NCBI GenBank assembly: GCA_030431475.1
Contig: JAUIJD010000005.1
Coordinates: 1-64,000, forward strand
Length of the DNA stretch: 64,000 nt
Direction: 5' to 3'
From: Verrucomicrobiia bacterium
Lineage (GTDB): Bacteria > Verrucomicrobiota > Verrucomicrobiia > Verrucomicrobiales > Akkermansiaceae
The position numbers and the translations under genes are program-made. Positions 1 through 64,000 of this stretch are shown here, one piece after another (position 1 is the stretch's first letter; each line of letters opens with the position of its first letter). Under the pieces are notes generated by a model that was given only the letters and a program-made list of their open reading frames with translations, was not told where the DNA came from and made no database searches.

Positions 1-777
1 CTGGCGCATGCCCGCGAGCGGCTGGCGCGCTTCGGCGACCGCTTCCGCACCTGGGAGGGCAACTTCGCCGACTATTTCCGAGACAACCCCGGGGTCCAGG
101 GGGGAGAGCGGGCCGATGGCCTGCTCCTGGACCTCGGGGTCTCGTCTCGCCAGCTCGATGCGCCGCAGCGCGGCTTCTCGTTCCAGAAGGACGGGCCGCT
201 CGACATGCGCATGGGACCTGCGACCAAGTTGACGGCCGCCGAGGTGGTCAATGAATGGTCCGAGGCCGAGTTGGTCCGCATCCTGCGCGAATACGGCGAA
301 GAACCGCAGGCCCGCCGCATCGTGGCGGCGATCGCCCAACGCCGCACGGAGCGCCCGTTCGAAACCACGCTCGACCTCGCCGACCACATCGAGCGCGAGA
401 TCGGACGTCGTGGCCGCACTCATCCGGCGACCCGCACCTTCCAGGCGATCCGCATCGCGGTGAACGACGAGCTGGGCTCCCTGGAGCGGGCGCTCGATCG
501 GACCGTCGAGCTGCTCAAGCCCGGAGGCCGGCTGCTGGTGATCACCTTCCACAGCCTCGAGGACCGGATGGTGAAACAATTCATGCAGGACCGGTCGCGG
601 CCATGGCTCGACCGGCCCGAATGGCCGGAACCCCGGCCGAACCCACGCTGGGCATTCCGGCTTCCCCACCGCAAGGCGATCGCACCGAGCGACGCAGAGA
701 TCCGAGTCAACCCGCGGGCCCGCAGTGCAAAACTGCGGGTCGCCGAGCTTCTGGCACCCGACACTCCCCGACCATGA
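1..777 (+). CDS. rsmH: 16S rRNA m4C1402 methyltransferase RsmH (MraW), 5' end outside window
   Basis: S-adenosylmethionine-dependent methyltransferase that modifies C1402 of 16S rRNA; usually an early gene of the dcw cluster. The reading frame is open from base 1, so the first part of the protein (SAM-binding region start) is missing. Visible family motifs are LDLGVSSRQLD, the GPLDMRM block, LKPGGRLLVITFHSLEDR and the C-terminal NPRARSAKLRVAE. The stop overlaps the next start as ATGA at 774-777, so the next gene is probably translationally coupled. About 258 codons remain of a family that is usually about 300 residues. Identification is firm. Confidence 0.95.
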   Translation: MAHARERLARFGDRFRTWEGNFADYFRDNPGVQGGERADGLLLDLGVSSRQLDAPQRGFSFQKDGPLDMRMGPATKLTAAEVVNEWSEAELVRILREYGEEPQARRIVAAIAQRRTERPFETTLDLADHIEREIGRRGRTHPATRTFQAIRIAVNDELGSLERALDRTVELLKPGGRLLVITFHSLEDRMVKQFMQDRSRPWLDRPEWPEPRPNPRWAFRLPHRKAIAPSDAEIRVNPRARSAKLRVAELLAPDTPRP

Positions 778-1118
778 ACCGCCGACGTTCCTCCGAATCC
801 CGATCCCACACCGCTGCGTTTGTCGCCCTGGCCCTGATGGTCGTGGCCGGCACCTTCGGTGGTGCCTTCCACGCGATCTACCGAAACGGGCAGATCAAGA
901 CCGAGCGGGAGATCGCCAAGACCCGCGAACGCATCGAACAGCACCAGCTGGACATCCAGATGATCGAGGTCCGCAAGGAGCGCGAGCTCGACCGCTACGA
1001 GATCCGCGCCCAGCTCGAGCTCTACGACTCGGCACTGGTGGCCGTCGGCCACGGGGTGGTCGAGAAAGTCCGCCCGCTTCCGGGACCCGAAGATCCGCCG
1101 GTCGCCCTGCGGCCCTGA
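774..1118 (+). CDS. FtsL-like small bitopic division protein
   Basis: A 114-residue protein between rsmH and ftsI, the usual place of ftsL. It has a short basic cytoplasmic tail, one hydrophobic segment at about residues 13-33 and then a charged stretch (about 40-85) rich in E, R, Q and I that looks like a coiled coil. This is the FtsL plan: FtsL joins FtsB and FtsQ at the septum and activates FtsW/FtsI. FtsL sequences diverge so much that the call rests on position and topology, not on motifs. The start overlaps the rsmH stop by four bases. Confidence 0.7.
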   Translation: MNRRRSSESRSHTAAFVALALMVVAGTFGGAFHAIYRNGQIKTEREIAKTRERIEQHQLDIQMIEVRKERELDRYEIRAQLELYDSALVAVGHGVVEKVRPLPGPEDPPVALRP

Positions 1119-1121
1119 TTC

Positions 1122-3053
1122 ATGTCGTCGCGCGCCTTCCAGCTCCGCTGTCTGCTGCTGTGCTCGGTCCTGGTGACCGGGCTCAGTTTGCTTTCGGTGC
1201 GGCTGATCCAGATCCAGATCTGGGACCGCAAGAAGTACGCCGAGCGGGCGCGGGCGGCCTACGACCGGAGCGAGGTGCTGCCCGGCCTGCGGGGCAAGAT
1301 CGTCGACCGCCACGACGAGGTGCTGGCGAAGAGCATCGCCCTGAGCACGGTGATGGTGGACGCGAAGCTGCTCGACGATCCGGTGGTGGTCGTCCGGGCG
1401 GTCGCCTACGAGCGGGCCTCTTCGGAGCCGGGATGGGACGAGCTCGACGAGAACGAGCGCGGCCGCATGCTGAAGGCCTACCGGAGCATGATCCTCGAGG
1501 AGGAGCCGCCCGAAGTGATCGTCTCGAAGCATCTTGCCCGCGTGGTCGAGACGCTTGCACGCCCGCTGGGCCTGCGCCGCGACGAACTGCGGTCCCGGAT
1601 CGAAGGTCCGAAGGGCAAGGGGCGGCTCTACTACGCCATCGCCAAGGATCTGCCGGAGGACGACGCCGACCGCCTGCGGGCGCTGATCGAGGAGAACCAT
1701 CTCAAGGGCTTTCGTTTCGAGAACTCCATCCGCCGCTGGTACACGTCGCCGGAGCTGGCCACGCACGTGATCGGCTACACCGGTGAGGAGAAGACCGAAG
1801 GGCCGAAGGGCAAGCCGGTCTTCCGGCAAGCCGGGAAGTTCGGGGTCGAGGCCGCGATGGACGAGTACCTGCGCGGGCAGGACGGTGTCTGGGATCACCT
1901 CAACCTCCCGATGCCCGGGGAGGAGGGGAGCATGATCCCGCCGGTTCACGGGCTCAACGTCCGCCTGACGCTCGACATGGGCATGCAGGCGATCGTCGAG
2001 GAGGAGCTGGACGCCGGGCTCGGGGAGTTTGTCAGCACGCGCGGCTGCGTCGTCGTGCTCGACCCGAAGACCGGGGAACTCCTGGCGATGGCGAGCCGTC
2101 CGCACTTCAATCTCAACCTCAAGCAGGGGCTGCAGGAAGGGGCGATGAACTATGCGCTCCAGGGCATCTACGAGCCCGGTAGTACCTTCAAGGTGGTGGG
2201 GGCGGCCGGGGCGCTCAACGAGGGTCTGGTCTCGCCGCAGACGATGATCTTCTGCCACAACGGGCTCTATGTGGAAGGCAAGCTCCGGATTCCCGACCAC
2301 CATCCCTACGGGATGCTCTCGGTCTCCGACGTGCTGAAGAAGTCGAGCAATCCCGGAGCCTTCAAGATCGCCCGCCAGTTGGGAGGCGACCGGTTCTTCC
2401 GCTACGCGCACGAGTTCGGCTTCGGCAGCGAGACGGGCATTCTGCTGAGCGGCGAGTCTTCCGGCATCGTCCGCAACACCGGGAACCTGATCGACTTCAG
2501 CCGGGCGTCCTACGGCTACGCCCTCAACGTGACGCCGCTGCAGATCGCGACCGCCTACGCGGTGATCGCCAACGGCGGCGAGTGGGTCCGGCCACGGGTC
2601 GTGCGGTCCATCGTGGCCGGCGACGGCACGGTGATCGAGCGCTTCAAGCCGGAGGTCGAGCGCCGCGTGCTCAAGGAGCGGGTGGCACGCCAGCTTCGCG
2701 AGGCGCTGACCACGGTGACCGAGGAGGGTGGAACCGCCACCCGGGCGGCGGTTCCCGGATTCAAGGTCGCGGGCAAGACCGGCACCGCGGTGCGCATCGT
2801 CAATGGAGCCTACCAGCACGGTCACTACACGGTTTCCTTCGCCGGCATGATGCCCGCCGAGGATCCGGCTTTCGTCTGTCTCGTGGTCGTCGACGACCCC
2901 CTCACCACCGAGGTTTCCCGCTACGGCGGAACGGTCGCCGCGCCGATTTTCTCGAAGATCGCCGGTCGCCTCGCGACCCACATGAACCTGACCCCCACCG
3001 AACCGCTGGAGGACGAGGAGGAAACCTCGCTCGCCGGCACCGAGGAACCATGA
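1122..3053 (+). CDS. ftsI: Penicillin-binding protein 2/3-type transpeptidase (FtsI)
   Basis: Class B penicillin-binding protein of 643 residues, the septal peptidoglycan transpeptidase that works with FtsW. One N-terminal membrane anchor lies at about residues 8-28, followed by the PBP dimerisation domain (about 50-260) and the transpeptidase domain. The catalytic signatures are visible: active serine in GSTFK at about residue 354, S-S-N at about 408-410 and KTGT at about 552. It starts three bases after the ftsL-like stop, and its own stop overlaps the murE start (ATGA). Position between the ftsL-like gene and murE supports FtsI over an elongation-type PBP. Confidence 0.93.
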   Translation: MSSRAFQLRCLLLCSVLVTGLSLLSVRLIQIQIWDRKKYAERARAAYDRSEVLPGLRGKIVDRHDEVLAKSIALSTVMVDAKLLDDPVVVVRAVAYERASSEPGWDELDENERGRMLKAYRSMILEEEPPEVIVSKHLARVVETLARPLGLRRDELRSRIEGPKGKGRLYYAIAKDLPEDDADRLRALIEENHLKGFRFENSIRRWYTSPELATHVIGYTGEEKTEGPKGKPVFRQAGKFGVEAAMDEYLRGQDGVWDHLNLPMPGEEGSMIPPVHGLNVRLTLDMGMQAIVEEELDAGLGEFVSTRGCVVVLDPKTGELLAMASRPHFNLNLKQGLQEGAMNYALQGIYEPGSTFKVVGAAGALNEGLVSPQTMIFCHNGLYVEGKLRIPDHHPYGMLSVSDVLKKSSNPGAFKIARQLGGDRFFRYAHEFGFGSETGILLSGESSGIVRNTGNLIDFSRASYGYALNVTPLQIATAYAVIANGGEWVRPRVVRSIVAGDGTVIERFKPEVERRVLKERVARQLREALTTVTEEGGTATRAAVPGFKVAGKTGTAVRIVNGAYQHGHYTVSFAGMMPAEDPAFVCLVVVDDPLTTEVSRYGGTVAAPIFSKIAGRLATHMNLTPTEPLEDEEETSLAGTEEP

Positions 3054-4552
3054 AACTCCGCGAGCTCATCCCCCGGCTCCACCGCCCGCTGATCGACGGC
3101 GATCTCGACACCGAGATCACCTCGGTAACGTCCGACTCCCGCTCGGTGGAGGCGGGCTCGGTGTTCGTGGCGGTGCGGGGCGGGAGTCTCGACGGACGTC
3201 GGTTCATCCGCCCGGCGGTCGAGGCCGGCGCCGTGGCGATCGTCGCCGATTCGGCTCGCGAGACGGGAGATCCGTCCGACCTCCCCTGGATCCAGGTTTC
3301 CGATCCACGGGCCGCGCTGTCGGCGCTGGCCGCCGCCCTCGAGGGGGATCCCGCCAAGGAACTGAAACTGATCGGGGTCACGGGCACCAACGGCAAGACC
3401 ACCACGGTGTTTCTCTGCCACCATGTGATGACGAGCGAATGGCACCGGGCGGGTCTGCTCGGCACGGTGCGCATCGATGACGGCGAGGCGCCGGTGGAGG
3501 CGAGTCACACCACTCCCGACGCGGTGGCGCTGCAGAGGATCATCCGCCGCATGCTCGACAACGGCTGCCGTGGGGCGGCGTTGGAGGTTTCGTCGCACGG
3601 GATCGACCAGAAGCGGGTCGCCGATCTCGCCTTCGATGCGCTGGTCTTCACCAACCTCACGCAGGACCATCTCGACTACCACGGGACGATGGAGGCCTAC
3701 GCCAAGGCCAAGATGTCGTGGTTTGACCAGGCGGCCGACGAGCCCGCGGGGAAGAAGCCGGTCGCGGTGATCAATACCGACGATGCCAGCGGTGCCGAGC
3801 TCGCCGAGAGGCTGGATGGCCGGATGGCGGTGACGCGCTACGGGTTCGGTCTGCACAACGACCTGCGCGCGGTGGATTTCCGCCAGTCGGCGAGAGGCCT
3901 CGAGTTCAAACTCGATGCCAAGGGGAAGAGTTTCCTGGTCCGCGCCCCCCTGATCGGGAGGTTCAACGTGCTCAACATCCTGGCCACCCTCGGGGCCGCC
4001 CGGGCGGTCGGGATCTCGCTGCGTTCGGCGGTGGCGGCGCTTGCCGCGGCACCCCAGGTTCCCGGGCGGATGGAGCACTGCGGCACCCGCGACGGGGTGG
4101 CGGTGTTCGTCGATTACGCCCACACGCCGGACGCGCTCGAACACGCCTGCCGCACGCTCAAGGAGCTCGAGCCGCGGCGCCTGCTCACGGTCTTCGGCTG
4201 CGGGGGCGATCGCGATCGGGGCAAGCGGCCGCTGATGGCCAAGGCGGCGGCCCGGCACAGCGATGCCTGCATCATCACTTCCGACAATCCCCGCGGGGAG
4301 GACCCCGAGTCCATCATCCGCGAGATCGAGTCGGGCATGGGCGGCTCGCGCTACCGCAGCGTGACCGACCGGGCCGAGGCGATCCGCATCGCGATCCACG
4401 CGGCGGGTTCGGGCGACATCGTCCTGATCGCCGGCAAGGGACACGAGACCTATCAGGAGTTCGCGGACCGGACGATCGACTTCGACGATCGGAACCAGGC
4501 CCGCATCGCCCTCGAGGAGCGGCCGGGTCCGGAAAGGAGGGACCGGTCATGA
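3050..4552 (+). CDS. murE: UDP-MurNAc-L-Ala-D-Glu:meso-diaminopimelate ligase MurE
   Basis: Cytoplasmic ATP-dependent Mur ligase of 500 residues that adds the third amino acid of the peptidoglycan stem. The P-loop GTNGKTTT is near residue 110, and TQDHLDYHG and DYAHTPDAL are typical family blocks. The DNPR motif at about residue 411 is the known marker of enzymes that add meso-diaminopimelate rather than lysine, so this organism should have a diaminopimelate wall. The start at 3050 overlaps the ftsI stop; an upstream extension of the frame lies inside ftsI and is not used. Confidence 0.95.
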   Translation: MKLRELIPRLHRPLIDGDLDTEITSVTSDSRSVEAGSVFVAVRGGSLDGRRFIRPAVEAGAVAIVADSARETGDPSDLPWIQVSDPRAALSALAAALEGDPAKELKLIGVTGTNGKTTTVFLCHHVMTSEWHRAGLLGTVRIDDGEAPVEASHTTPDAVALQRIIRRMLDNGCRGAALEVSSHGIDQKRVADLAFDALVFTNLTQDHLDYHGTMEAYAKAKMSWFDQAADEPAGKKPVAVINTDDASGAELAERLDGRMAVTRYGFGLHNDLRAVDFRQSARGLEFKLDAKGKSFLVRAPLIGRFNVLNILATLGAARAVGISLRSAVAALAAAPQVPGRMEHCGTRDGVAVFVDYAHTPDALEHACRTLKELEPRRLLTVFGCGGDRDRGKRPLMAKAAARHSDACIITSDNPRGEDPESIIREIESGMGGSRYRSVTDRAEAIRIAIHAAGSGDIVLIAGKGHETYQEFADRTIDFDDRNQARIALEERPGPERRDRS

Positions 4553-5913
4553 GCCCGATCGATGCCACCACTCTCGCGGAAGCGACCGGGGGCACGCTGG
4601 TCGCCGGCGAGGGATCGGTGACCGCGACCACGGTCTCCACCGACACCCGGACGATCGGTCCGGGAGACCTTTTCGTGGCCCTGCGGGGCGACCGTTTCGA
4701 CGGCAACGACTTCGCGCCGAAGGCGGCGGAGGCGGGGGCCTCCCTGCTGCTGGTCGAGCGCTGGGAGGGAGAGGCCCCGGCGCGGACCGCGGTGGTGCGG
4801 GTGGAGAACGGCCTCTTCGCCTTGCAGCGGCTGGCCCGCTGGCACCGGAGCCGGCTGGATCTTCCGGTCGTCGGCATCACCGGCTCCAACGGCAAGACGA
4901 GCACCAAGGACTTCGCAAGGGCCGTGCTGGCCCGCCGCGGGCCGGTGCTGGCGACCAGGGGCAACCTCAACAACCACATCGGCGTGCCGCTGACGGTCCT
5001 CTCGATCGGGGAAGGCGACCGCGCCGCGGTCGTCGAGATGGGCATGAACCACGCCGGAGAGATCGCGCCCTTGTGTGAGATCGCGATGCCGCGCTTCGGC
5101 ATCATCACCAACATCGGCAGCGCCCACATCGAGCACCTTGGCAGTCGCGAGAGCATCGCCGAGGAGAAGGGCGCGCTGGCCCGTGCGCTGCCGGAGGATG
5201 GCGCCCTCTTCGTCCCGGCGGGATGTGATTTCTTCAACTACTTCCGTTCCCGGACCCGGGCCCGCGTGGTGCCGGTGGGCAATGGTCGCGGGCTGGTCCG
5301 GGCCGAGAACCTCAGCCAGGGCGACGGCCGGACCCGCTTCACGCTGGTCATCGAGGACCGGACGACCGCCGAGGTCGACCTCCCGGTGCTGGGACGCCAC
5401 ATGGTCAAGAACGCGCTCCTGGCGGCCGGCTGCGGGTGGGTGCTCGGGATGGAGCCGGAGGAGATCGCGGCGGGGCTCACCGAGACCCGGCTGACCAGCG
5501 GTCGACTTCGCCAGTATGACTCGGGCGGCGTCATGGTCTTCGACGACACCTACAACGCCAACCCGGAGTCGATGGCCGCGGCGATCGAGACCCTCGCCGA
5601 GACCCCGCTGCCCAACGGCGGTCACCGCTACGCGGTGCTCGGACCGATGGGCGAACTCGGAGACCACGGCCCCGAGGCCCACCGCCGGGTCGGGCAACTC
5701 GCCGCCGAGGCGGGGGTGGTCGTGATCGCGATCGGCGAAGCCGCCGCCGGCATCGCCGAAGGGGCGGGTGGCGCCGATGTCATCGCCGATTCGTCCGAAG
5801 CCGCGTCCGAAATCGCGCGGCGGGTCGTTCCGGGCGATGCCGTCCTGTTCAAGGCCAGCCGCAGCGCCGCGATGGAGCGCGTGATGACCCAAGCCTTTCC
5901 TCCCCAAGACTGA
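4549..5913 (+). CDS. murF: UDP-MurNAc-tripeptide:D-Ala-D-Ala ligase MurF
   Basis: Mur ligase of 454 residues that adds D-Ala-D-Ala to UDP-MurNAc-tripeptide, the last cytoplasmic step. GITGSNGKTSTKD is the ATP-binding loop (about 105-117), NNHIGVPLT and the later DDTYNANPES block are characteristic of MurF. Its start overlaps the murE stop as ATGA. Unlike most genes in this window it has a clear Shine-Dalgarno-like sequence (GGAAAGGAGG) about 8 bases before the ATG, inside the end of murE, which may help keep coupled expression. Confidence 0.95.
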   Translation: MSPIDATTLAEATGGTLVAGEGSVTATTVSTDTRTIGPGDLFVALRGDRFDGNDFAPKAAEAGASLLLVERWEGEAPARTAVVRVENGLFALQRLARWHRSRLDLPVVGITGSNGKTSTKDFARAVLARRGPVLATRGNLNNHIGVPLTVLSIGEGDRAAVVEMGMNHAGEIAPLCEIAMPRFGIITNIGSAHIEHLGSRESIAEEKGALARALPEDGALFVPAGCDFFNYFRSRTRARVVPVGNGRGLVRAENLSQGDGRTRFTLVIEDRTTAEVDLPVLGRHMVKNALLAAGCGWVLGMEPEEIAAGLTETRLTSGRLRQYDSGGVMVFDDTYNANPESMAAAIETLAETPLPNGGHRYAVLGPMGELGDHGPEAHRRVGQLAAEAGVVVIAIGEAAAGIAEGAGGADVIADSSEAASEIARRVVPGDAVLFKASRSAAMERVMTQAFPPQD

Positions 5914-5916
5914 CTG

Positions 5917-7137
5917 ATGCTCTACTGGATCTACGAATGGTGGCGTGAAGCCTTCAATCAGGAGAACGCCGACGGTGTCGAAGGTTGGGCGCACGCCCTG
6001 AGCTTTCTCAACCTGCTGAAGTACATCACCTTCCGGGCCGCGCTGGGCTGCCTGCTGGCCTTCGTGCTGAGCGTGGTCGCGGGGCCGCGGGTGATCCGTC
6101 GGTTGATCTCGCTCAAGGTCGGCCAGCCGATCCGCACGGCCGACGAGGTCCACAAGCTCGCCGAACTGCACGGGGGCAAGGTGGGGACTCCGACGATGGG
6201 AGGCGTGCTGATCCTCGGCTCGGTGCTCATCGCCACGCTGATCTGCGCCCGTCCGCTCAATCCCTTCGTCGCGGTCTGCGCCTGCACGATGGGCGCGCTC
6301 GGACTGCTCGGCTTCTGCGACGACTACACCAAGGTGAAGCAGAAGAACTCCGACGGCATCAGCGCGCGGGGGAAACTGTTCTGGCAGCTCGTCATCGCGC
6401 TGGTGGCCTCGTCCTTCATCTTCTTCAAGCCGGAGATCTCGGGCTTCGGGGCCAGCGCCGCGGAAATGGCGGACGTCCAGACCGCCCCGGGCTTCCGGCT
6501 CGGCGAGCTGCCGCTGCGGATCAGCGAGATCACTTTTCCCCTGATCAAGGCTCCCATCATCGACCTCCACTTCCTGATCATCCCCTTCTTCGCCGCGATC
6601 ATCATCGGCTGCTCGAACGCGGTGAACCTGACCGACGGCCTCGACGGTCTCGCCACCGGCTGCACCATCACCGTGTCGCTCGCCTACGGGATCCTCGCCT
6701 ACCTGGCGGGCCACTACTTCATGGCCACCGACTACCTCACGATTCCCTACAACCGCTTCGCGGGCGAACTCGCGGTCTTCCTGCTGGCGCTGGCCGGCGC
6801 CGGGTTCGGATTCCTGTGGTTCAACTGCCACCCGGCCAAGGTCTTCATGGGCGACACCGGCTCGCTCGCCATCGGGGGCGCGCTCGGGACCGCCGCGATC
6901 TGCGTGAAGCAGGAGCTGCTGCTGGTCATCATCGGCGGTGTCTTCGTGATGGAGGCGCTCTCGGTCATGCTCCAGGTCGGGAGTTTCAAGCTTCGCCGCA
7001 AGCGGATCTTCGCGATGGCGCCCATCCACCACCACTTCGAGCTGCGTGGCTGGCATGAAAGCCAGGTGATCATCCGCTTCTGGATCGTCTCCATCATGCT
7101 CGCCCTGTTCGGGCTCGCCCTTCTGAAAATCGTCTGA
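5917..7137 (+). CDS. mraY: Phospho-MurNAc-pentapeptide translocase MraY
   Basis: Polytopic inner-membrane enzyme (406 residues, about ten membrane segments) that transfers phospho-MurNAc-pentapeptide to undecaprenyl phosphate to make lipid I. Active-site blocks are present: DDYTKVK with the adjacent aspartates, NLTDGLDGLA, FMGDTGSLA and the HHHFE histidine cluster near the C terminus. It is longer than Escherichia coli MraY (360) mainly through an N-terminal segment of about 30 residues and a loop after the fourth membrane region. The stop and the murD start overlap as TGATG. Confidence 0.95.
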   Translation: MLYWIYEWWREAFNQENADGVEGWAHALSFLNLLKYITFRAALGCLLAFVLSVVAGPRVIRRLISLKVGQPIRTADEVHKLAELHGGKVGTPTMGGVLILGSVLIATLICARPLNPFVAVCACTMGALGLLGFCDDYTKVKQKNSDGISARGKLFWQLVIALVASSFIFFKPEISGFGASAAEMADVQTAPGFRLGELPLRISEITFPLIKAPIIDLHFLIIPFFAAIIIGCSNAVNLTDGLDGLATGCTITVSLAYGILAYLAGHYFMATDYLTIPYNRFAGELAVFLLALAGAGFGFLWFNCHPAKVFMGDTGSLAIGGALGTAAICVKQELLLVIIGGVFVMEALSVMLQVGSFKLRRKRIFAMAPIHHHFELRGWHESQVIIRFWIVSIMLALFGLALLKIV

Positions 7138-8435
7138 TGAACCTCACCGCCAAACGCGTGAACATCCTCGGAGCCGGCACCAGTGGCCGGGCCGCGGCGG
7201 CGCTCGCCCTGCGCGAGGGCGCCGAGGTGCACGTGTACGACGGCCGGGACTGCATCGACGGCCCCATCGACGGGGCGACCCTGCATGCGGGAGCGACGCC
7301 CGAGTCCGCCGAGGGCGGCGATCTGCTGGTGGTCAGCCCCGGCGTGCCGACCTACGGCGAGTTGGTGGCCTCCTTCTCTCGCGACGCGGGCGAGACGATC
7401 GGGGAGATCGAGCTTGCGAGCCGCTACTTCGACGGCCGCATCATCGCGATCACCGGAACCAACGGCAAGACCACCACCACCGAGCTCGTCGAGCGGGTGA
7501 TGGAGGTCTCCGGGATGAGCGCGGTGGCCTGCGGCAACTACGGCACGCCGGTCTGCGAGGTCGTGATGAGGGACCCGGCGCCGGAGGTGCTGGCGCTTGA
7601 GGCGAGCTCGTTCCAGCTCGAGACCATCTCCGGGTTCCGGCCGGACGTCGCCGTCTGGCTGAACTTCGCGCCGGATCACATGGACCGCTACGACGATGTC
7701 GAAAGCTATCGCCGGGCAAAGCTGCGGATCTTCGAGAACCAGGGCCCCGGGGACGTGGCCGTCGTGCGGCACGGCGAGGACCTGCCGGAGCTGGCGGCCG
7801 AAGTGGTGACCTTCTCGACCGAGGACGAAGCGGCCGAGTGGTACTCCGACGGGCGCCGCATTCTCCACCACGGAGAGCTTTTCCTCGACCTCCACGAGGG
7901 GTCGCACCTGCGCGGCATGCACAATGCCGAGAATGCGATGGCGGCCATCGCCGCCGGACTGGCGGCGGGCGCCGACCGCGCCTCGGTAACCCGTGCCTTC
8001 GATGGCTACGCACCGCCCCGGCACCGATGCGAGCTGGTCCTGACGCTCGACGGCGTCGAGTGGCTGAACGACTCGAAGGCCACCAATCTGCACGCGCTCG
8101 AAAGCGCCCTGCGCTCCCAGGACCGGCCGGTGGTTCTCATCGCCGGCGGCAAGGAGAAGGGACTCGACTACACCCCGCTGCTGCCGCTGCTCGGCGAGCG
8201 GGTGAAGGCGGTCGTGACCTTCGGCCAGATCGGTCCGGCCCTCGCCGGAACGCTGGGTGCCGCGGTGCCCAGCGAGTGCGTCGCATCGCTGGCCGAAGCC
8301 GTGCCGGCCGCCCGGCGGGCGGCGGTGCGCGGCGGTACCGTTCTCTTTTCTCCCGGAACCTCGTCCTTCGATCAGTTCGGCGGCTACGAGGAACGCGGGG
8401 ACGCCTTCTGCCAACTCGTCAAAGAACTTCGCTGA
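7137..8435 (+). CDS. murD: UDP-MurNAc-L-alanine:D-glutamate ligase MurD
   Basis: Cytoplasmic Mur ligase of 432 residues that adds D-glutamate to UDP-MurNAc-L-Ala. It has the short N-terminal NAD-like fold (ILGAGTSGRAAA), the ATP loop GTNGKTTT at about residue 108, NFAPDHMDRY and NDSKATN. The last is the MurD version of the ligase signature and separates it from MurC and MurE. Overlap with mraY by one base points to one transcript. Confidence 0.94.
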   Translation: MNLTAKRVNILGAGTSGRAAAALALREGAEVHVYDGRDCIDGPIDGATLHAGATPESAEGGDLLVVSPGVPTYGELVASFSRDAGETIGEIELASRYFDGRIIAITGTNGKTTTTELVERVMEVSGMSAVACGNYGTPVCEVVMRDPAPEVLALEASSFQLETISGFRPDVAVWLNFAPDHMDRYDDVESYRRAKLRIFENQGPGDVAVVRHGEDLPELAAEVVTFSTEDEAAEWYSDGRRILHHGELFLDLHEGSHLRGMHNAENAMAAIAAGLAAGADRASVTRAFDGYAPPRHRCELVLTLDGVEWLNDSKATNLHALESALRSQDRPVVLIAGGKEKGLDYTPLLPLLGERVKAVVTFGQIGPALAGTLGAAVPSECVASLAEAVPAARRAAVRGGTVLFSPGTSSFDQFGGYEERGDAFCQLVKELR

Positions 8436-8449
8436 AACACCCTGCCATC

Positions 8450-9268
8450 ATGAGACCCCAACGCCTGACCGTGAAACGCCGTCCCGCCCGTAAAGGGGGG
8501 CTGACCACGCTCTTCGCGAACGTCGCGAGGAAGAAGAAACGGCATCGTGCCGCCACCACCGCCACCCCGGCGGACTTCGAGGGAGACGTGCCGAACCTCG
8601 GCATCGCCCGTGCCCTGATCGTCATCCTGGCGATCCACGTCGTCGCGATCGCCGGCATCTTCTTCCACAGCCACTGGCTGGAGGATGACGAGGGTGCCGC
8701 CGCGACGAAGGCGGCGGTCGAGCCCGTGCGCAGCCCGGCAATCACGCCGCCGGCGGAGGACTCGGACCTGCCGACGATCCGTTCCGGCGATTCGCTTTAC
8801 ACCGTCGGCACCGGCGACACCTACGAGGGTATCGCGACGCGTTTCGGTATCGACGAAACCGAACTCCGGTCCGCCAACGACAACATTCCGCTCCGGCAGG
8901 GGCGCTACCTGCGCATCCCGCCGAAGACGATCACCGCCGTCGAACCTCCGGAGATCACCGAACTCCGGAGCGGCGGCGCGCCGGTGCGGGTCGCGCCGCC
9001 CGAGCCCGAGGTGACCCGTCCTCCGGCGGCCCCGCCCGCGGCGGGTCTCGTCACCACCGACGCCGCGCGTGCGGCCGATGCCCGTGCGGCGGGTCGTGAG
9101 GCCCCGCCGGCGGCAGCCTCCGGAACGAGCTACAAGGTGAAGCCCGGCGATACCTTCTGGGCGATCGCCCAGCGTTACGGCACCTCGGTGGACAAGCTCA
9201 TGTCCCTCAACGGCATCGACAACGCCCGCCATCTCAGGGTGGGCATGAATCTCAAGATCCCGGAGTAG
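8450..9268 (+). CDS. Single-pass LysM-domain protein inserted in the dcw cluster
   Basis: A 272-residue protein with a basic N-terminal tail (KRRPARKGG, KKKRHR), one membrane segment at about residues 50-72, then a periplasmic part with two LysM peptidoglycan-binding motifs (about 110-165 and 225-270). They are separated by a Pro/Ala/Glu-rich linker. No hydrolase domain is visible. LysM binds N-acetylglucosamine chains, so it may tether division machinery to peptidoglycan. Its place between murD and ftsW suggests a division role (inference). The ATG at 8450 was chosen because the frame before it lies inside murD. No Shine-Dalgarno sequence is seen. Confidence 0.85.
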   Translation: MRPQRLTVKRRPARKGGLTTLFANVARKKKRHRAATTATPADFEGDVPNLGIARALIVILAIHVVAIAGIFFHSHWLEDDEGAAATKAAVEPVRSPAITPPAEDSDLPTIRSGDSLYTVGTGDTYEGIATRFGIDETELRSANDNIPLRQGRYLRIPPKTITAVEPPEITELRSGGAPVRVAPPEPEVTRPPAAPPAAGLVTTDAARAADARAAGREAPPAAASGTSYKVKPGDTFWAIAQRYGTSVDKLMSLNGIDNARHLRVGMNLKIPE

Positions 9269-9303
9269 GAGCAGAGAGCTTAGAGTTTAGAGTTTCCCAT
9301 CCC

Positions 9304-10452
9304 ATGACCCGCCACCTCAATCTCGTCCTCTGCACCGGCGTGGCCGCCCTGGTGGCGCTCGGGCTGGTGATGTTGGCGAGCACCAGCGCGTGGGTGAAGG
9401 GAACCGAGGAGCCGTACTACTTCTTCGTCCGGCAGAGCTGGATGGCCGTCGCCGGGGTGGTCGGGGCATTCCTGCTCGCGGCGATCAATCCCGACCACCT
9501 GCGCCGGATCTGGCCGTGGCTGCTGCTCGGCGGCTGCCTGCTGCTTTCGCTATGCTACGTGCCGGGGGTGGCGGCGGACCTCAACGGTGAGCGCCGCTGG
9601 ATCCACTTCCCGCTGGTCAACCGCTTCCAGCCTTCGGAGGTCGCCAAGGCGTTGACCATGATCGGCCTCGCCGGCTGGTTCGCCCGCTGGCAGACCGAGA
9701 TTCCGACCTTCTGGAAGGGCTTCGTGGTTCCCGGGATCCTGCTCGGGGTGCCGTTCGTGCTGATTCTGTTCGAGACCGACATGGGCACCGCCGTCGGCCT
9801 CGGTGCGGCGGGCTTCGCGGTGCTCTTCACCGCCGGTGTCCGCCTCCGCTATCTGCTCCCGACCGTGGTCGGCGGGGCGACCGCCTTCTATTTCCTGGTC
9901 CGCTCGAACGAGAACCGGTGGAGCCGGATCGAGGCGTGGCTGAATCTCGAGGACCCGTATCACCAGATGCACAAGGGCCTCCAGCAGTGGCGCGCGCTGC
10001 TCGCCTTCGGCAACGGCGGCGTGAAGGGTCAGGGGCTCGGCAACGGCTTCGAGAAGTTCGGGCACATGCCCTACGCGCACACCGACTTCATTTTCCCCAA
10101 CATCGGCGAGGAACTCGGCCTCGTCGGTACGCTGCTCACCGTGCTGTGCTACGTGGTCATCGCCATCGCCGGGACCGGCATCGCGCTGCATGCCTCGAAC
10201 GTCTTCAACCGTTGCCTGGCGGTCGGCCTGACCGCCGTGATCGTGGTTCCGGCCATGGTCAACATCGCGGTCACCACCGCGGTGCTGCCGAACACCGGTC
10301 TGCCGCTGCCCTTCGTCAGCTATGGCGGCACCAACCTCGTCTTCACCCTCGCCTCGGTGGGCCTGCTGTGCGGCATTCACCGCCGCTCGCGCCTCGAGCG
10401 CCGGCCGGAGTCCGAGCTCGCCGTGCAGAAGACCTACGAGGTGCGGCTCTGA
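9304..10452 (+). CDS. ftsW: SEDS-family lipid II polymerase FtsW
   Basis: A 382-residue polytopic membrane protein (about ten segments), the peptidoglycan glycosyltransferase that partners with FtsI at the septum. SEDS family blocks seen are NGERRWI, FQPSEVAKAL, FGNGGVKGQGLGNG, PYAHTDFIFPNIGEELG and the C-terminal GLPLPFVSYGGTNL. Position in the dcw cluster favours FtsW over RodA. The 35-base gap from the LysM gene has a short repeated motif (AGAGTTTAGAGTTT) and no Shine-Dalgarno sequence. No murG or murC follows. Confidence 0.93.
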   Translation: MTRHLNLVLCTGVAALVALGLVMLASTSAWVKGTEEPYYFFVRQSWMAVAGVVGAFLLAAINPDHLRRIWPWLLLGGCLLLSLCYVPGVAADLNGERRWIHFPLVNRFQPSEVAKALTMIGLAGWFARWQTEIPTFWKGFVVPGILLGVPFVLILFETDMGTAVGLGAAGFAVLFTAGVRLRYLLPTVVGGATAFYFLVRSNENRWSRIEAWLNLEDPYHQMHKGLQQWRALLAFGNGGVKGQGLGNGFEKFGHMPYAHTDFIFPNIGEELGLVGTLLTVLCYVVIAIAGTGIALHASNVFNRCLAVGLTAVIVVPAMVNIAVTTAVLPNTGLPLPFVSYGGTNLVFTLASVGLLCGIHRRSRLERRPESELAVQKTYEVRL

Positions 10453-10529
10453 TACCAGCCCCGTCGACAGGTGTCCCGATGGCGCCCGGCTTGAGCTTTC
10501 CGGATCGCGGGCTACCGTCGGTGCGACCG

Positions 10530-10853
10530 ATGATCGAGCTTCTCCGTGAACCCGACCTGATCCGGATCGGCCCGCTGCGCCAGATGCTGGAGCGCGAGGG
10601 GATCCGGACCTTCGTGAGAAACGAGAACCTGGCGATGGTCGAGGCACCGATCCCGGTCTTCCAGCCGGCGCTCTGCATTGTCGAGGAAGGCGACTACGAG
10701 CGGGCCGTGGCCTTGATCCGGGAGTTCGAACAACCCGTCGGCGATCCTTCCGAAGAAGTCCGGTGCCCGGCCTGCGGGGAGACCTCCCCCGGCACCTTCG
10801 CCCACTGCTGGAACTGCAACGGCGAGTTGCCGGGCGGCGCCGCGCCTCACTGA
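10530..10853 (+). CDS. DUF2007 domain protein with C-terminal zinc ribbon
   Basis: A 107-residue protein. Residues 1-70 look like the DUF2007 (putative signal-transducing) fold: it opens MIELLREPDLIRIGPLRQML, then has a two-stranded region and ends EEGDYERAVALI. The last 35 residues hold two CxxC pairs (CPAC and CWNC) that should bind one zinc ion. ATG at 10530 was chosen because the family usually begins at this point; an upstream start at about 10481 is possible. The 3' end overlaps the convergent sulfatase gene by seven bases. Function unknown. Confidence 0.75.
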   Translation: MIELLREPDLIRIGPLRQMLEREGIRTFVRNENLAMVEAPIPVFQPALCIVEEGDYERAVALIREFEQPVGDPSEEVRCPACGETSPGTFAHCWNCNGELPGGAAPH

Positions 10854-12400
10854 CGACGAACCGACCCGGACTTCGCGAGCGTCTCGAACCGTTCGAGGAG
10901 CTCCGGGTGGAAAGGGATCCTGCCGTGGTTCGCCTGATCCGGGCCGGGGGTGGTGCGCCCGCGGTCGATCAGGGAGGCGAGTTCCCCGACGAGTTCTTCG
11001 ACCTTCTCCGGGTGTTCCGCCTCGAGGTTCGTCTTTTCCCCGGGGTCGTTGTCGAGGTCGAAGAGCTGCACCCGGGGGAGCTGCGGGTTCTTCCATGCCT
11101 GCTGAGGCTTGGGGGACGACCAGCCGCCGGAACCCGGGCAGAGGCAGAGTTTCCACGATCCCTTGCGGATGGAGAAGGAGCCGTTGATGGAGTGGTGGAC
11201 GGTCGCGGGGCGGGGTTCCTGCATTTCGCCGGCGAGGGTGGAAAGGAAGGGGACCGAGTCCGGCGCGGTCGAGTCGCCGAGGGGCTGGTCGATGGCGGCG
11301 GCGACGGTGGCGAAGAGATCGGTCTGGCAAAGGGTGCGGTCGCTGGAGCTCCCGGCCGCGACCTTGCCCGGCCAGCGGACCAGGAAGGGCACGCGGTGGC
11401 CGCCCTCGTAGATGTCGGCCTTGTGGCCGCGGAAGGGCCCGCTCGGGTGGTGGTCCTGCTTGGCCAAGGCGGCGAACCCGGCCTGCGGCGAGCAACCGTT
11501 GTCGGTGGTGAAGAACAGCAGGGTGTCCTCGGCAACGCCCTGCGCGTCGAGTTCGGCCAGGACCTCGCCGACGACCCAGTCGCTTTCCATCAGGAAGTCG
11601 CCGTAGGGGCCGAGCTCCGACTTGCCGCGGAAGCGCTCCGAGGGCGCGATCGGGGTGTGGGGGGAGGTCAGCGGGAGGTAGAGGAAGAACGGCGCGTCCT
11701 CCGCGCTGCGCCGCTTGATGAAGGCGCGGGCCTCGCGGGCGAAGTCGCCGAGGCACTGCTCGGCCTTCATTTCCTTCATCGCCGGTCCCCAGCGGTTCTG
11801 CCAGAAGGTGGCGGAAATCGTGGGCAAATCGATGACCTTGTCGTCGCGGAGGTAGACGTAGGGGGCCATGTCCAGCGAGGCGGGGAAGAGGAAGTCCTCG
11901 TCGAAGCCAAGGTCCGTGGGACCGCCGGTGACCTTGCGGGTGAAGTCGATGTTCCAGCCGGTTCCCTTGGTCGGGCCTTCGGCGGCTTCGGCCTTTTCGG
12001 GCAACTTCGCCCAGTCGAGTCCGAGATGCCATTTGCCGACGACCATCGAGTGATAGCCGTGCTTGCCGAGAAAGCCGGGAAGGATGACTTCGCCATTTTT
12101 GATCAGTGCGGAGCTGGTGCCGCCCAGCACGCCCTTCTTGAGCGGTGAGCGCCAGTTGTAGCGACCGGTGAGCAGCGCGTAACGGGTCGGGGTGCAGACG
12201 GAAGAAGAGGTGTGGGCGTCGGTGAAACGCATGCCCTCCTGGGCGAGTCGGTCGAGGTGCGGGGTGGGGGCCTTGCCTCTGTGGTGGGAGACGTCGCCGA
12301 CGCCCATGTCGTCGGCGAGGATGACGATGACGTTGGGCGGTTTCGCGCAGGCGGCGGAAGCCAGCAGGAAGACGAGCGGGACGAGGCGGAGCAGCGGCAT
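10847..12400 (-). CDS. Secreted type I sulfatase (arylsulfatase-like)
   Basis: A 517-residue sulfatase of the alkaline phosphatase superfamily. It has a signal peptide (about 1-19, ending ASAACA with a possible lipobox cysteine), the metal-binding ADDMG start and the active-site sequence C69-T-P-T-R73. The cysteine would be converted to formylglycine. GKWHLG and the FFTTDNG block are further family motifs. Substrate cannot be told; verrucomicrobial enzymes of this kind often desulfate polysaccharides. No sulfatase-maturing enzyme is seen in the window. The 3' end runs into the convergent DUF2007 gene. Confidence 0.92.
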   Translation of the reverse strand: MPLLRLVPLVFLLASAACAKPPNVIVILADDMGVGDVSHHRGKAPTPHLDRLAQEGMRFTDAHTSSSVCTPTRYALLTGRYNWRSPLKKGVLGGTSSALIKNGEVILPGFLGKHGYHSMVVGKWHLGLDWAKLPEKAEAAEGPTKGTGWNIDFTRKVTGGPTDLGFDEDFLFPASLDMAPYVYLRDDKVIDLPTISATFWQNRWGPAMKEMKAEQCLGDFAREARAFIKRRSAEDAPFFLYLPLTSPHTPIAPSERFRGKSELGPYGDFLMESDWVVGEVLAELDAQGVAEDTLLFFTTDNGCSPQAGFAALAKQDHHPSGPFRGHKADIYEGGHRVPFLVRWPGKVAAGSSSDRTLCQTDLFATVAAAIDQPLGDSTAPDSVPFLSTLAGEMQEPRPATVHHSINGSFSIRKGSWKLCLCPGSGGWSSPKPQQAWKNPQLPRVQLFDLDNDPGEKTNLEAEHPEKVEELVGELASLIDRGRTTPGPDQANHGRIPFHPELLERFETLAKSGSVRRQ

Positions 12401-12447
12401 GGCCCCTGAAACGCGGCCGTGGTGCGAAACCTATCGGGAACCACGTT

Positions 12448-13119
12448 TCATTGGTCCGCTGCGGCTTCGTCGTCGGACGGGCGTTCGATGCGGACTTCCG
12501 GTGCGCCGACGAGCTGCTTCATGCGCGACTCCAGCGTGCCGTCGACCAGGTCGAGTGCGCCGCTTTCCATCGCCTCCCGGCGCATCTGCTGGCGGAGTTC
12601 CCGCAGCAGGGTGGCCCGGTCTTCGGCGGTGACATTGTTCCACCACCCGTCCTCCTCGCTCAAGACCTCGAAATCGATCAACTCGACGCCGAGGATCACC
12701 GGTTCGGGAAAGCGGGCGATGAGGACGCCATCCTCGACCTGGAGCGAGACTCCGGGCTCGAGCCGGTAGCCGGCGGTGATGCGGTAGTCGCCGCGGATGA
12801 TCAGCGTCTTGGTGCCGGCCGAGACGTATTTCAGGATGTAGGCCTGGTTCTCGTAGCGGCGGGTGGCCGACATCCGCAATTCGAGCAGCGAGAGCTCGTT
12901 GATCTCGTTCCGCGCCACGACCTCGGCCCGTCCCTCGACGACCCGGGTGTCGGATCCGGTGAGGGCGTTGAGCACCTTGTCGAGGCCTCGCTCGAGACCG
13001 GAGGCCGTGTGGTTCACGGAGCGGTCGAAGGCGCGGAAGCCGAAGAATGCGACCAGAAGGAGGGCGGCCAGCAGGGCGATCCAGCGAACGGTTTTCCAGA
13101 TTTCAGGATGGTGGGACAT
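12448..13119 (-). CDS. Membrane-anchored DUF4230 protein
   Basis: A 223-residue protein with an N-terminal membrane segment (about 11-30) and an extracytoplasmic DUF4230-like domain. Family-like features are the ELSLLELR block, a repeated YILKYVSAGTKTLIIRG strand region and GDYRITAGYRLEP. The start MSHHPEIW at 13119 was chosen because the frame further upstream overlaps the preceding gene. It sits four bases after the membrane-protein gene 13124-13546 and 47 bases before the sulfatase, so the three may share a transcript. Function unknown. Confidence 0.75.
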   Translation of the reverse strand: MSHHPEIWKTVRWIALLAALLLVAFFGFRAFDRSVNHTASGLERGLDKVLNALTGSDTRVVEGRAEVVARNEINELSLLELRMSATRRYENQAYILKYVSAGTKTLIIRGDYRITAGYRLEPGVSLQVEDGVLIARFPEPVILGVELIDFEVLSEEDGWWNNVTAEDRATLLRELRQQMRREAMESGALDLVDGTLESRMKQLVGAPEVRIERPSDDEAAADQ

Positions 13120-13123
13120 GAGG

Positions 13124-13546
13124 TCAGGAGCGGTCGCCGATCCGGGCGCAACGGGGAATGCCGGTGACGAAACCGAGGGCGAGGAGCATGGCCAGCATGC
13201 GGAGGCAGGCGAGCACCAGCGAAGCACTGAATCCGTCGATCAACCCGATCACCAGTCCACTGAAGGCCAGAAGGGGGACGAAGATCAGCAGGCCGACGGT
13301 TGACGTGAGAAAGCCCGACATGAACACGCCGGTGCGGAAACGGGCATCCGACGGGGCGCGGTCGCGGGGCAGGAAGAGGATGACGACGACTCCGAGGGCG
13401 ATGAGGCCCGCTCCGTGCCAGACGGTGGGCCAGGCCAGCGGCAGGAGGCCGCCGATGAACAGCACCATGCCGGCAATCAGCATCAGCCAGACCAGCAGGT
13501 GAGGCGCGGACAGGCCTCGCAGGAGTTTCCGGGTATCGGAGAACAC
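13124..13546 (-). CDS. Small polytopic membrane protein, unknown function
   Basis: A 140-residue protein made almost wholly of four hydrophobic segments (about 16-33, 40-58, 74-96 and 100-130) with short charged ends. No known family was recognised. It lies directly upstream of the DUF4230 gene with a 4-base gap, which suggests the two products are made together at the membrane. Confidence 0.6.
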   Translation of the reverse strand: MFSDTRKLLRGLSAPHLLVWLMLIAGMVLFIGGLLPLAWPTVWHGAGLIALGVVVILFLPRDRAPSDARFRTGVFMSGFLTSTVGLLIFVPLLAFSGLVIGLIDGFSASLVLACLRMLAMLLALGFVTGIPRCARIGDRS

Positions 13547-13622
13547 GACACCGGATCCTACGCCGGGAACCGGGCGAAACTGAGTGGAAAGTGTCGCGGG
13601 AATTGGAGCCGGACTCTCCGGA

Positions 13623-15578
13623 TCACTCCTTCGACTCGCTCATGAGGTAGTGCCAGATCGCATCGAACTGGGCGGCGGCATCGCCGTCGAGGACATCGGT
13701 GCGCTGGGATTTTCCCCGCTCGCTGTAGCGCGGCATCTTGGTGGACGGCGTGATGGAGGCCGGATGGTCCATCCAGCGCATGAACCATTCCTTGCGCAGG
13801 CGCTGGTGGGCCTGATCGAAGTTGATGCCCTGCACCTCGAACGCCGCGGTCGGAGGCTCGTCGCCGGCGCCATGGCAGGTATTGCAGCCGAAACCGTCGG
13901 TGCCGACGAGCTGCCGGCCGATGGAGACCCGTTCCGGGTCGGTGTCGATCGCGGCGGGTTCTCCCGGGGGGATGCCATGCCGCTCGGCCAGCCCCTCGGC
14001 CAGCGACGCGGCATGGGCATGGAAGGCGGGCATGCGCATCTCGAGCCACGGCCGGGCGCGCTCCCTGCCGTCGATCATCGACTCGAGATAGGAAGCGTGG
14101 AGCATCTCGCCGGCCAGGGTGAGGTGGGGTCGCGATTGATCGAGCTTCTCATCGGTCCGCTCGAGATGGGCGATGAGCTCCTCGGTTTCGAGGTGGGTGG
14201 TTTCGAGGAGCGGGCGAACCTCGTCGATCGCGTGGCACGAGGTGCAGCGGAGGGAGGTCAGCTTGCGCGAGGCATATTCGGCGGGGACGTGGCGTCCGAG
14301 CGACCGGCTTCCGCTCTTCGAGAAGTGGACGAGCGAGGCCGTCTCCTCGTCGGTGAACGGAAAGCGGGGCAGGTTTTCCCGGGCGGTCAGGCAACCGTGC
14401 TCGCTCCAGTCCTTCTCGAAAATGGCTTCGAGGCTCGGGACGGCGCTGGTGTCGAGCGGGAGGCCAGCGTGGCAGGCGCCGCAGTTGAGTTCCCGGGCGA
14501 GGGCCTCTCCGCGGGCGGCGTCGCCCGCGGGGAACGCCGGCTCGTCGCGCTTCACGGCGGAGGATTCCTGCAGCAGCCAGGCGGCGATGGATTCGGCCTC
14601 GTCGTCCGCCAGTCCGAAGTCGGGCATGCCGATGTGGGGATACCACTGGTCGGGCTTCTTGAGGAAGGCGGTGAGGGCCCCGGGCTGGAATTTCCGGGAC
14701 ACGAGGTCGAGTGGGATCCGGTCCGCATCGCGCGCGCCGCCGGGCGCGGTGTGGCACGCGACGCAGCCGAGTTGATGGAAGTGCGCGCCCCCGTCCTCGG
14801 CGAGTCCGGCCTCCGGCGCCTCGGGAGTGTCGTTGATCTTGAGGGTCACCAGCCACGAGGCGAGGTCGGCGGCCTGCTGCCTTCCTTCGTCCGTCGAGGC
14901 GTCGACCAGGGCCGGCATGGTGGTGTCCGGCTTGATCGACGACGGTGAGGCGATCCATTCCGCGAGCCAGTCTTCGTTCAAGCGCCCGCCGGTGTCCGCC
15001 AGCAGAGGGGCGATCTCGAGCATCTCACCCATCGGGCTCGCCCCGAGGCCGGCCGAAGGGAGGTGGCACTTGGCGCAGTGGTGGCTGGCGAAGAGTTCGC
15101 GGCCGAGACGCTTGGGATCGGCGGTCCCTTCGCTTTGGAAGGCGGCCGGGGGGATGCTCTGGCGGGGGAACGAGCGTTCTTCCCAGAACAAGCGGAACCG
15201 TCCGGAACCGTCGGGCTTGGACCGGAAGCGGATCTCGATGTCGTGGTCGCCGGGATTGAGGCGGGTGCGGTCGGACTTTCCACTCCCGAGTTCGCCGGCT
15301 TCGGAGAACACCTCTTCCCCATCGATCGTCAGCGATGCTTCCCCTTCGCCTTCGAAGGAGAAGTGGAGGCGCTGGCGTTCGGCGAGGGCCAGCTTGCCGG
15401 TCCAGGTGACTTCGAAGGGACCGGCATCGAGGAAGGGGGTGGGGGACTCCCCTTCGCCGACCCACAGCGCGGGGAGACGGTCGCGGCGGGTGTCGGTTTG
15501 GTCGCCGGAGCGAAAGGTGGCGGTGAGGTCCGCGTGGGCGACGGAGAGCGCGGAAAGGGCGATGAGCAGGGGGCGCAT
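13623..15578 (-). CDS. Secreted five-heme c-type cytochrome with N-terminal PA14-like domain
   Basis: A 651-residue secreted protein (signal peptide about 1-16). Residues about 18-140 resemble a PA14-type beta sandwich that often binds carbohydrate. The rest carries five CxxCH heme-attachment motifs, at about C168, C272, C366, C445 and C565, each in a small cytochrome c module. It probably moves electrons in the periplasm or at the cell surface. It follows the 750-residue secreted propeller gene by 84 bases on the same strand, and a related pairing is common in this phylum (established for similar proteins; the partner here is inferred). The leader before the ATG has no Shine-Dalgarno sequence and is C/A-rich. 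Confidence 0.85.
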   Translation of the reverse strand: MRPLLIALSALSVAHADLTATFRSGDQTDTRRDRLPALWVGEGESPTPFLDAGPFEVTWTGKLALAERQRLHFSFEGEGEASLTIDGEEVFSEAGELGSGKSDRTRLNPGDHDIEIRFRSKPDGSGRFRLFWEERSFPRQSIPPAAFQSEGTADPKRLGRELFASHHCAKCHLPSAGLGASPMGEMLEIAPLLADTGGRLNEDWLAEWIASPSSIKPDTTMPALVDASTDEGRQQAADLASWLVTLKINDTPEAPEAGLAEDGGAHFHQLGCVACHTAPGGARDADRIPLDLVSRKFQPGALTAFLKKPDQWYPHIGMPDFGLADDEAESIAAWLLQESSAVKRDEPAFPAGDAARGEALARELNCGACHAGLPLDTSAVPSLEAIFEKDWSEHGCLTARENLPRFPFTDEETASLVHFSKSGSRSLGRHVPAEYASRKLTSLRCTSCHAIDEVRPLLETTHLETEELIAHLERTDEKLDQSRPHLTLAGEMLHASYLESMIDGRERARPWLEMRMPAFHAHAASLAEGLAERHGIPPGEPAAIDTDPERVSIGRQLVGTDGFGCNTCHGAGDEPPTAAFEVQGINFDQAHQRLRKEWFMRWMDHPASITPSTKMPRYSERGKSQRTDVLDGDAAAQFDAIWHYLMSESKE

Positions 15579-15662
15579 GGAAATTTGGAATGGGTTGGCT
15601 TGTTCCGCCGTGGCATCCAGATTCGTGGAGACGACGAGGGACGAGAGTCGCCGGACTCCCGA

Positions 15663-17888
15663 TCAATCGGGAATCTCGCGGACGGTCGCGTGGAGCGCGC
15701 TTTCGAGGATGTCTCCCTCCTCGGTCTCGAGATCCCACGCCACCTTGAGCTGCATCGACGGTTTGTGGCCCTCGAGGTCGATTTCGACCGTCCGTCCGTC
15801 GTCGAGCAGGCGCGCTTCGGTGACCTCCACCTCGTCGCGCTCACGGCTGCCCTTTGATTCCTTCTGCAGCGCCAGCTCGCGGGCGGCGGTGTCGGGTTCA
15901 TCGACGGAGAACTCGCCCGATCCGTACTGCGGTCCGCGGATGTAGTCCCAGCGCTGGACCGAGAAGCTGTAGGGATCGGTGGCGAGTTCCTCGTCGAGAG
16001 CCACCTCGAAACGCAGTCGAATGCCCGTCGGCGTGACCTCGAATCGGTCGGGGATGGTCACCGCTTCGTCGGTGCGGCGGATGCGGTGGAACGCGCACTC
16101 GGTGGCCGCATTGGTCTGCCAGCCGCGGAATCCGAGCACGTAGAGCGAGCCGTCCGGGTGGAAGCGGGCCCGCATGGCCGAGGAACGGAGCTTCACGGGG
16201 ATCGGCACCACGCCACCCTGCCGCGTCCCGCTGCCGGGATCGGTCAGCACCCGGTAGAGCGTCGAGGTGCCGTAGGAGAGGTGGATCAGTTCCCCGGTCT
16301 GCAGCCCCCAGTCGGCGCCTTCCGGCACCCACACCTGCGAGCCCCCGGAATTGTCGACATCCATGGGCAGGTAGCAGAGCGGTTCGGTGTACGGCGCTCC
16401 CTCGAGGGAGTGGCGGGACGGCTCGGTGCCGAAGAACACGGGCAGCTGGTCGGGCGTGACGAAGTTGATCTTGCAGCACGGCTGCCAGGTCCCCTCGTTC
16501 TCGCCGGTGGTGATTTCACCGTTGGGGCCGACTCCCAGGCCTCCGGGCGCGCGCAGGCCGGTGGCGATGACTTCCGAGGAGGAACCGTCGGGGGACACCT
16601 TCACGACGGTGCCGTGGTGGGGAAGGATGACGTCGAAACCGCGGCCGCCCGGTTTCACCGGGGCCGCCTTGGAGTAGTAGAGGTTGCCCTCGGCATCGGT
16701 CTGAAGGTCGAAGGCGAACTCGTGGAAGTTCGGCGAAACGAACACGTCGCGGTTGAAGGCTTCGAAATGGTCGGCCTCACCGTCCTGATTGAGGTCGTGG
16801 AGGCGGGTGATGCCGTCGCGGCCGTTCACGAGGATGGCGCCGTCGACGACCTTGACGCCGAGCGGCTCGAACAGGCCGGCGGCGTAGCGCTTCCAGGTCA
16901 GTTGCTTGAAGTCCTTCAGGCCGGAGACGACCCAGACGTCGCCGTTCCAGGTGCTCAGCACCGCCTTGTCGGCATCGAGGAAATCGAAGCCACCGAAGCG
17001 GAGGTTGGACTTCCACGGGTTCTCGGTGGGCAGCGGAAGCGTGTCGGCGACCCATGGAGATTCGCCGGCCGGTCTGGTTTCGGCGGTGGTGGTAGAGGCG
17101 CCGTCCCAGAGTCCCGGCCCACCTTCGATGGCGGAGTCGAGGGAGATCGGGGCCTGGGGTGCCCCTCCGTGCACGAGGGTGATCCGTTGCGTCTCGGACG
17201 ACGGGGAGAGGGTGAGGACGAGTGCCGAATCCCCCTTGGAAATGGAAGCGCCGTCCGAAGCGGTGAACCGGGGGTCGGCGTCGTCGCAGAGCCGGGTGAC
17301 GAGCGGTGCGTCGTGGGCATCCACCTGGAAATGGCGGACGAACTTCCCATCGATCATCGCGGGGTATTCGAGGATGCGCGTGCCGTTGACCGAGTAGTCG
17401 AGGATGACGCGTGCGCCGTGGCGGAAGTACCCGTTGAACTTGAGATGGGCGACGTTGCCGAAGGCCCCCTTCGCCTCGCTGCGTTTCCGGTCGTGCGTGT
17501 AGAGGGCGTAGGTGACCTGCTCACGCGGGTCGTCGAAGGATCCGTCGGGGTCGGCCCAGCCCGGACCGCGGGCGTTGTTGAAGCGGGCGGTGTCGGCGTT
17601 GTTGAGCTTCACGAGCTGGCCGTGGGCACCGGTCCACGGTGTTCCTCCCCACGTCACCCCGCCCTCGTAGGCCGTCACCATCTGCAGGGTCTCGGTGTCG
17701 AAGAGTGCCCGATGACCGTCGCCGAGATCGATGAGGAGACCTTTGGTGGCGGCGCAGCGCTCTTCACCGGCGTAGGTGTCGGCGAAGCTGTTGCTCCACG
17801 CGGGGCCGATCTGCATTTCCTCATACCACTCGGCGTGGGTGATGGGTGAACTCAGCAGGCCGACGAGGAAGAGATGGAAAATGCGCAT
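15663..17888 (-). CDS. Large secreted propeller-like protein (DUF6797-like), partner of the cytochrome
   Basis: A 741-residue protein with a signal peptide (MRIFHLFLVGLLSSPITHA). The N-terminal half carries a WGGTPWTGAHGQ-type region, and the C-terminal half has repeated blade-like blocks (DGAILVNGRDGITRLHDLNQDGEADHF-like, GLRAPGGLGVGPNGEITTGENEG-like) as in membrane-bound dehydrogenase propellers of Planctomycetota and Verrucomicrobiota. I think it matches the DUF6797 family, but this is from memory of the pattern. No CxxCH is present; a CC pair occurs in the propeller. The second methionine at 17888 is preferred because the signal peptide starts there. It lies upstream of the five-heme cytochrome, which could accept its electrons (inference). 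Confidence 0.65.
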   Translation of the reverse strand: MRIFHLFLVGLLSSPITHAEWYEEMQIGPAWSNSFADTYAGEERCAATKGLLIDLGDGHRALFDTETLQMVTAYEGGVTWGGTPWTGAHGQLVKLNNADTARFNNARGPGWADPDGSFDDPREQVTYALYTHDRKRSEAKGAFGNVAHLKFNGYFRHGARVILDYSVNGTRILEYPAMIDGKFVRHFQVDAHDAPLVTRLCDDADPRFTASDGASISKGDSALVLTLSPSSETQRITLVHGGAPQAPISLDSAIEGGPGLWDGASTTTAETRPAGESPWVADTLPLPTENPWKSNLRFGGFDFLDADKAVLSTWNGDVWVVSGLKDFKQLTWKRYAAGLFEPLGVKVVDGAILVNGRDGITRLHDLNQDGEADHFEAFNRDVFVSPNFHEFAFDLQTDAEGNLYYSKAAPVKPGGRGFDVILPHHGTVVKVSPDGSSSEVIATGLRAPGGLGVGPNGEITTGENEGTWQPCCKINFVTPDQLPVFFGTEPSRHSLEGAPYTEPLCYLPMDVDNSGGSQVWVPEGADWGLQTGELIHLSYGTSTLYRVLTDPGSGTRQGGVVPIPVKLRSSAMRARFHPDGSLYVLGFRGWQTNAATECAFHRIRRTDEAVTIPDRFEVTPTGIRLRFEVALDEELATDPYSFSVQRWDYIRGPQYGSGEFSVDEPDTAARELALQKESKGSRERDEVEVTEARLLDDGRTVEIDLEGHKPSMQLKVAWDLETEEGDILESALHATVREIPD

Positions 17889-18112
17889 GGGTTTGGGTGG
17901 ATTGGCGAACGACAACGTGGCGAAACTGGAGCTTCTAGCGAGGAATTACGCCATTTTTCCCCTGCCGGGATGGAGGGGTGCGGACGCGGATTCTCAAGCG
18001 CTAACATCCGGATGCGGGCATCTCAATCCACCCGATCGAGTGGTTGATCCCTTGAAGAATCACCGGGGAGCGGCGGTTGCAATCGCCGGCGGGAGCGCGT
18101 AGCTCTCGCCCC

Positions 18113-18658
18113 GTGTGGGAGTCGATCACGGAGTGGGGCGGTTGGTACGGGCTCAGCGTCGGGGGTGCCTGGGCCGCCACGGTGTTGTTGCTGCTGATCG
18201 GTTTCGCGGGCTGCTTCATTCCGGTGATCCCGGGGCATCTGATGATCCTGCTCGCGGCGGTCTCGCACCGCCTGACGCTCGGGTGGTTGCTCGGGCGCGA
18301 CTCCGGCGTCGAGTGGTGGACCTTCGTCGTGCTCGGCGTGTTGCTCGCGGTCGGGCAGGCCTTCGACCTCCTGAGCGGCGCCGCGGGGGCGAGATGGTTC
18401 GGGGGGACGAAATGGGGCGCGGCCGGAGCCATGGTCGGGGGCATCGCCGGCATGTTTTTCATGCCGTTCGGCCTGGTCGTCGGACCCTTGGTCGGCGCCT
18501 ATGCCTTCGAGGCGATCTTCGCCAAGCAGGAGACCCGGCCGGCGGTGGTGTCGGGCGTCGGGTCGGCCGTCGGCACGCTGGCCAGCCTGGTCGTCAAGGT
18601 GATCATCGGCGTGCTCATGATCGGGTGGCTGCTGGCCGATATCTGGTGGATCGGCTGA
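18113..18658 (+). CDS. DUF456 membrane protein
   Basis: About 181 residues with four to five hydrophobic segments and the DUF456 pattern: GCFIPVIPGHLMIL, then a GQAFDLLSGAAGARWFGG loop and repeated glycine-rich helices (GGIAGMFFMPFG, VGPLVGAYAFE). Family function is unknown. The start is uncertain: GTG at 18113 begins just before the first helix, TTG at 18077 is an in-frame alternative. The preceding 224 bases (17889-18112), between divergent genes, show no gene. Confidence 0.8.
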   Translation: MWESITEWGGWYGLSVGGAWAATVLLLLIGFAGCFIPVIPGHLMILLAAVSHRLTLGWLLGRDSGVEWWTFVVLGVLLAVGQAFDLLSGAAGARWFGGTKWGAAGAMVGGIAGMFFMPFGLVVGPLVGAYAFEAIFAKQETRPAVVSGVGSAVGTLASLVVKVIIGVLMIGWLLADIWWIG

Positions 18659-18690
18659 GTCCCCATGCGTTTTGGGAGTGTTGAGGTTTT

Positions 18691-18718
18691 GGCATTTGGC
18701 ATTTGGAATTCGGCATTG
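18691..18718 (+). repeat. Heptamer tandem repeat upstream of rnpB
   Basis: Four consecutive 7-nt units: GGCATTT, GGCATTT, GGAATTC, GGCATTG. They lie between the DUF456 stop and the 5' end of RNase P RNA, where the rnpB promoter should be. One of several 7-nt arrays in the window. Confidence 0.6.
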
Positions 18719-18735
18719 GCGGAGCGAAGCTTCGC

Positions 18736-19133
18736 CCGCCGCTCCCCGGGCGATCGCTGTCGGGTTCTTCGGAATCCGGCAGAGGAAAGTCCGGACACCA
18801 CAGGGCAGCGTGCCTCGTGAAAACGGGGGACGGGTCTCCGCGAGGAGCCCGGACGGAAAGTGCAGCAGAAAACAAACCGCTTGCTGGAACCAGGGTGAAA
18901 CGGGCTTGCCCGCCGAAGCCTTGGCGAAGGCGGGTAAGGGTGAAAAGGTGGGGTAAGAGCCCACCGCGCCGAAGGCAACGACGGTGGCACGGCAAACCCC
19001 GCGCGGTGCAAGACAGAACAGGGGAAGGGTCGCCCGCCCGTTGAATCCCCGGGTATTAGTCGCATAGAGAAATGATCGCCCACTTCCGGCAAAGGCTGGT
19101 GGGGACAGAATCCGGCTTACAGGGGAGCGGCCA
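18736..19133 (+). ncRNA. rnpB: RNase P RNA, bacterial type A
   Basis: Catalytic RNA subunit of RNase P, which trims the 5' leader of pre-tRNAs. The conserved 5' core GAGGAAAGTCCGGAC lies at about 18782-18796 and the 3' core ACAGAATCCGGCTTAC at 19105-19120. The ends pair as helix P1: GCCGCTCCCC at 18738-18747 with GGGGAGCGGC at 19122-19131, which fixes the limits. The 3' end runs into CCCCTTTTCTTC, and GGGG/CCCC pairing with the T tract probably ends transcription. At about 18906-18933 a palindrome (GCCTTGGCGAAGGC core) enlarges one helix, probably P12. No protein gene fits here. Confidence 0.95.
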
Positions 19134-19181
19134 CCCCTTTTCTTCTGAATGATGTCGGAGCGCCCGACGTATCGCAGCACG

Positions 19182-19883
19182 ATGAAGTGTCCGCTTTCCT
19201 GCCTGGTCGGATGGGTGCTGCTGGCGCCCGTGCTCCACGCCGTCGACCTGCCGCAGCCCCCCGAGTCGCGGGAAACCCGGACGATCGAGGGATGGTCGGT
19301 CCACATCGACAAACGGCTGCTGGATGACGAGGAGGGACGCCGGGCGGTCCGCCTGCTGGAATCTAGGCTCGCCGATCTCTCGCTGCTGCTGCCCGCCGAC
19401 AAGCTGGCGAAGCTGCGCGAGGTGCCGATCTGGATCGACGAGTCCTACGGCAGCGCCCGGGGAATGTGCTATCACCCGAATCCGAAGTGGCTCGAGGAAC
19501 ACGGCTACGAGGTGGCGCTGGCCAAGGGCGTGCACATCCAGAGGGCGGCGAACTTCGCCTCGAAACACCACCAGAGCATCCAGCCGTGGTCGGTGCTCCA
19601 CGAGTTGGCGCACGCGTACCACGACCGGGTGCTGGGATTCGGCGAGGCCCGGATCCTCGATGCCTGGAAGCGCTTCAAGCGCGAGGGGAAGTACGACGAA
19701 TGCCGTCACATCCACCGGCGCGGAATCCGCCACTACGGACTGACGGATCAGAAGGAGTTCTTCGCCGAGATGACCGAAGCCTACTTCGGTCGCAATGACT
19801 TCGAGCCCTTCACGCGGGCCGAGCTAAAGGACCGCGAGCCGTGGATCCACGACCTGATGGAGCAGGTCTGGCGGGGGGAGTGA
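19182..19883 (+). CDS. Secreted zincin-like protein with HELAH motif
   Basis: About 233 residues, with a signal peptide from MKCPLSCLVGWVLL (cleavage after HAVD region). Near the middle is SVLHELAHAYHD, a close variant of HExxH, followed about 50 residues later by EFFAEMTEAYFG, which could supply the third metal ligand. It looks like a zinc metalloprotease-like fold with unknown substrate. The methionine at 19182 is preferred over 19149 because it begins the signal peptide and leaves room for the end of rnpB. The 3' end is eight bases from the convergent sulfatase. Confidence 0.65.
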   Translation: MKCPLSCLVGWVLLAPVLHAVDLPQPPESRETRTIEGWSVHIDKRLLDDEEGRRAVRLLESRLADLSLLLPADKLAKLREVPIWIDESYGSARGMCYHPNPKWLEEHGYEVALAKGVHIQRAANFASKHHQSIQPWSVLHELAHAYHDRVLGFGEARILDAWKRFKREGKYDECRHIHRRGIRHYGLTDQKEFFAEMTEAYFGRNDFEPFTRAELKDREPWIHDLMEQVWRGE

Positions 19884-19891
19884 GCGGGGAT

Positions 19892-21292
19892 TCAGCGCTT
19901 CAGCGCGTCTTCCAGACGACGGGTGAGTTCTTCGACGAGTTGTGGCTTCTCGGCTGCGATGTTCCGGGTTTCAGCGTCCGGGGTGTGGTGGTCGTAGAGT
20001 TCGACGTGGCCGCCCGGGTGACGGGTCAGCCGGTAGCGTGAGGTCCGCAGCGTCGAGGTCTTGCCCTGGTAGGAAAGGGCCGAGCCCTCCCCGGCATTCG
20101 AGCCTGCCGGTTTCGGCTTCAGGCTGTCTCCATCGAGAAAGGCCGGCGACGGCAGTCCGGCGAGGTCGCAGAGGGTCGGATAGACGTCGACGGTTTCCAC
20201 CACGTCGCGGATGGAGAGCTTCCGGTCGATGCCCGGACCGCGAAGGATCAGGGGCGAGCGCAGCGATTCCTCGAAGAGCGTGTGTTTTCCCCAGACCGCA
20301 TGTTCGCCGAGGTGCCAGCCGTGGTCGCCCCAGAGGAGGACGATGGTGTTGTCCTCGAGACCCAGCTGCTCCAGCCGGTCGAGCAGCTTGCCGACCTGGG
20401 CGTCGGCGTAGCTCACGCAGGCGGCGTAGTGACGGCGGACCTCGGTGGCGAAGGCTTCATCCTTCCGGGGGTCCTTCCCCCAGCGCTGATACTTCATGAA
20501 CTCACCGGAGCCGTGCCAGGTGGTCTTGCCGGACGGCTTCTCGGGGTGGGGGGTGGGCGGGAGCTCGACGCCTTCGTAAAGCTCGAGATACTTCTGCGGC
20601 GCGCCGAAGGGGAGGTGCGGGCGGATGAGGCCGACGGCGAGAAGGAAGGGATCCCCTTTCTGATGAAGTGCATCGAGCTGCTCGAGGGCGGCCTCGGTGA
20701 TGAGTCCGTCGGGGTAGAGCGAATCGGGTCCCGCTTCGGCTTGGAACAGGGCCATGTCGCCGGCCTTCAGCCGGATTTCGCCGCGGGCCAGGCCGTGCAT
20801 GATGCCCCGCGGGTGCTTCCATGCGCCGACCGGCTGAAGGTGGCGGGTCCACGCGCCGGGGATCTCGGGTTTCGAGTCGTCGTCCCAGTCGGCACCGCCC
20901 CGCCCGCCCGGGTGGTGGCTTACCTTGCCGACCGACACCGTGGTGTAGCCGTGGTCGCGGAAGTGCCGGGGCAGCGAGGGCTGCTTCGGCGGGTCGTCGA
21001 GCGTGCCGGCGCGTTGGAAAAGGGCGGCATTGCCGCGGCGTCCGCGGTCGTAGGTGCCGGTGAGCAGGGCATAGCGCGAGGCGCCGCAGGTCGGGGCCTG
21101 GACGTAGTGGTGGCGGAACAGCAGGCCGCTTTCCGCCAGCCGGTCGATGTGGGGGGAATGGATGTAGTCCTTGCCGTAGCAGCCGAGTTCCGGCCGGAGG
21201 TCGTCGATGCAGAGGAGCAGGACATTCGGCCGCTCGCTCGCCCCGAGGAGGGGCGCCAGCGCGAAGACCGCGAGAATCGGGATGAATCGCAT
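19892..21292 (-). CDS. Secreted iduronate-2-sulfatase-like sulfatase
   Basis: A 466-residue type I sulfatase with signal peptide (about 1-18). The active-site motif is C69-G-A-S-R73 with Ala in place of Pro, the form seen in iduronate-2-sulfatases. The [12 protein letters not shown] block after it and the later [20 protein letters not shown] stretch also point to that subgroup. Needs formylglycine maturation of C69. Probable role is removal of sulfate from uronic-acid-containing polysaccharides (inference from subgroup). Transcribed away from the nuclease gene. Confidence 0.9.
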
Positions 21293-21340
21293 GGCCGGAG
21301 CATACTCGGCGGGGGGGGCGGCTATTTCGCGGGGCCGGGA

Positions 21341-21369
21341 TCGACAGGTGACATTTCCCGGACTATGGA
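21341..21369 (+). promoter_or_regulatory. Predicted sigma-70-type promoter, possibly leaderless
   Basis: TCGACA (21341-21346), a 17-base spacer and TATGGA (21364-21369). The ATG of the nuclease gene begins seven bases after the -10 hexamer, so the start of transcription would fall on or next to the start codon. Prediction by eye only. Confidence 0.4.
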
Positions 21370-21375
21370 CCTGCG

Positions 21376-24051
21376 ATGCTGCGCGTTTGGTTGATTCTCC
21401 TCCCGCTCGTTCTCTCCGCCCCGGCGGTGCCGCTGCGCGTGGCGACCTTCAACATCGAGACCCACCGCAACACGCAGGGGTGGCCGGACTACGCGCTGGA
21501 TGAACCGGGCACCGTCGATTTCGACAGCGTGGCGGCGATCCTCTCGCGCATCGATGCCGACGTGGTCGCGCTGCAGGAGGTGCACACCTCGGACATCAAC
21601 GAGGGGGACGTCGCGGCCCTGGGGGCGGTGCTGGGACTGCCCCACCAGTTCGCGGGAAGCAACTCGGGCAACTTCGACACCAGCCTGCGGGTGGTGATTC
21701 TGTCGCGCCATCCCTTCCTCTCGACGGACTCCATCCTTTCACCCCCGGGAGCGAAGGAGATCGCGCGTCACTCGCCCGCCGTGGTGGTGGATGTGCCGGG
21801 CACCCCGAACGATCCGCTCATGATCGCCGCCCACCTCAAGTCGGGCACGGGATCCGACGACCGTTTCCGGAGGGCGATCGAGATGAAGCGCCTGGCCGGC
21901 TACCTGTCGGCGTCGGGCTTCGGCCCGGCGGACAACTTCATCGTCCTCGGCGACTTCAATCCGTCCGGCAACGGCACCAGCTTCGTCGCCGAACCGTCGG
22001 GTCTCCCGACGACCTTCTCATTGGGGGCTGATGTGTCCTATCCGGTCACCTACTCGACCAACATGGTGTCGTACTTCTCCGCTCCGGTGCCGACCCTTCT
22101 CGATCCCCGGCAGCTGGGTGGAAACGACGCCACGACCGTCTACGGCAGCACGCTCGATCTGATCATGGTTTCCGCCGGGCTCGCCGGCCGGCCCCTCGCC
22201 ACCGAGGTCTATCGGTCGTCGCTCGACATCTCGAACGGCGACGGGCTCGTGAAGTCGGGCGCCCCCCTGAACTCATCGGACAGCCTCGACGCCTCCGATC
22301 ACTACGCGGTGTTTGCCGATCTCCAGCTCGATCAGGATCCCTTTGATCTTTCCCTCGCGGCCTCCGCCCCGAGTGTGTCGGAAGCGGATCCGGTGGGATC
22401 GGTGCTGCTGACGGTGACGCTCGCCGAGCCGGCGATGGCCCCGGTGACCGTCACCCTCACCTCGGACGATACGGCGGCGTCGCCCGTGACGGCCGATCTC
22501 ACGATCGGCACGGGAGGCATCACGGCATCCACCCCGGTCGCCACCACCCGCAACTATCTCTTCGACGGCACGCGGACGGTGACCTTCACGGCGAGTGCGG
22601 CGGGTTACGCGTCGGACACCGTGCCGGTCCAGATCGTCGACTCGGATGCCGGCTACACCTTCAGCCAGCCCGGCGAGGTGATCGTCGAGAACTTCAATGG
22701 ATTCGGCGGCGACCATGATCCGGCGCCGTGGACGAGCGATGCCGCAATCTGGGTCGGGACGGACGACGGAAGTTCGGCGGCACCGGGTGGGCGGTCCTTC
22801 GGTCCGGTCGGCGAGGAGGCGCTCGGATTCGTCAGCGACGGTTCGGCATGGCGGGTGGAAACGGACTACACCAACGCGGCGGCGGTTCCCCTGACGATGC
22901 TCGACCTTTCCTACGTCGCCGAGCAATGGCGCTCCGCGTTCGGCGGCGCGGCGGATGCGATTGAAGTCGAGCTTGAGATCGACGGGCTGGTCATCCCGCT
23001 GCCGGCCCTCTCCTTCAATGCTCGCACGGATTTGCCGGATGGTCCGGTGTCGGGAGGCATGCCGACGACGCTTTCGACGCGCGTCGAGAATCTGGCGGTC
23101 GCCCCGGGTGATGACTTCACCCTGCGCTTCCGGTTCGTCCCGGGGAGCGGATCGGCGCCCTTGCCGGACGATGTGTTCATCAACGAGTTCCACTATGACA
23201 ATGCGAGTGACGACGAGGGAGAGTTCGTGGAAGTGGTTGTGGGCCCCGGATTCACCGGAAATCCCTCGGCGATCGAACTCCAGCTCTACAACGGCAGCAA
23301 CGGGGCGCCGGATGGTTCGGCGCACGGGCTCGACACCTTCACCGAAGGAGCGACGACCTCCTCCGGCCATCGGGTGTTTTCCAAGCTGATCCCGGGGATC
23401 CAGAACGGCGCGCCCGATGGGATGGCGCTTGTGGTCGATGGCGCCGTGGTCGAGTTCATCTCGTATGAAGGCGCGTTCACGGCAAGCGGTGGCCCGGCGG
23501 ACGGGATGGCCTCGGTGGACGTGGGGGTGGCCCAGACGTCGAGCACGCCGGTCGGAGAGCGGGCGCTCGGTCGCACCGGCTCGGGCACGCAGCCGGGCGA
23601 TTTTTCGTGGGTTCGGTTCGATGCCGGAGTCGCGCACAGCCCGGGTTCATTGAACGACGGCCAGACCCTGCTTTCCCCCGGTGTCCCGTCCCAGGGCCTG
23701 GCGATCGACCTCGTCACGGTTGGCTTTGTCGAGGACACGGACGGGGACGGGCTTGCCGATGACGTCGATGCCGACGACGACGGCGACGGCCAGCCCGACG
23801 ACGAAGAACTGGCCTTCGGGAGCGATCCGCTCGATCCGGGCTCGGTGTTCGAGTTGCGGGTGGTCGATGCCGGGTCGGGACCCGAGTTGCGTTTTCCCGG
23901 AGCCGAAGGGGTGATCTACACGATCGAATGGTGCGACGACCTCGTGAGCTGGGACCACTCAACGACCGTGGAAGGTCAGGGATCCGAGGTCGTTGTCGGC
24001 CTGCCCGTTGGAGAGGATCGCATCTTCGCCCGGGTAAGGGCGGGCGAGTGA
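21376..24051 (+). CDS. Secreted endonuclease/exonuclease/phosphatase-family protein with LTD-like and calcium-binding regions
   Basis: An 891-residue secreted protein (signal peptide about 1-18). Residues about 20-315 are an endonuclease/exonuclease/phosphatase domain: [25 protein letters not shown] and DASDHYAVF are its metal and catalytic blocks. Next come a Calx-beta-like sandwich (about 325-420), a beta-rich region (about 435-590) and a lamin-tail-like domain (starting [14 protein letters not shown], about 600-720). An acidic [19 protein letters not shown] stretch follows, like thrombospondin type 3 calcium repeats. Probably degrades extracellular DNA or a phosphoester. No PEP-CTERM or other sorting tail is visible. 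Confidence 0.82.
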
Positions 24052-24111
24052 GGCGGGCGTCCGGGATTCATGACCGGGATCCCGGGTCCGCGGGACCACG
24101 GCCTGGCGGTG

Positions 24112-24867
24112 TTACGCCGTGCCGAGCATCACATCCTCATTCTCCAGCATGCCGCGGAGTTCGCGACGGTAGACGTGCTTGTCCTTGATGAGGAGCTGCT
24201 TCGATTCGTCGGGCTTGGTGAAGCTGCCGGCGGGACTCGGGCTTTCATCCCAACGGGTCAGCGCGAAGAGTCCCGTGCGGTTCACCTGACAGTAGAGTTC
24301 ATGGTCGAACTCCTCCTTTTCGTGCACCTCGCCGTCGTGGATGTGGACGGTGGGAAAGAACAACTTGTCCGCGTGGCGGGTGGGGAAGGTGAAGGCCATC
24401 GGATGCGCCTCGTGTTTCCCCTTGCGCAGCTTGAAGACCGCGAAGCCGTAGTCGGCGTAGAGCGGGATCTTGTCCCAGATCTCCTTGCGGATGCTGAAGC
24501 GTGCGTCGAGCCGGTCGAAGTCGGCGGCGGTGGGGACAAAGGAGGCCTCGAAAGCGCCGACCTGCTCGACCTTGAGCGGGGCGCTGTTGTCGGCAAGCCC
24601 GCCGGCCCGCGACGGGCCCGCGAGCGTCTTCGGTCGGGGGAAGCCACTCCGGAGATCATCGAAGAACTTCGGGTAGCCCTCGAGGTTGATGAATTTGAGC
24701 GCATCCTCTCCGGCGTCCCCTCCGACCGGCAGCGGCAGGATCATCGCCAGGTCCTCCTTCGAGGAAAACTCCATCTGATAGGCCAGTGCCTGTCGCGACG
24801 GCTCGGACATGCGGGCGAAGATGCGGGTGGCGCGCACCATGTCGACGGGACGGCTGAAGCAACACAT
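24112..24867 (-). CDS. Conserved-looking hypothetical protein
   Basis: About 251 residues, starting MCCFSRPVDMVRATRIFARM. No family was recognised with confidence. The sequence is mixed alpha/beta with many aromatic residues and an HIHDGEVHEKEEFDHELYC segment rich in His, Glu and Asp that could bind metal. No signal peptide or membrane segment. The frame could be extended to a GTG at 24948, but that codon lies inside a perfect palindrome downstream of groEL, so the ATG at 24867 is preferred. Confidence 0.6.
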   Translation of the reverse strand: MCCFSRPVDMVRATRIFARMSEPSRQALAYQMEFSSKEDLAMILPLPVGGDAGEDALKFINLEGYPKFFDDLRSGFPRPKTLAGPSRAGGLADNSAPLKVEQVGAFEASFVPTAADFDRLDARFSIRKEIWDKIPLYADYGFAVFKLRKGKHEAHPMAFTFPTRHADKLFFPTVHIHDGEVHEKEEFDHELYCQVNRTGLFALTRWDESPSPAGSFTKPDESKQLLIKDKHVYRRELRGMLENEDVMLGTA

Positions 24868-24921
24868 GTCCGGACCGTGCGCGAAGAGTGGTGGTTTTTC
24901 CAGCCGGAAGAGTGGGGGGGC

Positions 24922-24953
24922 TTGGAGTGCGGTGGCAGGCCACCGCACTCCAA
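24922..24953. repeat. Perfect 14-bp palindrome with CAGG loop
   Basis: Inverted repeat with arms TTGGAGTGCGGTGG and CCACCGCACTCCAA around CAGG, between the hypothetical gene and groEL. It resembles other intergenic hairpins in this window (trailer CTCC). It could end transcription from groEL or be a dispersed repeat copy. Confidence 0.75.
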
Positions 24954-24959
24954 AAGAAA

Positions 24960-24985
24960 GGCCGGGCAGCTTGAGCTGCCCGGCC
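24960..24985 (-). terminator. Predicted rho-independent terminator of groEL
   Basis: Perfect hairpin: arms GGCCGGGCAGCT (24960-24971) and AGCTGCCCGGCC (24974-24985). On the minus strand it is followed by CTTTCTTTTG. It lies 43 bases beyond the groEL stop, so it most likely ends the groES-groEL transcript. Confidence 0.75.
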
Positions 24986-24999
24986 TTGGGAGTCTGAAG

Positions 25000-25017
25000 G
25001 GCGACAGGAATGTCGCC
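25000..25017. repeat. Hairpin GGCGACA-GGAA-TGTCGCC
   Basis: Seven-bp perfect stem with a GGAA loop followed by ACTCC, directly after the groEL stop. Same plan as the hairpin at 34730-34749 (GGAG loop, CTCCC after) and part of the hairpin family described in the findings. Confidence 0.7.
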
Positions 25018-25027
25018 ACTCCGGAAC

Positions 25028-26683
<1,656 letters not shown>

Positions 26684-26738
26684 TTAGGTGATTAAGTGAT
26701 CAGGGAAATTGGCTCGGGAGCGAAGCGAAGAAGAATCC

Positions 26739-26786
26739 TCAATCTCCAATATCCCAATTTCCAATATCCCTGACGCGAAGCGTCAG
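26739..26786. repeat. Short repeats and hairpin in the groES-groEL spacer
   Basis: The spacer holds repeated near-heptamers (AATCTCC, AATATCC, CAATTTCC, AATATCC) and, at 26770-26786, a perfect 7-bp hairpin CTGACGC-GAA-GCGTCAG that includes the groES stop codon. The hairpin might weaken read-through or protect the groES end, which would set the GroES:GroEL ratio (inference). Confidence 0.5.
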
Positions 26787-27073
26787 CTGATGATTCCGAG
26801 GATATCGGATTCGGAGAGGATGAGCATGTCCTGTCCGTCGAGCTTCACGTCGGTGCCGCCATACTTGGAGATGAGCACCTTGTCGCCCACCTTCACGGTG
26901 AACTCGATGGTGTTGCCGCTGTCGTCCTTGCCGCCGGTTCCGAGGGCGACGACTTCGGCTTCCTGGGGCTTCTCCTTGGCGGTGTCGGGAAGAACGATGC
27001 CTCCGGCGGAGACTTCTTCGGCTTCAAGCCGCTTCACGAGCACACGCGATCCGATGGGTTGGATGTTGGCCAT
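26783..27073 (-). CDS. groES: Co-chaperonin GroES (Hsp10)
   Basis: A 96-residue co-chaperonin that caps the GroEL ring. Family blocks are [17 protein letters not shown], the mobile loop [31 protein letters not shown] and the [11 protein letters not shown] end. The start MANIQPIG at 27073 is the family start; the longer frame adds a low-complexity tail that is not expected. The leader is CAACCAACAACCAACAACAA-like and lacks a Shine-Dalgarno sequence. No CIRCE element was seen. Confidence 0.97.
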
Positions 27074-27113
27074 GTTGTTGTTTCTGGTTGTTGTTGGTTG
27101 TTGGTTGGAAAGG

Positions 27114-27135
27114 CCGGTTCGCACCCGCGAACCGG
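27114..27135 (-). terminator. Hairpin after the Fic gene
   Basis: Perfect stem CCGGTTCGC (27114-27122) with GCGAACCGG (27127-27135), eight bases beyond the Fic stop on the minus strand. The following minus-strand bases are CCTTTCC, only weakly T-rich. It separates the Fic gene from groES, so groES should have its own promoter. Confidence 0.5.
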
Positions 27136-27142
27136 AGAGGGA

Positions 27143-27856
27143 TTACTTTTCCGCGAGAGCCTCCAGCCAGAGGTCGAGTTCGCGGTCGAGATGAGTGGTG
27201 AGGAAATCGAGCCATGCGGCGAAATCGCCGGCGTCGGCCTTTTCCAGCGCGCTGTAGTAGTCGGCGCGCAGGTCGGGGGAGATGGAAACGGGCGGGTAGC
27301 CGGCGGCGATGAGCACGAAGTTCATCGCGAGCCGCGCGGCGCGGCCGTTGCCATCGTGGAAGGGGTGGACCGAGGCGATGCCGTGATGCAGCCGCGCAGC
27401 GCGCTCGACCGGGTCGGACGCGGTCTCGGCGAAGAGTTGCTCCATGAGGTCGGGCACCTTGACGGCATTGGGCGGCACGTGGTTCGAGCCGGCGATGCGG
27501 ACCGCGGAGTCGCGGTAGCGTCCGGCGCCGTGATCGTCGATGCCACCGAGGATGATCCCGTGGAGATCGAGCAGGTCATGCTCGGTGAAGTCGGCGTCGG
27601 GACCGGCGAGTTGCTTGAGGCGGTCCCAGGCCTTGCCCAGATTGACCGCTTCGAGGTGATCCTTGAGCGGCTTGCCGGAAACGGTGACGCCCTTGGAGAG
27701 GACCAGCTCTGTTTCACGAAGCGTGAGCGAGTTGCCCTCGATCGAGTTCGACTCGTAGATCATCCGCACCTCCCACGCCTCCGCCACGCTGCGCACCGCT
27801 TCCGGAGAAAGCGGCCGCAGCTCGGCGAGGCGTGAATGTTTGGAGGTGAGGGTCAT
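27143..27856 (-). CDS. Fic-domain protein with N-terminal inhibitory motif
   Basis: A 237-residue Fic/DOC protein. The catalytic motif is HPFHDGNGRAAR at residues 164-175, complete, so nucleotidyl (usually AMP) transfer to a target protein is likely. The inhibitory motif SxxxEG is at residues 36-41, ahead of the Fic core, which makes it a class II, self-inhibited Fic protein. The target is unknown. It is transcribed toward groES and separated from it by a hairpin. No partner antitoxin is needed for this class. Confidence 0.9.
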   Translation of the reverse strand: MTLTSKHSRLAELRPLSPEAVRSVAEAWEVRMIYESNSIEGNSLTLRETELVLSKGVTVSGKPLKDHLEAVNLGKAWDRLKQLAGPDADFTEHDLLDLHGIILGGIDDHGAGRYRDSAVRIAGSNHVPPNAVKVPDLMEQLFAETASDPVERAARLHHGIASVHPFHDGNGRAARLAMNFVLIAAGYPPVSISPDLRADYYSALEKADAGDFAAWLDFLTTHLDRELDLWLEALAEK

Positions 27857-27880
27857 TGGCTGAGATGAACTAATTGACGG

Positions 27881-28405
27881 TTAAGCCGATCGGTCCTGGA
27901 AATTTTCGCATTGATCGTGTGAGTTTCGGCGGAGACGCTTAATCTCAGATACTGTCGTCCGAAGAGCTTCAAGTTCGCTTTGTTCGTCGAGCGAGTAGAA
28001 GGCATTGCCGATTTCGCCAAGGACGTGTAATTCTCTCAAGTCATTGTGATTCACGGTTGCTCCCTCGCGCGTTGCATCTCGGAGTTCATCGGAAAGGTGA
28101 GGGTGATTGCTTCTGGCCCAAGCATGCAGCTTGGATGCCGCTAGTTTTCTCAGGCGCTCTGCCTCTTGTTTGCCCCAGTGAGAGGTTGGGAGATTTTTTC
28201 CTTTGAACGAATCCCATATTCTTGAGGCAATCATCGGTCTCTCAGATCCTGGGAAAATGACAATGTATTCACGAATGCCGGTTATTCCATTGGGCTCAGG
28301 GAAGTGATCAGAGCATCCGCCGATTAGGATGATCGATCCGCCTAGTTCGCTTATTGGTGCTGTTAGGTATAGTGAGAGGGCACCGGATCTGTATTGCGAA
28401 TTCAT
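27881..28405 (-). CDS. Orphan hypothetical protein in a lower-GC patch
   Basis: A 174-residue protein of no recognised family. The first half is beta-like and hydrophobic (SIILIGGCSDHFPEP, REYIVIFPGSERPMIA); the second half is helical and charged (AERLRKLAASKLHAWAR, EQSELEALRTTVSEIKRLRRN). Base composition is clearly less GC-rich than its neighbours and codons are less biased, which suggests recent arrival. It is six bases from the next orphan gene, same strand, so they probably form a pair. The gene order is orphan 28412-28705 first, then this gene. Confidence 0.6.
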   Translation of the reverse strand: MNSQYRSGALSLYLTAPISELGGSIILIGGCSDHFPEPNGITGIREYIVIFPGSERPMIASRIWDSFKGKNLPTSHWGKQEAERLRKLAASKLHAWARSNHPHLSDELRDATREGATVNHNDLRELHVLGEIGNAFYSLDEQSELEALRTTVSEIKRLRRNSHDQCENFQDRSA

Positions 28406-28411
28406 TGTGTT

Positions 28412-28705
28412 TTAGCTTGGATTTTCTGGATCGAACTCGTTCGCAATCCGGGTGAGTTCGTTGCCTACGGTTGTTGCCGCTTCGAAGCTCTGGTCGTTGA
28501 CTAGGGTTCCTTCGTGAGAGACTTCGATCTCAGGAATCTCATCTTCAAGATTGTAAGTGATAAGGCGAAGGGAATCTGCGGCGAGGCGACGGATGTTAGG
28601 GGTGAGTTCGACGCCATTCTGGGCGAGCCCGAAAAGCAGGTTCTTGAGCGCTAGTGCGTGTACACCAATCCACTTGCTTACGGCTTCTTCTTTAGCGGTA
28701 GTCAT
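28412..28705 (-). CDS. Small orphan protein upstream of the 174-residue protein
   Basis: A 97-residue acidic, mostly helical protein beginning MTTAKEEAVSKWIGVHALAL. No family recognised. Base composition is lower in GC than the flanking dnaK and Fic genes. The ATG at 28705 was chosen; the frame upstream of it is the complement of dnaK. Pairing with the next gene, small size and odd composition are like toxin-antitoxin or immunity pairs, but there is no motif to support that. Confidence 0.55.
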   Translation of the reverse strand: MTTAKEEAVSKWIGVHALALKNLLFGLAQNGVELTPNIRRLAADSLRLITYNLEDEIPEIEVSHEGTLVNDQSFEAATTVGNELTRIANEFDPENPS

Positions 28706-28739
28706 GGTCGGCTTGCAGTGTGGTTGAGGGCTTGCTTGA

Positions 28740-33106
<4,367 letters not shown>

Positions 33107-33122
33107 GGGGGCGAAAGGCGGC

Positions 33123-33151
33123 ATCCTACGAGGGCATGGAGGCCGTGCCAA
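33123..33151 (-). promoter_or_regulatory. Predicted promoter of the potassium channel gene
   Basis: On the minus strand TTGGCA, 17-base spacer, TAGGAT; the -10 ends at 33123, seventeen bases before the ATG, giving a leader of about ten bases with no room for a standard Shine-Dalgarno sequence. Confidence 0.45.
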
Positions 33152-33300
33152 TCCTGTTGCATCGGTGAGCGCAGGCCACGGAGTCCGCGCCGTGCCGCTC
33201 CGACCGGGGAGGAATTGCCCTCGGGCTAACGATTTGCCCGGAAACGACATTTGAAAGAGCCCCATCGACGACGCGTTGAATGGGTCACTCCATCGATTCC

Positions 33301-34725
33301 ATGAAACTCCGCTCGATTCTTCTCGTGACCTTGCTGGCGGCGCTGCCGGCGTTCGGCCAGCCCAACATCCTCTTCATCCTGGCCGACGACATGGGTTACG
33401 GCGACACCGGCGTCACCGGGAGCCAGACGATCCGGACGCCGAACCTCGACTCGCTGGCGCGCTCGGGGGTGCTGTGCACCCAGGGCTACGTGCCTTCGGC
33501 GGTGTGCTCGCCGTCGCGGGCCGGGCTGCTGACCGGGCGCGACCCGCGCCGCTTCGGCTACGAGGGAAACCTCAACCAGAGCGCGGCGAACTACGCGACG
33601 CGTCCGGAGTTGCTCGGTCTGCCGCCGGGCGAGCACACGCTGGGGGATCATCTGAAGGCAGCGGGCTACGCGACGGGGCTGGTGGGGAAATGGCACCTCG
33701 GGCACGGCGACGCTTTCCATCCGAACCAGCGAGGGTTCGACCACTTCTGCGGGATGCTCAGTGGCGGGCACCACTATTTTCCGACGGCGGAGAAGAACCA
33801 TCTCGAGCGCAATGGCGGGAAGCTGACGGAGTTCTCGTCGGCCTACCTGACGACCTTCTTCACCGACGAGGCGCTGCGGTTCATCGACGGGGTGGAGAAG
33901 GACAGGCCGTGGTTTCTCTATCTCTCCTACAACGCGCCGCACACGCCGATGGAGGCGACCGAGGAGGACCTGGCCCGCTACGCGCACATCGGGGACAAGA
34001 AGCGCCGGACCTATGCGGCGATGATGCATTCGCTGGATGAGAACATCGGCCGGGTGCTGGCCCGCCTGGACGAGTCGGGCGAGCGGGAGAACACGCTGGT
34101 GGTGTTCCTTTCCGACAACGGCGGAGCGGGGAACAACGCGTCCTGGAATGGTCCGCTTTCGGGAACCAAGGGGACGCTTCGTGAAGGTGGCGTGCGGGTG
34201 CCGTTCTTTGTTTCGTGGCCGGGGACGGTGCCGGCGGAGAAAACGCACGACGAGGCGGTGTCGGGGCTGGATTTGCTGCCGACCTTCCTGGCGGCGGCCG
34301 GAGCCAAGGCGCTGCCGTTGCGCCAGCCGCTTTCGCACGAGGACAAGCGGAACTTCCAGCGTGGGCTGAAGTCCTTCGGGCCCTACGACGGGGTCAATCT
34401 GCTGCCGGTCTTGAAGGGAGAGGCCGAGGCGCCGGAACGGAGGCTTTTCTGGCGGCTGCAGGGCCAGGTGGCGGTGCTCAAGGGCGAGCACAAACTGATC
34501 ACCCTGAGCCATCGGCCGGCGCAGCTTTTCCGCCCGGCGGAGGACCCGGGGGAGCAGACCGACCGGGCCGGCGAGGATGCGGAGACGCTGGCGGAGCTGT
34601 ATGAGGAAATCGGCCGCTGGCAGAGCATGCTGCCGACGGTGCCGTTGTGGGGTTCGTCGCCGTTCTGGATGAGCGAGTCGGCGCGGCAGTATGACCACTA
34701 CCCGCCGCGGGAGGAGCCGCGGTAG
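33301..34725 (+). CDS. Secreted type I sulfatase
   Basis: A 474-residue sulfatase with signal peptide (about 1-19) and the classic active-site motif C69-S-P-S-R73, preceded by LADDMGYGD. GKWHLGHGD and FLSDNGG are further blocks. The ATG at 33301 begins the signal peptide; an earlier in-frame start at 33280 adds seven residues. It is the third secreted sulfatase in the window, each with the catalytic cysteine at residue 69. Substrate unknown. Confidence 0.92.
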   Translation: MKLRSILLVTLLAALPAFGQPNILFILADDMGYGDTGVTGSQTIRTPNLDSLARSGVLCTQGYVPSAVCSPSRAGLLTGRDPRRFGYEGNLNQSAANYATRPELLGLPPGEHTLGDHLKAAGYATGLVGKWHLGHGDAFHPNQRGFDHFCGMLSGGHHYFPTAEKNHLERNGGKLTEFSSAYLTTFFTDEALRFIDGVEKDRPWFLYLSYNAPHTPMEATEEDLARYAHIGDKKRRTYAAMMHSLDENIGRVLARLDESGERENTLVVFLSDNGGAGNNASWNGPLSGTKGTLREGGVRVPFFVSWPGTVPAEKTHDEAVSGLDLLPTFLAAAGAKALPLRQPLSHEDKRNFQRGLKSFGPYDGVNLLPVLKGEAEAPERRLFWRLQGQVAVLKGEHKLITLSHRPAQLFRPAEDPGEQTDRAGEDAETLAELYEEIGRWQSMLPTVPLWGSSPFWMSESARQYDHYPPREEPR

Positions 34726-34729
34726 GGGT

Positions 34730-34749
34730 GGCAGACAGGAGTGTCTGCC
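34730..34749. terminator. Hairpin between convergent genes
   Basis: Perfect 8-bp stem GGCAGACA-GGAG-TGTCTGCC between the ends of the sulfatase and the cupin genes, followed by CTCCCTTTC on the plus strand. Suited to work as a terminator for the plus strand; also a member of the repeat family. Confidence 0.6.
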
Positions 34750-34756
34750 CTCCCTT

Positions 34757-35152
34757 TCAGCGCAGCGAGCACCAGGGCTCTTCCTCGCTGACATCGACGA
34801 GGAAGGGTCCTTCCTGCGAGCCGGGCGAGAGGATGGCGAGGATGACGGCGTCCCGGTCGCTGACGTTGAAGGTGGCGTGGACGACGCCGGCGCCCATGTG
34901 GGCGACCTCGCCGGGCTTGAGCAGCTGCTTTTCCTCGCCAACCCACTGCTCGACCTCGCCCTCGAGCACGTAGATGACCTCCTCCAGCTCGGGGTGGTGG
35001 TGAAAGTTGTGGCCTTCGCCCGCCGGCAGCACGGCGCGGCAGATCTGGAGGTCCTTGGCGTTGGTGATTTCGGGACGGCACATCCAGTAGTTGGTGCGGC
35101 CCTTGAAGTCTTCCTTGATGGCTTCGGCTTCGGTGATGAACGGGGTTTTCAT
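34757..35152 (-). CDS. Single-domain cupin protein
   Basis: A 131-residue cupin. Motif 1 is about HNFHHHPELEEVIYVLEG, with the metal-binding histidines and glutamate, and motif 2 is PGEVAHMGAGVVHATFN. Enzyme or sugar-binding role cannot be told. Its start overlaps the stop of the glycerate kinase gene upstream by four bases (35149-35152), so they are one transcript; the start at 35152 was chosen for that overlap. Confidence 0.85.
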   Translation of the reverse strand: MKTPFITEAEAIKEDFKGRTNYWMCRPEITNAKDLQICRAVLPAGEGHNFHHHPELEEVIYVLEGEVEQWVGEEKQLLKPGEVAHMGAGVVHATFNVSDRDAVILAILSPGSQEGPFLVDVSEEEPWCSLR

Positions 35153-36264
35153 GAGTCGGTCTCGAGGGTGCGTGCGATGAGGTCGGAAAGGAGCGGAGCG
35201 GCTTCGGCGATGAGTTTCTCGACGGGCAGGCCGGTGTCGGCGAGGGCGTGCAGACGGTCGAAGAGTCCGCATTCCCGCGCCGCGTCGTCGGCCAGTCCGC
35301 AGACGCCGATGACCGGCTTGCCGGCGGCGCGGGCCATGCGGGCGAGGGCGACGGGTCCCTTGCCGGAGAGGCTTTGTTCGTCGATGGAGCCCTCGCCGGT
35401 GATGACGAGATCGGCGGCGCGGACGTGAGTTTCGAGGTCGAGAAGGTCGGCGACGATGTCGAAGCCGGAGACCAGCGAGGCGTCGGCGAAATGGAGCAGG
35501 CCGAAGCCGAGACCACCTGCGGCGCCGGCTCCGGGTTGGAGCGCGTGAGCGTGTCCGTCGCTGAGCTCGACGAGGCGGGTGAGCGCGGCTTCAAGCTGGG
35601 GGCGGCTTTCCTCGGTGGAGCCCTTCTGGGTCGAGAAGACGGCGGTGGCGCCGTTCGGCCCGAGCAGGGGATTGTCCACATCACAGGCGGCGATGATCTC
35701 GGGCAGCTCGATGCGGGTGGAGAAATCAATGCGCCCGATGCGCGCGACCGAGTCGGGGGTGGGTTGGAGTGCCTTGCCGTCTTCGTCCAACAGGCCGATG
35801 CCGAGGGCCATCGCCATGCCCATGCCGCCGTCGTTGGTGGCGCTGCCGCCGAGGCCGAGGATGATGCGCGTCACGCCGTGCGTCTCGATCGCGTGCCGCA
35901 TTTGCTCGCCGGTGCCGTAGGTCGAGGCGTTGAGCGGGCGGCGGTCTTCCGGTGAAACCCGCCACAGGCCGGCGGTCTCGGACATTTCCAGGATGGCGAC
36001 GGGCCCCTCGTCGGTTTCGGCGAGCAGGTAGCGGGAATCGATGGGGCGGCCGTAGGCGTCGGTGGCCGGGCACTTGATCCAGCGTGAAGGCATGACCTGG
36101 GAGAGCGCCTCCATGAAGCCCTCGCCGCCGTCGGCGATGGGGCGCAGGTCGAGGGTGGCGTCGGGTTCGACGCGGCGGATGCCTTCACCGATGGCGGCGG
36201 CGGCGTCGGGTGCGGAGAGCGAGCCCTTGAACTTGTCGGGCGCGATGAGAATGCGGCGGGCCAT
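35149..36264 (-). CDS. glxK: Glycerate kinase (GarK/GlxK type)
   Basis: A 371-residue glycerate 2-kinase of the GarK/GlxK family that phosphorylates D-glycerate to 2-phosphoglycerate. The N terminus RRILIAPDKFKGSLSAPDAA, IADGGEGFMEAL, GLGGSATNDGGMGMAMALG and GAAGGLGFGLLHF are the typical family blocks. It can close glyoxylate and glycerate use, which would fit with the purine catabolic genes about 6 kb away (inference; glyoxylate carboligase and tartronate semialdehyde reductase are not in the window). The symbol is chosen for the possible glyoxylate role; garK would be equally valid. Confidence 0.92.
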   Translation of the reverse strand: MARRILIAPDKFKGSLSAPDAAAAIGEGIRRVEPDATLDLRPIADGGEGFMEALSQVMPSRWIKCPATDAYGRPIDSRYLLAETDEGPVAILEMSETAGLWRVSPEDRRPLNASTYGTGEQMRHAIETHGVTRIILGLGGSATNDGGMGMAMALGIGLLDEDGKALQPTPDSVARIGRIDFSTRIELPEIIAACDVDNPLLGPNGATAVFSTQKGSTEESRPQLEAALTRLVELSDGHAHALQPGAGAAGGLGFGLLHFADASLVSGFDIVADLLDLETHVRAADLVITGEGSIDEQSLSGKGPVALARMARAAGKPVIGVCGLADDAARECGLFDRLHALADTGLPVEKLIAEAAPLLSDLIARTLETDS

Positions 36265-36269
36265 GGAGG

Positions 36270-37043
36270 TCAGTCGTCGATGCCCAGTTCCGGTTTCCCG
36301 AGCGCTTCGAGTTCCCGCGGCTTGCAGAACTCGTCGATGTTCCCGCGCCTGCCGGCCCAGGCGATGCCGCGCAGCAGCAGGGCCCGGATGTTCGGTCGAT
36401 CGAAGGTCTTGTGGAGGTGACCCGGGATGCAGACGAAGGCGCGGTAGTCGTCTTTTTCGTAGGTCCACATCTGCGTCTGGCGCACGGGTTCGCCATCGCC
36501 GGTGTCGCTGTCGGCCAGCGAGCGGATGCCCTCGGTGATTCGCAGCGGGTAGTAGATCTCGTCGTCCATCGCGAAGTCGGCCGCGCCGGCGGTGATCGGG
36601 TGGCGTTTCTCCGGCTTGTCGAGGAACCTGAGCTCCATCGGGCCCTCGCGCCACTTGGTCGTGCCGTGGATCCACGCGCCGCCGACGACGGAACTCCACC
36701 ACTCGGTGTCGTCGCCGACGATGGCGGTGTGGATGACCACGATCCCGCCGCCGCGCCTGGTGAAGGCGGCGAGGTTCTGCTTCTGCTGCTCGGTCGCGTT
36801 GGCGCCGTTCTGGGCATACATCACGAGCACGTCGGTTTCGGCGAGTTGCGCCGCGGTGGGCCACGCCTTGGCGCCGTCGGTGGTGATGCCGCGCCCGGCG
36901 AGGAGGACCTTCCATTCCTTGAGGAACCGTTCGTGCTCGTGGGCGCCCGGCCCGTGGGTGTTCTTGCCGCCGCGGATGAAGACCCGCAGGGGAGTTTCGG
37001 CCTGAACGCAGCCGCAGACGATGAGAAGGAGGAGAAAACGCAT
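36270..37043 (-). CDS. Secreted ThuA-like protein
   Basis: A 257-residue ThuA-like (class I glutamine amidotransferase-like fold) protein with a short signal peptide MRFLLLLIVCGCVQA, which has a lipobox-like cysteine. Family blocks are GKNTHGPGAHEHERFLKEW, VLVMYAQNGAN, GGGIVVIHTAIVGD and VCIPGHLHKTFD. ThuA has been linked to trehalose and other sugar use; activity is not established for these secreted forms. It ends five bases before glycerate kinase starts, so they are probably one operon. Confidence 0.85.
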   Translation of the reverse strand: MRFLLLLIVCGCVQAETPLRVFIRGGKNTHGPGAHEHERFLKEWKVLLAGRGITTDGAKAWPTAAQLAETDVLVMYAQNGANATEQQKQNLAAFTRRGGGIVVIHTAIVGDDTEWWSSVVGGAWIHGTTKWREGPMELRFLDKPEKRHPITAGAADFAMDDEIYYPLRITEGIRSLADSDTGDGEPVRQTQMWTYEKDDYRAFVCIPGHLHKTFDRPNIRALLLRGIAWAGRRGNIDEFCKPRELEALGKPELGIDD

Positions 37044-37191
37044 GGGTCGGAGGGAAACGCGGACTTCGGAGTCGGAATTTCACCGCGAGGCTGGGTGTTC
37101 GCGGCGGCGGGCGGCAAGGGCTCCGATACCACCCGAAGGTGGGGTCGAAATTTGCAAGGGGCACACCTGTGGCCCACGTTAAATGTTCCCA

Positions 37192-40100
37192 ATGATGTTC
37201 CGAGCTTCGATTTCCGTGCGCGCGATCGCGCTGATGTTCCTGGTGCTTGCCGGATTCGCCGCGGCCGAGGGCCGCCGCCTGGAGGTGCTCTTCCTCGGCG
37301 ACGACCGCGGTCACAAGCCGATCGAGCGCTACCGCGTGCTCAAGGCGGCGCTCGGACCGAGGGGGTACAACCTGACCTTCGTCGAGGATCTCTCGCAGAT
37401 CACGCGTGAGCGGCTCGATCGCCACGACGCCCTGATCGTCTATGCCAACCATCAGCAGGACGAGGTGCCGCCGGCCATGCTCGAGTGGGTTCGCGACGGG
37501 GGCGGGTTGGTCGCGCTGCACTGTGCCGCCGGGTGCTTCCATCCCTCGGAGGATTGGTTCGATGTGGTAGGCGGACGCTTCAAGAGCCACGAAGGCCACG
37601 TGTTTTCGCCGGAGACGGTCGATGCCGGGCATGAGATCACGCGGGAACTGCCGAAGCTCGAGGCGTGGGACGAGACGTACGAGCACCAGGACCTGACCGA
37701 CGATCGGCATCTGCTGCAGGTGCGGAAACCGATCAACAAGGGCGAGACCGAGCCGGAGCCGTGGACCTGGACCCGTGAGGAAGGGAAGGGCCGGGTGTTC
37801 TACACCGCCAGCGGGCATGACCTGCGGGTGTGGGGGCAGCCGGCGTATCAGGAACTGGTGGCCCGCGCCCTGGTGTGGAGCGTCGGTCCCGAGGTGGCGA
37901 AGGAGTTCGCGTCGCTGGAGCTGGCGTCGCTGGAACTCGAAGTGCCGGAGGTCGAGAACCGCGCGCATCCGGACATCCCGATGATGCCGCTGCAGAAGCC
38001 GCTGTCGGCGAAGCAGAGCGCCGACCACACCCAGGTGCCGGCCGGCACCGAGCTGGTGCTGTTCGCCAGCGAGCCGATGGTCGTGAACCCGATCGCGATC
38101 GACTGGGATGAGCGTGGACGGGCCTGGGTGGTGGAAAGCCTCGGCTACCCGAACGACGTGCCGACCGAGCCGGGAACGGGCGAGGACCGGATCAAGATTC
38201 TCGAGGACACCGACGGCGACGGACGGGCGGACAAGGTCACGGTGTTCGCCGACAAGCTGCGCCACTGCACGACCACCGCCTTCTACCGCGGCGGGGTGAT
38301 CGCGACCGACGGGCACGAGATCGTGTTCCTCCGCGACGAGAACGGCGACGACCGCTCGGACACCCGCCGGGTGCTGGCCAGCGGGCTGAACATGAACGAC
38401 ACCCACGCTTCGACCTCGCACTTCCTCTACGGCATGGACAACTGGATCCACGCGACGGTCGGCTACAGCGGGGTGGACATCAGGCTCGGCGACCGACGCC
38501 ACAAGTTCGGCTCGTCGGCGTTCCGTTTCCGGCCGGATCTTTCCGAGCTCGAGCTGCTGCAGCGGACGACCAACAACACGTGGGGCCTCGGTTTCACCGA
38601 GGACGGCACGGTGCTCGGCTCGACGGCGAACAACAACCCCTCGTGGCAGGTGTCGATTCCCCGGCGGGCCTACGAGCGCAGCGGTCTCGAGCAGCCGAAG
38701 ACGCCCCGGCTCGACGAGCAGCCGTTGATGTACTGCAACACGCGGGACATCACGCAGGTCGACCAGCTCGAGCGCTACACCGCGGCGGCGGGGCACATGC
38801 TCTACCACGATGAGTTCTTCGAGGGCATCGTCGAACCGGGGGCGGCGTTCATCTGCGAGCCGACCGGGCACATCGTGGCTTCGGGGACGATTCACGACCG
38901 GGGAGCGCTTCATCGCATCGACCTCCGGGGTCAGAACGTGTTCGCCAGTGCCGATGCGTGGTCGGCCCCGGTGGCGGCCCGTCCGGGGCCGGACGGAGCG
39001 ATCTGGGTGGCGGACTGGTACAATCCCATCATCCAGCACAATGTCGTGTTCCGGTTCTGGAATCCCGAGCGGGGCTACGACCAGCCGCACAGCCCGTATC
39101 ACGTCGGGGAGAAGCGGCCGGGCAAGGGCAACGCCTACGTGACCCCGCTTCGCGACCGGAAGCACGGCCGCATCTGGCGCATCGTGCCGAAGGAGGGTGG
39201 CCTGCGCGAGGTGCCGAAGCTCTCGGCCAAGGATCCGGCGACCTTGCTGCGCACGCTCAACTCGCCCTCGCAGCACCTGCGCCTGCACGCGCAGCGCCTG
39301 CTGATCGAGAACGGGCGCCCGGATCTCGTCGGCAAGCTCGCGGAGCTGGTCCGGCTGGCCGCCACGCCCGAGGGCCGAGATGCGCCGCTCGGCGCCTACC
39401 ATGCCCTTCGTACTTTGCAGGGGCTGCGCGAGGCGGGAATCGACGGGGCGCGCGAGCCGATCGTTGCCGCGCTCGAGGCGGATCACGTCGGGCTGCGCTT
39501 GCAGGCGGTGGCATCGCTGGACCCGGCCGATCCGGCGCTGTTGGCGGCGCTGCCCGGCCTGTGGGAGAAGGCATCGGCCCCACGGGAGCGGCTCGCGGTG
39601 TTGACGGCGGCGGCGCTGGCCGTGCCGAACGACGGTCTGGCGGAGGGCTTGTGGAAGGGACTCTCGGCACGCCCGCCGCGGGACGGTACGGTGGTCGAGG
39701 CGGCGAAGCTGGCCCTGCGTCGGCAGGGGACGACCTTGCTGACCGTGGCGCTGGCCGGCGGCAGCCTGCCCGGCGGCTGGCTGGACGGTGAGCTGGAGGA
39801 GATCACCCGTCGCGTGGCCAACGGACCGAACCGTGCCGCGCTGGAGCCCATTGTGGCGGCCGCGAATCCCGCTCTCGGTGATCGGTTCTCCCGCATCCTC
39901 AAGGAGGCGCCGGTGAAGAGACCCGCCGAGGAGAAGCTGCCGGCGCACCTGAACGCCGGTCGGGATGCCTACATGAAGGCCTGTGTCGAGTGCCACCAGG
40001 CGGATGGCAAGGGGGTGGAGAACACCTTCCCGCCGCTCGAGGGATCCGAGTGGGTGTCGGGCGATCCGCGGACCCTGCTGCGCATCATGCTCGGCGGCCT

Positions 40101-40332
40101 GATGGGGCCGATCACGGTGAAGGGGGTCGAATACAACAGCGTGATGCCGGGGCACAGCCACGCGTCGGACGACGAGCTGGCGGCGATCGCCGGCTACGTG
40201 CGCCATCAGTTCGGCGGCAAGCGCGAGAAGGCGGTGGATCCGAAGTACGTGAAGGAACTGCGCCCGGAAGTGGAAGCACGGAAGTATCGTCCCTGGACGG
40301 TGAAGGAGCTGTCGGAGGCCAAGGGGCAGTGA
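37192..40332 (+). CDS. Secreted ThuA / membrane-bound dehydrogenase / cytochrome c fusion
   Basis: About 1046 residues. After a signal peptide (about 1-24) come a ThuA-like domain (about 28-240), the Pirellula/Verrucomicrobium-type dehydrogenase propeller (TIGR02604-like; QVPAGTELVLFASEPMV onward, about 265-680), helical HEAT-like repeats (about 690-900) and a C-terminal cytochrome c with CVECH. Probably a periplasmic oxidoreductase for sugars or polyols with its own electron outlet. ATG at 37183, 37192 and 37195 are all in frame; 37192 is chosen because a TTAAAT -10-like box ends eight bases before it. The 139-base spacer upstream is shared with the divergent ThuA gene. Confidence 0.85.
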   Translation: MMFRASISVRAIALMFLVLAGFAAAEGRRLEVLFLGDDRGHKPIERYRVLKAALGPRGYNLTFVEDLSQITRERLDRHDALIVYANHQQDEVPPAMLEWVRDGGGLVALHCAAGCFHPSEDWFDVVGGRFKSHEGHVFSPETVDAGHEITRELPKLEAWDETYEHQDLTDDRHLLQVRKPINKGETEPEPWTWTREEGKGRVFYTASGHDLRVWGQPAYQELVARALVWSVGPEVAKEFASLELASLELEVPEVENRAHPDIPMMPLQKPLSAKQSADHTQVPAGTELVLFASEPMVVNPIAIDWDERGRAWVVESLGYPNDVPTEPGTGEDRIKILEDTDGDGRADKVTVFADKLRHCTTTAFYRGGVIATDGHEIVFLRDENGDDRSDTRRVLASGLNMNDTHASTSHFLYGMDNWIHATVGYSGVDIRLGDRRHKFGSSAFRFRPDLSELELLQRTTNNTWGLGFTEDGTVLGSTANNNPSWQVSIPRRAYERSGLEQPKTPRLDEQPLMYCNTRDITQVDQLERYTAAAGHMLYHDEFFEGIVEPGAAFICEPTGHIVASGTIHDRGALHRIDLRGQNVFASADAWSAPVAARPGPDGAIWVADWYNPIIQHNVVFRFWNPERGYDQPHSPYHVGEKRPGKGNAYVTPLRDRKHGRIWRIVPKEGGLREVPKLSAKDPATLLRTLNSPSQHLRLHAQRLLIENGRPDLVGKLAELVRLAATPEGRDAPLGAYHALRTLQGLREAGIDGAREPIVAALEADHVGLRLQAVASLDPADPALLAALPGLWEKASAPRERLAVLTAAALAVPNDGLAEGLWKGLSARPPRDGTVVEAAKLALRRQGTTLLTVALAGGSLPGGWLDGELEEITRRVANGPNRAALEPIVAAANPALGDRFSRILKEAPVKRPAEEKLPAHLNAGRDAYMKACVECHQADGKGVENTFPPLEGSEWVSGDPRTLLRIMLGGLMGPITVKGVEYNSVMPGHSHASDDELAAIAGYVRHQFGGKREKAVDPKYVKELRPEVEARKYRPWTVKELSEAKGQ

Positions 40333-40343
40333 GCTGGTGGATG

Positions 40344-40371
40344 GATTGCGGATTGCGGATTGCGGATTGCG
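40344..40371. repeat. Heptamer tandem repeat (GATTGCG x4)
   Basis: Four exact 7-nt units directly after the dehydrogenase fusion gene, followed by degenerate GGATGAGT repeats. Confidence 0.8.
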
Positions 40372-40430
40372 GATGAGTGGATGAGTGGATGCTGGATGCC
40401 GGGAGTCCCGCAGGGACGCAGGCGAGTAGG

Positions 40431-40486
40431 CCCGGGGTTCACCCCGGGACCTGGGACGGTCGATGGGTCGAAGCCCCGGTAGGGGC
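40431..40486. repeat. Two GC palindromes left of the transposase unit
   Basis: CCCGGGG-TTCA-CCCCGGG (40431-40448) and GCCCC-GGTA-GGGGC (40473-40486). The same two types stand side by side at 57462-57605. Confidence 0.7.
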
Positions 40487-40516
40487 GTAGGCGAGGCTGG
40501 CGGCGTGATATCTTCC

Positions 40517-41151
40517 GCCCCAAAGGGGCATCCTACCGTAGCCCAGGGCAACGCCCTGGGATCATGGCACATTCCCCGATTCCCAAGCCCTGAAGGGGCG
40601 TGCTAGATCCCACGATGCCTCAATCGCTGGCGAATCTCTACGTGCACCTGATCTTTTCGACCAAGGACCGATATCCGTTTCTCGCGGAAGAGGTGCGTCC
40701 CGACGTCCACGCCTACATGGCCACGGTGCTGGCGAACCTGAATTCCCCGGCAGTGCTCATCAACTCGATGCCGGACCACGTGCATGTGCTCTTCAACATG
40801 GGGCGCACGGTGAGCCTGGGGCAAGTGGTCGAGGATGTGAAAAAGTCATCGTCCCGTTGGATGAAGACCCAAGGCTCCGGCTTTGCGAAGTTTTCGTGGC
40901 AGGCGGGTTACGGAGCGTTTTCCGTGAGTGAGTCCAACACGCCGAAGGTGGCGAACTATATCCGCAACCAGGAGGAGCATCACCGGATGAAGTCGTTTCA
41001 GGACGAATACCGGGAGTTTCTGGTGAAGCACCAGGTGGCTTTTGATGAGCGGTATGTTTGGGATTAGGTCGCCCTTTCAGGGCTCGGGATGCGGGGGCGG
41101 GGCGGGTCCCAGGGCGTTGCCCTGGGCTACGGTAGGGTGCCCCTTTGGGGC
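40517..41151 (+). mobile_element. IS200-like/RAYT transposase unit bounded by 45-nt inverted repeats
   Basis: The left arm 40517-40561 and right arm 41107-41151 are reverse complements with one mismatch in 45. Each arm is itself two palindromes, GCCCC-AAA-GGGGC and CCCAGGGC-AA-CGCCCTGGG, separated by CATCCTACCGTAG (left). An inner pair, 40586-40600 and 41070-41084, matches 14 of 15. The only gene inside is the Y1 transposase. This is the layout of REP-associated tyrosine transposases between REP palindromes. Confidence 0.8.
40615..41067 (+). CDS. IS200/REP-associated tyrosine (Y1) transposase
   Basis: A 150-residue HUH single-strand transposase. The metal-binding HUH motif is in SMPDHVHVLFNMG, and the likely catalytic tyrosine in ANYIRNQEEHH near the C terminus. 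Start of the family is QSLANLYVHLIFSTKDRYPFL. It cuts and joins single-stranded DNA near palindromes. ATG at 40615 was chosen; a GTG at 40600 adds five residues and overlaps the inner repeat. It appears intact. Whether it still moves itself or serves dispersed palindromes cannot be told. Confidence 0.9.
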   Translation: MPQSLANLYVHLIFSTKDRYPFLAEEVRPDVHAYMATVLANLNSPAVLINSMPDHVHVLFNMGRTVSLGQVVEDVKKSSSRWMKTQGSGFAKFSWQAGYGAFSVSESNTPKVANYIRNQEEHHRMKSFQDEYREFLVKHQVAFDERYVWD

Positions 41152-41244
41152 GTCGGATGGTGCGGGGCGTTGGAGGTGCGGGGCGTCGGATGGTGCGGGG
41201 CGTTGGAGGTGCGGGGCGTTGGAGGTGCGGGGCGTTGGAGAGGG
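41152..41244. repeat. Minisatellite of 16/17-nt units
   Basis: Units GTCGGATGGTGCGGGGC (17) and GTTGGAGGTGCGGGGC (16) in the order 17, 16, 17, 16, 16, then a partial unit, beginning at the base after the right arm of the transposase unit. It occupies most of the spacer between the transposase and puuD; no gene seen here. Confidence 0.85.
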
Positions 41245-41303
41245 AGAGACTTTGGCGCCGTGCAGCATCGAGGGGTGGACGAAGCATGGTTCCATGCGGA
41301 GGA

Positions 41304-41349
41304 CTTGGAGCGAGCCGCTCCAAGCACGGCCTGCGGCGAGCCGCCGCAG
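41304..41349. terminator. Two adjacent hairpins with GAGCC loops
   Basis: CTTGGAGC-GAGCC-GCTCCAAG (41304-41324... arms at 41304-41311 and 41317-41324) and CTGCGGC-GAGCC-GCCGCAG (41331-41349), just beyond the puuD stop on the minus strand. Same loop, different stems. Possibly terminate the uraD-puuD transcript. Confidence 0.55.
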
Positions 41350-41372
41350 CCATCAGGGGACGGTTTAACGTT

Positions 41373-42599
41373 TCACCCGGGAGTGAGCGAGCGGATGTAG
41401 GCGACGAGCGCGTCGAGTTCGGTGTCGGTGAAACGACCCTCGTAGGGAGGCATGGCCGGGGCGAAGCCCTCGGCGACCTCGGCCTGGGGCTCGAGGATGG
41501 AGCGGCGGAGGTAGGCGTCATCGACGGTAACGGTGCGCCCGTCGGCGAGCGGCTGGGCTTTTCCGTAGATCCCATGCAGGGACGGGGCGATCTGGGACGA
41601 GCCCTGCATGTGGCAGGTGGCGCAGGTATTGGCCTCGAAGAGGGCGCGGCCCTGGGTGACCCGGGGGTCTGCGGCGCCGGTCGTATCCGCCCTGGCGGGG
41701 AGATGGAGGAAGAGTCCGATGAGGACGGCGGCGAGGAGGACGACGCCGAAGATGGAGGCGAGCCAGCCCCTGAAGAAGAATCGGGCGTTCATCAGCCACT
41801 TCACCGCGACGAGCGCGACGACGACGACCAGCAGGATGGCGACGCGCCACTCGGCGGCGTGGAACCGCGGGAAGTGGGCGCTGAGCATGAGGAACAGCAC
41901 CGGAAAGGTGATGTGGTGGTTGTGCAGTGAGCGCGACTTGGCGCGCTTTCCGTAGGCGGGATCGTGCGGCTGGCCGGACTTGAGCGATCGCATGAAGCGG
42001 TGCTGGTTGCCCATGATGTGGACGAAGACGTTGGCCGTCATGCATGTCGCCATCATCGCGCCGATCTGGAGATAAAGGGCGCGTCCATTGAAGATCTCGC
42101 CGAACGCCCAGGCAGCGGCGGCGAGGCCGAGGAGACTCACGGCTCCCCCGGCGAGTGGATGTTTTCCGAGGGGTGAGCGCCAGACGAGGTCGTAGAAAAG
42201 CCAGCCGCCGACGAGGCCGGCGAGGCTGAGTCCGGCGCAGGCGGGGCCGGAGAGATCGGTGCGGGTGGCGTCGGCGAGGGTGAGCCCGTCGCGGTAGAAG
42301 AGGACGCAGAGCAGGGTGAAGCCGGTGAGCCAGGTGGTGTACGACTGCCACTTGAACCAGTGGAGCGGCGAGGGGATGGCATTCGGCCGGAGCAGGCGCT
42401 TCTCGAGGTGGAAGACGCCGCCGCCGTGGAGCATGTCGAGGTGGCCGAGGAGGTCGGGATCCTCGTCTTTGCGCGTGTTGGCGATGAGGCGGAGCTCCAT
42501 CCAGGTGAAGAGCAGCGAGTTGCCGATCCACATGATGGCGGCGACGACGTGCGCGAAGCGCAGCAGCACGCCGGTCCATTCGGCCCAGTTGAACTCCAT
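41373..42599 (-). CDS. puuD: Urate hydroxylase PuuD (membrane protein with cytochrome c domain)
   Basis: A 408-residue integral membrane enzyme that oxidises urate to 5-hydroxyisourate, using cytochrome c instead of oxygen-dependent uricase. About eight membrane segments form residues 10-300 (WIGNSLLFTWMELRL, HLEKRLLRPNAIP, VHIMGNQHRFMRSLK are family blocks). A cytochrome c domain follows with C326-A-T-C-H330 and MPPYEGRFTDTELDALVAYIRSL. It lies 31 bases after uraD on the same strand. The presence of this type suggests urate oxidation is tied to the respiratory chain. Confidence 0.92.
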   Translation of the reverse strand: MEFNWAEWTGVLLRFAHVVAAIMWIGNSLLFTWMELRLIANTRKDEDPDLLGHLDMLHGGGVFHLEKRLLRPNAIPSPLHWFKWQSYTTWLTGFTLLCVLFYRDGLTLADATRTDLSGPACAGLSLAGLVGGWLFYDLVWRSPLGKHPLAGGAVSLLGLAAAAWAFGEIFNGRALYLQIGAMMATCMTANVFVHIMGNQHRFMRSLKSGQPHDPAYGKRAKSRSLHNHHITFPVLFLMLSAHFPRFHAAEWRVAILLVVVVALVAVKWLMNARFFFRGWLASIFGVVLLAAVLIGLFLHLPARADTTGAADPRVTQGRALFEANTCATCHMQGSSQIAPSLHGIYGKAQPLADGRTVTVDDAYLRRSILEPQAEVAEGFAPAMPPYEGRFTDTELDALVAYIRSLTPG

Positions 42600-42630
42600 G
42601 ATGGGTGGGGTAGCAGTTGGCGTGCGAAGA

Positions 42631-43134
42631 TCAAGAAAGCCGGTCGGCGAGGCGCAGCGCGGCGATGTCGTGGATCTGCCGGAGCGCTTCGGCGATCTCG
42701 GCGTCGCGGTCGTTTTCGAGCCGGCGCTCGAAGGCAGCGATCACGTCGGCGCGGGTGTGCTTGCGGGCGCAGATGATGAAGGGAAAGCCGAAGCGCTCGC
42801 GGTAGCGGGTGTTGAGCGTGGAGAAGCGGTCGTATTCCTCATCGGAGAGTCGGTCGAGGCCGAGGCCGGCCTGCTCACGGGTGGAGTCGGCGGTGAGGCC
42901 GCCGGCGCGGGCGAGCTTGCCGGCGAGGTCGGGGTGGGCGTGGATGAGCGCGAGTTGCTTCTCGAGTGGGGCGCGATCCACGGCCTGGCGCATGGCCTGT
43001 TGGAGGGCTTCGGTGGAAGGGAAGGGGCGTTGGGGTTGGACCGCTTCGGCGACCCAGGGAGAGTGTTCGTAAATGCCTTCGAATGCCCGGACGAAGTCGG
43101 CGGGGGGGAGGGCGTTGGCTTCGGAGAGGGTCAT
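42631..43134 (-). CDS. uraD: OHCU decarboxylase UraD
   Basis: A 167-residue 2-oxo-4-hydroxy-4-carboxy-5-ureidoimidazoline decarboxylase that forms (S)-allantoin. The catalytic histidine is H67 in AHPDLAGKLA and E87 lies in STREQAGLG; FGFPFIICARKHTR is the C-terminal signature. Starts 126 bases from the divergent xdhC gene; a palindrome begins nine bases upstream of its ATG. Confidence 0.94.
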   Translation of the reverse strand: MTLSEANALPPADFVRAFEGIYEHSPWVAEAVQPQRPFPSTEALQQAMRQAVDRAPLEKQLALIHAHPDLAGKLARAGGLTADSTREQAGLGLDRLSDEEYDRFSTLNTRYRERFGFPFIICARKHTRADVIAAFERRLENDRDAEIAEALRQIHDIAALRLADRLS

Positions 43135-43142
43135 GGTGGAGC

Positions 43143-43160
43143 GCCGATGATGAAATCGGC
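43143..43160. repeat. 18-nt palindrome (reverse orientation copy)
   Basis: GCCGATGATGAAATCGGC; its reverse complement is identical to 57715-57732 and both are followed by GCTCC (the match runs 23 bases). Located between uraD and xdhC starts. Confidence 0.8.
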
Positions 43161-43193
43161 ATGTAGAAGAGGATGCATGAAAGCGCCTGTGGT

Positions 43194-43211
43194 GCCGATT
43201 TCATAATCGGC
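43194..43211. repeat. 18-nt palindrome, GGTCC trailer
   Basis: GCCGATTTCATAATCGGC followed by GGTCC; one base different from the 57715 copy. Confidence 0.8.
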
Positions 43212-43260
43212 GGTCCATGGCTCCTTGAAATGCGGCTCGGGTGTGGGGATGCTTCCGGCC

Positions 43261-44034
43261 ATGGATGTGTGGCAAGCGATCGCCGAAGCCCGGGGCTCCG
43301 GGCGGCCGATGGTGGTCGTGACGGTGACATCCGTGCGCGGCAGTGTGCCGGGCGAGGCGGGTGCGAAGATGATGGTCGGCGGAGCGCGTCCGGTCGGCAC
43401 GGTGGGCGGGGGGAAGATCGAGGCGCGGGTGCTGGCGGAGGCGGAGGCGATGTTGGTGGGTGGCGAGCGTTGCCGGACGGTGACGTGGAACCTGCAGCGG
43501 GACATCGGGATGACCTGCGGTGGGGAGATGAGTTTTTTGTTCGAGAAGGTGGCCGGTGACGAGGGATGGCATGTGGTGGTCTTCGGGGCGGGTCATGTGG
43601 CGCAGGCGCTGGTGCGGGTGCTGGCGCCGATGCGTTGCACGGTGGATGTGATCGATCCGCGGGAGGAGTGGCTGGAGGGGATCGTGGAGGCGCCGAATGT
43701 GCGACGGCATCGTGTGGTGAGTTATGAGGAGGGCGTGGACCGGGTGCGGCCGGCGAGCTTCGTGGTGTCGGTGACGCAGGGTCACGCGACGGACCGGCCG
43801 GTGTTGCGGGAGGTGCTGGGACGGTTTTCGGAGGTGGCGTTTCTCGGGGTGATCGGGAGTGCCTCGAAGCGGGCGGTGCTGATGCGGGAGCTGAAGGAGG
43901 ATGGGATTTCCGAGGAGCGGCTCGAGCGCATCGAGTGCCCGGTGGGGCTGCCCATCGGCGGCAACGACCCGGCGGAGATCGCGGTGAGCATCACAGCACG
44001 TTTGCTGGAGGCACGGGACCGATCGCGAGCTTGA
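43261..44034 (+). CDS. xdhC: Xanthine dehydrogenase accessory factor XdhC
   Basis: A 257-residue XdhC/CoxI-family chaperone that binds and sulfurates the molybdenum cofactor and delivers it to xanthine dehydrogenase. N-terminal XdhC_CoxI block: VTVTSVRGSVPGEAGAKMMV and GTVGGGKIEA. The C-terminal Rossmann part has HVVVFGAGHVAQALV and CPVGLPIGGNDPAEIAVSI. Start at 43261 chosen for the family start (an upstream extension adds 12 residues across a palindrome). It is convergent with the dehydrogenase gene and overlaps its end by 44 bases. Confidence 0.92.
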   Translation: MDVWQAIAEARGSGRPMVVVTVTSVRGSVPGEAGAKMMVGGARPVGTVGGGKIEARVLAEAEAMLVGGERCRTVTWNLQRDIGMTCGGEMSFLFEKVAGDEGWHVVVFGAGHVAQALVRVLAPMRCTVDVIDPREEWLEGIVEAPNVRRHRVVSYEEGVDRVRPASFVVSVTQGHATDRPVLREVLGRFSEVAFLGVIGSASKRAVLMRELKEDGISEERLERIECPVGLPIGGNDPAEIAVSITARLLEARDRSRA

Positions 44035-47000
44035 GGGTTTCAGGCGTGAGCGGGGACGGGAGGTCGGTTTCCTTTTGGCCGAAGGCGTGGAGAGCGTCGC
44101 GGAGGGCCTCGCGGACGGAGATGGCGAGCATGAAGGGGGGCTCGCCGACGGCCTTGGAGCCGTGGATGGTGCGGTCCTGGGTGGCATCTTCGAGCAGCGC
44201 GACGCGGAAATCGGCGGGCGCGTCGGAAAAGGCGGGGATGGCGTAGGTGCTGGCGCTGTGAGTGAGCAGGCGGCCGTCCTCGTCCCACTTCAGTTCCTCG
44301 CAGGTGAGCCAGCCGGCACCCTGGACGTAGCCACCCTCGATCTGGCCGCGGTCGATGGCCGGGTTCAGCGAGTCGCCGACGTCGTGGAGGATGTCGGTGC
44401 GCAGGATGCGGTGCATGCCGGTGAAGCCGTCGAGCTTGACCTCGGTGACAGCACTACCAAAGGCATAGTAGTGGAAGGGCTTGCCCTTGGGGTTGGGCTG
44501 CGACCAATCCCACTCGAGGTCGGGGGTCTTGTAGAAGCCGGCGGCGGAGAGCTGGATACGCTCGGTGTAGGCCTTGGCGATGAGGTCGGAGAAGGGGAGG
44601 GTGCTGCCGCGGCCATGGACGCCGCCCTCGGCGTAGGTGATCTGCGTTTCCGCGCAACCGAGCAGGGAGGCGGCGAGCGGGGTGAGGCGCTCGCGGAGCT
44701 GGCGACAGGCGTCGGCGACGGCCATGCCATTGAGATCGGAGCCGCTGCTGGCGGCGGTGGCGGAGGTGTTGGGCACCTTGTCGGTGCGGGTGTGCATGAG
44801 CCGAACGCGGTCGGCGGGCAGGCCGAGCTCGCGCATGGCGACGCCGAGGATCTTGGTGTTCAGGCCCTGGCCCATCTCGGTGCCGCCGTGGTTGACCTGC
44901 ACCGAGCCGTCGGCGTAGATCAGGACCAGGGCGCCGGCCTGGTTGTAGTGCTTGAGGGTGAAGCTGATGCCGAACTTGACCGGGGTGATCGCGAGGCCGC
45001 GCTTGAGGTGGGCGCTGGCGGCATTGAAGGCGTCGATCTCCGCGCGGCGGGTGGCGAACTCGGAGGAGTCTAGTAGTTGGGCCCAGATGCGGCCGATGCG
45101 GTTGCCCTCGATGAGCTCGCCGTAGTGGGTGGTGTTGGTTTCGCCCTCGCCGTGGTAGAAGTTCCGCTCGCGGACCTGCTCGGGTGGGATGTCGAGCTTC
45201 TCGGCGATGCGGCCGAGGATTTCCTCGATGACGAGCATGCCCTGCGGCCCGCCGAAGCCGCGGAAGGCGGTGTGGGAGGTGACGTTCGTTTTGCAGACGC
45301 GGCCGCGGAAGCGGACGTGGGGGATGTGGTAGCAGTTGTCGAGGTGGAAGAGGGCGCGGTCGTTGACGGGGAGGGAGAGGTCGAGCGACCAGCCGCCGTC
45401 GGAGAAAAGCTCGACCTCGGCAGCGTGGAGGCGGCCGTCGGGCTGATAGCCGATCTTGTAGCGGGCGAGGAAGGGATGGCGCTTGCCGGTGGTCTCGATG
45501 TCGTCGTCGCGGTCGAGCTGGAGGGTGACGGGTTGGCCGGTGACGCGGGCGCCGACAGCGCAAATCGCAGCCCAGGGGTTGGCCTGGGTTTCCTTGCTGC
45601 CGAAGCCGCCGCCCATGCGCGGGGACTCGACGACGACCTGGTGACGGGCGAGGCCGAGGACCTCGGCGACGATGGTCTGGGTCTCGCTGGGGTGCTGGGT
45701 GGAGGAGGTGATGTGGTAGCCGCCTTCGCCGTCGGGCTCGGCGAGGGCGGTGTGGGTTTCGAGGTAGAAATGCTCCTGCCCGCCGATGTGGAAGCGGCCT
45801 TCGAGAAGGTGCGCGGACTCGGAGAATCCGGTGTCGAGATGGCCGCGGGCGAGGGTGTGGGGTTCGGTGTGGAAGGAGTGTTCGGCGATGGCCTTTTCGA
45901 TGCCGAGGATGGGTGGGAGCGGGGTGTGCTCGATCTCGACGAGGGCGGCAGCCTGGAGGGCTTGCTCGGGGGTATCGGCGATGATGGCGGCGACGACCTG
46001 GCCGTGGAACTCGATGGTGTCGGCGGCGAAGAGCGGTTCGTCGTGGCGGGAGGGGCCGGTATTGTTGTGGCCGGGGACGTCGGCGGCGGTGAGCACGGCC
46101 CGCACGCCGGGGGCGGCGAGGGCCTTCGAGGCATCGATGCGATCGATGCGGGCGTGGGCGACGGTGGCGCGGACGGGATGGGCGTGGAGGGTGTTGCCGC
46201 GGCGGAGGGCGAGGTCGTGAGAGTAGAGGGCGGTGCCGGTGACGTGTCGGGCGGCGCTTTCGTGAGGGGTGCCCGACGGGATGGCTGAGCTCGGAATATG
46301 GGGCGGACTGAAGTCCGCGGTCCGTTCGTTGAGGTATTTGAGGAAGAGGTCGCGGATGAGGAGTTGTCGGTAGTCGGCGGTGCCGCGGAGGTCGGTGAGG
46401 GGGGAGAACTCGGTGGCGAGGGTTTGGAGGACCTTTTCCGAAGCGGCCTCGGCCAGCGGGAGGCCGACGAGGGAGGCTTCGGTCTTGCGGGCGCGGGCGG
46501 GGGTGGCGGCGACGCCGCCGTAGGCGAGGCGGGCGTGGGTGATGAGGCCGGCGTCGTCGGTGGCGAGCCGGAAGGCGCCGGCGACGGTGGAGATGTCCAT
46601 CTCGCGGCGCTTGGAGACCTTGTGGAATTCGCAGCGGCCGGGGAGGTGGCGGGGGACGACGATGGTCTTGAGGATCTCGCCGGGGCGGAGGACGGTCTGG
46701 CGGTAGCCGGTGAAGAAGTCGGCCAGCGGCACGCTGCGTTCGCCGTCGGCTGCGGCGAGGATGAGGGAGGCATCGAGCGCGAGCAGGACGGGGGCGGTGT
46801 CGCCGATGGGCGAGGCGGTGACGAGGTTGCCGCCGAGGGTGGCGCGGTGACGGATCTGCCGCGAGGCGAAGAGTCGGAAGACCTGGTCGAGCGCGGGGAA
46901 TTCGCCGTCGAGCGCGTGCTCGATGTCGGTGAGCGGGGCGGCGGCCCCGAGCTGCCAGTGGGTGTCGGTCTTTTCCAACACGAGCAGCTCGGCGACATGC

Positions 47001-47650
47001 TCGAGGGAGATGAGTCGCTCGGGGCGCTGGAGGCGCTTGTTGATGAATACGGCGGTCTCCGTCGCTCCGGCGATGAAGTCGGCTTCGGGGTGCTGTTGTT
47101 TGAGGGCGAGCGCTTCGCCGAGGGACTTCGGTGTGTGGTAGGTGGCGGTGCCGGGCCCGGTGGTCGTGGTCGAGTGGGGTGACGCGCGGCGGGGGAGGGC
47201 CGTGGCGGCGTCGCGGATGGGTCGGTAGCCGGTGCAGCGGCAGAGGTTGCCGCAGAGTTGGTCGGCGACTTTTTCGGGGTCGTCGGCGATGCCGCGGGCG
47301 GCGGCTTCGGCCATCGAGCAGATGAAGCCGGGCGTGCAGTAGCCGCATTGGGAGCCATTCGACTCGATCATCGCCTGCTGGGCGGGATGGAGCGCGTCGC
47401 CCTCGGCGAGGCCCTCGGAGGTGAGGATTTCGCGTCCGGCGAGCGAGTGCACGAGCGCGAGGCAGGCATTGATCGCGCGGGGCGGGCCGTCGCTTTCGAG
47501 GAGGAGCACGGTGCAGGCGCCGCAGTCGCCCTCGTTGCAGCCGCACTTGGTGCCGGTGAGTCCGTTTTCCCGAAGGAAATCGAGGGTGCTGCGGTGCAGC
47601 GGGGCGGCGGCGAGGTCGTGGGGCCGACCATTGATGACGAGGCTCGGCAT
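43991..47650 (-). CDS. xdh: Single-chain xanthine dehydrogenase (XdhA-XdhB fusion)
   Basis: A 1219-residue enzyme that oxidises hypoxanthine/xanthine to urate. All modules are in one chain, as in animal XDH; many bacteria split them. The first [2Fe-2S] cluster has C38, C43, C46 and C63; the second C102, C105, C137 and C139. An FAD domain (about 185-435) and molybdopterin domains (about 455-1219) follow, with GGGFGSKE, TAFRGFGGPQG and the catalytic glutamate in GSKAVGEPPFML. A short palindrome lies in frame in the linker near residue 445. Last gene of the uraH-led operon, one base after the amidohydrolase. Confidence 0.95.
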   Translation of the reverse strand: MPSLVINGRPHDLAAAPLHRSTLDFLRENGLTGTKCGCNEGDCGACTVLLLESDGPPRAINACLALVHSLAGREILTSEGLAEGDALHPAQQAMIESNGSQCGYCTPGFICSMAEAAARGIADDPEKVADQLCGNLCRCTGYRPIRDAATALPRRASPHSTTTTGPGTATYHTPKSLGEALALKQQHPEADFIAGATETAVFINKRLQRPERLISLEHVAELLVLEKTDTHWQLGAAAPLTDIEHALDGEFPALDQVFRLFASRQIRHRATLGGNLVTASPIGDTAPVLLALDASLILAAADGERSVPLADFFTGYRQTVLRPGEILKTIVVPRHLPGRCEFHKVSKRREMDISTVAGAFRLATDDAGLITHARLAYGGVAATPARARKTEASLVGLPLAEAASEKVLQTLATEFSPLTDLRGTADYRQLLIRDLFLKYLNERTADFSPPHIPSSAIPSGTPHESAARHVTGTALYSHDLALRRGNTLHAHPVRATVAHARIDRIDASKALAAPGVRAVLTAADVPGHNNTGPSRHDEPLFAADTIEFHGQVVAAIIADTPEQALQAAALVEIEHTPLPPILGIEKAIAEHSFHTEPHTLARGHLDTGFSESAHLLEGRFHIGGQEHFYLETHTALAEPDGEGGYHITSSTQHPSETQTIVAEVLGLARHQVVVESPRMGGGFGSKETQANPWAAICAVGARVTGQPVTLQLDRDDDIETTGKRHPFLARYKIGYQPDGRLHAAEVELFSDGGWSLDLSLPVNDRALFHLDNCYHIPHVRFRGRVCKTNVTSHTAFRGFGGPQGMLVIEEILGRIAEKLDIPPEQVRERNFYHGEGETNTTHYGELIEGNRIGRIWAQLLDSSEFATRRAEIDAFNAASAHLKRGLAITPVKFGISFTLKHYNQAGALVLIYADGSVQVNHGGTEMGQGLNTKILGVAMRELGLPADRVRLMHTRTDKVPNTSATAASSGSDLNGMAVADACRQLRERLTPLAASLLGCAETQITYAEGGVHGRGSTLPFSDLIAKAYTERIQLSAAGFYKTPDLEWDWSQPNPKGKPFHYYAFGSAVTEVKLDGFTGMHRILRTDILHDVGDSLNPAIDRGQIEGGYVQGAGWLTCEELKWDEDGRLLTHSASTYAIPAFSDAPADFRVALLEDATQDRTIHGSKAVGEPPFMLAISVREALRDALHAFGQKETDLPSPLTPETLKLAIGPVPPANVL
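46303..46318. repeat. Palindrome inside the xanthine dehydrogenase gene
   Basis: GCGGACT-GA-AGTCCGC followed by GGTCC on the plus strand. It encodes part of the FAD-molybdopterin interdomain linker, residues about 440-450 of the enzyme, in frame. Same plan as intergenic hairpins elsewhere in the window. Confidence 0.7.
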
Positions 47651-47651
47651 G

Positions 47652-48890
47652 TCAGGCGTTGGCGAGATCGAGCAGGGTGTGGGCGAGCAGGGTGGCACCC
47701 TTCTCGATGGCCTCGGGCGAGGCGTATTCGTCGGGCCGGTGCGACCAGCCCTCGCGGCAGGGGATGAAAAGCATGGCGGTGGGGCAGAGGCGCGCCATGA
47801 AGAGTGAGTCGTGGTAGGCGCGGCTGATCATGCGGGTGTGGGAAAAGCCGAGGGCGGTGGCGTGCGTCTCGGCGACCGAGAGAATGCCAGAATCACAAGT
47901 TGCGGGCGGATCGGAGTTGATCCACTGCCAATCGAGCTCAATGCCGCGGCGGGTGCAGATGGCTTCGGCCTGGTCGCGGATGGAGGCGAGGGCGGCGTCG
48001 CGGGCGTCGAGGTCGGTGTCGCGGAAGTCGATCTCGAGCAGGGCGTCGCAGGGGATGGAGTTGATGGCGCCGGGTTTGACCTCGATCACGCCGGTGGTGC
48101 CGACGGTGTCCGGCGAGGAGGAGTCGAGCGCGGCCTGCTCGACGGCGAGTGCGACCTCGGCGGCGGCGAGAAAGGCGTCGCGGCGATGGGGCATGAGCAC
48201 GGCGCCGGCATGGCCGCCGCTGCCGGTGAAGCGGAGGCGGAAGGCGGCGGGGGCGGCGATCTTTTCGACCAGGCCGATGTCGAGTCCGGCCTTCTCCAGC
48301 TCGGGTCCTTGCTCGATGTGGAGCTCGACGAAGGCGGAGTACGTGCCTTCTCGTAGTTGGACGCTTTCGAGGTCGCCCTCGCAGGTCTCGGGGCGGAGCT
48401 GCTCGAGCGAGCGGTCGTCGGAGTCGCGGAGCTGGCAGGCCTCGTCGGCGGTGAGCGAGCCGGCCATGAGGCGGGACCCGAGGCAGCCGATGCCGAAGCG
48501 GGTCGGCTCCTCGGCGGTGAACATGATCAACTCGATCGAGCGGCGCGGGGTTTCGCCGGAGGCGGCGATGGCGCGGAGGGCTTCGAGGCCACCGAGGACG
48601 CCGACGGTGCCATCGTAGGCGCCGGCGTTCGGGATGGCGTCGGTGTGCGATCCGGTGGCGACGGGCGGGAGTTCGGGATCGAGCCCGGGAAGGGTGATGA
48701 AGAGGTTGCCGACGGCATCGGCGCGGGATTCCAGGCCGGCTTCGGCGGCACGGGCGAGCAGCCATTTTCGCGCCGCGAGATCCTCCCCGGAGAAGAGCAC
48801 GCGGGTGACGGCCGGGGCGGGGTGCGCGGAGATGGCGGCGAGTTGTTTCAACTCGTCGAGCAGACGGGCGATGTCGGGCGTGAGAGGCAT
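47652..48890 (-). CDS. M20-family amidohydrolase (allantoate or ureidoglycolate amidohydrolase)
   Basis: A 412-residue Zn/Mn-dependent hydantoinase/carbamoylase-type peptidase-like enzyme. Metal ligands are in GSHTDAIPNAGAYDG, FTAEEPTRFG and ELHIEQGPELE. It is one of two paralogues in this operon (the other at 50953-52161). Because it directly follows allE, which makes ureidoglycolate, this copy is the better candidate for ureidoglycolate amidohydrolase, and the copy next to allB for allantoate; this is inference from order only. The ATG at 48890 begins the family sequence. Confidence 0.85.
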   Translation of the reverse strand: MPLTPDIARLLDELKQLAAISAHPAPAVTRVLFSGEDLAARKWLLARAAEAGLESRADAVGNLFITLPGLDPELPPVATGSHTDAIPNAGAYDGTVGVLGGLEALRAIAASGETPRRSIELIMFTAEEPTRFGIGCLGSRLMAGSLTADEACQLRDSDDRSLEQLRPETCEGDLESVQLREGTYSAFVELHIEQGPELEKAGLDIGLVEKIAAPAAFRLRFTGSGGHAGAVLMPHRRDAFLAAAEVALAVEQAALDSSSPDTVGTTGVIEVKPGAINSIPCDALLEIDFRDTDLDARDAALASIRDQAEAICTRRGIELDWQWINSDPPATCDSGILSVAETHATALGFSHTRMISRAYHDSLFMARLCPTAMLFIPCREGWSHRPDEYASPEAIEKGATLLAHTLLDLANA

Positions 48891-48906
48891 GAAGATCGAA
48901 GATGAA

Positions 48907-48923
48907 GCGGCTTGCAAAGCCGC
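48907..48923. repeat. Hairpin GCGGCTT-GCA-AAGCCGC, TCTCC trailer
   Basis: In the 38-base spacer between allE and the amidohydrolase gene. The same stem and trailer, with a GAA loop, occurs at 57645-57661. Confidence 0.75.
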
Positions 48924-48928
48924 TCTCC

Positions 48929-49657
48929 TTATTGAGGCAGTCGGTGGATGTCCTTGTAGTAGAGGTAGGAGGCGGGTTCGTCGCCGATGGCGGCGAACCA
49001 CTGCGGGCAGTAGGGCGCCATCCAGATGGCGTCGCCGGCCTCGACGGGGTAGTAGCAGTCCTCGAGGCGGTAGATGCCCTGGCCGGAGAGCATCAGCAGT
49101 CCGTGTTCCATGATGTGGGTCTCGACGAAGGGCAGGGTGGCGCCGGGCTGGTAGGTGAAAATGTTGATCGCGAGGTCGAAGCGCGAATCGATGGGTAGCA
49201 GGGTCTGGAGGCGGGCGCGCTCGTTGCCGAGGAAGGGCTCGTCGGGGACGTCGGCCGCGTGGCCGAAGGTGGGTGGGGGGATCGGGGTGCCGGACATTTC
49301 GGCGAAGACCTTGCGAAACAGGGTGAGGCGGGCGCCGGGGTCGCCGTGGAGGGTGAGGTGGGTGCCGGGCGGGCAGTAGAGGAAGCCGCCATCGGCGAGC
49401 TCGGTGGTGCCGCCCTGCCACTCGGCACGGATCGGGCCGCGCTCGACGTAGAAGGCGTGCTCGTGGCCATCGGAGGGCAGGAAGGCGGTGGCCTGCTCAT
49501 CCTCGAAGACGATGAGGATCTGCGAGATGGAGGCCCCCATGGCGGGGGAGAGCATGACGTAGGCGCCGACGCCGGACCAGTGGGGGAAATCCGAGCGGAC
49601 GTGGCCATCGGGGGCGATGAGGGCGTGGCGGGCTTTGACGACGGTGCGGGTGTTCAT
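48929..49657 (-). CDS. allE: (S)-ureidoglycine aminohydrolase AllE
   Basis: A 242-residue bicupin that releases ammonia from (S)-ureidoglycine to give (S)-ureidoglycolate. The N-terminal cupin has HEHAFYVERG-type strands; the C-terminal one has LPFVETHIMEHGLLMLSGQGIYRL, with the Mn-binding His/Glu set, and ends WMAPYCPQWFAA and SYLYYKDIHR. The start VVKARHALIAPDGHV at the N terminus fits AllE/YlbA. Position between allB and the amidohydrolase agrees. Confidence 0.93.
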   Translation of the reverse strand: MNTRTVVKARHALIAPDGHVRSDFPHWSGVGAYVMLSPAMGASISQILIVFEDEQATAFLPSDGHEHAFYVERGPIRAEWQGGTTELADGGFLYCPPGTHLTLHGDPGARLTLFRKVFAEMSGTPIPPPTFGHAADVPDEPFLGNERARLQTLLPIDSRFDLAINIFTYQPGATLPFVETHIMEHGLLMLSGQGIYRLEDCYYPVEAGDAIWMAPYCPQWFAAIGDEPASYLYYKDIHRLPQ

Positions 49658-49669
49658 GGGAGAGTGTTG

Positions 49670-49704
49670 GGTGATCGGTGATCGGTGATCAGTGATCAGT
49701 GATC
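49670..49704. repeat. Heptamer tandem repeat over the allB stop
   Basis: Five 7-nt units GGTGATC x3, AGTGATC x2. The allB stop codon (49689-49691) lies inside the array, so the last few residues and the stop context of AllB depend on the repeat. Confidence 0.8.
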
Positions 49705-50951
49705 CGTGGTTTGAGGAAGGTGCCGCGGGTGGTTGGGGTGACTTTTTGGCCGCGGAGGTAGGTGGCGGCGATGCGGTGCCGCGGGGTGAGGCCGAGATAG
49801 GGGGAGATCGGATGGCGGGTGAGAAGGTCGGCGGCGTCGATGCTGTGGGGCGCGGCTTCGACGAGGATGAAGTCGGCATCGTGGCCGGGGGTGAGGCGGC
49901 CCTTGCCGGCAAGGCGAAAGCGGTCGGCGACCTTCGAGCTGAGCTGGGGAAGGATGTCGAGGGAGCGGTCGAGGAGCAGCGGGAGGCCGTGCTGGATGCC
50001 GGCGATGCCGCCCCAGATGGCGAAGAGATCGTCGCCGGTCTTCATGTCGGGCGGGGCGGGGGAGTGGTCGGAGCCGAGGGTGTCGATCCCGCCGTCGAGG
50101 AGCCGGCGCCAGAGGGTTTCCACGGTGTTCGTCGTACGCAGCGGCGGGGCGCACTTGGCGGCGGCGCCGATGCGGATGGCGTCGTCGCGGTCGAGCAGCA
50201 GGTAGTGAGGGCACGTTTCGACGGTGACGTCGACGCCGCGGCTTTTCGCGTCGGCGATGAGGTCGATGCCCTCGGGGCAGGTCACGTGGACGACGTGCAG
50301 GGCGCAGCCGGTCTCGCCGGCGAGCTCGAGGGCGAGGCGGATGGCCTTGGTTTCAAAAGTGACGGGGCGCGAGTCGAGCCACGCGCGCATGTCGGTGCCG
50401 GCCGTTTCGACCGGGTGCGGGAGCTCGGCGTGGACGGCGACCGGAAGACCGCGCTGCACCGCGATCTCCATGCCGGCCTTGAGTGTGGCGGGATCGGCGG
50501 CAGGAAATTCGTCGAGACCCGAGGGGCACATGAAGGCCTTGAAGCCGATCGCGCCGGCGTCGGCCATGGCGTCGAGATGGGGAAGGGCTTCGGGTGTCAG
50601 GCCTCCCCAGAGGGCGAAGTCGAGCACGCTCTTCTCTTCGGCGATGCGGCGTTTCTCCCGGAAGGCCTCGGCGGTGACGACCGGGGGCGAGGAGTTGAGC
50701 GGCATGTCGAAAAAGGCACAGCCACCGCCCGCGGCGAGCGCGCGTGAGCCGGTGGAGAGGCCCTCCCAGTCGGCGCGGCCGGGCTCATTGAAATGGACGT
50801 GGGCGTCGATCCAGGCGGGCAGCAGGAGGGCGTCGCCGGCATCGATCTCCTCGCGCGCGCTGCCTCCGGGTTCCACAACCCTGCCTTCGGCAACCGCCAG
50901 GGAAATGCGGGAGCCGTCGGGCGAGCGGGCGTGGACGAGGAGGTCGAGCAT
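49689..50951 (-). CDS. allB: Allantoinase AllB
   Basis: A 420-residue cyclic amidohydrolase that opens allantoin to allantoate. The metal site is complete: DAHVHFNEPG (H51, H53), the carboxylated lysine K138 in GFKAFMCPSG, AVHAE, HVVHVT and GSDHSPAP. The FNEPGR signature is the allantoinase form and separates it from dihydropyrimidinase. One base from the next gene upstream, so part of the uraH-led operon. Confidence 0.95.
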   Translation of the reverse strand: MLDLLVHARSPDGSRISLAVAEGRVVEPGGSAREEIDAGDALLLPAWIDAHVHFNEPGRADWEGLSTGSRALAAGGGCAFFDMPLNSSPPVVTAEAFREKRRIAEEKSVLDFALWGGLTPEALPHLDAMADAGAIGFKAFMCPSGLDEFPAADPATLKAGMEIAVQRGLPVAVHAELPHPVETAGTDMRAWLDSRPVTFETKAIRLALELAGETGCALHVVHVTCPEGIDLIADAKSRGVDVTVETCPHYLLLDRDDAIRIGAAAKCAPPLRTTNTVETLWRRLLDGGIDTLGSDHSPAPPDMKTGDDLFAIWGGIAGIQHGLPLLLDRSLDILPQLSSKVADRFRLAGKGRLTPGHDADFILVEAAPHSIDAADLLTRHPISPYLGLTPRHRIAATYLRGQKVTPTTRGTFLKPRITDH

Positions 50952-50952
50952 G

Positions 50953-52161
50953 TCAGAGACGGGCGAGGAAGCGGGTGAGGATGTGGATGCCGGTGGCGAT
51001 GTCCTCGGGCGAGGCGAACTCGTCGGGGTGATGGGAGAGGCCTTCGCGGCAGCGGAGGAAGAGCATCGCGATGGGGCCGAGCTTCGACAGCGCCACCGCG
51101 TCGTGGCCGGCGCCGGAGGGCATCGAGCGGCGGCTGCCGCTGACCGATTCGAGCGCCTCGAGCAAGGCGTCGGTGAGCGCGGGGTCGCAGGGAGCGGAGG
51201 GGTCGTCCTGGACCAGTTTCCAGTGGAAGCCGAGACCGCGCTCCGTCGCGATGGCGGCGAACTTTTCCTCGAGGGCTGTGAGATGGTGGAGCCGGCGCTC
51301 GTCCCCGGGGTGGCGCAGGTCGATGGTGAAGCGCGCGGATCCAGGAATGCAGTTCGAGGCGCCGGGGTGGATGGAGATGCTGCCGACGGTGATCACCAGC
51401 GGTGGATCGGCACAGGCGATGGCCTCGGCCTCGAGGATGCAGGCGGCGGCTCCGCCAAGGGCATCGCGGCGGAGCGGCATGGGCGTGGTGCCGGCATGGT
51501 CGGCGAGGCCGTCGAGCGAGACGGTCACCCGTGCCTGGCCGGAGATCGCGGAGACGACGCAGGCGGGCTCGCCGGCCTCCTCGAGCACGCGGCCCTGCTC
51601 GATGTGGAGTTCGACGTAGCCGCAGGTGCTACGAGGCTCGTAGTGGATGGTGGTGGCGCCCTCGTGCCAGCCTTCCTTCTCGATCGCCTCGGCGATGCTG
51701 CGGCCGGAGGCATCGGGGGTGGCGAGGGTTTCCGCGTCGAGTGGTCCGGTGACCGAGCGCGAGCCGAGGTAGGTGGTGTGAAAGCGGACGCCTTCCTCGT
51801 CGGAGAAGCCGAGCAGATGGATGGGGTGTGCGGGCGGCTCCGGCAGCGACTCGATCGCGGCGAGGGCGGCGATGATGCCGAGGGCTCCGTCGTATTTTCC
51901 GGCGTCGATCACGGTGTCGAGATGCGAGCCGAGGAGCAGCGGCTTCGCCGTGGGATCGGTGCCCGGGAGGATGCCGCGGATCGTTCCATCGGCGGCGTGG
52001 GAGGTCTCCATGCCGGCGGCTTCCATCCAGGCACCGACGGTCTCGGCGGCGACGCGGTTGGCGGGCGAGAGGAAGGTGCGGACCAGACGTGACGGGTCGT
52101 CGGAGATCCGGCCGAGGATCTCGAGGCGTTCGAGCGCGGTCTGGATCGGATCGGGCATCAT
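50953..52161 (-). CDS. allC: Allantoate amidohydrolase AllC (M20 family)
   Basis: A 402-residue hydantoinase/carbamoylase-family enzyme. Metal-binding blocks: GSHLDTVIDAGKYDG, GFSDEEGVRFHT, ELHIEQGRVLEE and GAGHDA. It would convert allantoate to ureidoglycine with release of CO2 and ammonia. It sits between uraH and allB. The start overlaps the uraH stop by one base (TGATG); a second ATG follows directly. The assignment of this rather than the other paralogue as AllC is by neighbourhood. Confidence 0.87.
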   Translation of the reverse strand: MMPDPIQTALERLEILGRISDDPSRLVRTFLSPANRVAAETVGAWMEAAGMETSHAADGTIRGILPGTDPTAKPLLLGSHLDTVIDAGKYDGALGIIAALAAIESLPEPPAHPIHLLGFSDEEGVRFHTTYLGSRSVTGPLDAETLATPDASGRSIAEAIEKEGWHEGATTIHYEPRSTCGYVELHIEQGRVLEEAGEPACVVSAISGQARVTVSLDGLADHAGTTPMPLRRDALGGAAACILEAEAIACADPPLVITVGSISIHPGASNCIPGSARFTIDLRHPGDERRLHHLTALEEKFAAIATERGLGFHWKLVQDDPSAPCDPALTDALLEALESVSGSRRSMPSGAGHDAVALSKLGPIAMLFLRCREGLSHHPDEFASPEDIATGIHILTRFLARL

Positions 52162-52484
52162 CAGCTCCCGCGGTAGGTCGAGTAGGACCAGGGCGTGAAA
52201 ACGAGGGGGACGTGGTACGACTCGCCGGCGCGGATTCTGAAATCGACCGGGACCTCGTCGAGGAAGGGGCTCTCGACGCCGCGGCTGCGGAAGTACTCGC
52301 CGACGGCGAAGACCAGGCGGTAGCGGCCGGGGGCGGGGTCGGTGAGCAATGGCTGGTCGCAGCGACCGTCGGCGTTGGTGGTGCCCTCGGTCAGCAGTTC
52401 GTCGCCGCGCAGCAGGCGCACGCCGAGGCCGGACGCCGGTCGTCCGGAAGCGGTGTCGAGGGCGTGGGTGGTGAGTTTCTCCAT
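52161..52484 (-). CDS. uraH: 5-hydroxyisourate hydrolase UraH (transthyretin-like)
   Basis: A 107-residue transthyretin-like hydrolase that turns 5-hydroxyisourate into OHCU. The N-terminal signature KLTTHALDTASGRPA and the C-terminal YRGS tetrapeptide of the family are both present, with FRIRAGESYHVPLV between. The start MEKLTTH at 52484 was chosen over 52520 as the family starts there. First gene of the minus-strand purine operon; 95 bases separate it from the divergent add gene. Confidence 0.96.
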   Translation of the reverse strand: MEKLTTHALDTASGRPASGLGVRLLRGDELLTEGTTNADGRCDQPLLTDPAPGRYRLVFAVGEYFRSRGVESPFLDEVPVDFRIRAGESYHVPLVFTPWSYSTYRGS

Positions 52485-52562
52485 TCGATCCAATTCAGCA
52501 AATGGCGGGCCGGACGACAAGAAACCCGTCCTTCGAAATTGAGAGGCCGAACGGGCCGGGAT

Positions 52563-52572
52563 CTGCTAGAGT
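52563..52572 (+). promoter_or_regulatory. Possible extended -10 for add, leaderless
   Basis: CTGCTAGAGT: an extended -10 (TGnTAGAGT) ending seven bases before the add ATG, with no clear -35 at standard spacing. If real, the add-pucG transcript starts at or next to the ATG. Confidence 0.3.
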
Positions 52573-52579
52573 GCCTGCC

Positions 52580-53752
52580 ATGATCGAGCAGAGGTATCCC
52601 GACGAGCGTCCGGTCTGTCCCTTGCCGGAAGGTGAGGGTCTGGTGAGGGCGCTGGACTTCCGGCGTCTGCCGAAGGTGCTGTTGCACGAGCACCTTGATG
52701 GCGGCTTGCGTCCGGCGACGGTGGTCGAGTTGGCACGGGAGGCCGGTTACGGGGCGCTTCCGACCGAGGATCCGTCGGCCCTGGCGGACTGGTTCCATCG
52801 CGGGGCGCAACGGGGGAATCTTCCCGAGTATCTCGAGGGTTTCGCCCACACCATCGCGGTGATGCAGCAGCGCGACGCGTTGGAGCGGGTGGCCTTCGAG
52901 TTCATCGAGGACATGGCGGCCGACGGGGTGGTGTATGCCGAGGTGAGGTTTGCGCCGGTGTTCCATACCGGCGCGGGACTGAGTCAGGACGAGGTGGTCG
53001 AGACCGTGATCGCCGGCCTGGAGCGCGGGCATCGCGAGACGGGGGTCGAGTGGGGGCTGATCATCTGCGCGATGCGCGACCGCACCGACTCGCTGGAAGC
53101 CGCCGAGCTGGCGATCCGCTGGCGTGACCGCGGGGTCGTCGGATTCGATCTGGCCGGCGGTGAGGCGGGGCATCCGCCGAAGAAGCATCTCGAGTCCTTC
53201 CAGGCGATTCACCGGGCGAACTTCGCGATCACCATTCATGCCGGCGAGGCCTTCGGGCCCGAGTCAATCTGGCAGGCCCTGCAGTGGTGCGGTGCCCACC
53301 GCCTGGGTCACGGGACGCGCCTGCTCGATGACATTGGGATTGCGGAGGATGGATCGATGAGGTGCGGGACGCTCGCGCAGTACATCCTCGACCGGCGCAT
53401 TCCGCTCGAGATGTGCCTTTCCAGCAACGTGCACACCGGCGCGTGTCCCTCGATCGGCGAGCATCCCTTTCCGCTCTTCCACCGGGAGGGTTTCCGGGTA
53501 TTTCTCAACACCGACGACCGCTTGATGAGCGACACCGAGATGTCGAAAGAGGTTGCGCTGGCGACCGAGGCCTTCGGTTTGACGCTCGTGGATCTGGAGA
53601 AGATGACCATGAACGCAATGAAGAGTGCCTTCTGCCCTCACGCGCAGCGGGTCGGGTTGATCCACCGCAGGCTGCTGCCGGGGTATGCGATGATCTTCGC
53701 GGAGTTGACGGCGAGGGCGTTTTCCGGCGAATTCTCCGAAGCACCGAGATGA
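52580..53752 (+). CDS. add: Adenosine deaminase
   Basis: A 390-residue zinc-dependent deaminase that makes inosine from (deoxy)adenosine and so feeds purines to xanthine dehydrogenase. VLLHEHLDGGLRPATVVELA holds the HxH zinc site. ITIHAGEAFGP has the third histidine with the catalytic glutamate region (HAGE), HRLGHGTRL another active-site histidine and FLNTDDRLMS the aspartate pair. The KVLLHxHLDGGLRP form resembles actinobacterial enzymes. The next gene, pucG, overlaps by four bases. Confidence 0.93.
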   Translation: MIEQRYPDERPVCPLPEGEGLVRALDFRRLPKVLLHEHLDGGLRPATVVELAREAGYGALPTEDPSALADWFHRGAQRGNLPEYLEGFAHTIAVMQQRDALERVAFEFIEDMAADGVVYAEVRFAPVFHTGAGLSQDEVVETVIAGLERGHRETGVEWGLIICAMRDRTDSLEAAELAIRWRDRGVVGFDLAGGEAGHPPKKHLESFQAIHRANFAITIHAGEAFGPESIWQALQWCGAHRLGHGTRLLDDIGIAEDGSMRCGTLAQYILDRRIPLEMCLSSNVHTGACPSIGEHPFPLFHREGFRVFLNTDDRLMSDTEMSKEVALATEAFGLTLVDLEKMTMNAMKSAFCPHAQRVGLIHRRLLPGYAMIFAELTARAFSGEFSEAPR

Positions 53753-54852
53753 TGACGAACTACCCTGAGAGAATCCTGATGGGGCCCGGGCCGAGCTCCG
53801 TTTCCCAACGAGTCCTGCGAGCCCTGGGCGCGCCCACGATGGGGCATCTGGACCCCCGTTACATCGAGCTGATGGACGAGACCTGTGAGATGCTGCGGGC
53901 GGTCTATCAGACCGAGAACCCCCTGACCTTTCCGGTGTCCGCGACCGGAATGGCGGGCATGGAGTGTGTGGTGACGAACCTGATGGAGCCCGGAGACGAG
54001 GCGATCGTCTGCGTCAACGGGGTCTTCGGCACGCGCATGGTCGACGTCATGGAGCGATGCGGGGTGACGGTGCACCGTCTCGAGACCGATTGGGGCAAGG
54101 TCTTCAGCGAGGAGGACGTGGCGGACGAGATCCAGCGGCATCCGAAGGCGAAGGTGATCGGGATCGTGCATGCCGAGACCTCGACCGGCGCGCACCAGCC
54201 GCTGGAGGGCATCTCGAAGATCGCGCATGAGGAAGGCATCATGCTGGTGGTGGATGCCGTGACCTCGCTCGGCGGACATCCGGTGAAGGTCGACGAGTGG
54301 CAGATCGATGCAATCTACTCGGGGACGCAGAAATGCCTGTCATGCCCGCCCGGACTGTCTCCGGTGTCCTTTTCACCGCGCGCCGTGGAAGTGATCGAGA
54401 GCCGGAAGACGAAGCCGCAGAGCTGGTATCTCGATGTGACCATGCTCAAGGACTACTACCTCGGGAAGAGCAAGCGGGCCTACCACCACACCGCTCCGGT
54501 GAACATGGTGTATGCCCTCCACGAGTCGCTGGCCATCATCCTCGAGGAGGGCCTCGAGGCACGATTCGCCCGTCATGAAAGGCAGCACCGCCGCTTGCGT
54601 GCGGGACTCGACGAGCTGGGCATCGGCTACATCCCCGAGCATTCGCTCCACACGCTGAACTGCGTGCGGATTCCCGACGGGGCCGACGATGCGGCGGTGA
54701 GGGCGAGCCTTCTCGACACCTACAACATCGAGATCGGCGCCGGTCTCGGTCCGTTCGCCGGCAAGGCCTGGCGGATCGGCCTGATGGGGCACTCGGCGAC
54801 GCAGGCCAACGTGGACCTCCTGCTGGCGGCACTGGTCGACTGCCTCGAGTAG
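53749..54852 (+). CDS. pucG: (S)-ureidoglycine-glyoxylate aminotransferase PucG-like
   Basis: A 367-residue class V, PLP-dependent aminotransferase of the alanine-glyoxylate/serine-pyruvate group. MGPGPSSVSQRVL starts the family fold; the PLP lysine is K195 in YSGTQKCLSCPPG, with D169 in VVDAVTSLGG. In a purine cluster the best guess is PucG, which moves the amino group of ureidoglycine to glyoxylate, giving oxalurate and glycine. Alanine-glyoxylate aminotransferase is the main alternative. Overlaps add by ATGA. Confidence 0.8.
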   Translation: MMTNYPERILMGPGPSSVSQRVLRALGAPTMGHLDPRYIELMDETCEMLRAVYQTENPLTFPVSATGMAGMECVVTNLMEPGDEAIVCVNGVFGTRMVDVMERCGVTVHRLETDWGKVFSEEDVADEIQRHPKAKVIGIVHAETSTGAHQPLEGISKIAHEEGIMLVVDAVTSLGGHPVKVDEWQIDAIYSGTQKCLSCPPGLSPVSFSPRAVEVIESRKTKPQSWYLDVTMLKDYYLGKSKRAYHHTAPVNMVYALHESLAIILEEGLEARFARHERQHRRLRAGLDELGIGYIPEHSLHTLNCVRIPDGADDAAVRASLLDTYNIEIGAGLGPFAGKAWRIGLMGHSATQANVDLLLAALVDCLE

Positions 54853-54862
54853 TCCCTGCCGT

Positions 54863-55933
54863 TCAGCGGATCTGTTTCTCCGGAAGCCGGCGGGTGATGG
54901 TCGGCACGATTTCCTCGAGTTCGTTGACCACGACGAACTCGCCGGGCCGGCAAAGACCGTCGAGCAGATCGATGAGCGGATCCCAGAAGCCGACGCCGGC
55001 GGCGTTGCGGCGGTTGAAGATGACCACGGGCTTGCCGTCCATGAGCGGGTTGCCCTGGTGGCGGAAGATCATCAGGGCGAGCAGTTCCTGCACCGTGCCG
55101 GCACCGCCCGGGAAGATCACGAAGGCATCCGAGTTCTCGATCATTACCTCCATGCGGGTGTAGATGTCGGGTCGGAGCCAGAAGCAGGAAAGGCCCTCGG
55201 GAAGTCCCTCGAGTTCGATGATGTGGGGGACGTTCGAGCCGGCGGTCCAGCCGTCGGCCCCGACCGAGCCGCGGACCACCGCTCCCATGATGCCCGACTT
55301 GCCGGCTCCGGAAACGCAGCCGAGCCGGTTGAGGGCGAGCTGGCGTCCGAGCTCCTCGCCGTCCTCGAGGTACGAGGGTTCCTCAAGGGTCGCGGAACAG
55401 AAGACGCAGACGTTGCCGAGAAGATCGTCGGGAGCGGGGATGTCGGCGAGTTCGGTCGGCCCGGGGGACTCGATGGCTTCGCGTCCTGGATCGGGCATGC
55501 CTTTCTCGGCAACAGCTTCGAGCGCGCCGAGAACGGCTTCGGGGGAGTCGACGGTGAGGAGAAACTCTCGGTAGTTCTGCTTCACCGTGCCCATCCGGTG
55601 GAGATGGGAAATGACGCCGAAGAGCGGATCCCAGGAGTAGTCGGTGTTGAGGATGATGGTCGGCTTGCCGGAGAGGTGGCGGTCGAGCGTCTGGTAGCCG
55701 ACGAAGATCGAGACGGCCTTGAACATGTCCTCGAGCGTCGCGCCCGGGGTGAAGACGAAGGCGTCGGACTCGATGATCTTCTGCTCGATGTTGCCCAGCG
55801 TGATGCGCTGGTCGCCGTTGGAGTTGTAGATGTCCCAGCCGGCTCCGAAAAGCAGGTAGAGGAGCTTGGCGCGGACCGCGCGGCCGGGATCTTCCGTGCC
55901 GGAAACGGTTCCGGAGAGTCGGACTTTTGGCAT
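54863..55933 (-). CDS. LOG-family protein with two tandem Rossmann-like halves
   Basis: A 356-residue protein. The C-terminal half (about 168-350) is a LOG/lysine-decarboxylase-like domain with PGGAGTVQELLAL, the phosphoribohydrolase signature (PGGxGTxxE), and GAGKSGIMGAV. The N-terminal half has the same spacing (IIESDAFVFTPGATLEDMFK, then SGKPTIILNTDYSWDPLFG against DGKPVVIFNRR and GFWDPL) but lacks the catalytic Arg/Glu residues. LOG proteins split nucleoside 5'-monophosphates into base and ribose 5-phosphate, which fits a salvage cluster. Convergent with pucG. Confidence 0.8.
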   Translation of the reverse strand: MPKVRLSGTVSGTEDPGRAVRAKLLYLLFGAGWDIYNSNGDQRITLGNIEQKIIESDAFVFTPGATLEDMFKAVSIFVGYQTLDRHLSGKPTIILNTDYSWDPLFGVISHLHRMGTVKQNYREFLLTVDSPEAVLGALEAVAEKGMPDPGREAIESPGPTELADIPAPDDLLGNVCVFCSATLEEPSYLEDGEELGRQLALNRLGCVSGAGKSGIMGAVVRGSVGADGWTAGSNVPHIIELEGLPEGLSCFWLRPDIYTRMEVMIENSDAFVIFPGGAGTVQELLALMIFRHQGNPLMDGKPVVIFNRRNAAGVGFWDPLIDLLDGLCRPGEFVVVNELEEIVPTITRRLPEKQIR

Positions 55934-56012
55934 GATGATGGTTCGGGTGAAGGTGGCCGGGAGGTCGAATCGACTCGCCCGCGGCGGCGTGAGTAGCGAT
56001 TATCATGCCGCA

Positions 56013-56450
56013 ATGGACGAATTCCTCAACCACGCGATTCGGGAGGCCCGCCAGGGGCTCGATGAAGGAGGGATCCCGATCGGCAGCGTGCTGGTCCACC
56101 GCGGCGAGGTGATCGGGGCCGGCCACAACCGCCGGGTTCAGCAGGGCAGCGTGGTGCTGCACGGGGAGATGGACGCGCTGGAGAAGGCCGGACGGCATCC
56201 GGCCCCGGTGTATCGGGAGAGCGTGATCTACACCACGCTCTCACCCTGCTCGATGTGCAGCGGCGCGATCCTGCTCTACGGGATCCCGAAGGTGGTGGTC
56301 GGAGAGAACCGCAGCTTCATGGGCGAGGAAGCGTGGCTGCGGAGCCGCGGCGTCGAGGTGGAGGTGGTGGATGACGAGGCCTGCGTGGCGATGATGCGCG
56401 ACTTCATGCGCGAGCGGCCGGAGCTGTGGAATGAGGACATCGGGGTGTGA
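56013..56450 (+). CDS. Cytosine deaminase of the yeast FCY1 type
   Basis: A 145-residue zinc deaminase. The zinc site is H50-G-E52 and S-P-C79-S-M-C82. YGIPKVVVGENRSFMGEE and the C-terminal VVDDEACVAMMRDFMRERPELW-like tail ending EDIG match the small fungal-type cytosine deaminase, not the large amidohydrolase CodA and not guanine deaminase. It would turn cytosine to uracil and ammonia. The ATG at 56013 was chosen; the frame upstream overlaps the divergent LOG gene start. Confidence 0.85.
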   Translation: MDEFLNHAIREARQGLDEGGIPIGSVLVHRGEVIGAGHNRRVQQGSVVLHGEMDALEKAGRHPAPVYRESVIYTTLSPCSMCSGAILLYGIPKVVVGENRSFMGEEAWLRSRGVEVEVVDDEACVAMMRDFMRERPELWNEDIGV

Positions 56451-56488
56451 GCCCCGGTTGATCGGAAAGGCGTGACGATAGGGGATTC

Positions 56489-56575
56489 ACCGCCAGGACG
56501 CCAAGGTCGCGAAGCTCGACTGATGAGATGAGAGATGCCGATGCTCTACCTTTGCGATCTTTGCGCCTTGGCGGT
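56489..56575. repeat. Imperfect inverted repeat of the ACCGCCAAG type
   Basis: Left arm 56489-56514 and right arm 56550-56575 match in 21 of 26 positions when one is reversed; core ACCGCCA and TCGC. Fills most of the 193-base spacer between the cytosine deaminase and the ThuA gene. No gene seen. Confidence 0.6.
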
Positions 56576-56643
56576 TCCAAGTTCTTCGTCAGGAATCCTC
56601 CACTTGATTTAGCGAGATCGCATGCAGTCCGCGCTGCCGTAAG

Positions 56644-57396
56644 TCAGCGGCCGCCGACGTAGTTCACGGCGTTGATGAGCAGTTTCTGGAACGCCTTGTT
56701 CTCGTGGGCGCGGTGGTCGTGGCCGAGGGTGATGCAGATGATCTTCGCCTTCGGGTCCTTCACTTCCCAGACGCTGGGGATGGGGCCATCGGTCTGGTCG
56801 GGTTGGTTCTCGCAGCAGACGTGGACGCGGTCCTTGGCTTCGAGCTGAAAGCGGTAGTTCTCGTCCCAGATGTCGAAGGTGCCCGGGACGCCGTCGGTGA
56901 CGGAGTGATCGGGATCCTTGACGGTGACTTCAAAGTCGCCCTTGCCGTGGCTCGGGGTGCGGCCGCCGATGAAGCGCTCGTTGTAGCCCTTCCACGGGTG
57001 GACCCAGGTGGCGGCGTGGAGCATGACGAGGCCCTTGCCGGCGTCGGCGAACTCGTTGAGGGCCTTCTGGAATTTGGGGCGGCCCCATTGCTGGTGGTTG
57101 CCGCTGAAGACGAGGACGTCCGCCGCCTTGAGGAAGGCCATGGCTTCCTCGAAGTTCGGCGTGGCGACGACGTCGACCTTCTCGATCCCGGCCTCAAGGG
57201 TTTTCGAGTCGGTATGGAGGAAGTCCTTCGGGAAGTGGTGGGACGAGCCGGAGCCGACGATGGCGACGCGCAGGGTGCCCGTGGCGACCACGCGTTCGAA
57301 GCGTTGGTTCATGGGCTCGATGCTGTCGGGCGGCGGGAACCCGTCGGCGAAGAGCGGCAGGCAGAGGGCGGTGGTGAGGAGGAGGATGGATTTCAT
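56644..57396 (-). CDS. Secreted ThuA-like protein
   Basis: A 250-residue protein with signal peptide (about 1-17) and a ThuA-like fold: AIVGSGSSHHFPKDF, ADVLVFSGNHQQW, GKGLVMLHAATWVHPW and ICITLGHDHRAHEN. No fused heme domain, unlike the larger proteins nearby. A 7-nt tandem array lies directly before its ATG. Exact substrate unknown. Confidence 0.85.
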   Translation of the reverse strand: MKSILLLTTALCLPLFADGFPPPDSIEPMNQRFERVVATGTLRVAIVGSGSSHHFPKDFLHTDSKTLEAGIEKVDVVATPNFEEAMAFLKAADVLVFSGNHQQWGRPKFQKALNEFADAGKGLVMLHAATWVHPWKGYNERFIGGRTPSHGKGDFEVTVKDPDHSVTDGVPGTFDIWDENYRFQLEAKDRVHVCCENQPDQTDGPIPSVWEVKDPKAKIICITLGHDHRAHENKAFQKLLINAVNYVGGR

Positions 57397-57397
57397 G

Positions 57398-57456
57398 GGA
57401 TGGAGGATGGAGGATGGAGGATGGAGGATGGAGGATGGTGGATGGTGGATGGTGGG
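57398..57456. repeat. Heptamer tandem repeat (GGATGGA type)
   Basis: About eight 7-nt units, GGATGGA changing to GGATGGT at the right end, beginning one base after the ATG of the ThuA gene on its upstream side, so it forms the mRNA leader (TCCATCC repeats). Confidence 0.8.
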
Positions 57457-57461
57457 AGAAA

Positions 57462-57605
57462 GCCCCGGAGGGGCGTCGGCAAGTCGCCACGGGGTTCACC
57501 CCGTGGGAAAGGGCGACGGCTTGTCTCCAAGCCCCGGAGGGGCGGAGGCGGATGAGGTCACGAGATCGATGGGGGTTCGGGAATTCGCCTGCGCCCCTTC
57601 GGGGC
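57462..57605. repeat. Cluster of GC palindromes
   Basis: GCCCC-GGA-GGGGC (57462-57474 and 57531-57543), CCACGGGG-TTCA-CCCCGTGG (57487-57506) and GCCCC-TTC-GGGGC (57593-57605). The types match those beside the RAYT unit at 40431-40486. No gene in this spacer (57397-57743). Confidence 0.75.
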
Positions 57606-57644
57606 TTGAAATGTGGGCTGGGGACTGGGGGCTGGACTTGTGCT

Positions 57645-57732
57645 GCGGCTTGAAAAGCCGCTCTCCCCATTTTGGGGCGCGGCGGGAGCCACGCGGTCCG
57701 GCCGGGGGGTGGGGGCCGATTTCATCATCGGC
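57645..57732. repeat. Three consecutive hairpins with CTCC/GGTCC trailers
   Basis: GCGGCTT-GAA-AAGCCGC (57645-57661, then TCTCC), GCGCGGC-GGGA-GCCACGC (57677-57694, one mismatch, then GGTCC) and GCCGATTTCATCATCGGC (57715-57732, then GCTCC), just beyond the end of the 1238-residue gene. Confidence 0.75.
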
Positions 57733-57743
57733 GCTCCGGATGG

Positions 57744-60700
57744 CTATTCGGGTTGGGGCGCGCAGGCGCGGATGTAGGTGATGATGTTTCTCAGGTTGTC
57801 GGTGCCGAGGGCCTCAAGGCCCTCGGGCATCAGGGAGTGGTCAGCCTTCTCGCGCTTGGCGATGTCGGCAGGATCGAGGTCGAGGGTGACACCGGCGGGC
57901 AGGCGCAGCTGCACGCGGCTTTCGTTCTCGCTCGCGATCAGGGCGGAATACTGGCTTCCATCCTTCATCGTGAAGTTCCACGTGCGATGCTCGTCGTCAA
58001 CGATGAGGTTGGGATTCACGATGTGGGTGAGCAGCTCGAGGGTCGGATGGGAGCCGATGCCATCGAGCGCGGGGCCGAATTCATGTCCGGTGTTGTCGAT
58101 CCGGTGGCAGGTGGCACAGGCGGCGGCGAACATGACCTTCCCCTGGGCGGCGTCGCCGGGCTTCCGCATCTCGGGCAGGAGGTCGGCGATCAGCTGGTCC
58201 TTGGCCCCGCCACCGCCGAAGGTGGTGGTCGCGCGCCGGGCGATTTCGGCATCGGGGTGGCGGGTGAGTCGGGCGCGGTCCGCCGGCGGGAAGGTATCGG
58301 CGGCGATGGATCCTCCGGCGATCGCATCGAGCAGCAGGCCGGACCATTCCGGACGGCTGACGATGGCATCGAAGGCGGTGGCTTTGAGCGAGTCGTCCAG
58401 CTTGGAGTAGCGCTCGACGAGCGCGGTGCCGACGGCGGGTTCGCCGGTATTGCCGAGGGCGGTGAGGGTTTCGCGGGCGAGTGACTTGGGAAGGGGGCGG
58501 TCGAGGCTGCCGATGACTTGCGGGAGGATCATGTCGTCGAAGCGTCGGGCGGCCAGCAGGCTTTGAACGGCGAGAAGGCGGTCACTCTCGGGGCGCTCGT
58601 CGTCGCCGACCCACTGGAGGAGGATCTGGACGAGATTGTGTGAATCGGCACGGAGCTCTCCGCGTCGGTCCCAGCGGACGGCCAGCGGAAGGGCGGCGGC
58701 GGCGAGTTGCTGGTTCTCGGCGACGAGAAGGGGACCGAGGGTGTCGGCGAGGGCCCGGGGGTTGCGGGGACGCTTCGGTGGGTTGGTTCCGAGTTCGCGG
58801 AGGACGACGAGGGCGAGATCGGGATTCGGCGAGTCCTTTGCGGCGCGCAGGATGCCGAGGATTTGTCGGGCATCCCCGCTTCCGGCGAGCGCGGCGGCGA
58901 GGGAGCGCACGGCGTCGGGCGTCTGTTTCGAGTCGGCTTCGGCAAGGATGGACTCAAGCTGGGAGGAGGCCTGGCGAGAGCCCGCGGCGGCCGCGGCAGC
59001 GCGGGTCCAGGGGTCGTCGAATCGTGCGGCGAGGAGCGCCTCGGCGGCGCCTTCGGAGAGCTTGCTGGCGGCGAGGGCGCGCAGGGTGGCGAGGCGGACG
59101 CGGCCGTCGGAGTCGGCGAGGCCGGCGGATGCTTGTTCTCCATCGAGCGACATCCCGGAGGCTTCGGCGATGAGCATGGCATTCTTGCGGATGGCGGAGG
59201 CGGCGTCGCTCATGGCGGCGGAAAGGACGGCTTCGTCGCGGATGCCGAGCTGCTGGAGCGACCACAGCGCGAGGATGCGGGCGGGAACGAAGGATTCCTT
59301 GCGCGCCATGGTGAGCAGATCGGGGATGGTTTTGGCCGGGAGCTCGCGACCGCGCTCGATCAGGAGGCGCTGGGCGTTGGTGCGGACCACGCGATTCGGG
59401 TGGGTGAGGGATTTCACCAGGGCCGGGCCGTCGGCGGCGCCGAGATCCGGCTGGGCCAGCTCCGGCGCGGACTCGTGCTGGATGCGGTAGATGCGGCCGA
59501 AGTAGTGGTCGCGGTCGGGGCGCACCGAGGCGTTGGTGGCGCCGTGCTGCGGTCCGCGGGTGTCGTTGTGGGCGACGACCGGCGTGTAGAAGTCGAGGAT
59601 GTAGGCGGCGCCGTCGGGGCCGAGGGCGACGTCGATCGGGCAGAACCAGTAGTCGGTCGAACGCAGCCATTCCTCTCCCTCGAGGACCATCTCACCGCGG
59701 TAGCTGGGGCCCTCGGGAGTCATCGCCTCATGGTGGATGATGTCGAGGATGGGCTCGGTGACGAAGACCTTGCCGTCGTATTCGCCGGGCCAGGCGCCAC
59801 CTTCATAGATCATGGACGAGCAGGCGGCGCTGTAGCGGCCGACCTGGTCGATCTGCATGATGGGCGCACGGGTCGGCAGGTCGGTGCGCTGGACCTCGCG
59901 GCCGGGGTTGACCGAGTGGAAGGCACCGACGCCGGCCTCGGGCGCACGGGCGAGGACCCACTCGGGGAGGACGACGTGTTGGATCGGGTTCCCGCTGGTG
60001 GCCTTGCCGTGGAACAACTCGAAGTCGCTGGTGAGTTCGCCGCCGAAGGAGTTGCCGCCCTGCGAGGCGACCTGCTCGATGGCGGAGCCGTCGGGGCGGA
60101 AGCGGAACATGCCGGGCGAGAGGCGGGCCATGACCTGGTCGCTCTCGGGCTTGCGGACCACCGCGCCGCTGCCGGAGCTGGCGTAGATCCAGCCATCGGG
60201 GCCGTGCATGAAATGGTTGGCGACGAAGTGGGTGTCGTGGGGCGTGAAGCCATCGTAGAGCGGCGTCTCGGTATCGGCCTTGCCGTCACCGTTGGTGTCG
60301 CGCAGCCAGACGATGGCCGGCTGGGCCACGGCGATCACCCCGTCCTTGTGAAAGCAGAAGCCGGTGATGAGCTCGAGGCCCTGATGGAAGACGTGCTTCT
60401 CGTCCATCGTGCCATCGCCATCGGTGTCCTCGAGGAAACTGATCGTGTCTTGGGCGGGGCGGTCGTAGTTGCCGGGATCGAGCACGCCGGTTTCCTTCCA
60501 GGCCGGGGCGACGAGGGGTCGGCGGCCGTTCGGATACTCCGGGGTTTCCGCGATCCACAGGCGGCCCCGGGCGTCCCACTGGATGGCGATGGGCTTGGTG
60601 ACGAGGGGTTCGGCGGCGACGACATTCACTTTGAAACCGGGCTGCATCTTGAACTGCGCGATCGCATCGGCGGCGCGGCGCGGGCCGTCCTTGGGGTAGC

Positions 60701-61460
60701 GGAGGTCGGCGAGGATCTCCTTGCTGCAGAACTCATCGGCGTGGTCTCGCCGGGCGGTCCAGGCGACGCCGCGGAGGATGAAGGCTCGCAGGCTGTCGTG
60801 GCTGAGCGAATCGCCCGCGCCCTGGAGGAGCACGGCGGCGCGGTGCCGGCCGCTCTCGTAGGTCCAAAGCTGCGGCTGGAGGTCGTAGATGGAAATGCGG
60901 GCGTCATCCTGCGGGATCTCGCGTCGACGTCTCTTGCCACCGGATTCGCGGCCTTTCGGGGTGTAGGCCGAGGCGAGGACTTCGATGTTTTCCGCGAGGT
61001 CGAGATCGTAGACCGTGTCGTCGTCGAGGTCGAAAGGCGAGGCGTCGCGGGTGATCGGATGCGCGTCCGGCACGACGTAGAGCATCATGGTCGTGCGGAG
61101 CTTGTCGCTCTGCTCCGGGTTCCAGGCACCGCCGAGGGTGGCAAGGCCCCATTTCGGATCGCCGCCGGCGATCGCGCCGTGGACCGCGACGATGCCGCCG
61201 CCGTTCTCGGCGAAGGACGTCAGGGCTTCCTGAGTGGCGACGGGGAGCGGTTCGAACTTCGAGCGGTGGAGGACGACGACCTCCGTGTCGCCGAGTTGGG
61301 TCGGGGCGGAATCGGCCGACACGACGGCCCCGCCGGCTTCGAGCAGGGCGGAGTAGTTCTCGGCGAATGCCGGGTCATCGCTGGCCACCATCACCCGCAG
61401 CGGGGCGGCGTGGAGGCCGGCGGCGAAGGTCGCAAGGAAAAGGAGCGGGCGGATGGTCAT
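57744..61460 (-). CDS. Secreted ThuA / membrane-bound dehydrogenase / heme-binding giant protein
   Basis: A 1238-residue protein with a signal peptide (about 1-18). A ThuA-like domain (about 20-240) is followed by a Pirellula/Verrucomicrobium-type dehydrogenase propeller (TIGR02604-like, about 270-700; PGFKVNVVAAEPLVTKPIAI). HEAT-like repeats (about 700-1080) follow, then the C-terminal heme-binding domain (TIGR02603-like) with CATCHRIDNTGHEFGPAL. Related in plan to 37192-40332, but the C-terminal heme domain is of the other type. Likely a periplasmic oxidoreductase; substrate unknown. Confidence 0.88.
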   Translation of the reverse strand: MTIRPLLFLATFAAGLHAAPLRVMVASDDPAFAENYSALLEAGGAVVSADSAPTQLGDTEVVVLHRSKFEPLPVATQEALTSFAENGGGIVAVHGAIAGGDPKWGLATLGGAWNPEQSDKLRTTMMLYVVPDAHPITRDASPFDLDDDTVYDLDLAENIEVLASAYTPKGRESGGKRRRREIPQDDARISIYDLQPQLWTYESGRHRAAVLLQGAGDSLSHDSLRAFILRGVAWTARRDHADEFCSKEILADLRYPKDGPRRAADAIAQFKMQPGFKVNVVAAEPLVTKPIAIQWDARGRLWIAETPEYPNGRRPLVAPAWKETGVLDPGNYDRPAQDTISFLEDTDGDGTMDEKHVFHQGLELITGFCFHKDGVIAVAQPAIVWLRDTNGDGKADTETPLYDGFTPHDTHFVANHFMHGPDGWIYASSGSGAVVRKPESDQVMARLSPGMFRFRPDGSAIEQVASQGGNSFGGELTSDFELFHGKATSGNPIQHVVLPEWVLARAPEAGVGAFHSVNPGREVQRTDLPTRAPIMQIDQVGRYSAACSSMIYEGGAWPGEYDGKVFVTEPILDIIHHEAMTPEGPSYRGEMVLEGEEWLRSTDYWFCPIDVALGPDGAAYILDFYTPVVAHNDTRGPQHGATNASVRPDRDHYFGRIYRIQHESAPELAQPDLGAADGPALVKSLTHPNRVVRTNAQRLLIERGRELPAKTIPDLLTMARKESFVPARILALWSLQQLGIRDEAVLSAAMSDAASAIRKNAMLIAEASGMSLDGEQASAGLADSDGRVRLATLRALAASKLSEGAAEALLAARFDDPWTRAAAAAAGSRQASSQLESILAEADSKQTPDAVRSLAAALAGSGDARQILGILRAAKDSPNPDLALVVLRELGTNPPKRPRNPRALADTLGPLLVAENQQLAAAALPLAVRWDRRGELRADSHNLVQILLQWVGDDERPESDRLLAVQSLLAARRFDDMILPQVIGSLDRPLPKSLARETLTALGNTGEPAVGTALVERYSKLDDSLKATAFDAIVSRPEWSGLLLDAIAGGSIAADTFPPADRARLTRHPDAEIARRATTTFGGGGAKDQLIADLLPEMRKPGDAAQGKVMFAAACATCHRIDNTGHEFGPALDGIGSHPTLELLTHIVNPNLIVDDEHRTWNFTMKDGSQYSALIASENESRVQLRLPAGVTLDLDPADIAKREKADHSLMPEGLEALGTDNLRNIITYIRACAPQPE

Positions 61461-61499
61461 GGGTGATGGGTTTGTCCGGGGCCGGGCGGGTTGGGTGGA

Positions 61500-62702
61500 T
61501 CACGAGCCTGCTTTCATCAGGGCCACCAGCCGTTCGGCGCAGGCGCGGGCGAAGACGGGGCTGTTGATCTCCTCATCGAGAAGATCGACCGGCAAGGTCG
61601 AGTGTTCCCGGATGGCGGAGAAGAGGGCCTCGTCGGCGGCGGGATCGTGGAAGGGCTGGCCCTCGGCACTGATCACGCTGATGGCCTTGGTGGGGATGAG
61701 GATGGCGGCCGAGTCGTATCGGTTGGTCTTTTCCGCGAGGATGCGGCCGAGCTCGGCGCACTCGTCGGGGGTGGTCCGCATCAGCGTGACCTGCGGGTTG
61801 TGGAGGTATAAGGTGCGGTCGGCGAAGGTGTCGGGAACGCTGTCCTTCTCACCGAAGTTCACCATGTCGAGGCAGCCGGGGGCGACGACCGCCGGGACCT
61901 TCGCCCTGGCGGTGGCGTCGAGGCGGTCGGGGCCGGCGCCAAGGACGCCGCCGACGAGTTCATCGGCCCACTCGGTGGTGGTGAGGTCGAGCACGCCGGA
62001 GACCATGCCGCTTTCGATGAGGGTCTCCATCGCGCGTCCGCCGGCGCCGGTGGCCGCGAAGACGAGGACCTCGTAGCCGGCCTCCTCGAGGATCCGCTTG
62101 GCCTCGGTGACGCATTCGGTGGTGTTGCCGAACATGCTGGCGACGACCAGTGGCTTGGCGTCGTCGGTGATCACCTCGGCCTCGACCATGCCGCAGATCG
62201 CGCCGGCGGCGCGGGCGAACAGGGTGCGGGAGAGGCGGTTGAGCCCGGCGACGTCGGCGATGCTTGGCATCATCACGATGTCCTTGGTGCCGAGGTAGGG
62301 CGCGGTGTTTCCCGCGGTGAGGGTCGAGACCATCAGCTTGGGAAAGCCGAGTGGCAGGGCACGCATCGCGGCGGTGGCGATGGCGGTGCCGCCGCCGCCG
62401 CCGAGGGAGATCACGCCGTGGATGCGGCCCTCGCCGGCGAGGCGGGAGAGCAGCACCGGGGCGGCCTCGCTCATCGCGGAGACGCATTCGCCGCGGTCGT
62501 GGCGGGCGGCGAGCGCGGCGAGGTCGATGCCGTCGGCCGCGGCGACCTCGTCGCGGGAGATGTCCGGTTCGACGGTGGGCGGGGCGCCGGAGCCGACGTC
62601 GATCAGCAGGGTCTCATGGCCGGCCGCGCGGATGCGCTCGGCGACGAAGGCGTGTTCGGGGCCTTTCGAGTCGAGCGTTCCGAGGACGGCGATGGTGGCC
62701 AT
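61500..62702 (-). CDS. Tm-1-like ATP-binding domain protein (UPF0261)
   Basis: A 400-residue protein beginning MATIAVLGTLDSKGPEHAFV, the family signature, with ISLGGGGGTAIATAAMRALP as the likely nucleotide-binding glycine loop. SMFGNTTECVTEAKRILE and PGCLDMVNFG are further blocks. The family includes the plant Tm-1 antiviral protein N-terminal part, but bacterial function is not known. It is 63 bases downstream of the TIM-barrel gene on the same strand, and the two are often neighbours or fused. Confidence 0.88.
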   Translation of the reverse strand: MATIAVLGTLDSKGPEHAFVAERIRAAGHETLLIDVGSGAPPTVEPDISRDEVAAADGIDLAALAARHDRGECVSAMSEAAPVLLSRLAGEGRIHGVISLGGGGGTAIATAAMRALPLGFPKLMVSTLTAGNTAPYLGTKDIVMMPSIADVAGLNRLSRTLFARAAGAICGMVEAEVITDDAKPLVVASMFGNTTECVTEAKRILEEAGYEVLVFAATGAGGRAMETLIESGMVSGVLDLTTTEWADELVGGVLGAGPDRLDATARAKVPAVVAPGCLDMVNFGEKDSVPDTFADRTLYLHNPQVTLMRTTPDECAELGRILAEKTNRYDSAAILIPTKAISVISAEGQPFHDPAADEALFSAIREHSTLPVDLLDEEINSPVFARACAERLVALMKAGS

Positions 62703-62741
62703 GGGGCTGCTTGGGAGGGATCGACGTGGGTGAGCCGGCGT

Positions 62742-62759
62742 GCGCGGCGGAAGCCGCGC
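62742..62759. repeat. Hairpin GCGCGGC-GGAA-GCCGCGC, GGTCC trailer
   Basis: Perfect 7-bp stem in the 63-base spacer of the Tm-1-like/TIM-barrel pair. Confidence 0.75.
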
Positions 62760-62765
62760 GGTCCG

Positions 62766-63623
62766 TTAGAGCGTGATGGACTTGAACTCCCTGGTCAGGT
62801 TGGTGAGGGACTCCTCGACGCCCATCCGCTCGAGGCTGGAGGCGCCGACGAAGCCGACGCATTCGGTTTCGCGAATGACCTTTTCGGCATCCTCGGGCGT
62901 GTTGATCGGGCCGCCGTGGCAGAGGTAGAAGATGTCGTCGCGGACGGTCTTGGCGGCATCGATGATGTCCTGGGTGCGCTTGATGGTGTCGGACCAGCTG
63001 GCGACCGCGCCGGTGACGCCGATCGAGCCGCCGACGGTGGTGCCGACGTGGGCGATGATGGCATCGGCACCGCTCTCCGCCATGCGCTTCGCCTCCTCGG
63101 GCGAGCCGACGTAGACGACCGAGAAGAGGTCCATCCTGCGTCCGAGGGCGACGGCTTCGAACTCCTTCTCGACGCTCATCCCGGTTTCCTCGAGCACGCC
63201 GCGGAAGTGGCCGTCGACGATGGTGTGGGTGGGGAAGTTGTTGATGCCGGAGAAGCCCATGTCCTTCACCTGGAGCAGCCAGTGCCACATGCGGCGGCGG
63301 GGGTCGGTGGCGTGGACGCCGCAGATGACCGGGACTTCCTCGACGACGGGCAGCACCTCGTATTCGCCGATTTCCATGGCGATGGCGTTGGCGTCGCCGT
63401 AGGCCATCATGCCGGCGGTGGAGCCGTGGCCCATCATGCGGAAGCGGCCGGAGTTGTAGATGATGATGAGATCGGCGCCGCCTTTCTCGATGAACTTCGC
63501 CGAGATGCCGGTGCCGGCACCGGCGGCGATGATGGCTTTTCCTCCGTCGACGGTCTTCTGCAGGCGGGCGACGACTTCTTCACGCGTGTAGGGATTTCCG
63601 ATCCCGGTCCATGGATTGGGCAT
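62766..63623 (-). CDS. Phosphoenolpyruvate hydrolase-like TIM-barrel protein
   Basis: A 285-residue protein of the 'phosphoenolpyruvate hydrolase family' (TIM-barrel signal-transduction domain). Blocks are YTREEVVARLQKTVDGGKAI, AGAGTGISAKFIEKGGADL, YNSGRFRMMGHGS, YGDANAIAMEIGEYEVLP, GINNFPT and HVGTTVGGSIG. Pairing with the Tm-1-like protein is a known arrangement; activity is not established. The ATG at 63623 is preferred because the family begins just after it; 63674 and 63683 are in-frame alternatives. Confidence 0.82.
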   Translation of the reverse strand: MPNPWTGIGNPYTREEVVARLQKTVDGGKAIIAAGAGTGISAKFIEKGGADLIIIYNSGRFRMMGHGSTAGMMAYGDANAIAMEIGEYEVLPVVEEVPVICGVHATDPRRRMWHWLLQVKDMGFSGINNFPTHTIVDGHFRGVLEETGMSVEKEFEAVALGRRMDLFSVVYVGSPEEAKRMAESGADAIIAHVGTTVGGSIGVTGAVASWSDTIKRTQDIIDAAKTVRDDIFYLCHGGPINTPEDAEKVIRETECVGFVGASSLERMGVEESLTNLTREFKSITL

Positions 63624-63689
63624 GACGCCACTCCATCGCGAGGTCCGGGGGCGCGTCGAGGGGAGAGTGCTCATGGCGTCCACGAGTCG

Positions 63690-64000
63690 TTATCGAGAAT
63701 CCACATCAGAAGGCCGTGCCTTCTCAGGAGAAGTGGCCGGAAAGCTCGACTCATGGTGGGTTTCGAGTTTGAATTTGCTCCCGCGGAAATGAATCAAATC
63801 CACCAAGTGCGATCCCATCAGGATGCCGAGATTCTCGGTGAATCCGAGCGCCGACGGGTGGTTCGAGCCGACGACCGGGATGCGCGCGGGTGGCTTCGCG
63901 GGGAGCCGGTTTGCGAGTTTCTGGCGGAGCATCAGATTTCGCACTGCGGTGTCATGGAGGCGGTCTCTCCCTTCGAGCTGGTGCGGGTGAATCAGAGCGG
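63690..64000 (-). CDS. Doubtful partial reading frame at the window edge
   Basis: An open minus-strand frame from beyond base 64000 to a stop at 63690, at least 103 codons. The visible product (…RNLMLRQKLANRLPAKPPARIPVVG…) ends in a Pro/Ser-rich tail and matches no family I recognise. Composition is not strongly coding-like, so it may be the C-terminal end of a real gene or a chance frame. Confidence 0.3.
   Translation of the reverse strand, partial: ALIHPHQLEGRDRLHDTAVRNLMLRQKLANRLPAKPPARIPVVGSNHPSALGFTENLGILMGSHLVDLIHFRGSKFKLETHHESSFPATSPEKARPSDVDSR

Follow-up and report, generated by a model that had tools for sequence, protein, structure and literature searches.

A putative REPtron-like locus of a Verrucomicrobiia bacterium, with a Y1 transposase-like gene inside nested hairpin arms that match Acido-Lenti-1 RNA

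In RAYT (TnpAREP) systems, as described for GTAG-type REPs and REPINs, single divergent Y1 genes are accompanied by inverted palindromes that have a tetranucleotide foot, are dispersed over the genome, and are of a separate type for each gene (PMC8266576; PMC3733652). In the TIRYT genes and TIRtrons, including those with the double-palindrome terminal inverted repeats of Pseudomonas, the Y1 gene lies between long inverted repeats, some of them built of two palindromes, that recur in the genome (PMC3733652); the encoded proteins belong to subclasses 2.1, 2.2, and 2.5 (PMC6006769). Another group, TnpAY1 subclass 1.2, is marked by the motifs DH[IV]H, WQ, and Y---Q--HH and a length of ~148 aa (Quentin et al., 2018; PMC6006769). 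In the parts of that survey devoted to the subclass, it averages 1.7 copies per genome at 36% identity, occurs mostly in Cyanobacteria and Bacteroidetes, is nearer to IS200 TnpA than to TnpAREP, and carries the entry "REP: no".

A separate line of work has produced Acido-Lenti-1 (RF01687), filed in Rfam as a gene of the sRNA type and an orphan ncRNA candidate. The relevant entries of Weinberg et al. (2010; PMC2864571) grade it "y" as an RNA and place it in Acidobacteria and Lentisphaerae. It also figures in a list of a Vibrio genome paper, and a passage of a 2026 paper describes its function as poorly known (PMC13298647). In the searchable text of the open-access literature we found no report linking Acido-Lenti-1 to a transposase and, in that on subclass 1.2, RAYT, and REPINs, none of arms for subclass 1.2.

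The locus described here lies in a 64,000-nt stretch of DNA, the window. It is probably a REPtron-like unit of a Y1 group with no recorded REP, in which the Y1 gene is enclosed by nested, inverted hairpin arms of its own; this reading draws on sequence comparison and on analogy with the systems above. Read from outside to inside, each flank consists of a short hairpin S1 (5 bp), a linker of ~10 nt (10 nt in the window), an nAG foot, a long palindrome L (8 bp), ~25 nt, and a second short hairpin S2 next to the gene, and the other side is the mirror image (Table 1). An earlier, sequence-only reading of this DNA had noticed the 45-nt outer and 15-nt inner inverted arms with one mismatch each, the composition of the outer arm from a pair of palindromes like a REP doublet, and an intact Y1 gene. 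These observations are borne out: as an inverted repeat the flanks score 50.5, far above the maximum of 16 among 500 dinucleotide-preserving shuffles, the two palindromes correspond to S1 and L, and the reading frame is open and complete.

Table 1. Features of the Y1 locus and of related hairpin arrays in the window (positions are those of the window)
Feature	Position	Strand	Details
Outer arms	40517-40561 / 41107-41151		inverted, 45 nt, 1 mismatch; two palindromes per arm, S1 GCCCCAAAGGGGC and L CCCAGGGCAACGCCCTGGG
Inner arms	40586-40600 / 41070-41084		inverted, 15 nt, 1 mismatch; AGCCCTGAAGGGGCG and CGCCCTTTCAGGGCT
S1, left outer short hairpin	40517-40529	+	model R1 match 40517-40560, 62.1 bits
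Left linker and AG foot	40530-40541	+	linker 10 nt; GTAG at 40538-40541
L, left long palindrome	40542-40560	+	8 bp, 3-nt loop
RF01687 match to S1 and L of the left arm	40516-40560	-	34.5 bits, E 7.5e-6
S2, left inner short hairpin	40586-40600	+	
Y1/HUH endonuclease gene	40615-41067	+	150 aa, ATG at 40615; fits TnpAY1 subclass 1.2
S2, right inner short hairpin	41070-41084	-	
L, right long palindrome, and AG foot	41108-41128	-	L 41108-41126; foot 41127-41128 (minus strand)
RF01687 match to the right arm	41108-41152	+	35.2 bits, E 4.8e-6
S1, right outer short hairpin	41139-41151	-	
Half-element S1-L-S2 directly upstream	40405-40495	+	S1 40405-40417, L 40430-40449, S2 40472-40495
RF01687 match to the half-element	40404-40449	-	28.9 bits
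Gene-less CCACGGGG-type element	57462-57607	+	S1 57462-57474, L 57487-57506, S2 57530-57551, inverted S2 57586-57607

Two further hairpin arrays occur in the window. The sequence-only reading had pointed to relatives of the repeats near 40431-40486 and 57462-57605; these repeats are real, but their palindromes are of another type than the L of the Y1 locus. In the half-element L is GCCCGGGGTTCACCCCGGGA, of the CCCCGGGGTTCACCCCGGGG kind also present at L002, and for the gene-less element a right outer arm was looked for and not found. Of eight tandem-repeat arrays in the window, three (40343-40374, 41147-41240, and 57398-57452) adjoin hairpin arrays, and by eye similar short arrays accompany several arms in other parts of the genome (L002, L004, L012, and L022). 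The large gene upstream of the locus (37183-40332) has many paralogues, with 14 matches in its own genome, one of them on the same contig at 58941-60884, and up to 23 in one of 57 genomes. Its orthologues in two related genomes, G013 (69%) and G016 (61%), are without a Y1 match and also without the downstream neighbour within 1.5 kb, and synteny around these orthologues yielded no empty site for the element.

The Y1 protein matches the Pfam model Y1_Tnp (PF01797) with 86.7 bits (cut-off 23) and the NCBIfam IS200 model NF033573 with 64.5 bits (cut-off 55). It contains the motifs DHVH (D54 H55 x H57), W95 Q96, and YIRNQEEHH (Y115, Q119, H122 H123). All nine of these residues are invariant across 33 sequences, and in 50 other sequences D54 and H122 are retained at 90% or more and the remaining motif residues are invariant. 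Near the end of the match, Y115 aligns with the tyrosine of ISDra2 TnpA that we take to be catalytic. The predicted model of the protein (mean pLDDT 92.7) has the IS200/IS605 transposases ISDra2 TnpA and IS608 TnpA as its closest solved folds, and the REP-bound TnpAREP structure 4er8 ranks 30th. Judging from motifs, model scores, and predicted fold, the protein fits TnpAY1 subclass 1.2. It resembles that subclass also in its length of 150 aa, in the few, divergent copies of the gene, and in being nearer to IS200 TnpA (PMC6006769): the 4.73-Mb assembly has eight matches, one being the query; the seven others share 39-47% identity with it, and two of them are interrupted by a stop.

Two features set the genes studied here apart from the subclass as the consulted sections of the survey describe it (PMC6006769): they come mostly from Verrucomicrobia and other phyla, and they have conserved double-hairpin arms. 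Outer inverted arms, with differing palindromes, flank all eight matches of the own genome, at variance with the published absence of REPs beside these genes. We take the arms as new information on subclass 1.2 and not as a ground for exclusion from it. From the IS200/IS605 elements, which are closest in fold and, by alignment, in Y1 chemistry, the locus differs by its inverted, symmetric hairpin arms and by the divergence of copies within one genome.

The earlier assignment of the gene to the RAYT type does not stand, given 26 bits against the model of REP-associated tyrosine transposases NF047646 (cut-off 80), the Y---Q--HH motif, and the closest folds. The observation of the sequence-only reading is confirmed, and its interpretation is partly supported, being right in kind and wrong in family. 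Membership in the canonical RAYT/TnpAREP class (class 2) was rejected on the NF047646 score, on the Y motif (YIRNQ, without an NP ending), on the foot, and on the fold. As for the foot, the window copy has the GTAG that agrees with the canonical GT[AG]G, yet of the 137 distinct arms just 13 have GTAG, and 110 have YAG. The locus and its sisters resemble RAYT systems in having single divergent Y1 genes next to inverted footed palindromes, with a type for each gene (PMC8266576; PMC3733652), and the palindromes of sister types, though not that of the window copy, are dispersed in the genome; the differences lie in the class of the Y1 protein, in the additional S1 ahead of the REP-like L, in the S2 by the gene, and in the mostly YAG foot. 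The likeness to the TIRtrons is one of layout, and their proteins are of other subclasses.

Similar arms are found beside Y1 relatives elsewhere. In the own genome and its relatives, an arm-pair score of at least 20 was obtained at 25 of 34 genes (a thirty-fifth locus, L076, had no recognised motif and was left out). In named genomes, where loci came from the best 80 of at least 583 relatives and four with short flanks were dropped, the score was at least 20 at 54 and at least 15 at 62 of 76 loci, with 22 genes below 20. Control ORFs reached each of these thresholds in 1 of 239 cases. Pairs formed across loci score higher than control ORFs, because arms of different loci have palindromes in common; the 99th percentile of this null is 24.5 for the 76-locus set and 29.0 for the 34-gene set. 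The best 80 of at least 583 relatives come from Verrucomicrobia, Planctomycetes, Acidobacteria, Armatimonadetes, Bacteroidetes, and others. A plasmid of Persicobacter (Bacteroidota) has, as seen by eye, the same arms on both sides, and R1 and RF01687 each match it once (RF01687 at 35.7 bits). A more distant Y1 gene from Bernardetia has neither match, and its hairpins look different; the closest relative among 57 genomes (L067, 77%) has no matching right arm within 450 nt.

The long palindrome follows the protein. In a Mantel test against protein distances (n = 41, identical proteins removed; the two genome collections overlap, e.g., L078/L117 and L085/L135), rho was 0.555 for L (P<=0.001), 0.357 for the linker (P<=0.001), and 0.044 for S1 (P 0.28). 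Thus, L and, less strongly, the linker track the protein, and S1 does not. The trend for L could conceivably arise from linkage alone, but S1 is linked equally. Pair counts were set aside as evidence, as the arms had been picked as hairpins and the argument would be circular. The arms add another layout to those known for REPs, present next to genes from several phyla, in which protein-DNA recognition can be compared.

The same arms are described by an Rfam family. The consensus of RF01687 has the 8-bp helix, a ~12-nt linker starting with CUA, and the 5-bp helix of the window arms, and both arms match it just below its gathering score of 37 (35.2 and 34.5 bits). Other arms of the own genome exceed this score, reaching 49.4 bits. 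Folded into the two-hairpin structure of RF01687, the window arms contain no non-standard pair, and the half-element contains two. No Rfam family other than RF01687 exceeded its cut-off in 20 Y1 loci (120 kb); its 12 hits fall in six of the loci, and ten of the hits lie within ~120 nt of the Y1 gene. Conversely, of 12 loci retrieved by RF01687, three (L206, L214, and L216) have a mirrored partner within ~240 nt at E <=0.01. Very probably, the arms are the cognate partners of this Y1 group and identical with RF01687. Two points are new: a Y1 subclass listed as lacking REPs has a REP-like arm, and this arm is the same as Acido-Lenti-1. Two orphans would thus be joined, an Rfam "sRNA" whose function is unknown and the Y1 subclass without a listed REP.

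Genes and arms occur together across genomes. Arms were counted with the model R1, which was built from arms adjoining Y1 genes, and with RF01687, which provides a more independent test. Per-genome counts for both are lower bounds, the best 111 candidates having been scored for R1 in 57 genomes, and 32 (R1) and 30 (RF01687) per genome in 193 genomes of the phylum. R1 matches occur in at least 46 of the 57 genomes, with at least 108 places in the top genome. As lower bounds, the median number of R1 arms was 16.5 in 42 genomes with the gene and 0, with a maximum of 7, in 15 genomes without it (P 1.1e-6; partial rank correlation given genome size, 0.61).

Among the 193 genomes, 69 have a Y1 match, and in 43 of these it is strong (E <1e-30, a threshold chosen after seeing the matches). 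R1 matches are present in 44 genomes: 35 have both a strong Y1 relative and R1, and 8 and 9 have, respectively, one or the other alone. RF01687 was found in 48 genomes, in 31 of them above its cut-off, and in none of 14 control genomes. A strong Y1 relative and RF01687 coincide in 37 genomes, and 6 have only Y1, 11 only RF01687, and 139 neither (P 1e-23). Eight of the 11 RF01687-only genomes are without any Y1 hit, and of 26 genomes with a weak Y1 match three have RF01687. The two arm models agree in 40 genomes of this set, with R1 alone in 4 and RF01687 alone in 8.

The Y1 protein is somewhat favored as the main mover of the repeats. In the most likely mechanism, by analogy with TnpAREP and IS200/IS605 TnpA, L and its AG foot would be recognized by the protein in the form of a hairpin of single-stranded DNA, for example on the lagging-strand template; Y115 would cut near L, and the DNA would then be rejoined. 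Gene-less arms and arm pairs may occasionally spread and then persist as non-autonomous repeats. Several observations speak against the REPtron-like reading: the window L has no further copy; L067 lacks a matching right arm, and 22 of the 76 genes score below 20; RF01687 occurs in 11 genomes without a strong Y1 relative, and genomes without the gene have up to 7 R1 arms, itself a lower bound; mini-elements of G166 and G226 are enclosed by other inverted-repeat elements; the spacers in the own genome are random, contrary to what copying of whole units would predict; and no empty site was found.

The spread of repeats through the genome, which the sequence-only reading had proposed, applies to sister types, as gene-less pairs and unpaired arms, but not to the window's own L. 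With up to 3 mismatches the window L gave, beyond its own two arms, 15 and 13 pattern matches in the genome vs. 18 and 16 in the reversed control, which is control level; blastn with the left arm likewise found in the own genome only the arm itself and its partner. That reading had set against itself the case of arms found nowhere else in the genome and of a whole unit that is a mobile multi-copy IS with no solitary REPs; these arms are indeed found nowhere else, but solitary arms of sister types do occur. When up to 3 mismatches were allowed, 37 places of the CCACGGGG type were counted (54 strand hits; none in the control): one pair with a gene, seven inverted pairs without a gene (130-141 nt apart), and 21 unpaired arms. 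In the own genome, 20 of 33 arms lie in long ORFs vs. 705 of 779 random positions, a weak test in a high-GC genome; in G226, G166, and G047 the numbers are 0 of 11 vs. 443 of 552.

The seven gene-less pairs can be aligned from S1 to S1, without a common flank or a visible duplication, and further arms lie beyond the mini-elements at C89 and C105. All seven retain S1, L, S2, and their spacing, with L-S2 spacers of 20-24 nt. The identity of S2 is 0.86 vs. 0.56 shuffled, and that of the spacers is 0.47 vs. 0.43; neither was selected for, unlike L, through which the loci were found. As the spacers are thus close to random, copying of whole units was rejected as the sole explanation. Either selection acts on the hairpins of old copies, or the hairpins are renewed one by one. 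Under a bolder proposal, tentative and rather doubtful, Acido-Lenti-1 would be no RNA gene at all; as single-stranded DNA, it would serve as the substrate of a group of HUH/Y1 nucleases (subclass 1.2) that is widespread and resident in its hosts. These nucleases would keep hairpin arrays uniform genome-wide, with hairpins and their spacing retained and the spacers drifting to randomness, as though the hairpins were rewritten site by site and not spread in whole units.

An alternative that we regard as unlikely is an ordinary insertion sequence with double-hairpin ends, which moves as a whole and sheds MITE-like, internally deleted copies, single arms being debris. The gene-less CCACGGGG pairs would fit it, as would family B (the AGCCGGTGGC type, 14 places in seven inverted pairs). 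This family consists of one intact gene (L004) and six units with a common 42-nt deletion in the gene and unrelated flanks. In three of the units (L006-L008) the Y motif carries S where Y115 would stand; a larger deletion is common to the remaining three, of which two, on different contigs, are identical over 380 nt. Since the gene of these two is broken, a unit without active protein was copied recently, probably, as inferred from the sequences, in trans, and this copy also counts in favor of the REPtron-like reading. However, near-identical copies are observed only as such broken-gene units; the own genome has no near-identical intact Y1 copy, the best other match being 47% identical, and its intact genes are single and divergent. 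The unpaired arms, 21 of the 37 CCACGGGG-type places, also argue against an insertion sequence, as do the spacers of the seven pairs, whose similarity does not exceed that of shuffled spacers. Beyond S1, the six family B units with deletions (L006, L007, L008, L035, L037, and L044) have extra outermost inverted arms (GGAGCGCCGGGTTYACCCCAATGCC...), less clear at some ends and without a visible target duplication. Upstream of the Y1 gene of another sister locus, L003 (C17:55761-55911), at least two doublets of a single type follow one another on the same strand, as if arms had multiplied locally.

It is improbable that Acido-Lenti-1 is a true RNA family, a transcribed structured RNA or terminator located near Y1 genes by chance or for regulation. 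Its Rfam filing and its 2010 grade, as entered in that publication (PMC2864571), favor an RNA, and hairpins at both ends of the gene could act on the mRNA. Yet the arms are mirrored about the gene, so that the Rfam strand is directed away from it on both sides; gene-less copies are mirrored pairs as well, and RF01687 co-occurs with Y1 genes. The arms here agree with the published family in helices and linker and match it at the window and near other Y1 genes, but they are interpreted here as DNA, the arms of a Y1 element (PMC2864571). RF01687 is in use for annotation, and a section of the 2026 paper interprets it as a possible regulator of proteases in an oral bacterium (PMC13298647). Should the arms prove to mark a transposase-like system, regulator readings of this kind would have to be reconsidered.

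That the hairpin arrays are passengers of other transposons with terminal inverted repeats, the Y1 protein not being their spreader, is very improbable as a general account, because across genomes the numbers of genes and of arms are associated and the aligned seven mini-elements of the own genome stop at S1, without a common flank or visible duplication, although copies in two other genomes may be passengers. In G226, outer inverted repeats of another kind surround the seven mini-elements examined, clear in some and degraded in others. In G166, all three mini-elements examined (L227, L228, and L229) are enclosed by an element of 264-267 nt that has terminal inverted repeats GGGCCTGTCGCTTTATT as well as direct repeats of 4 bp (ATCA, CCAA, and ATCA, read by eye), as if the gene-less array had been taken up by another transposon.
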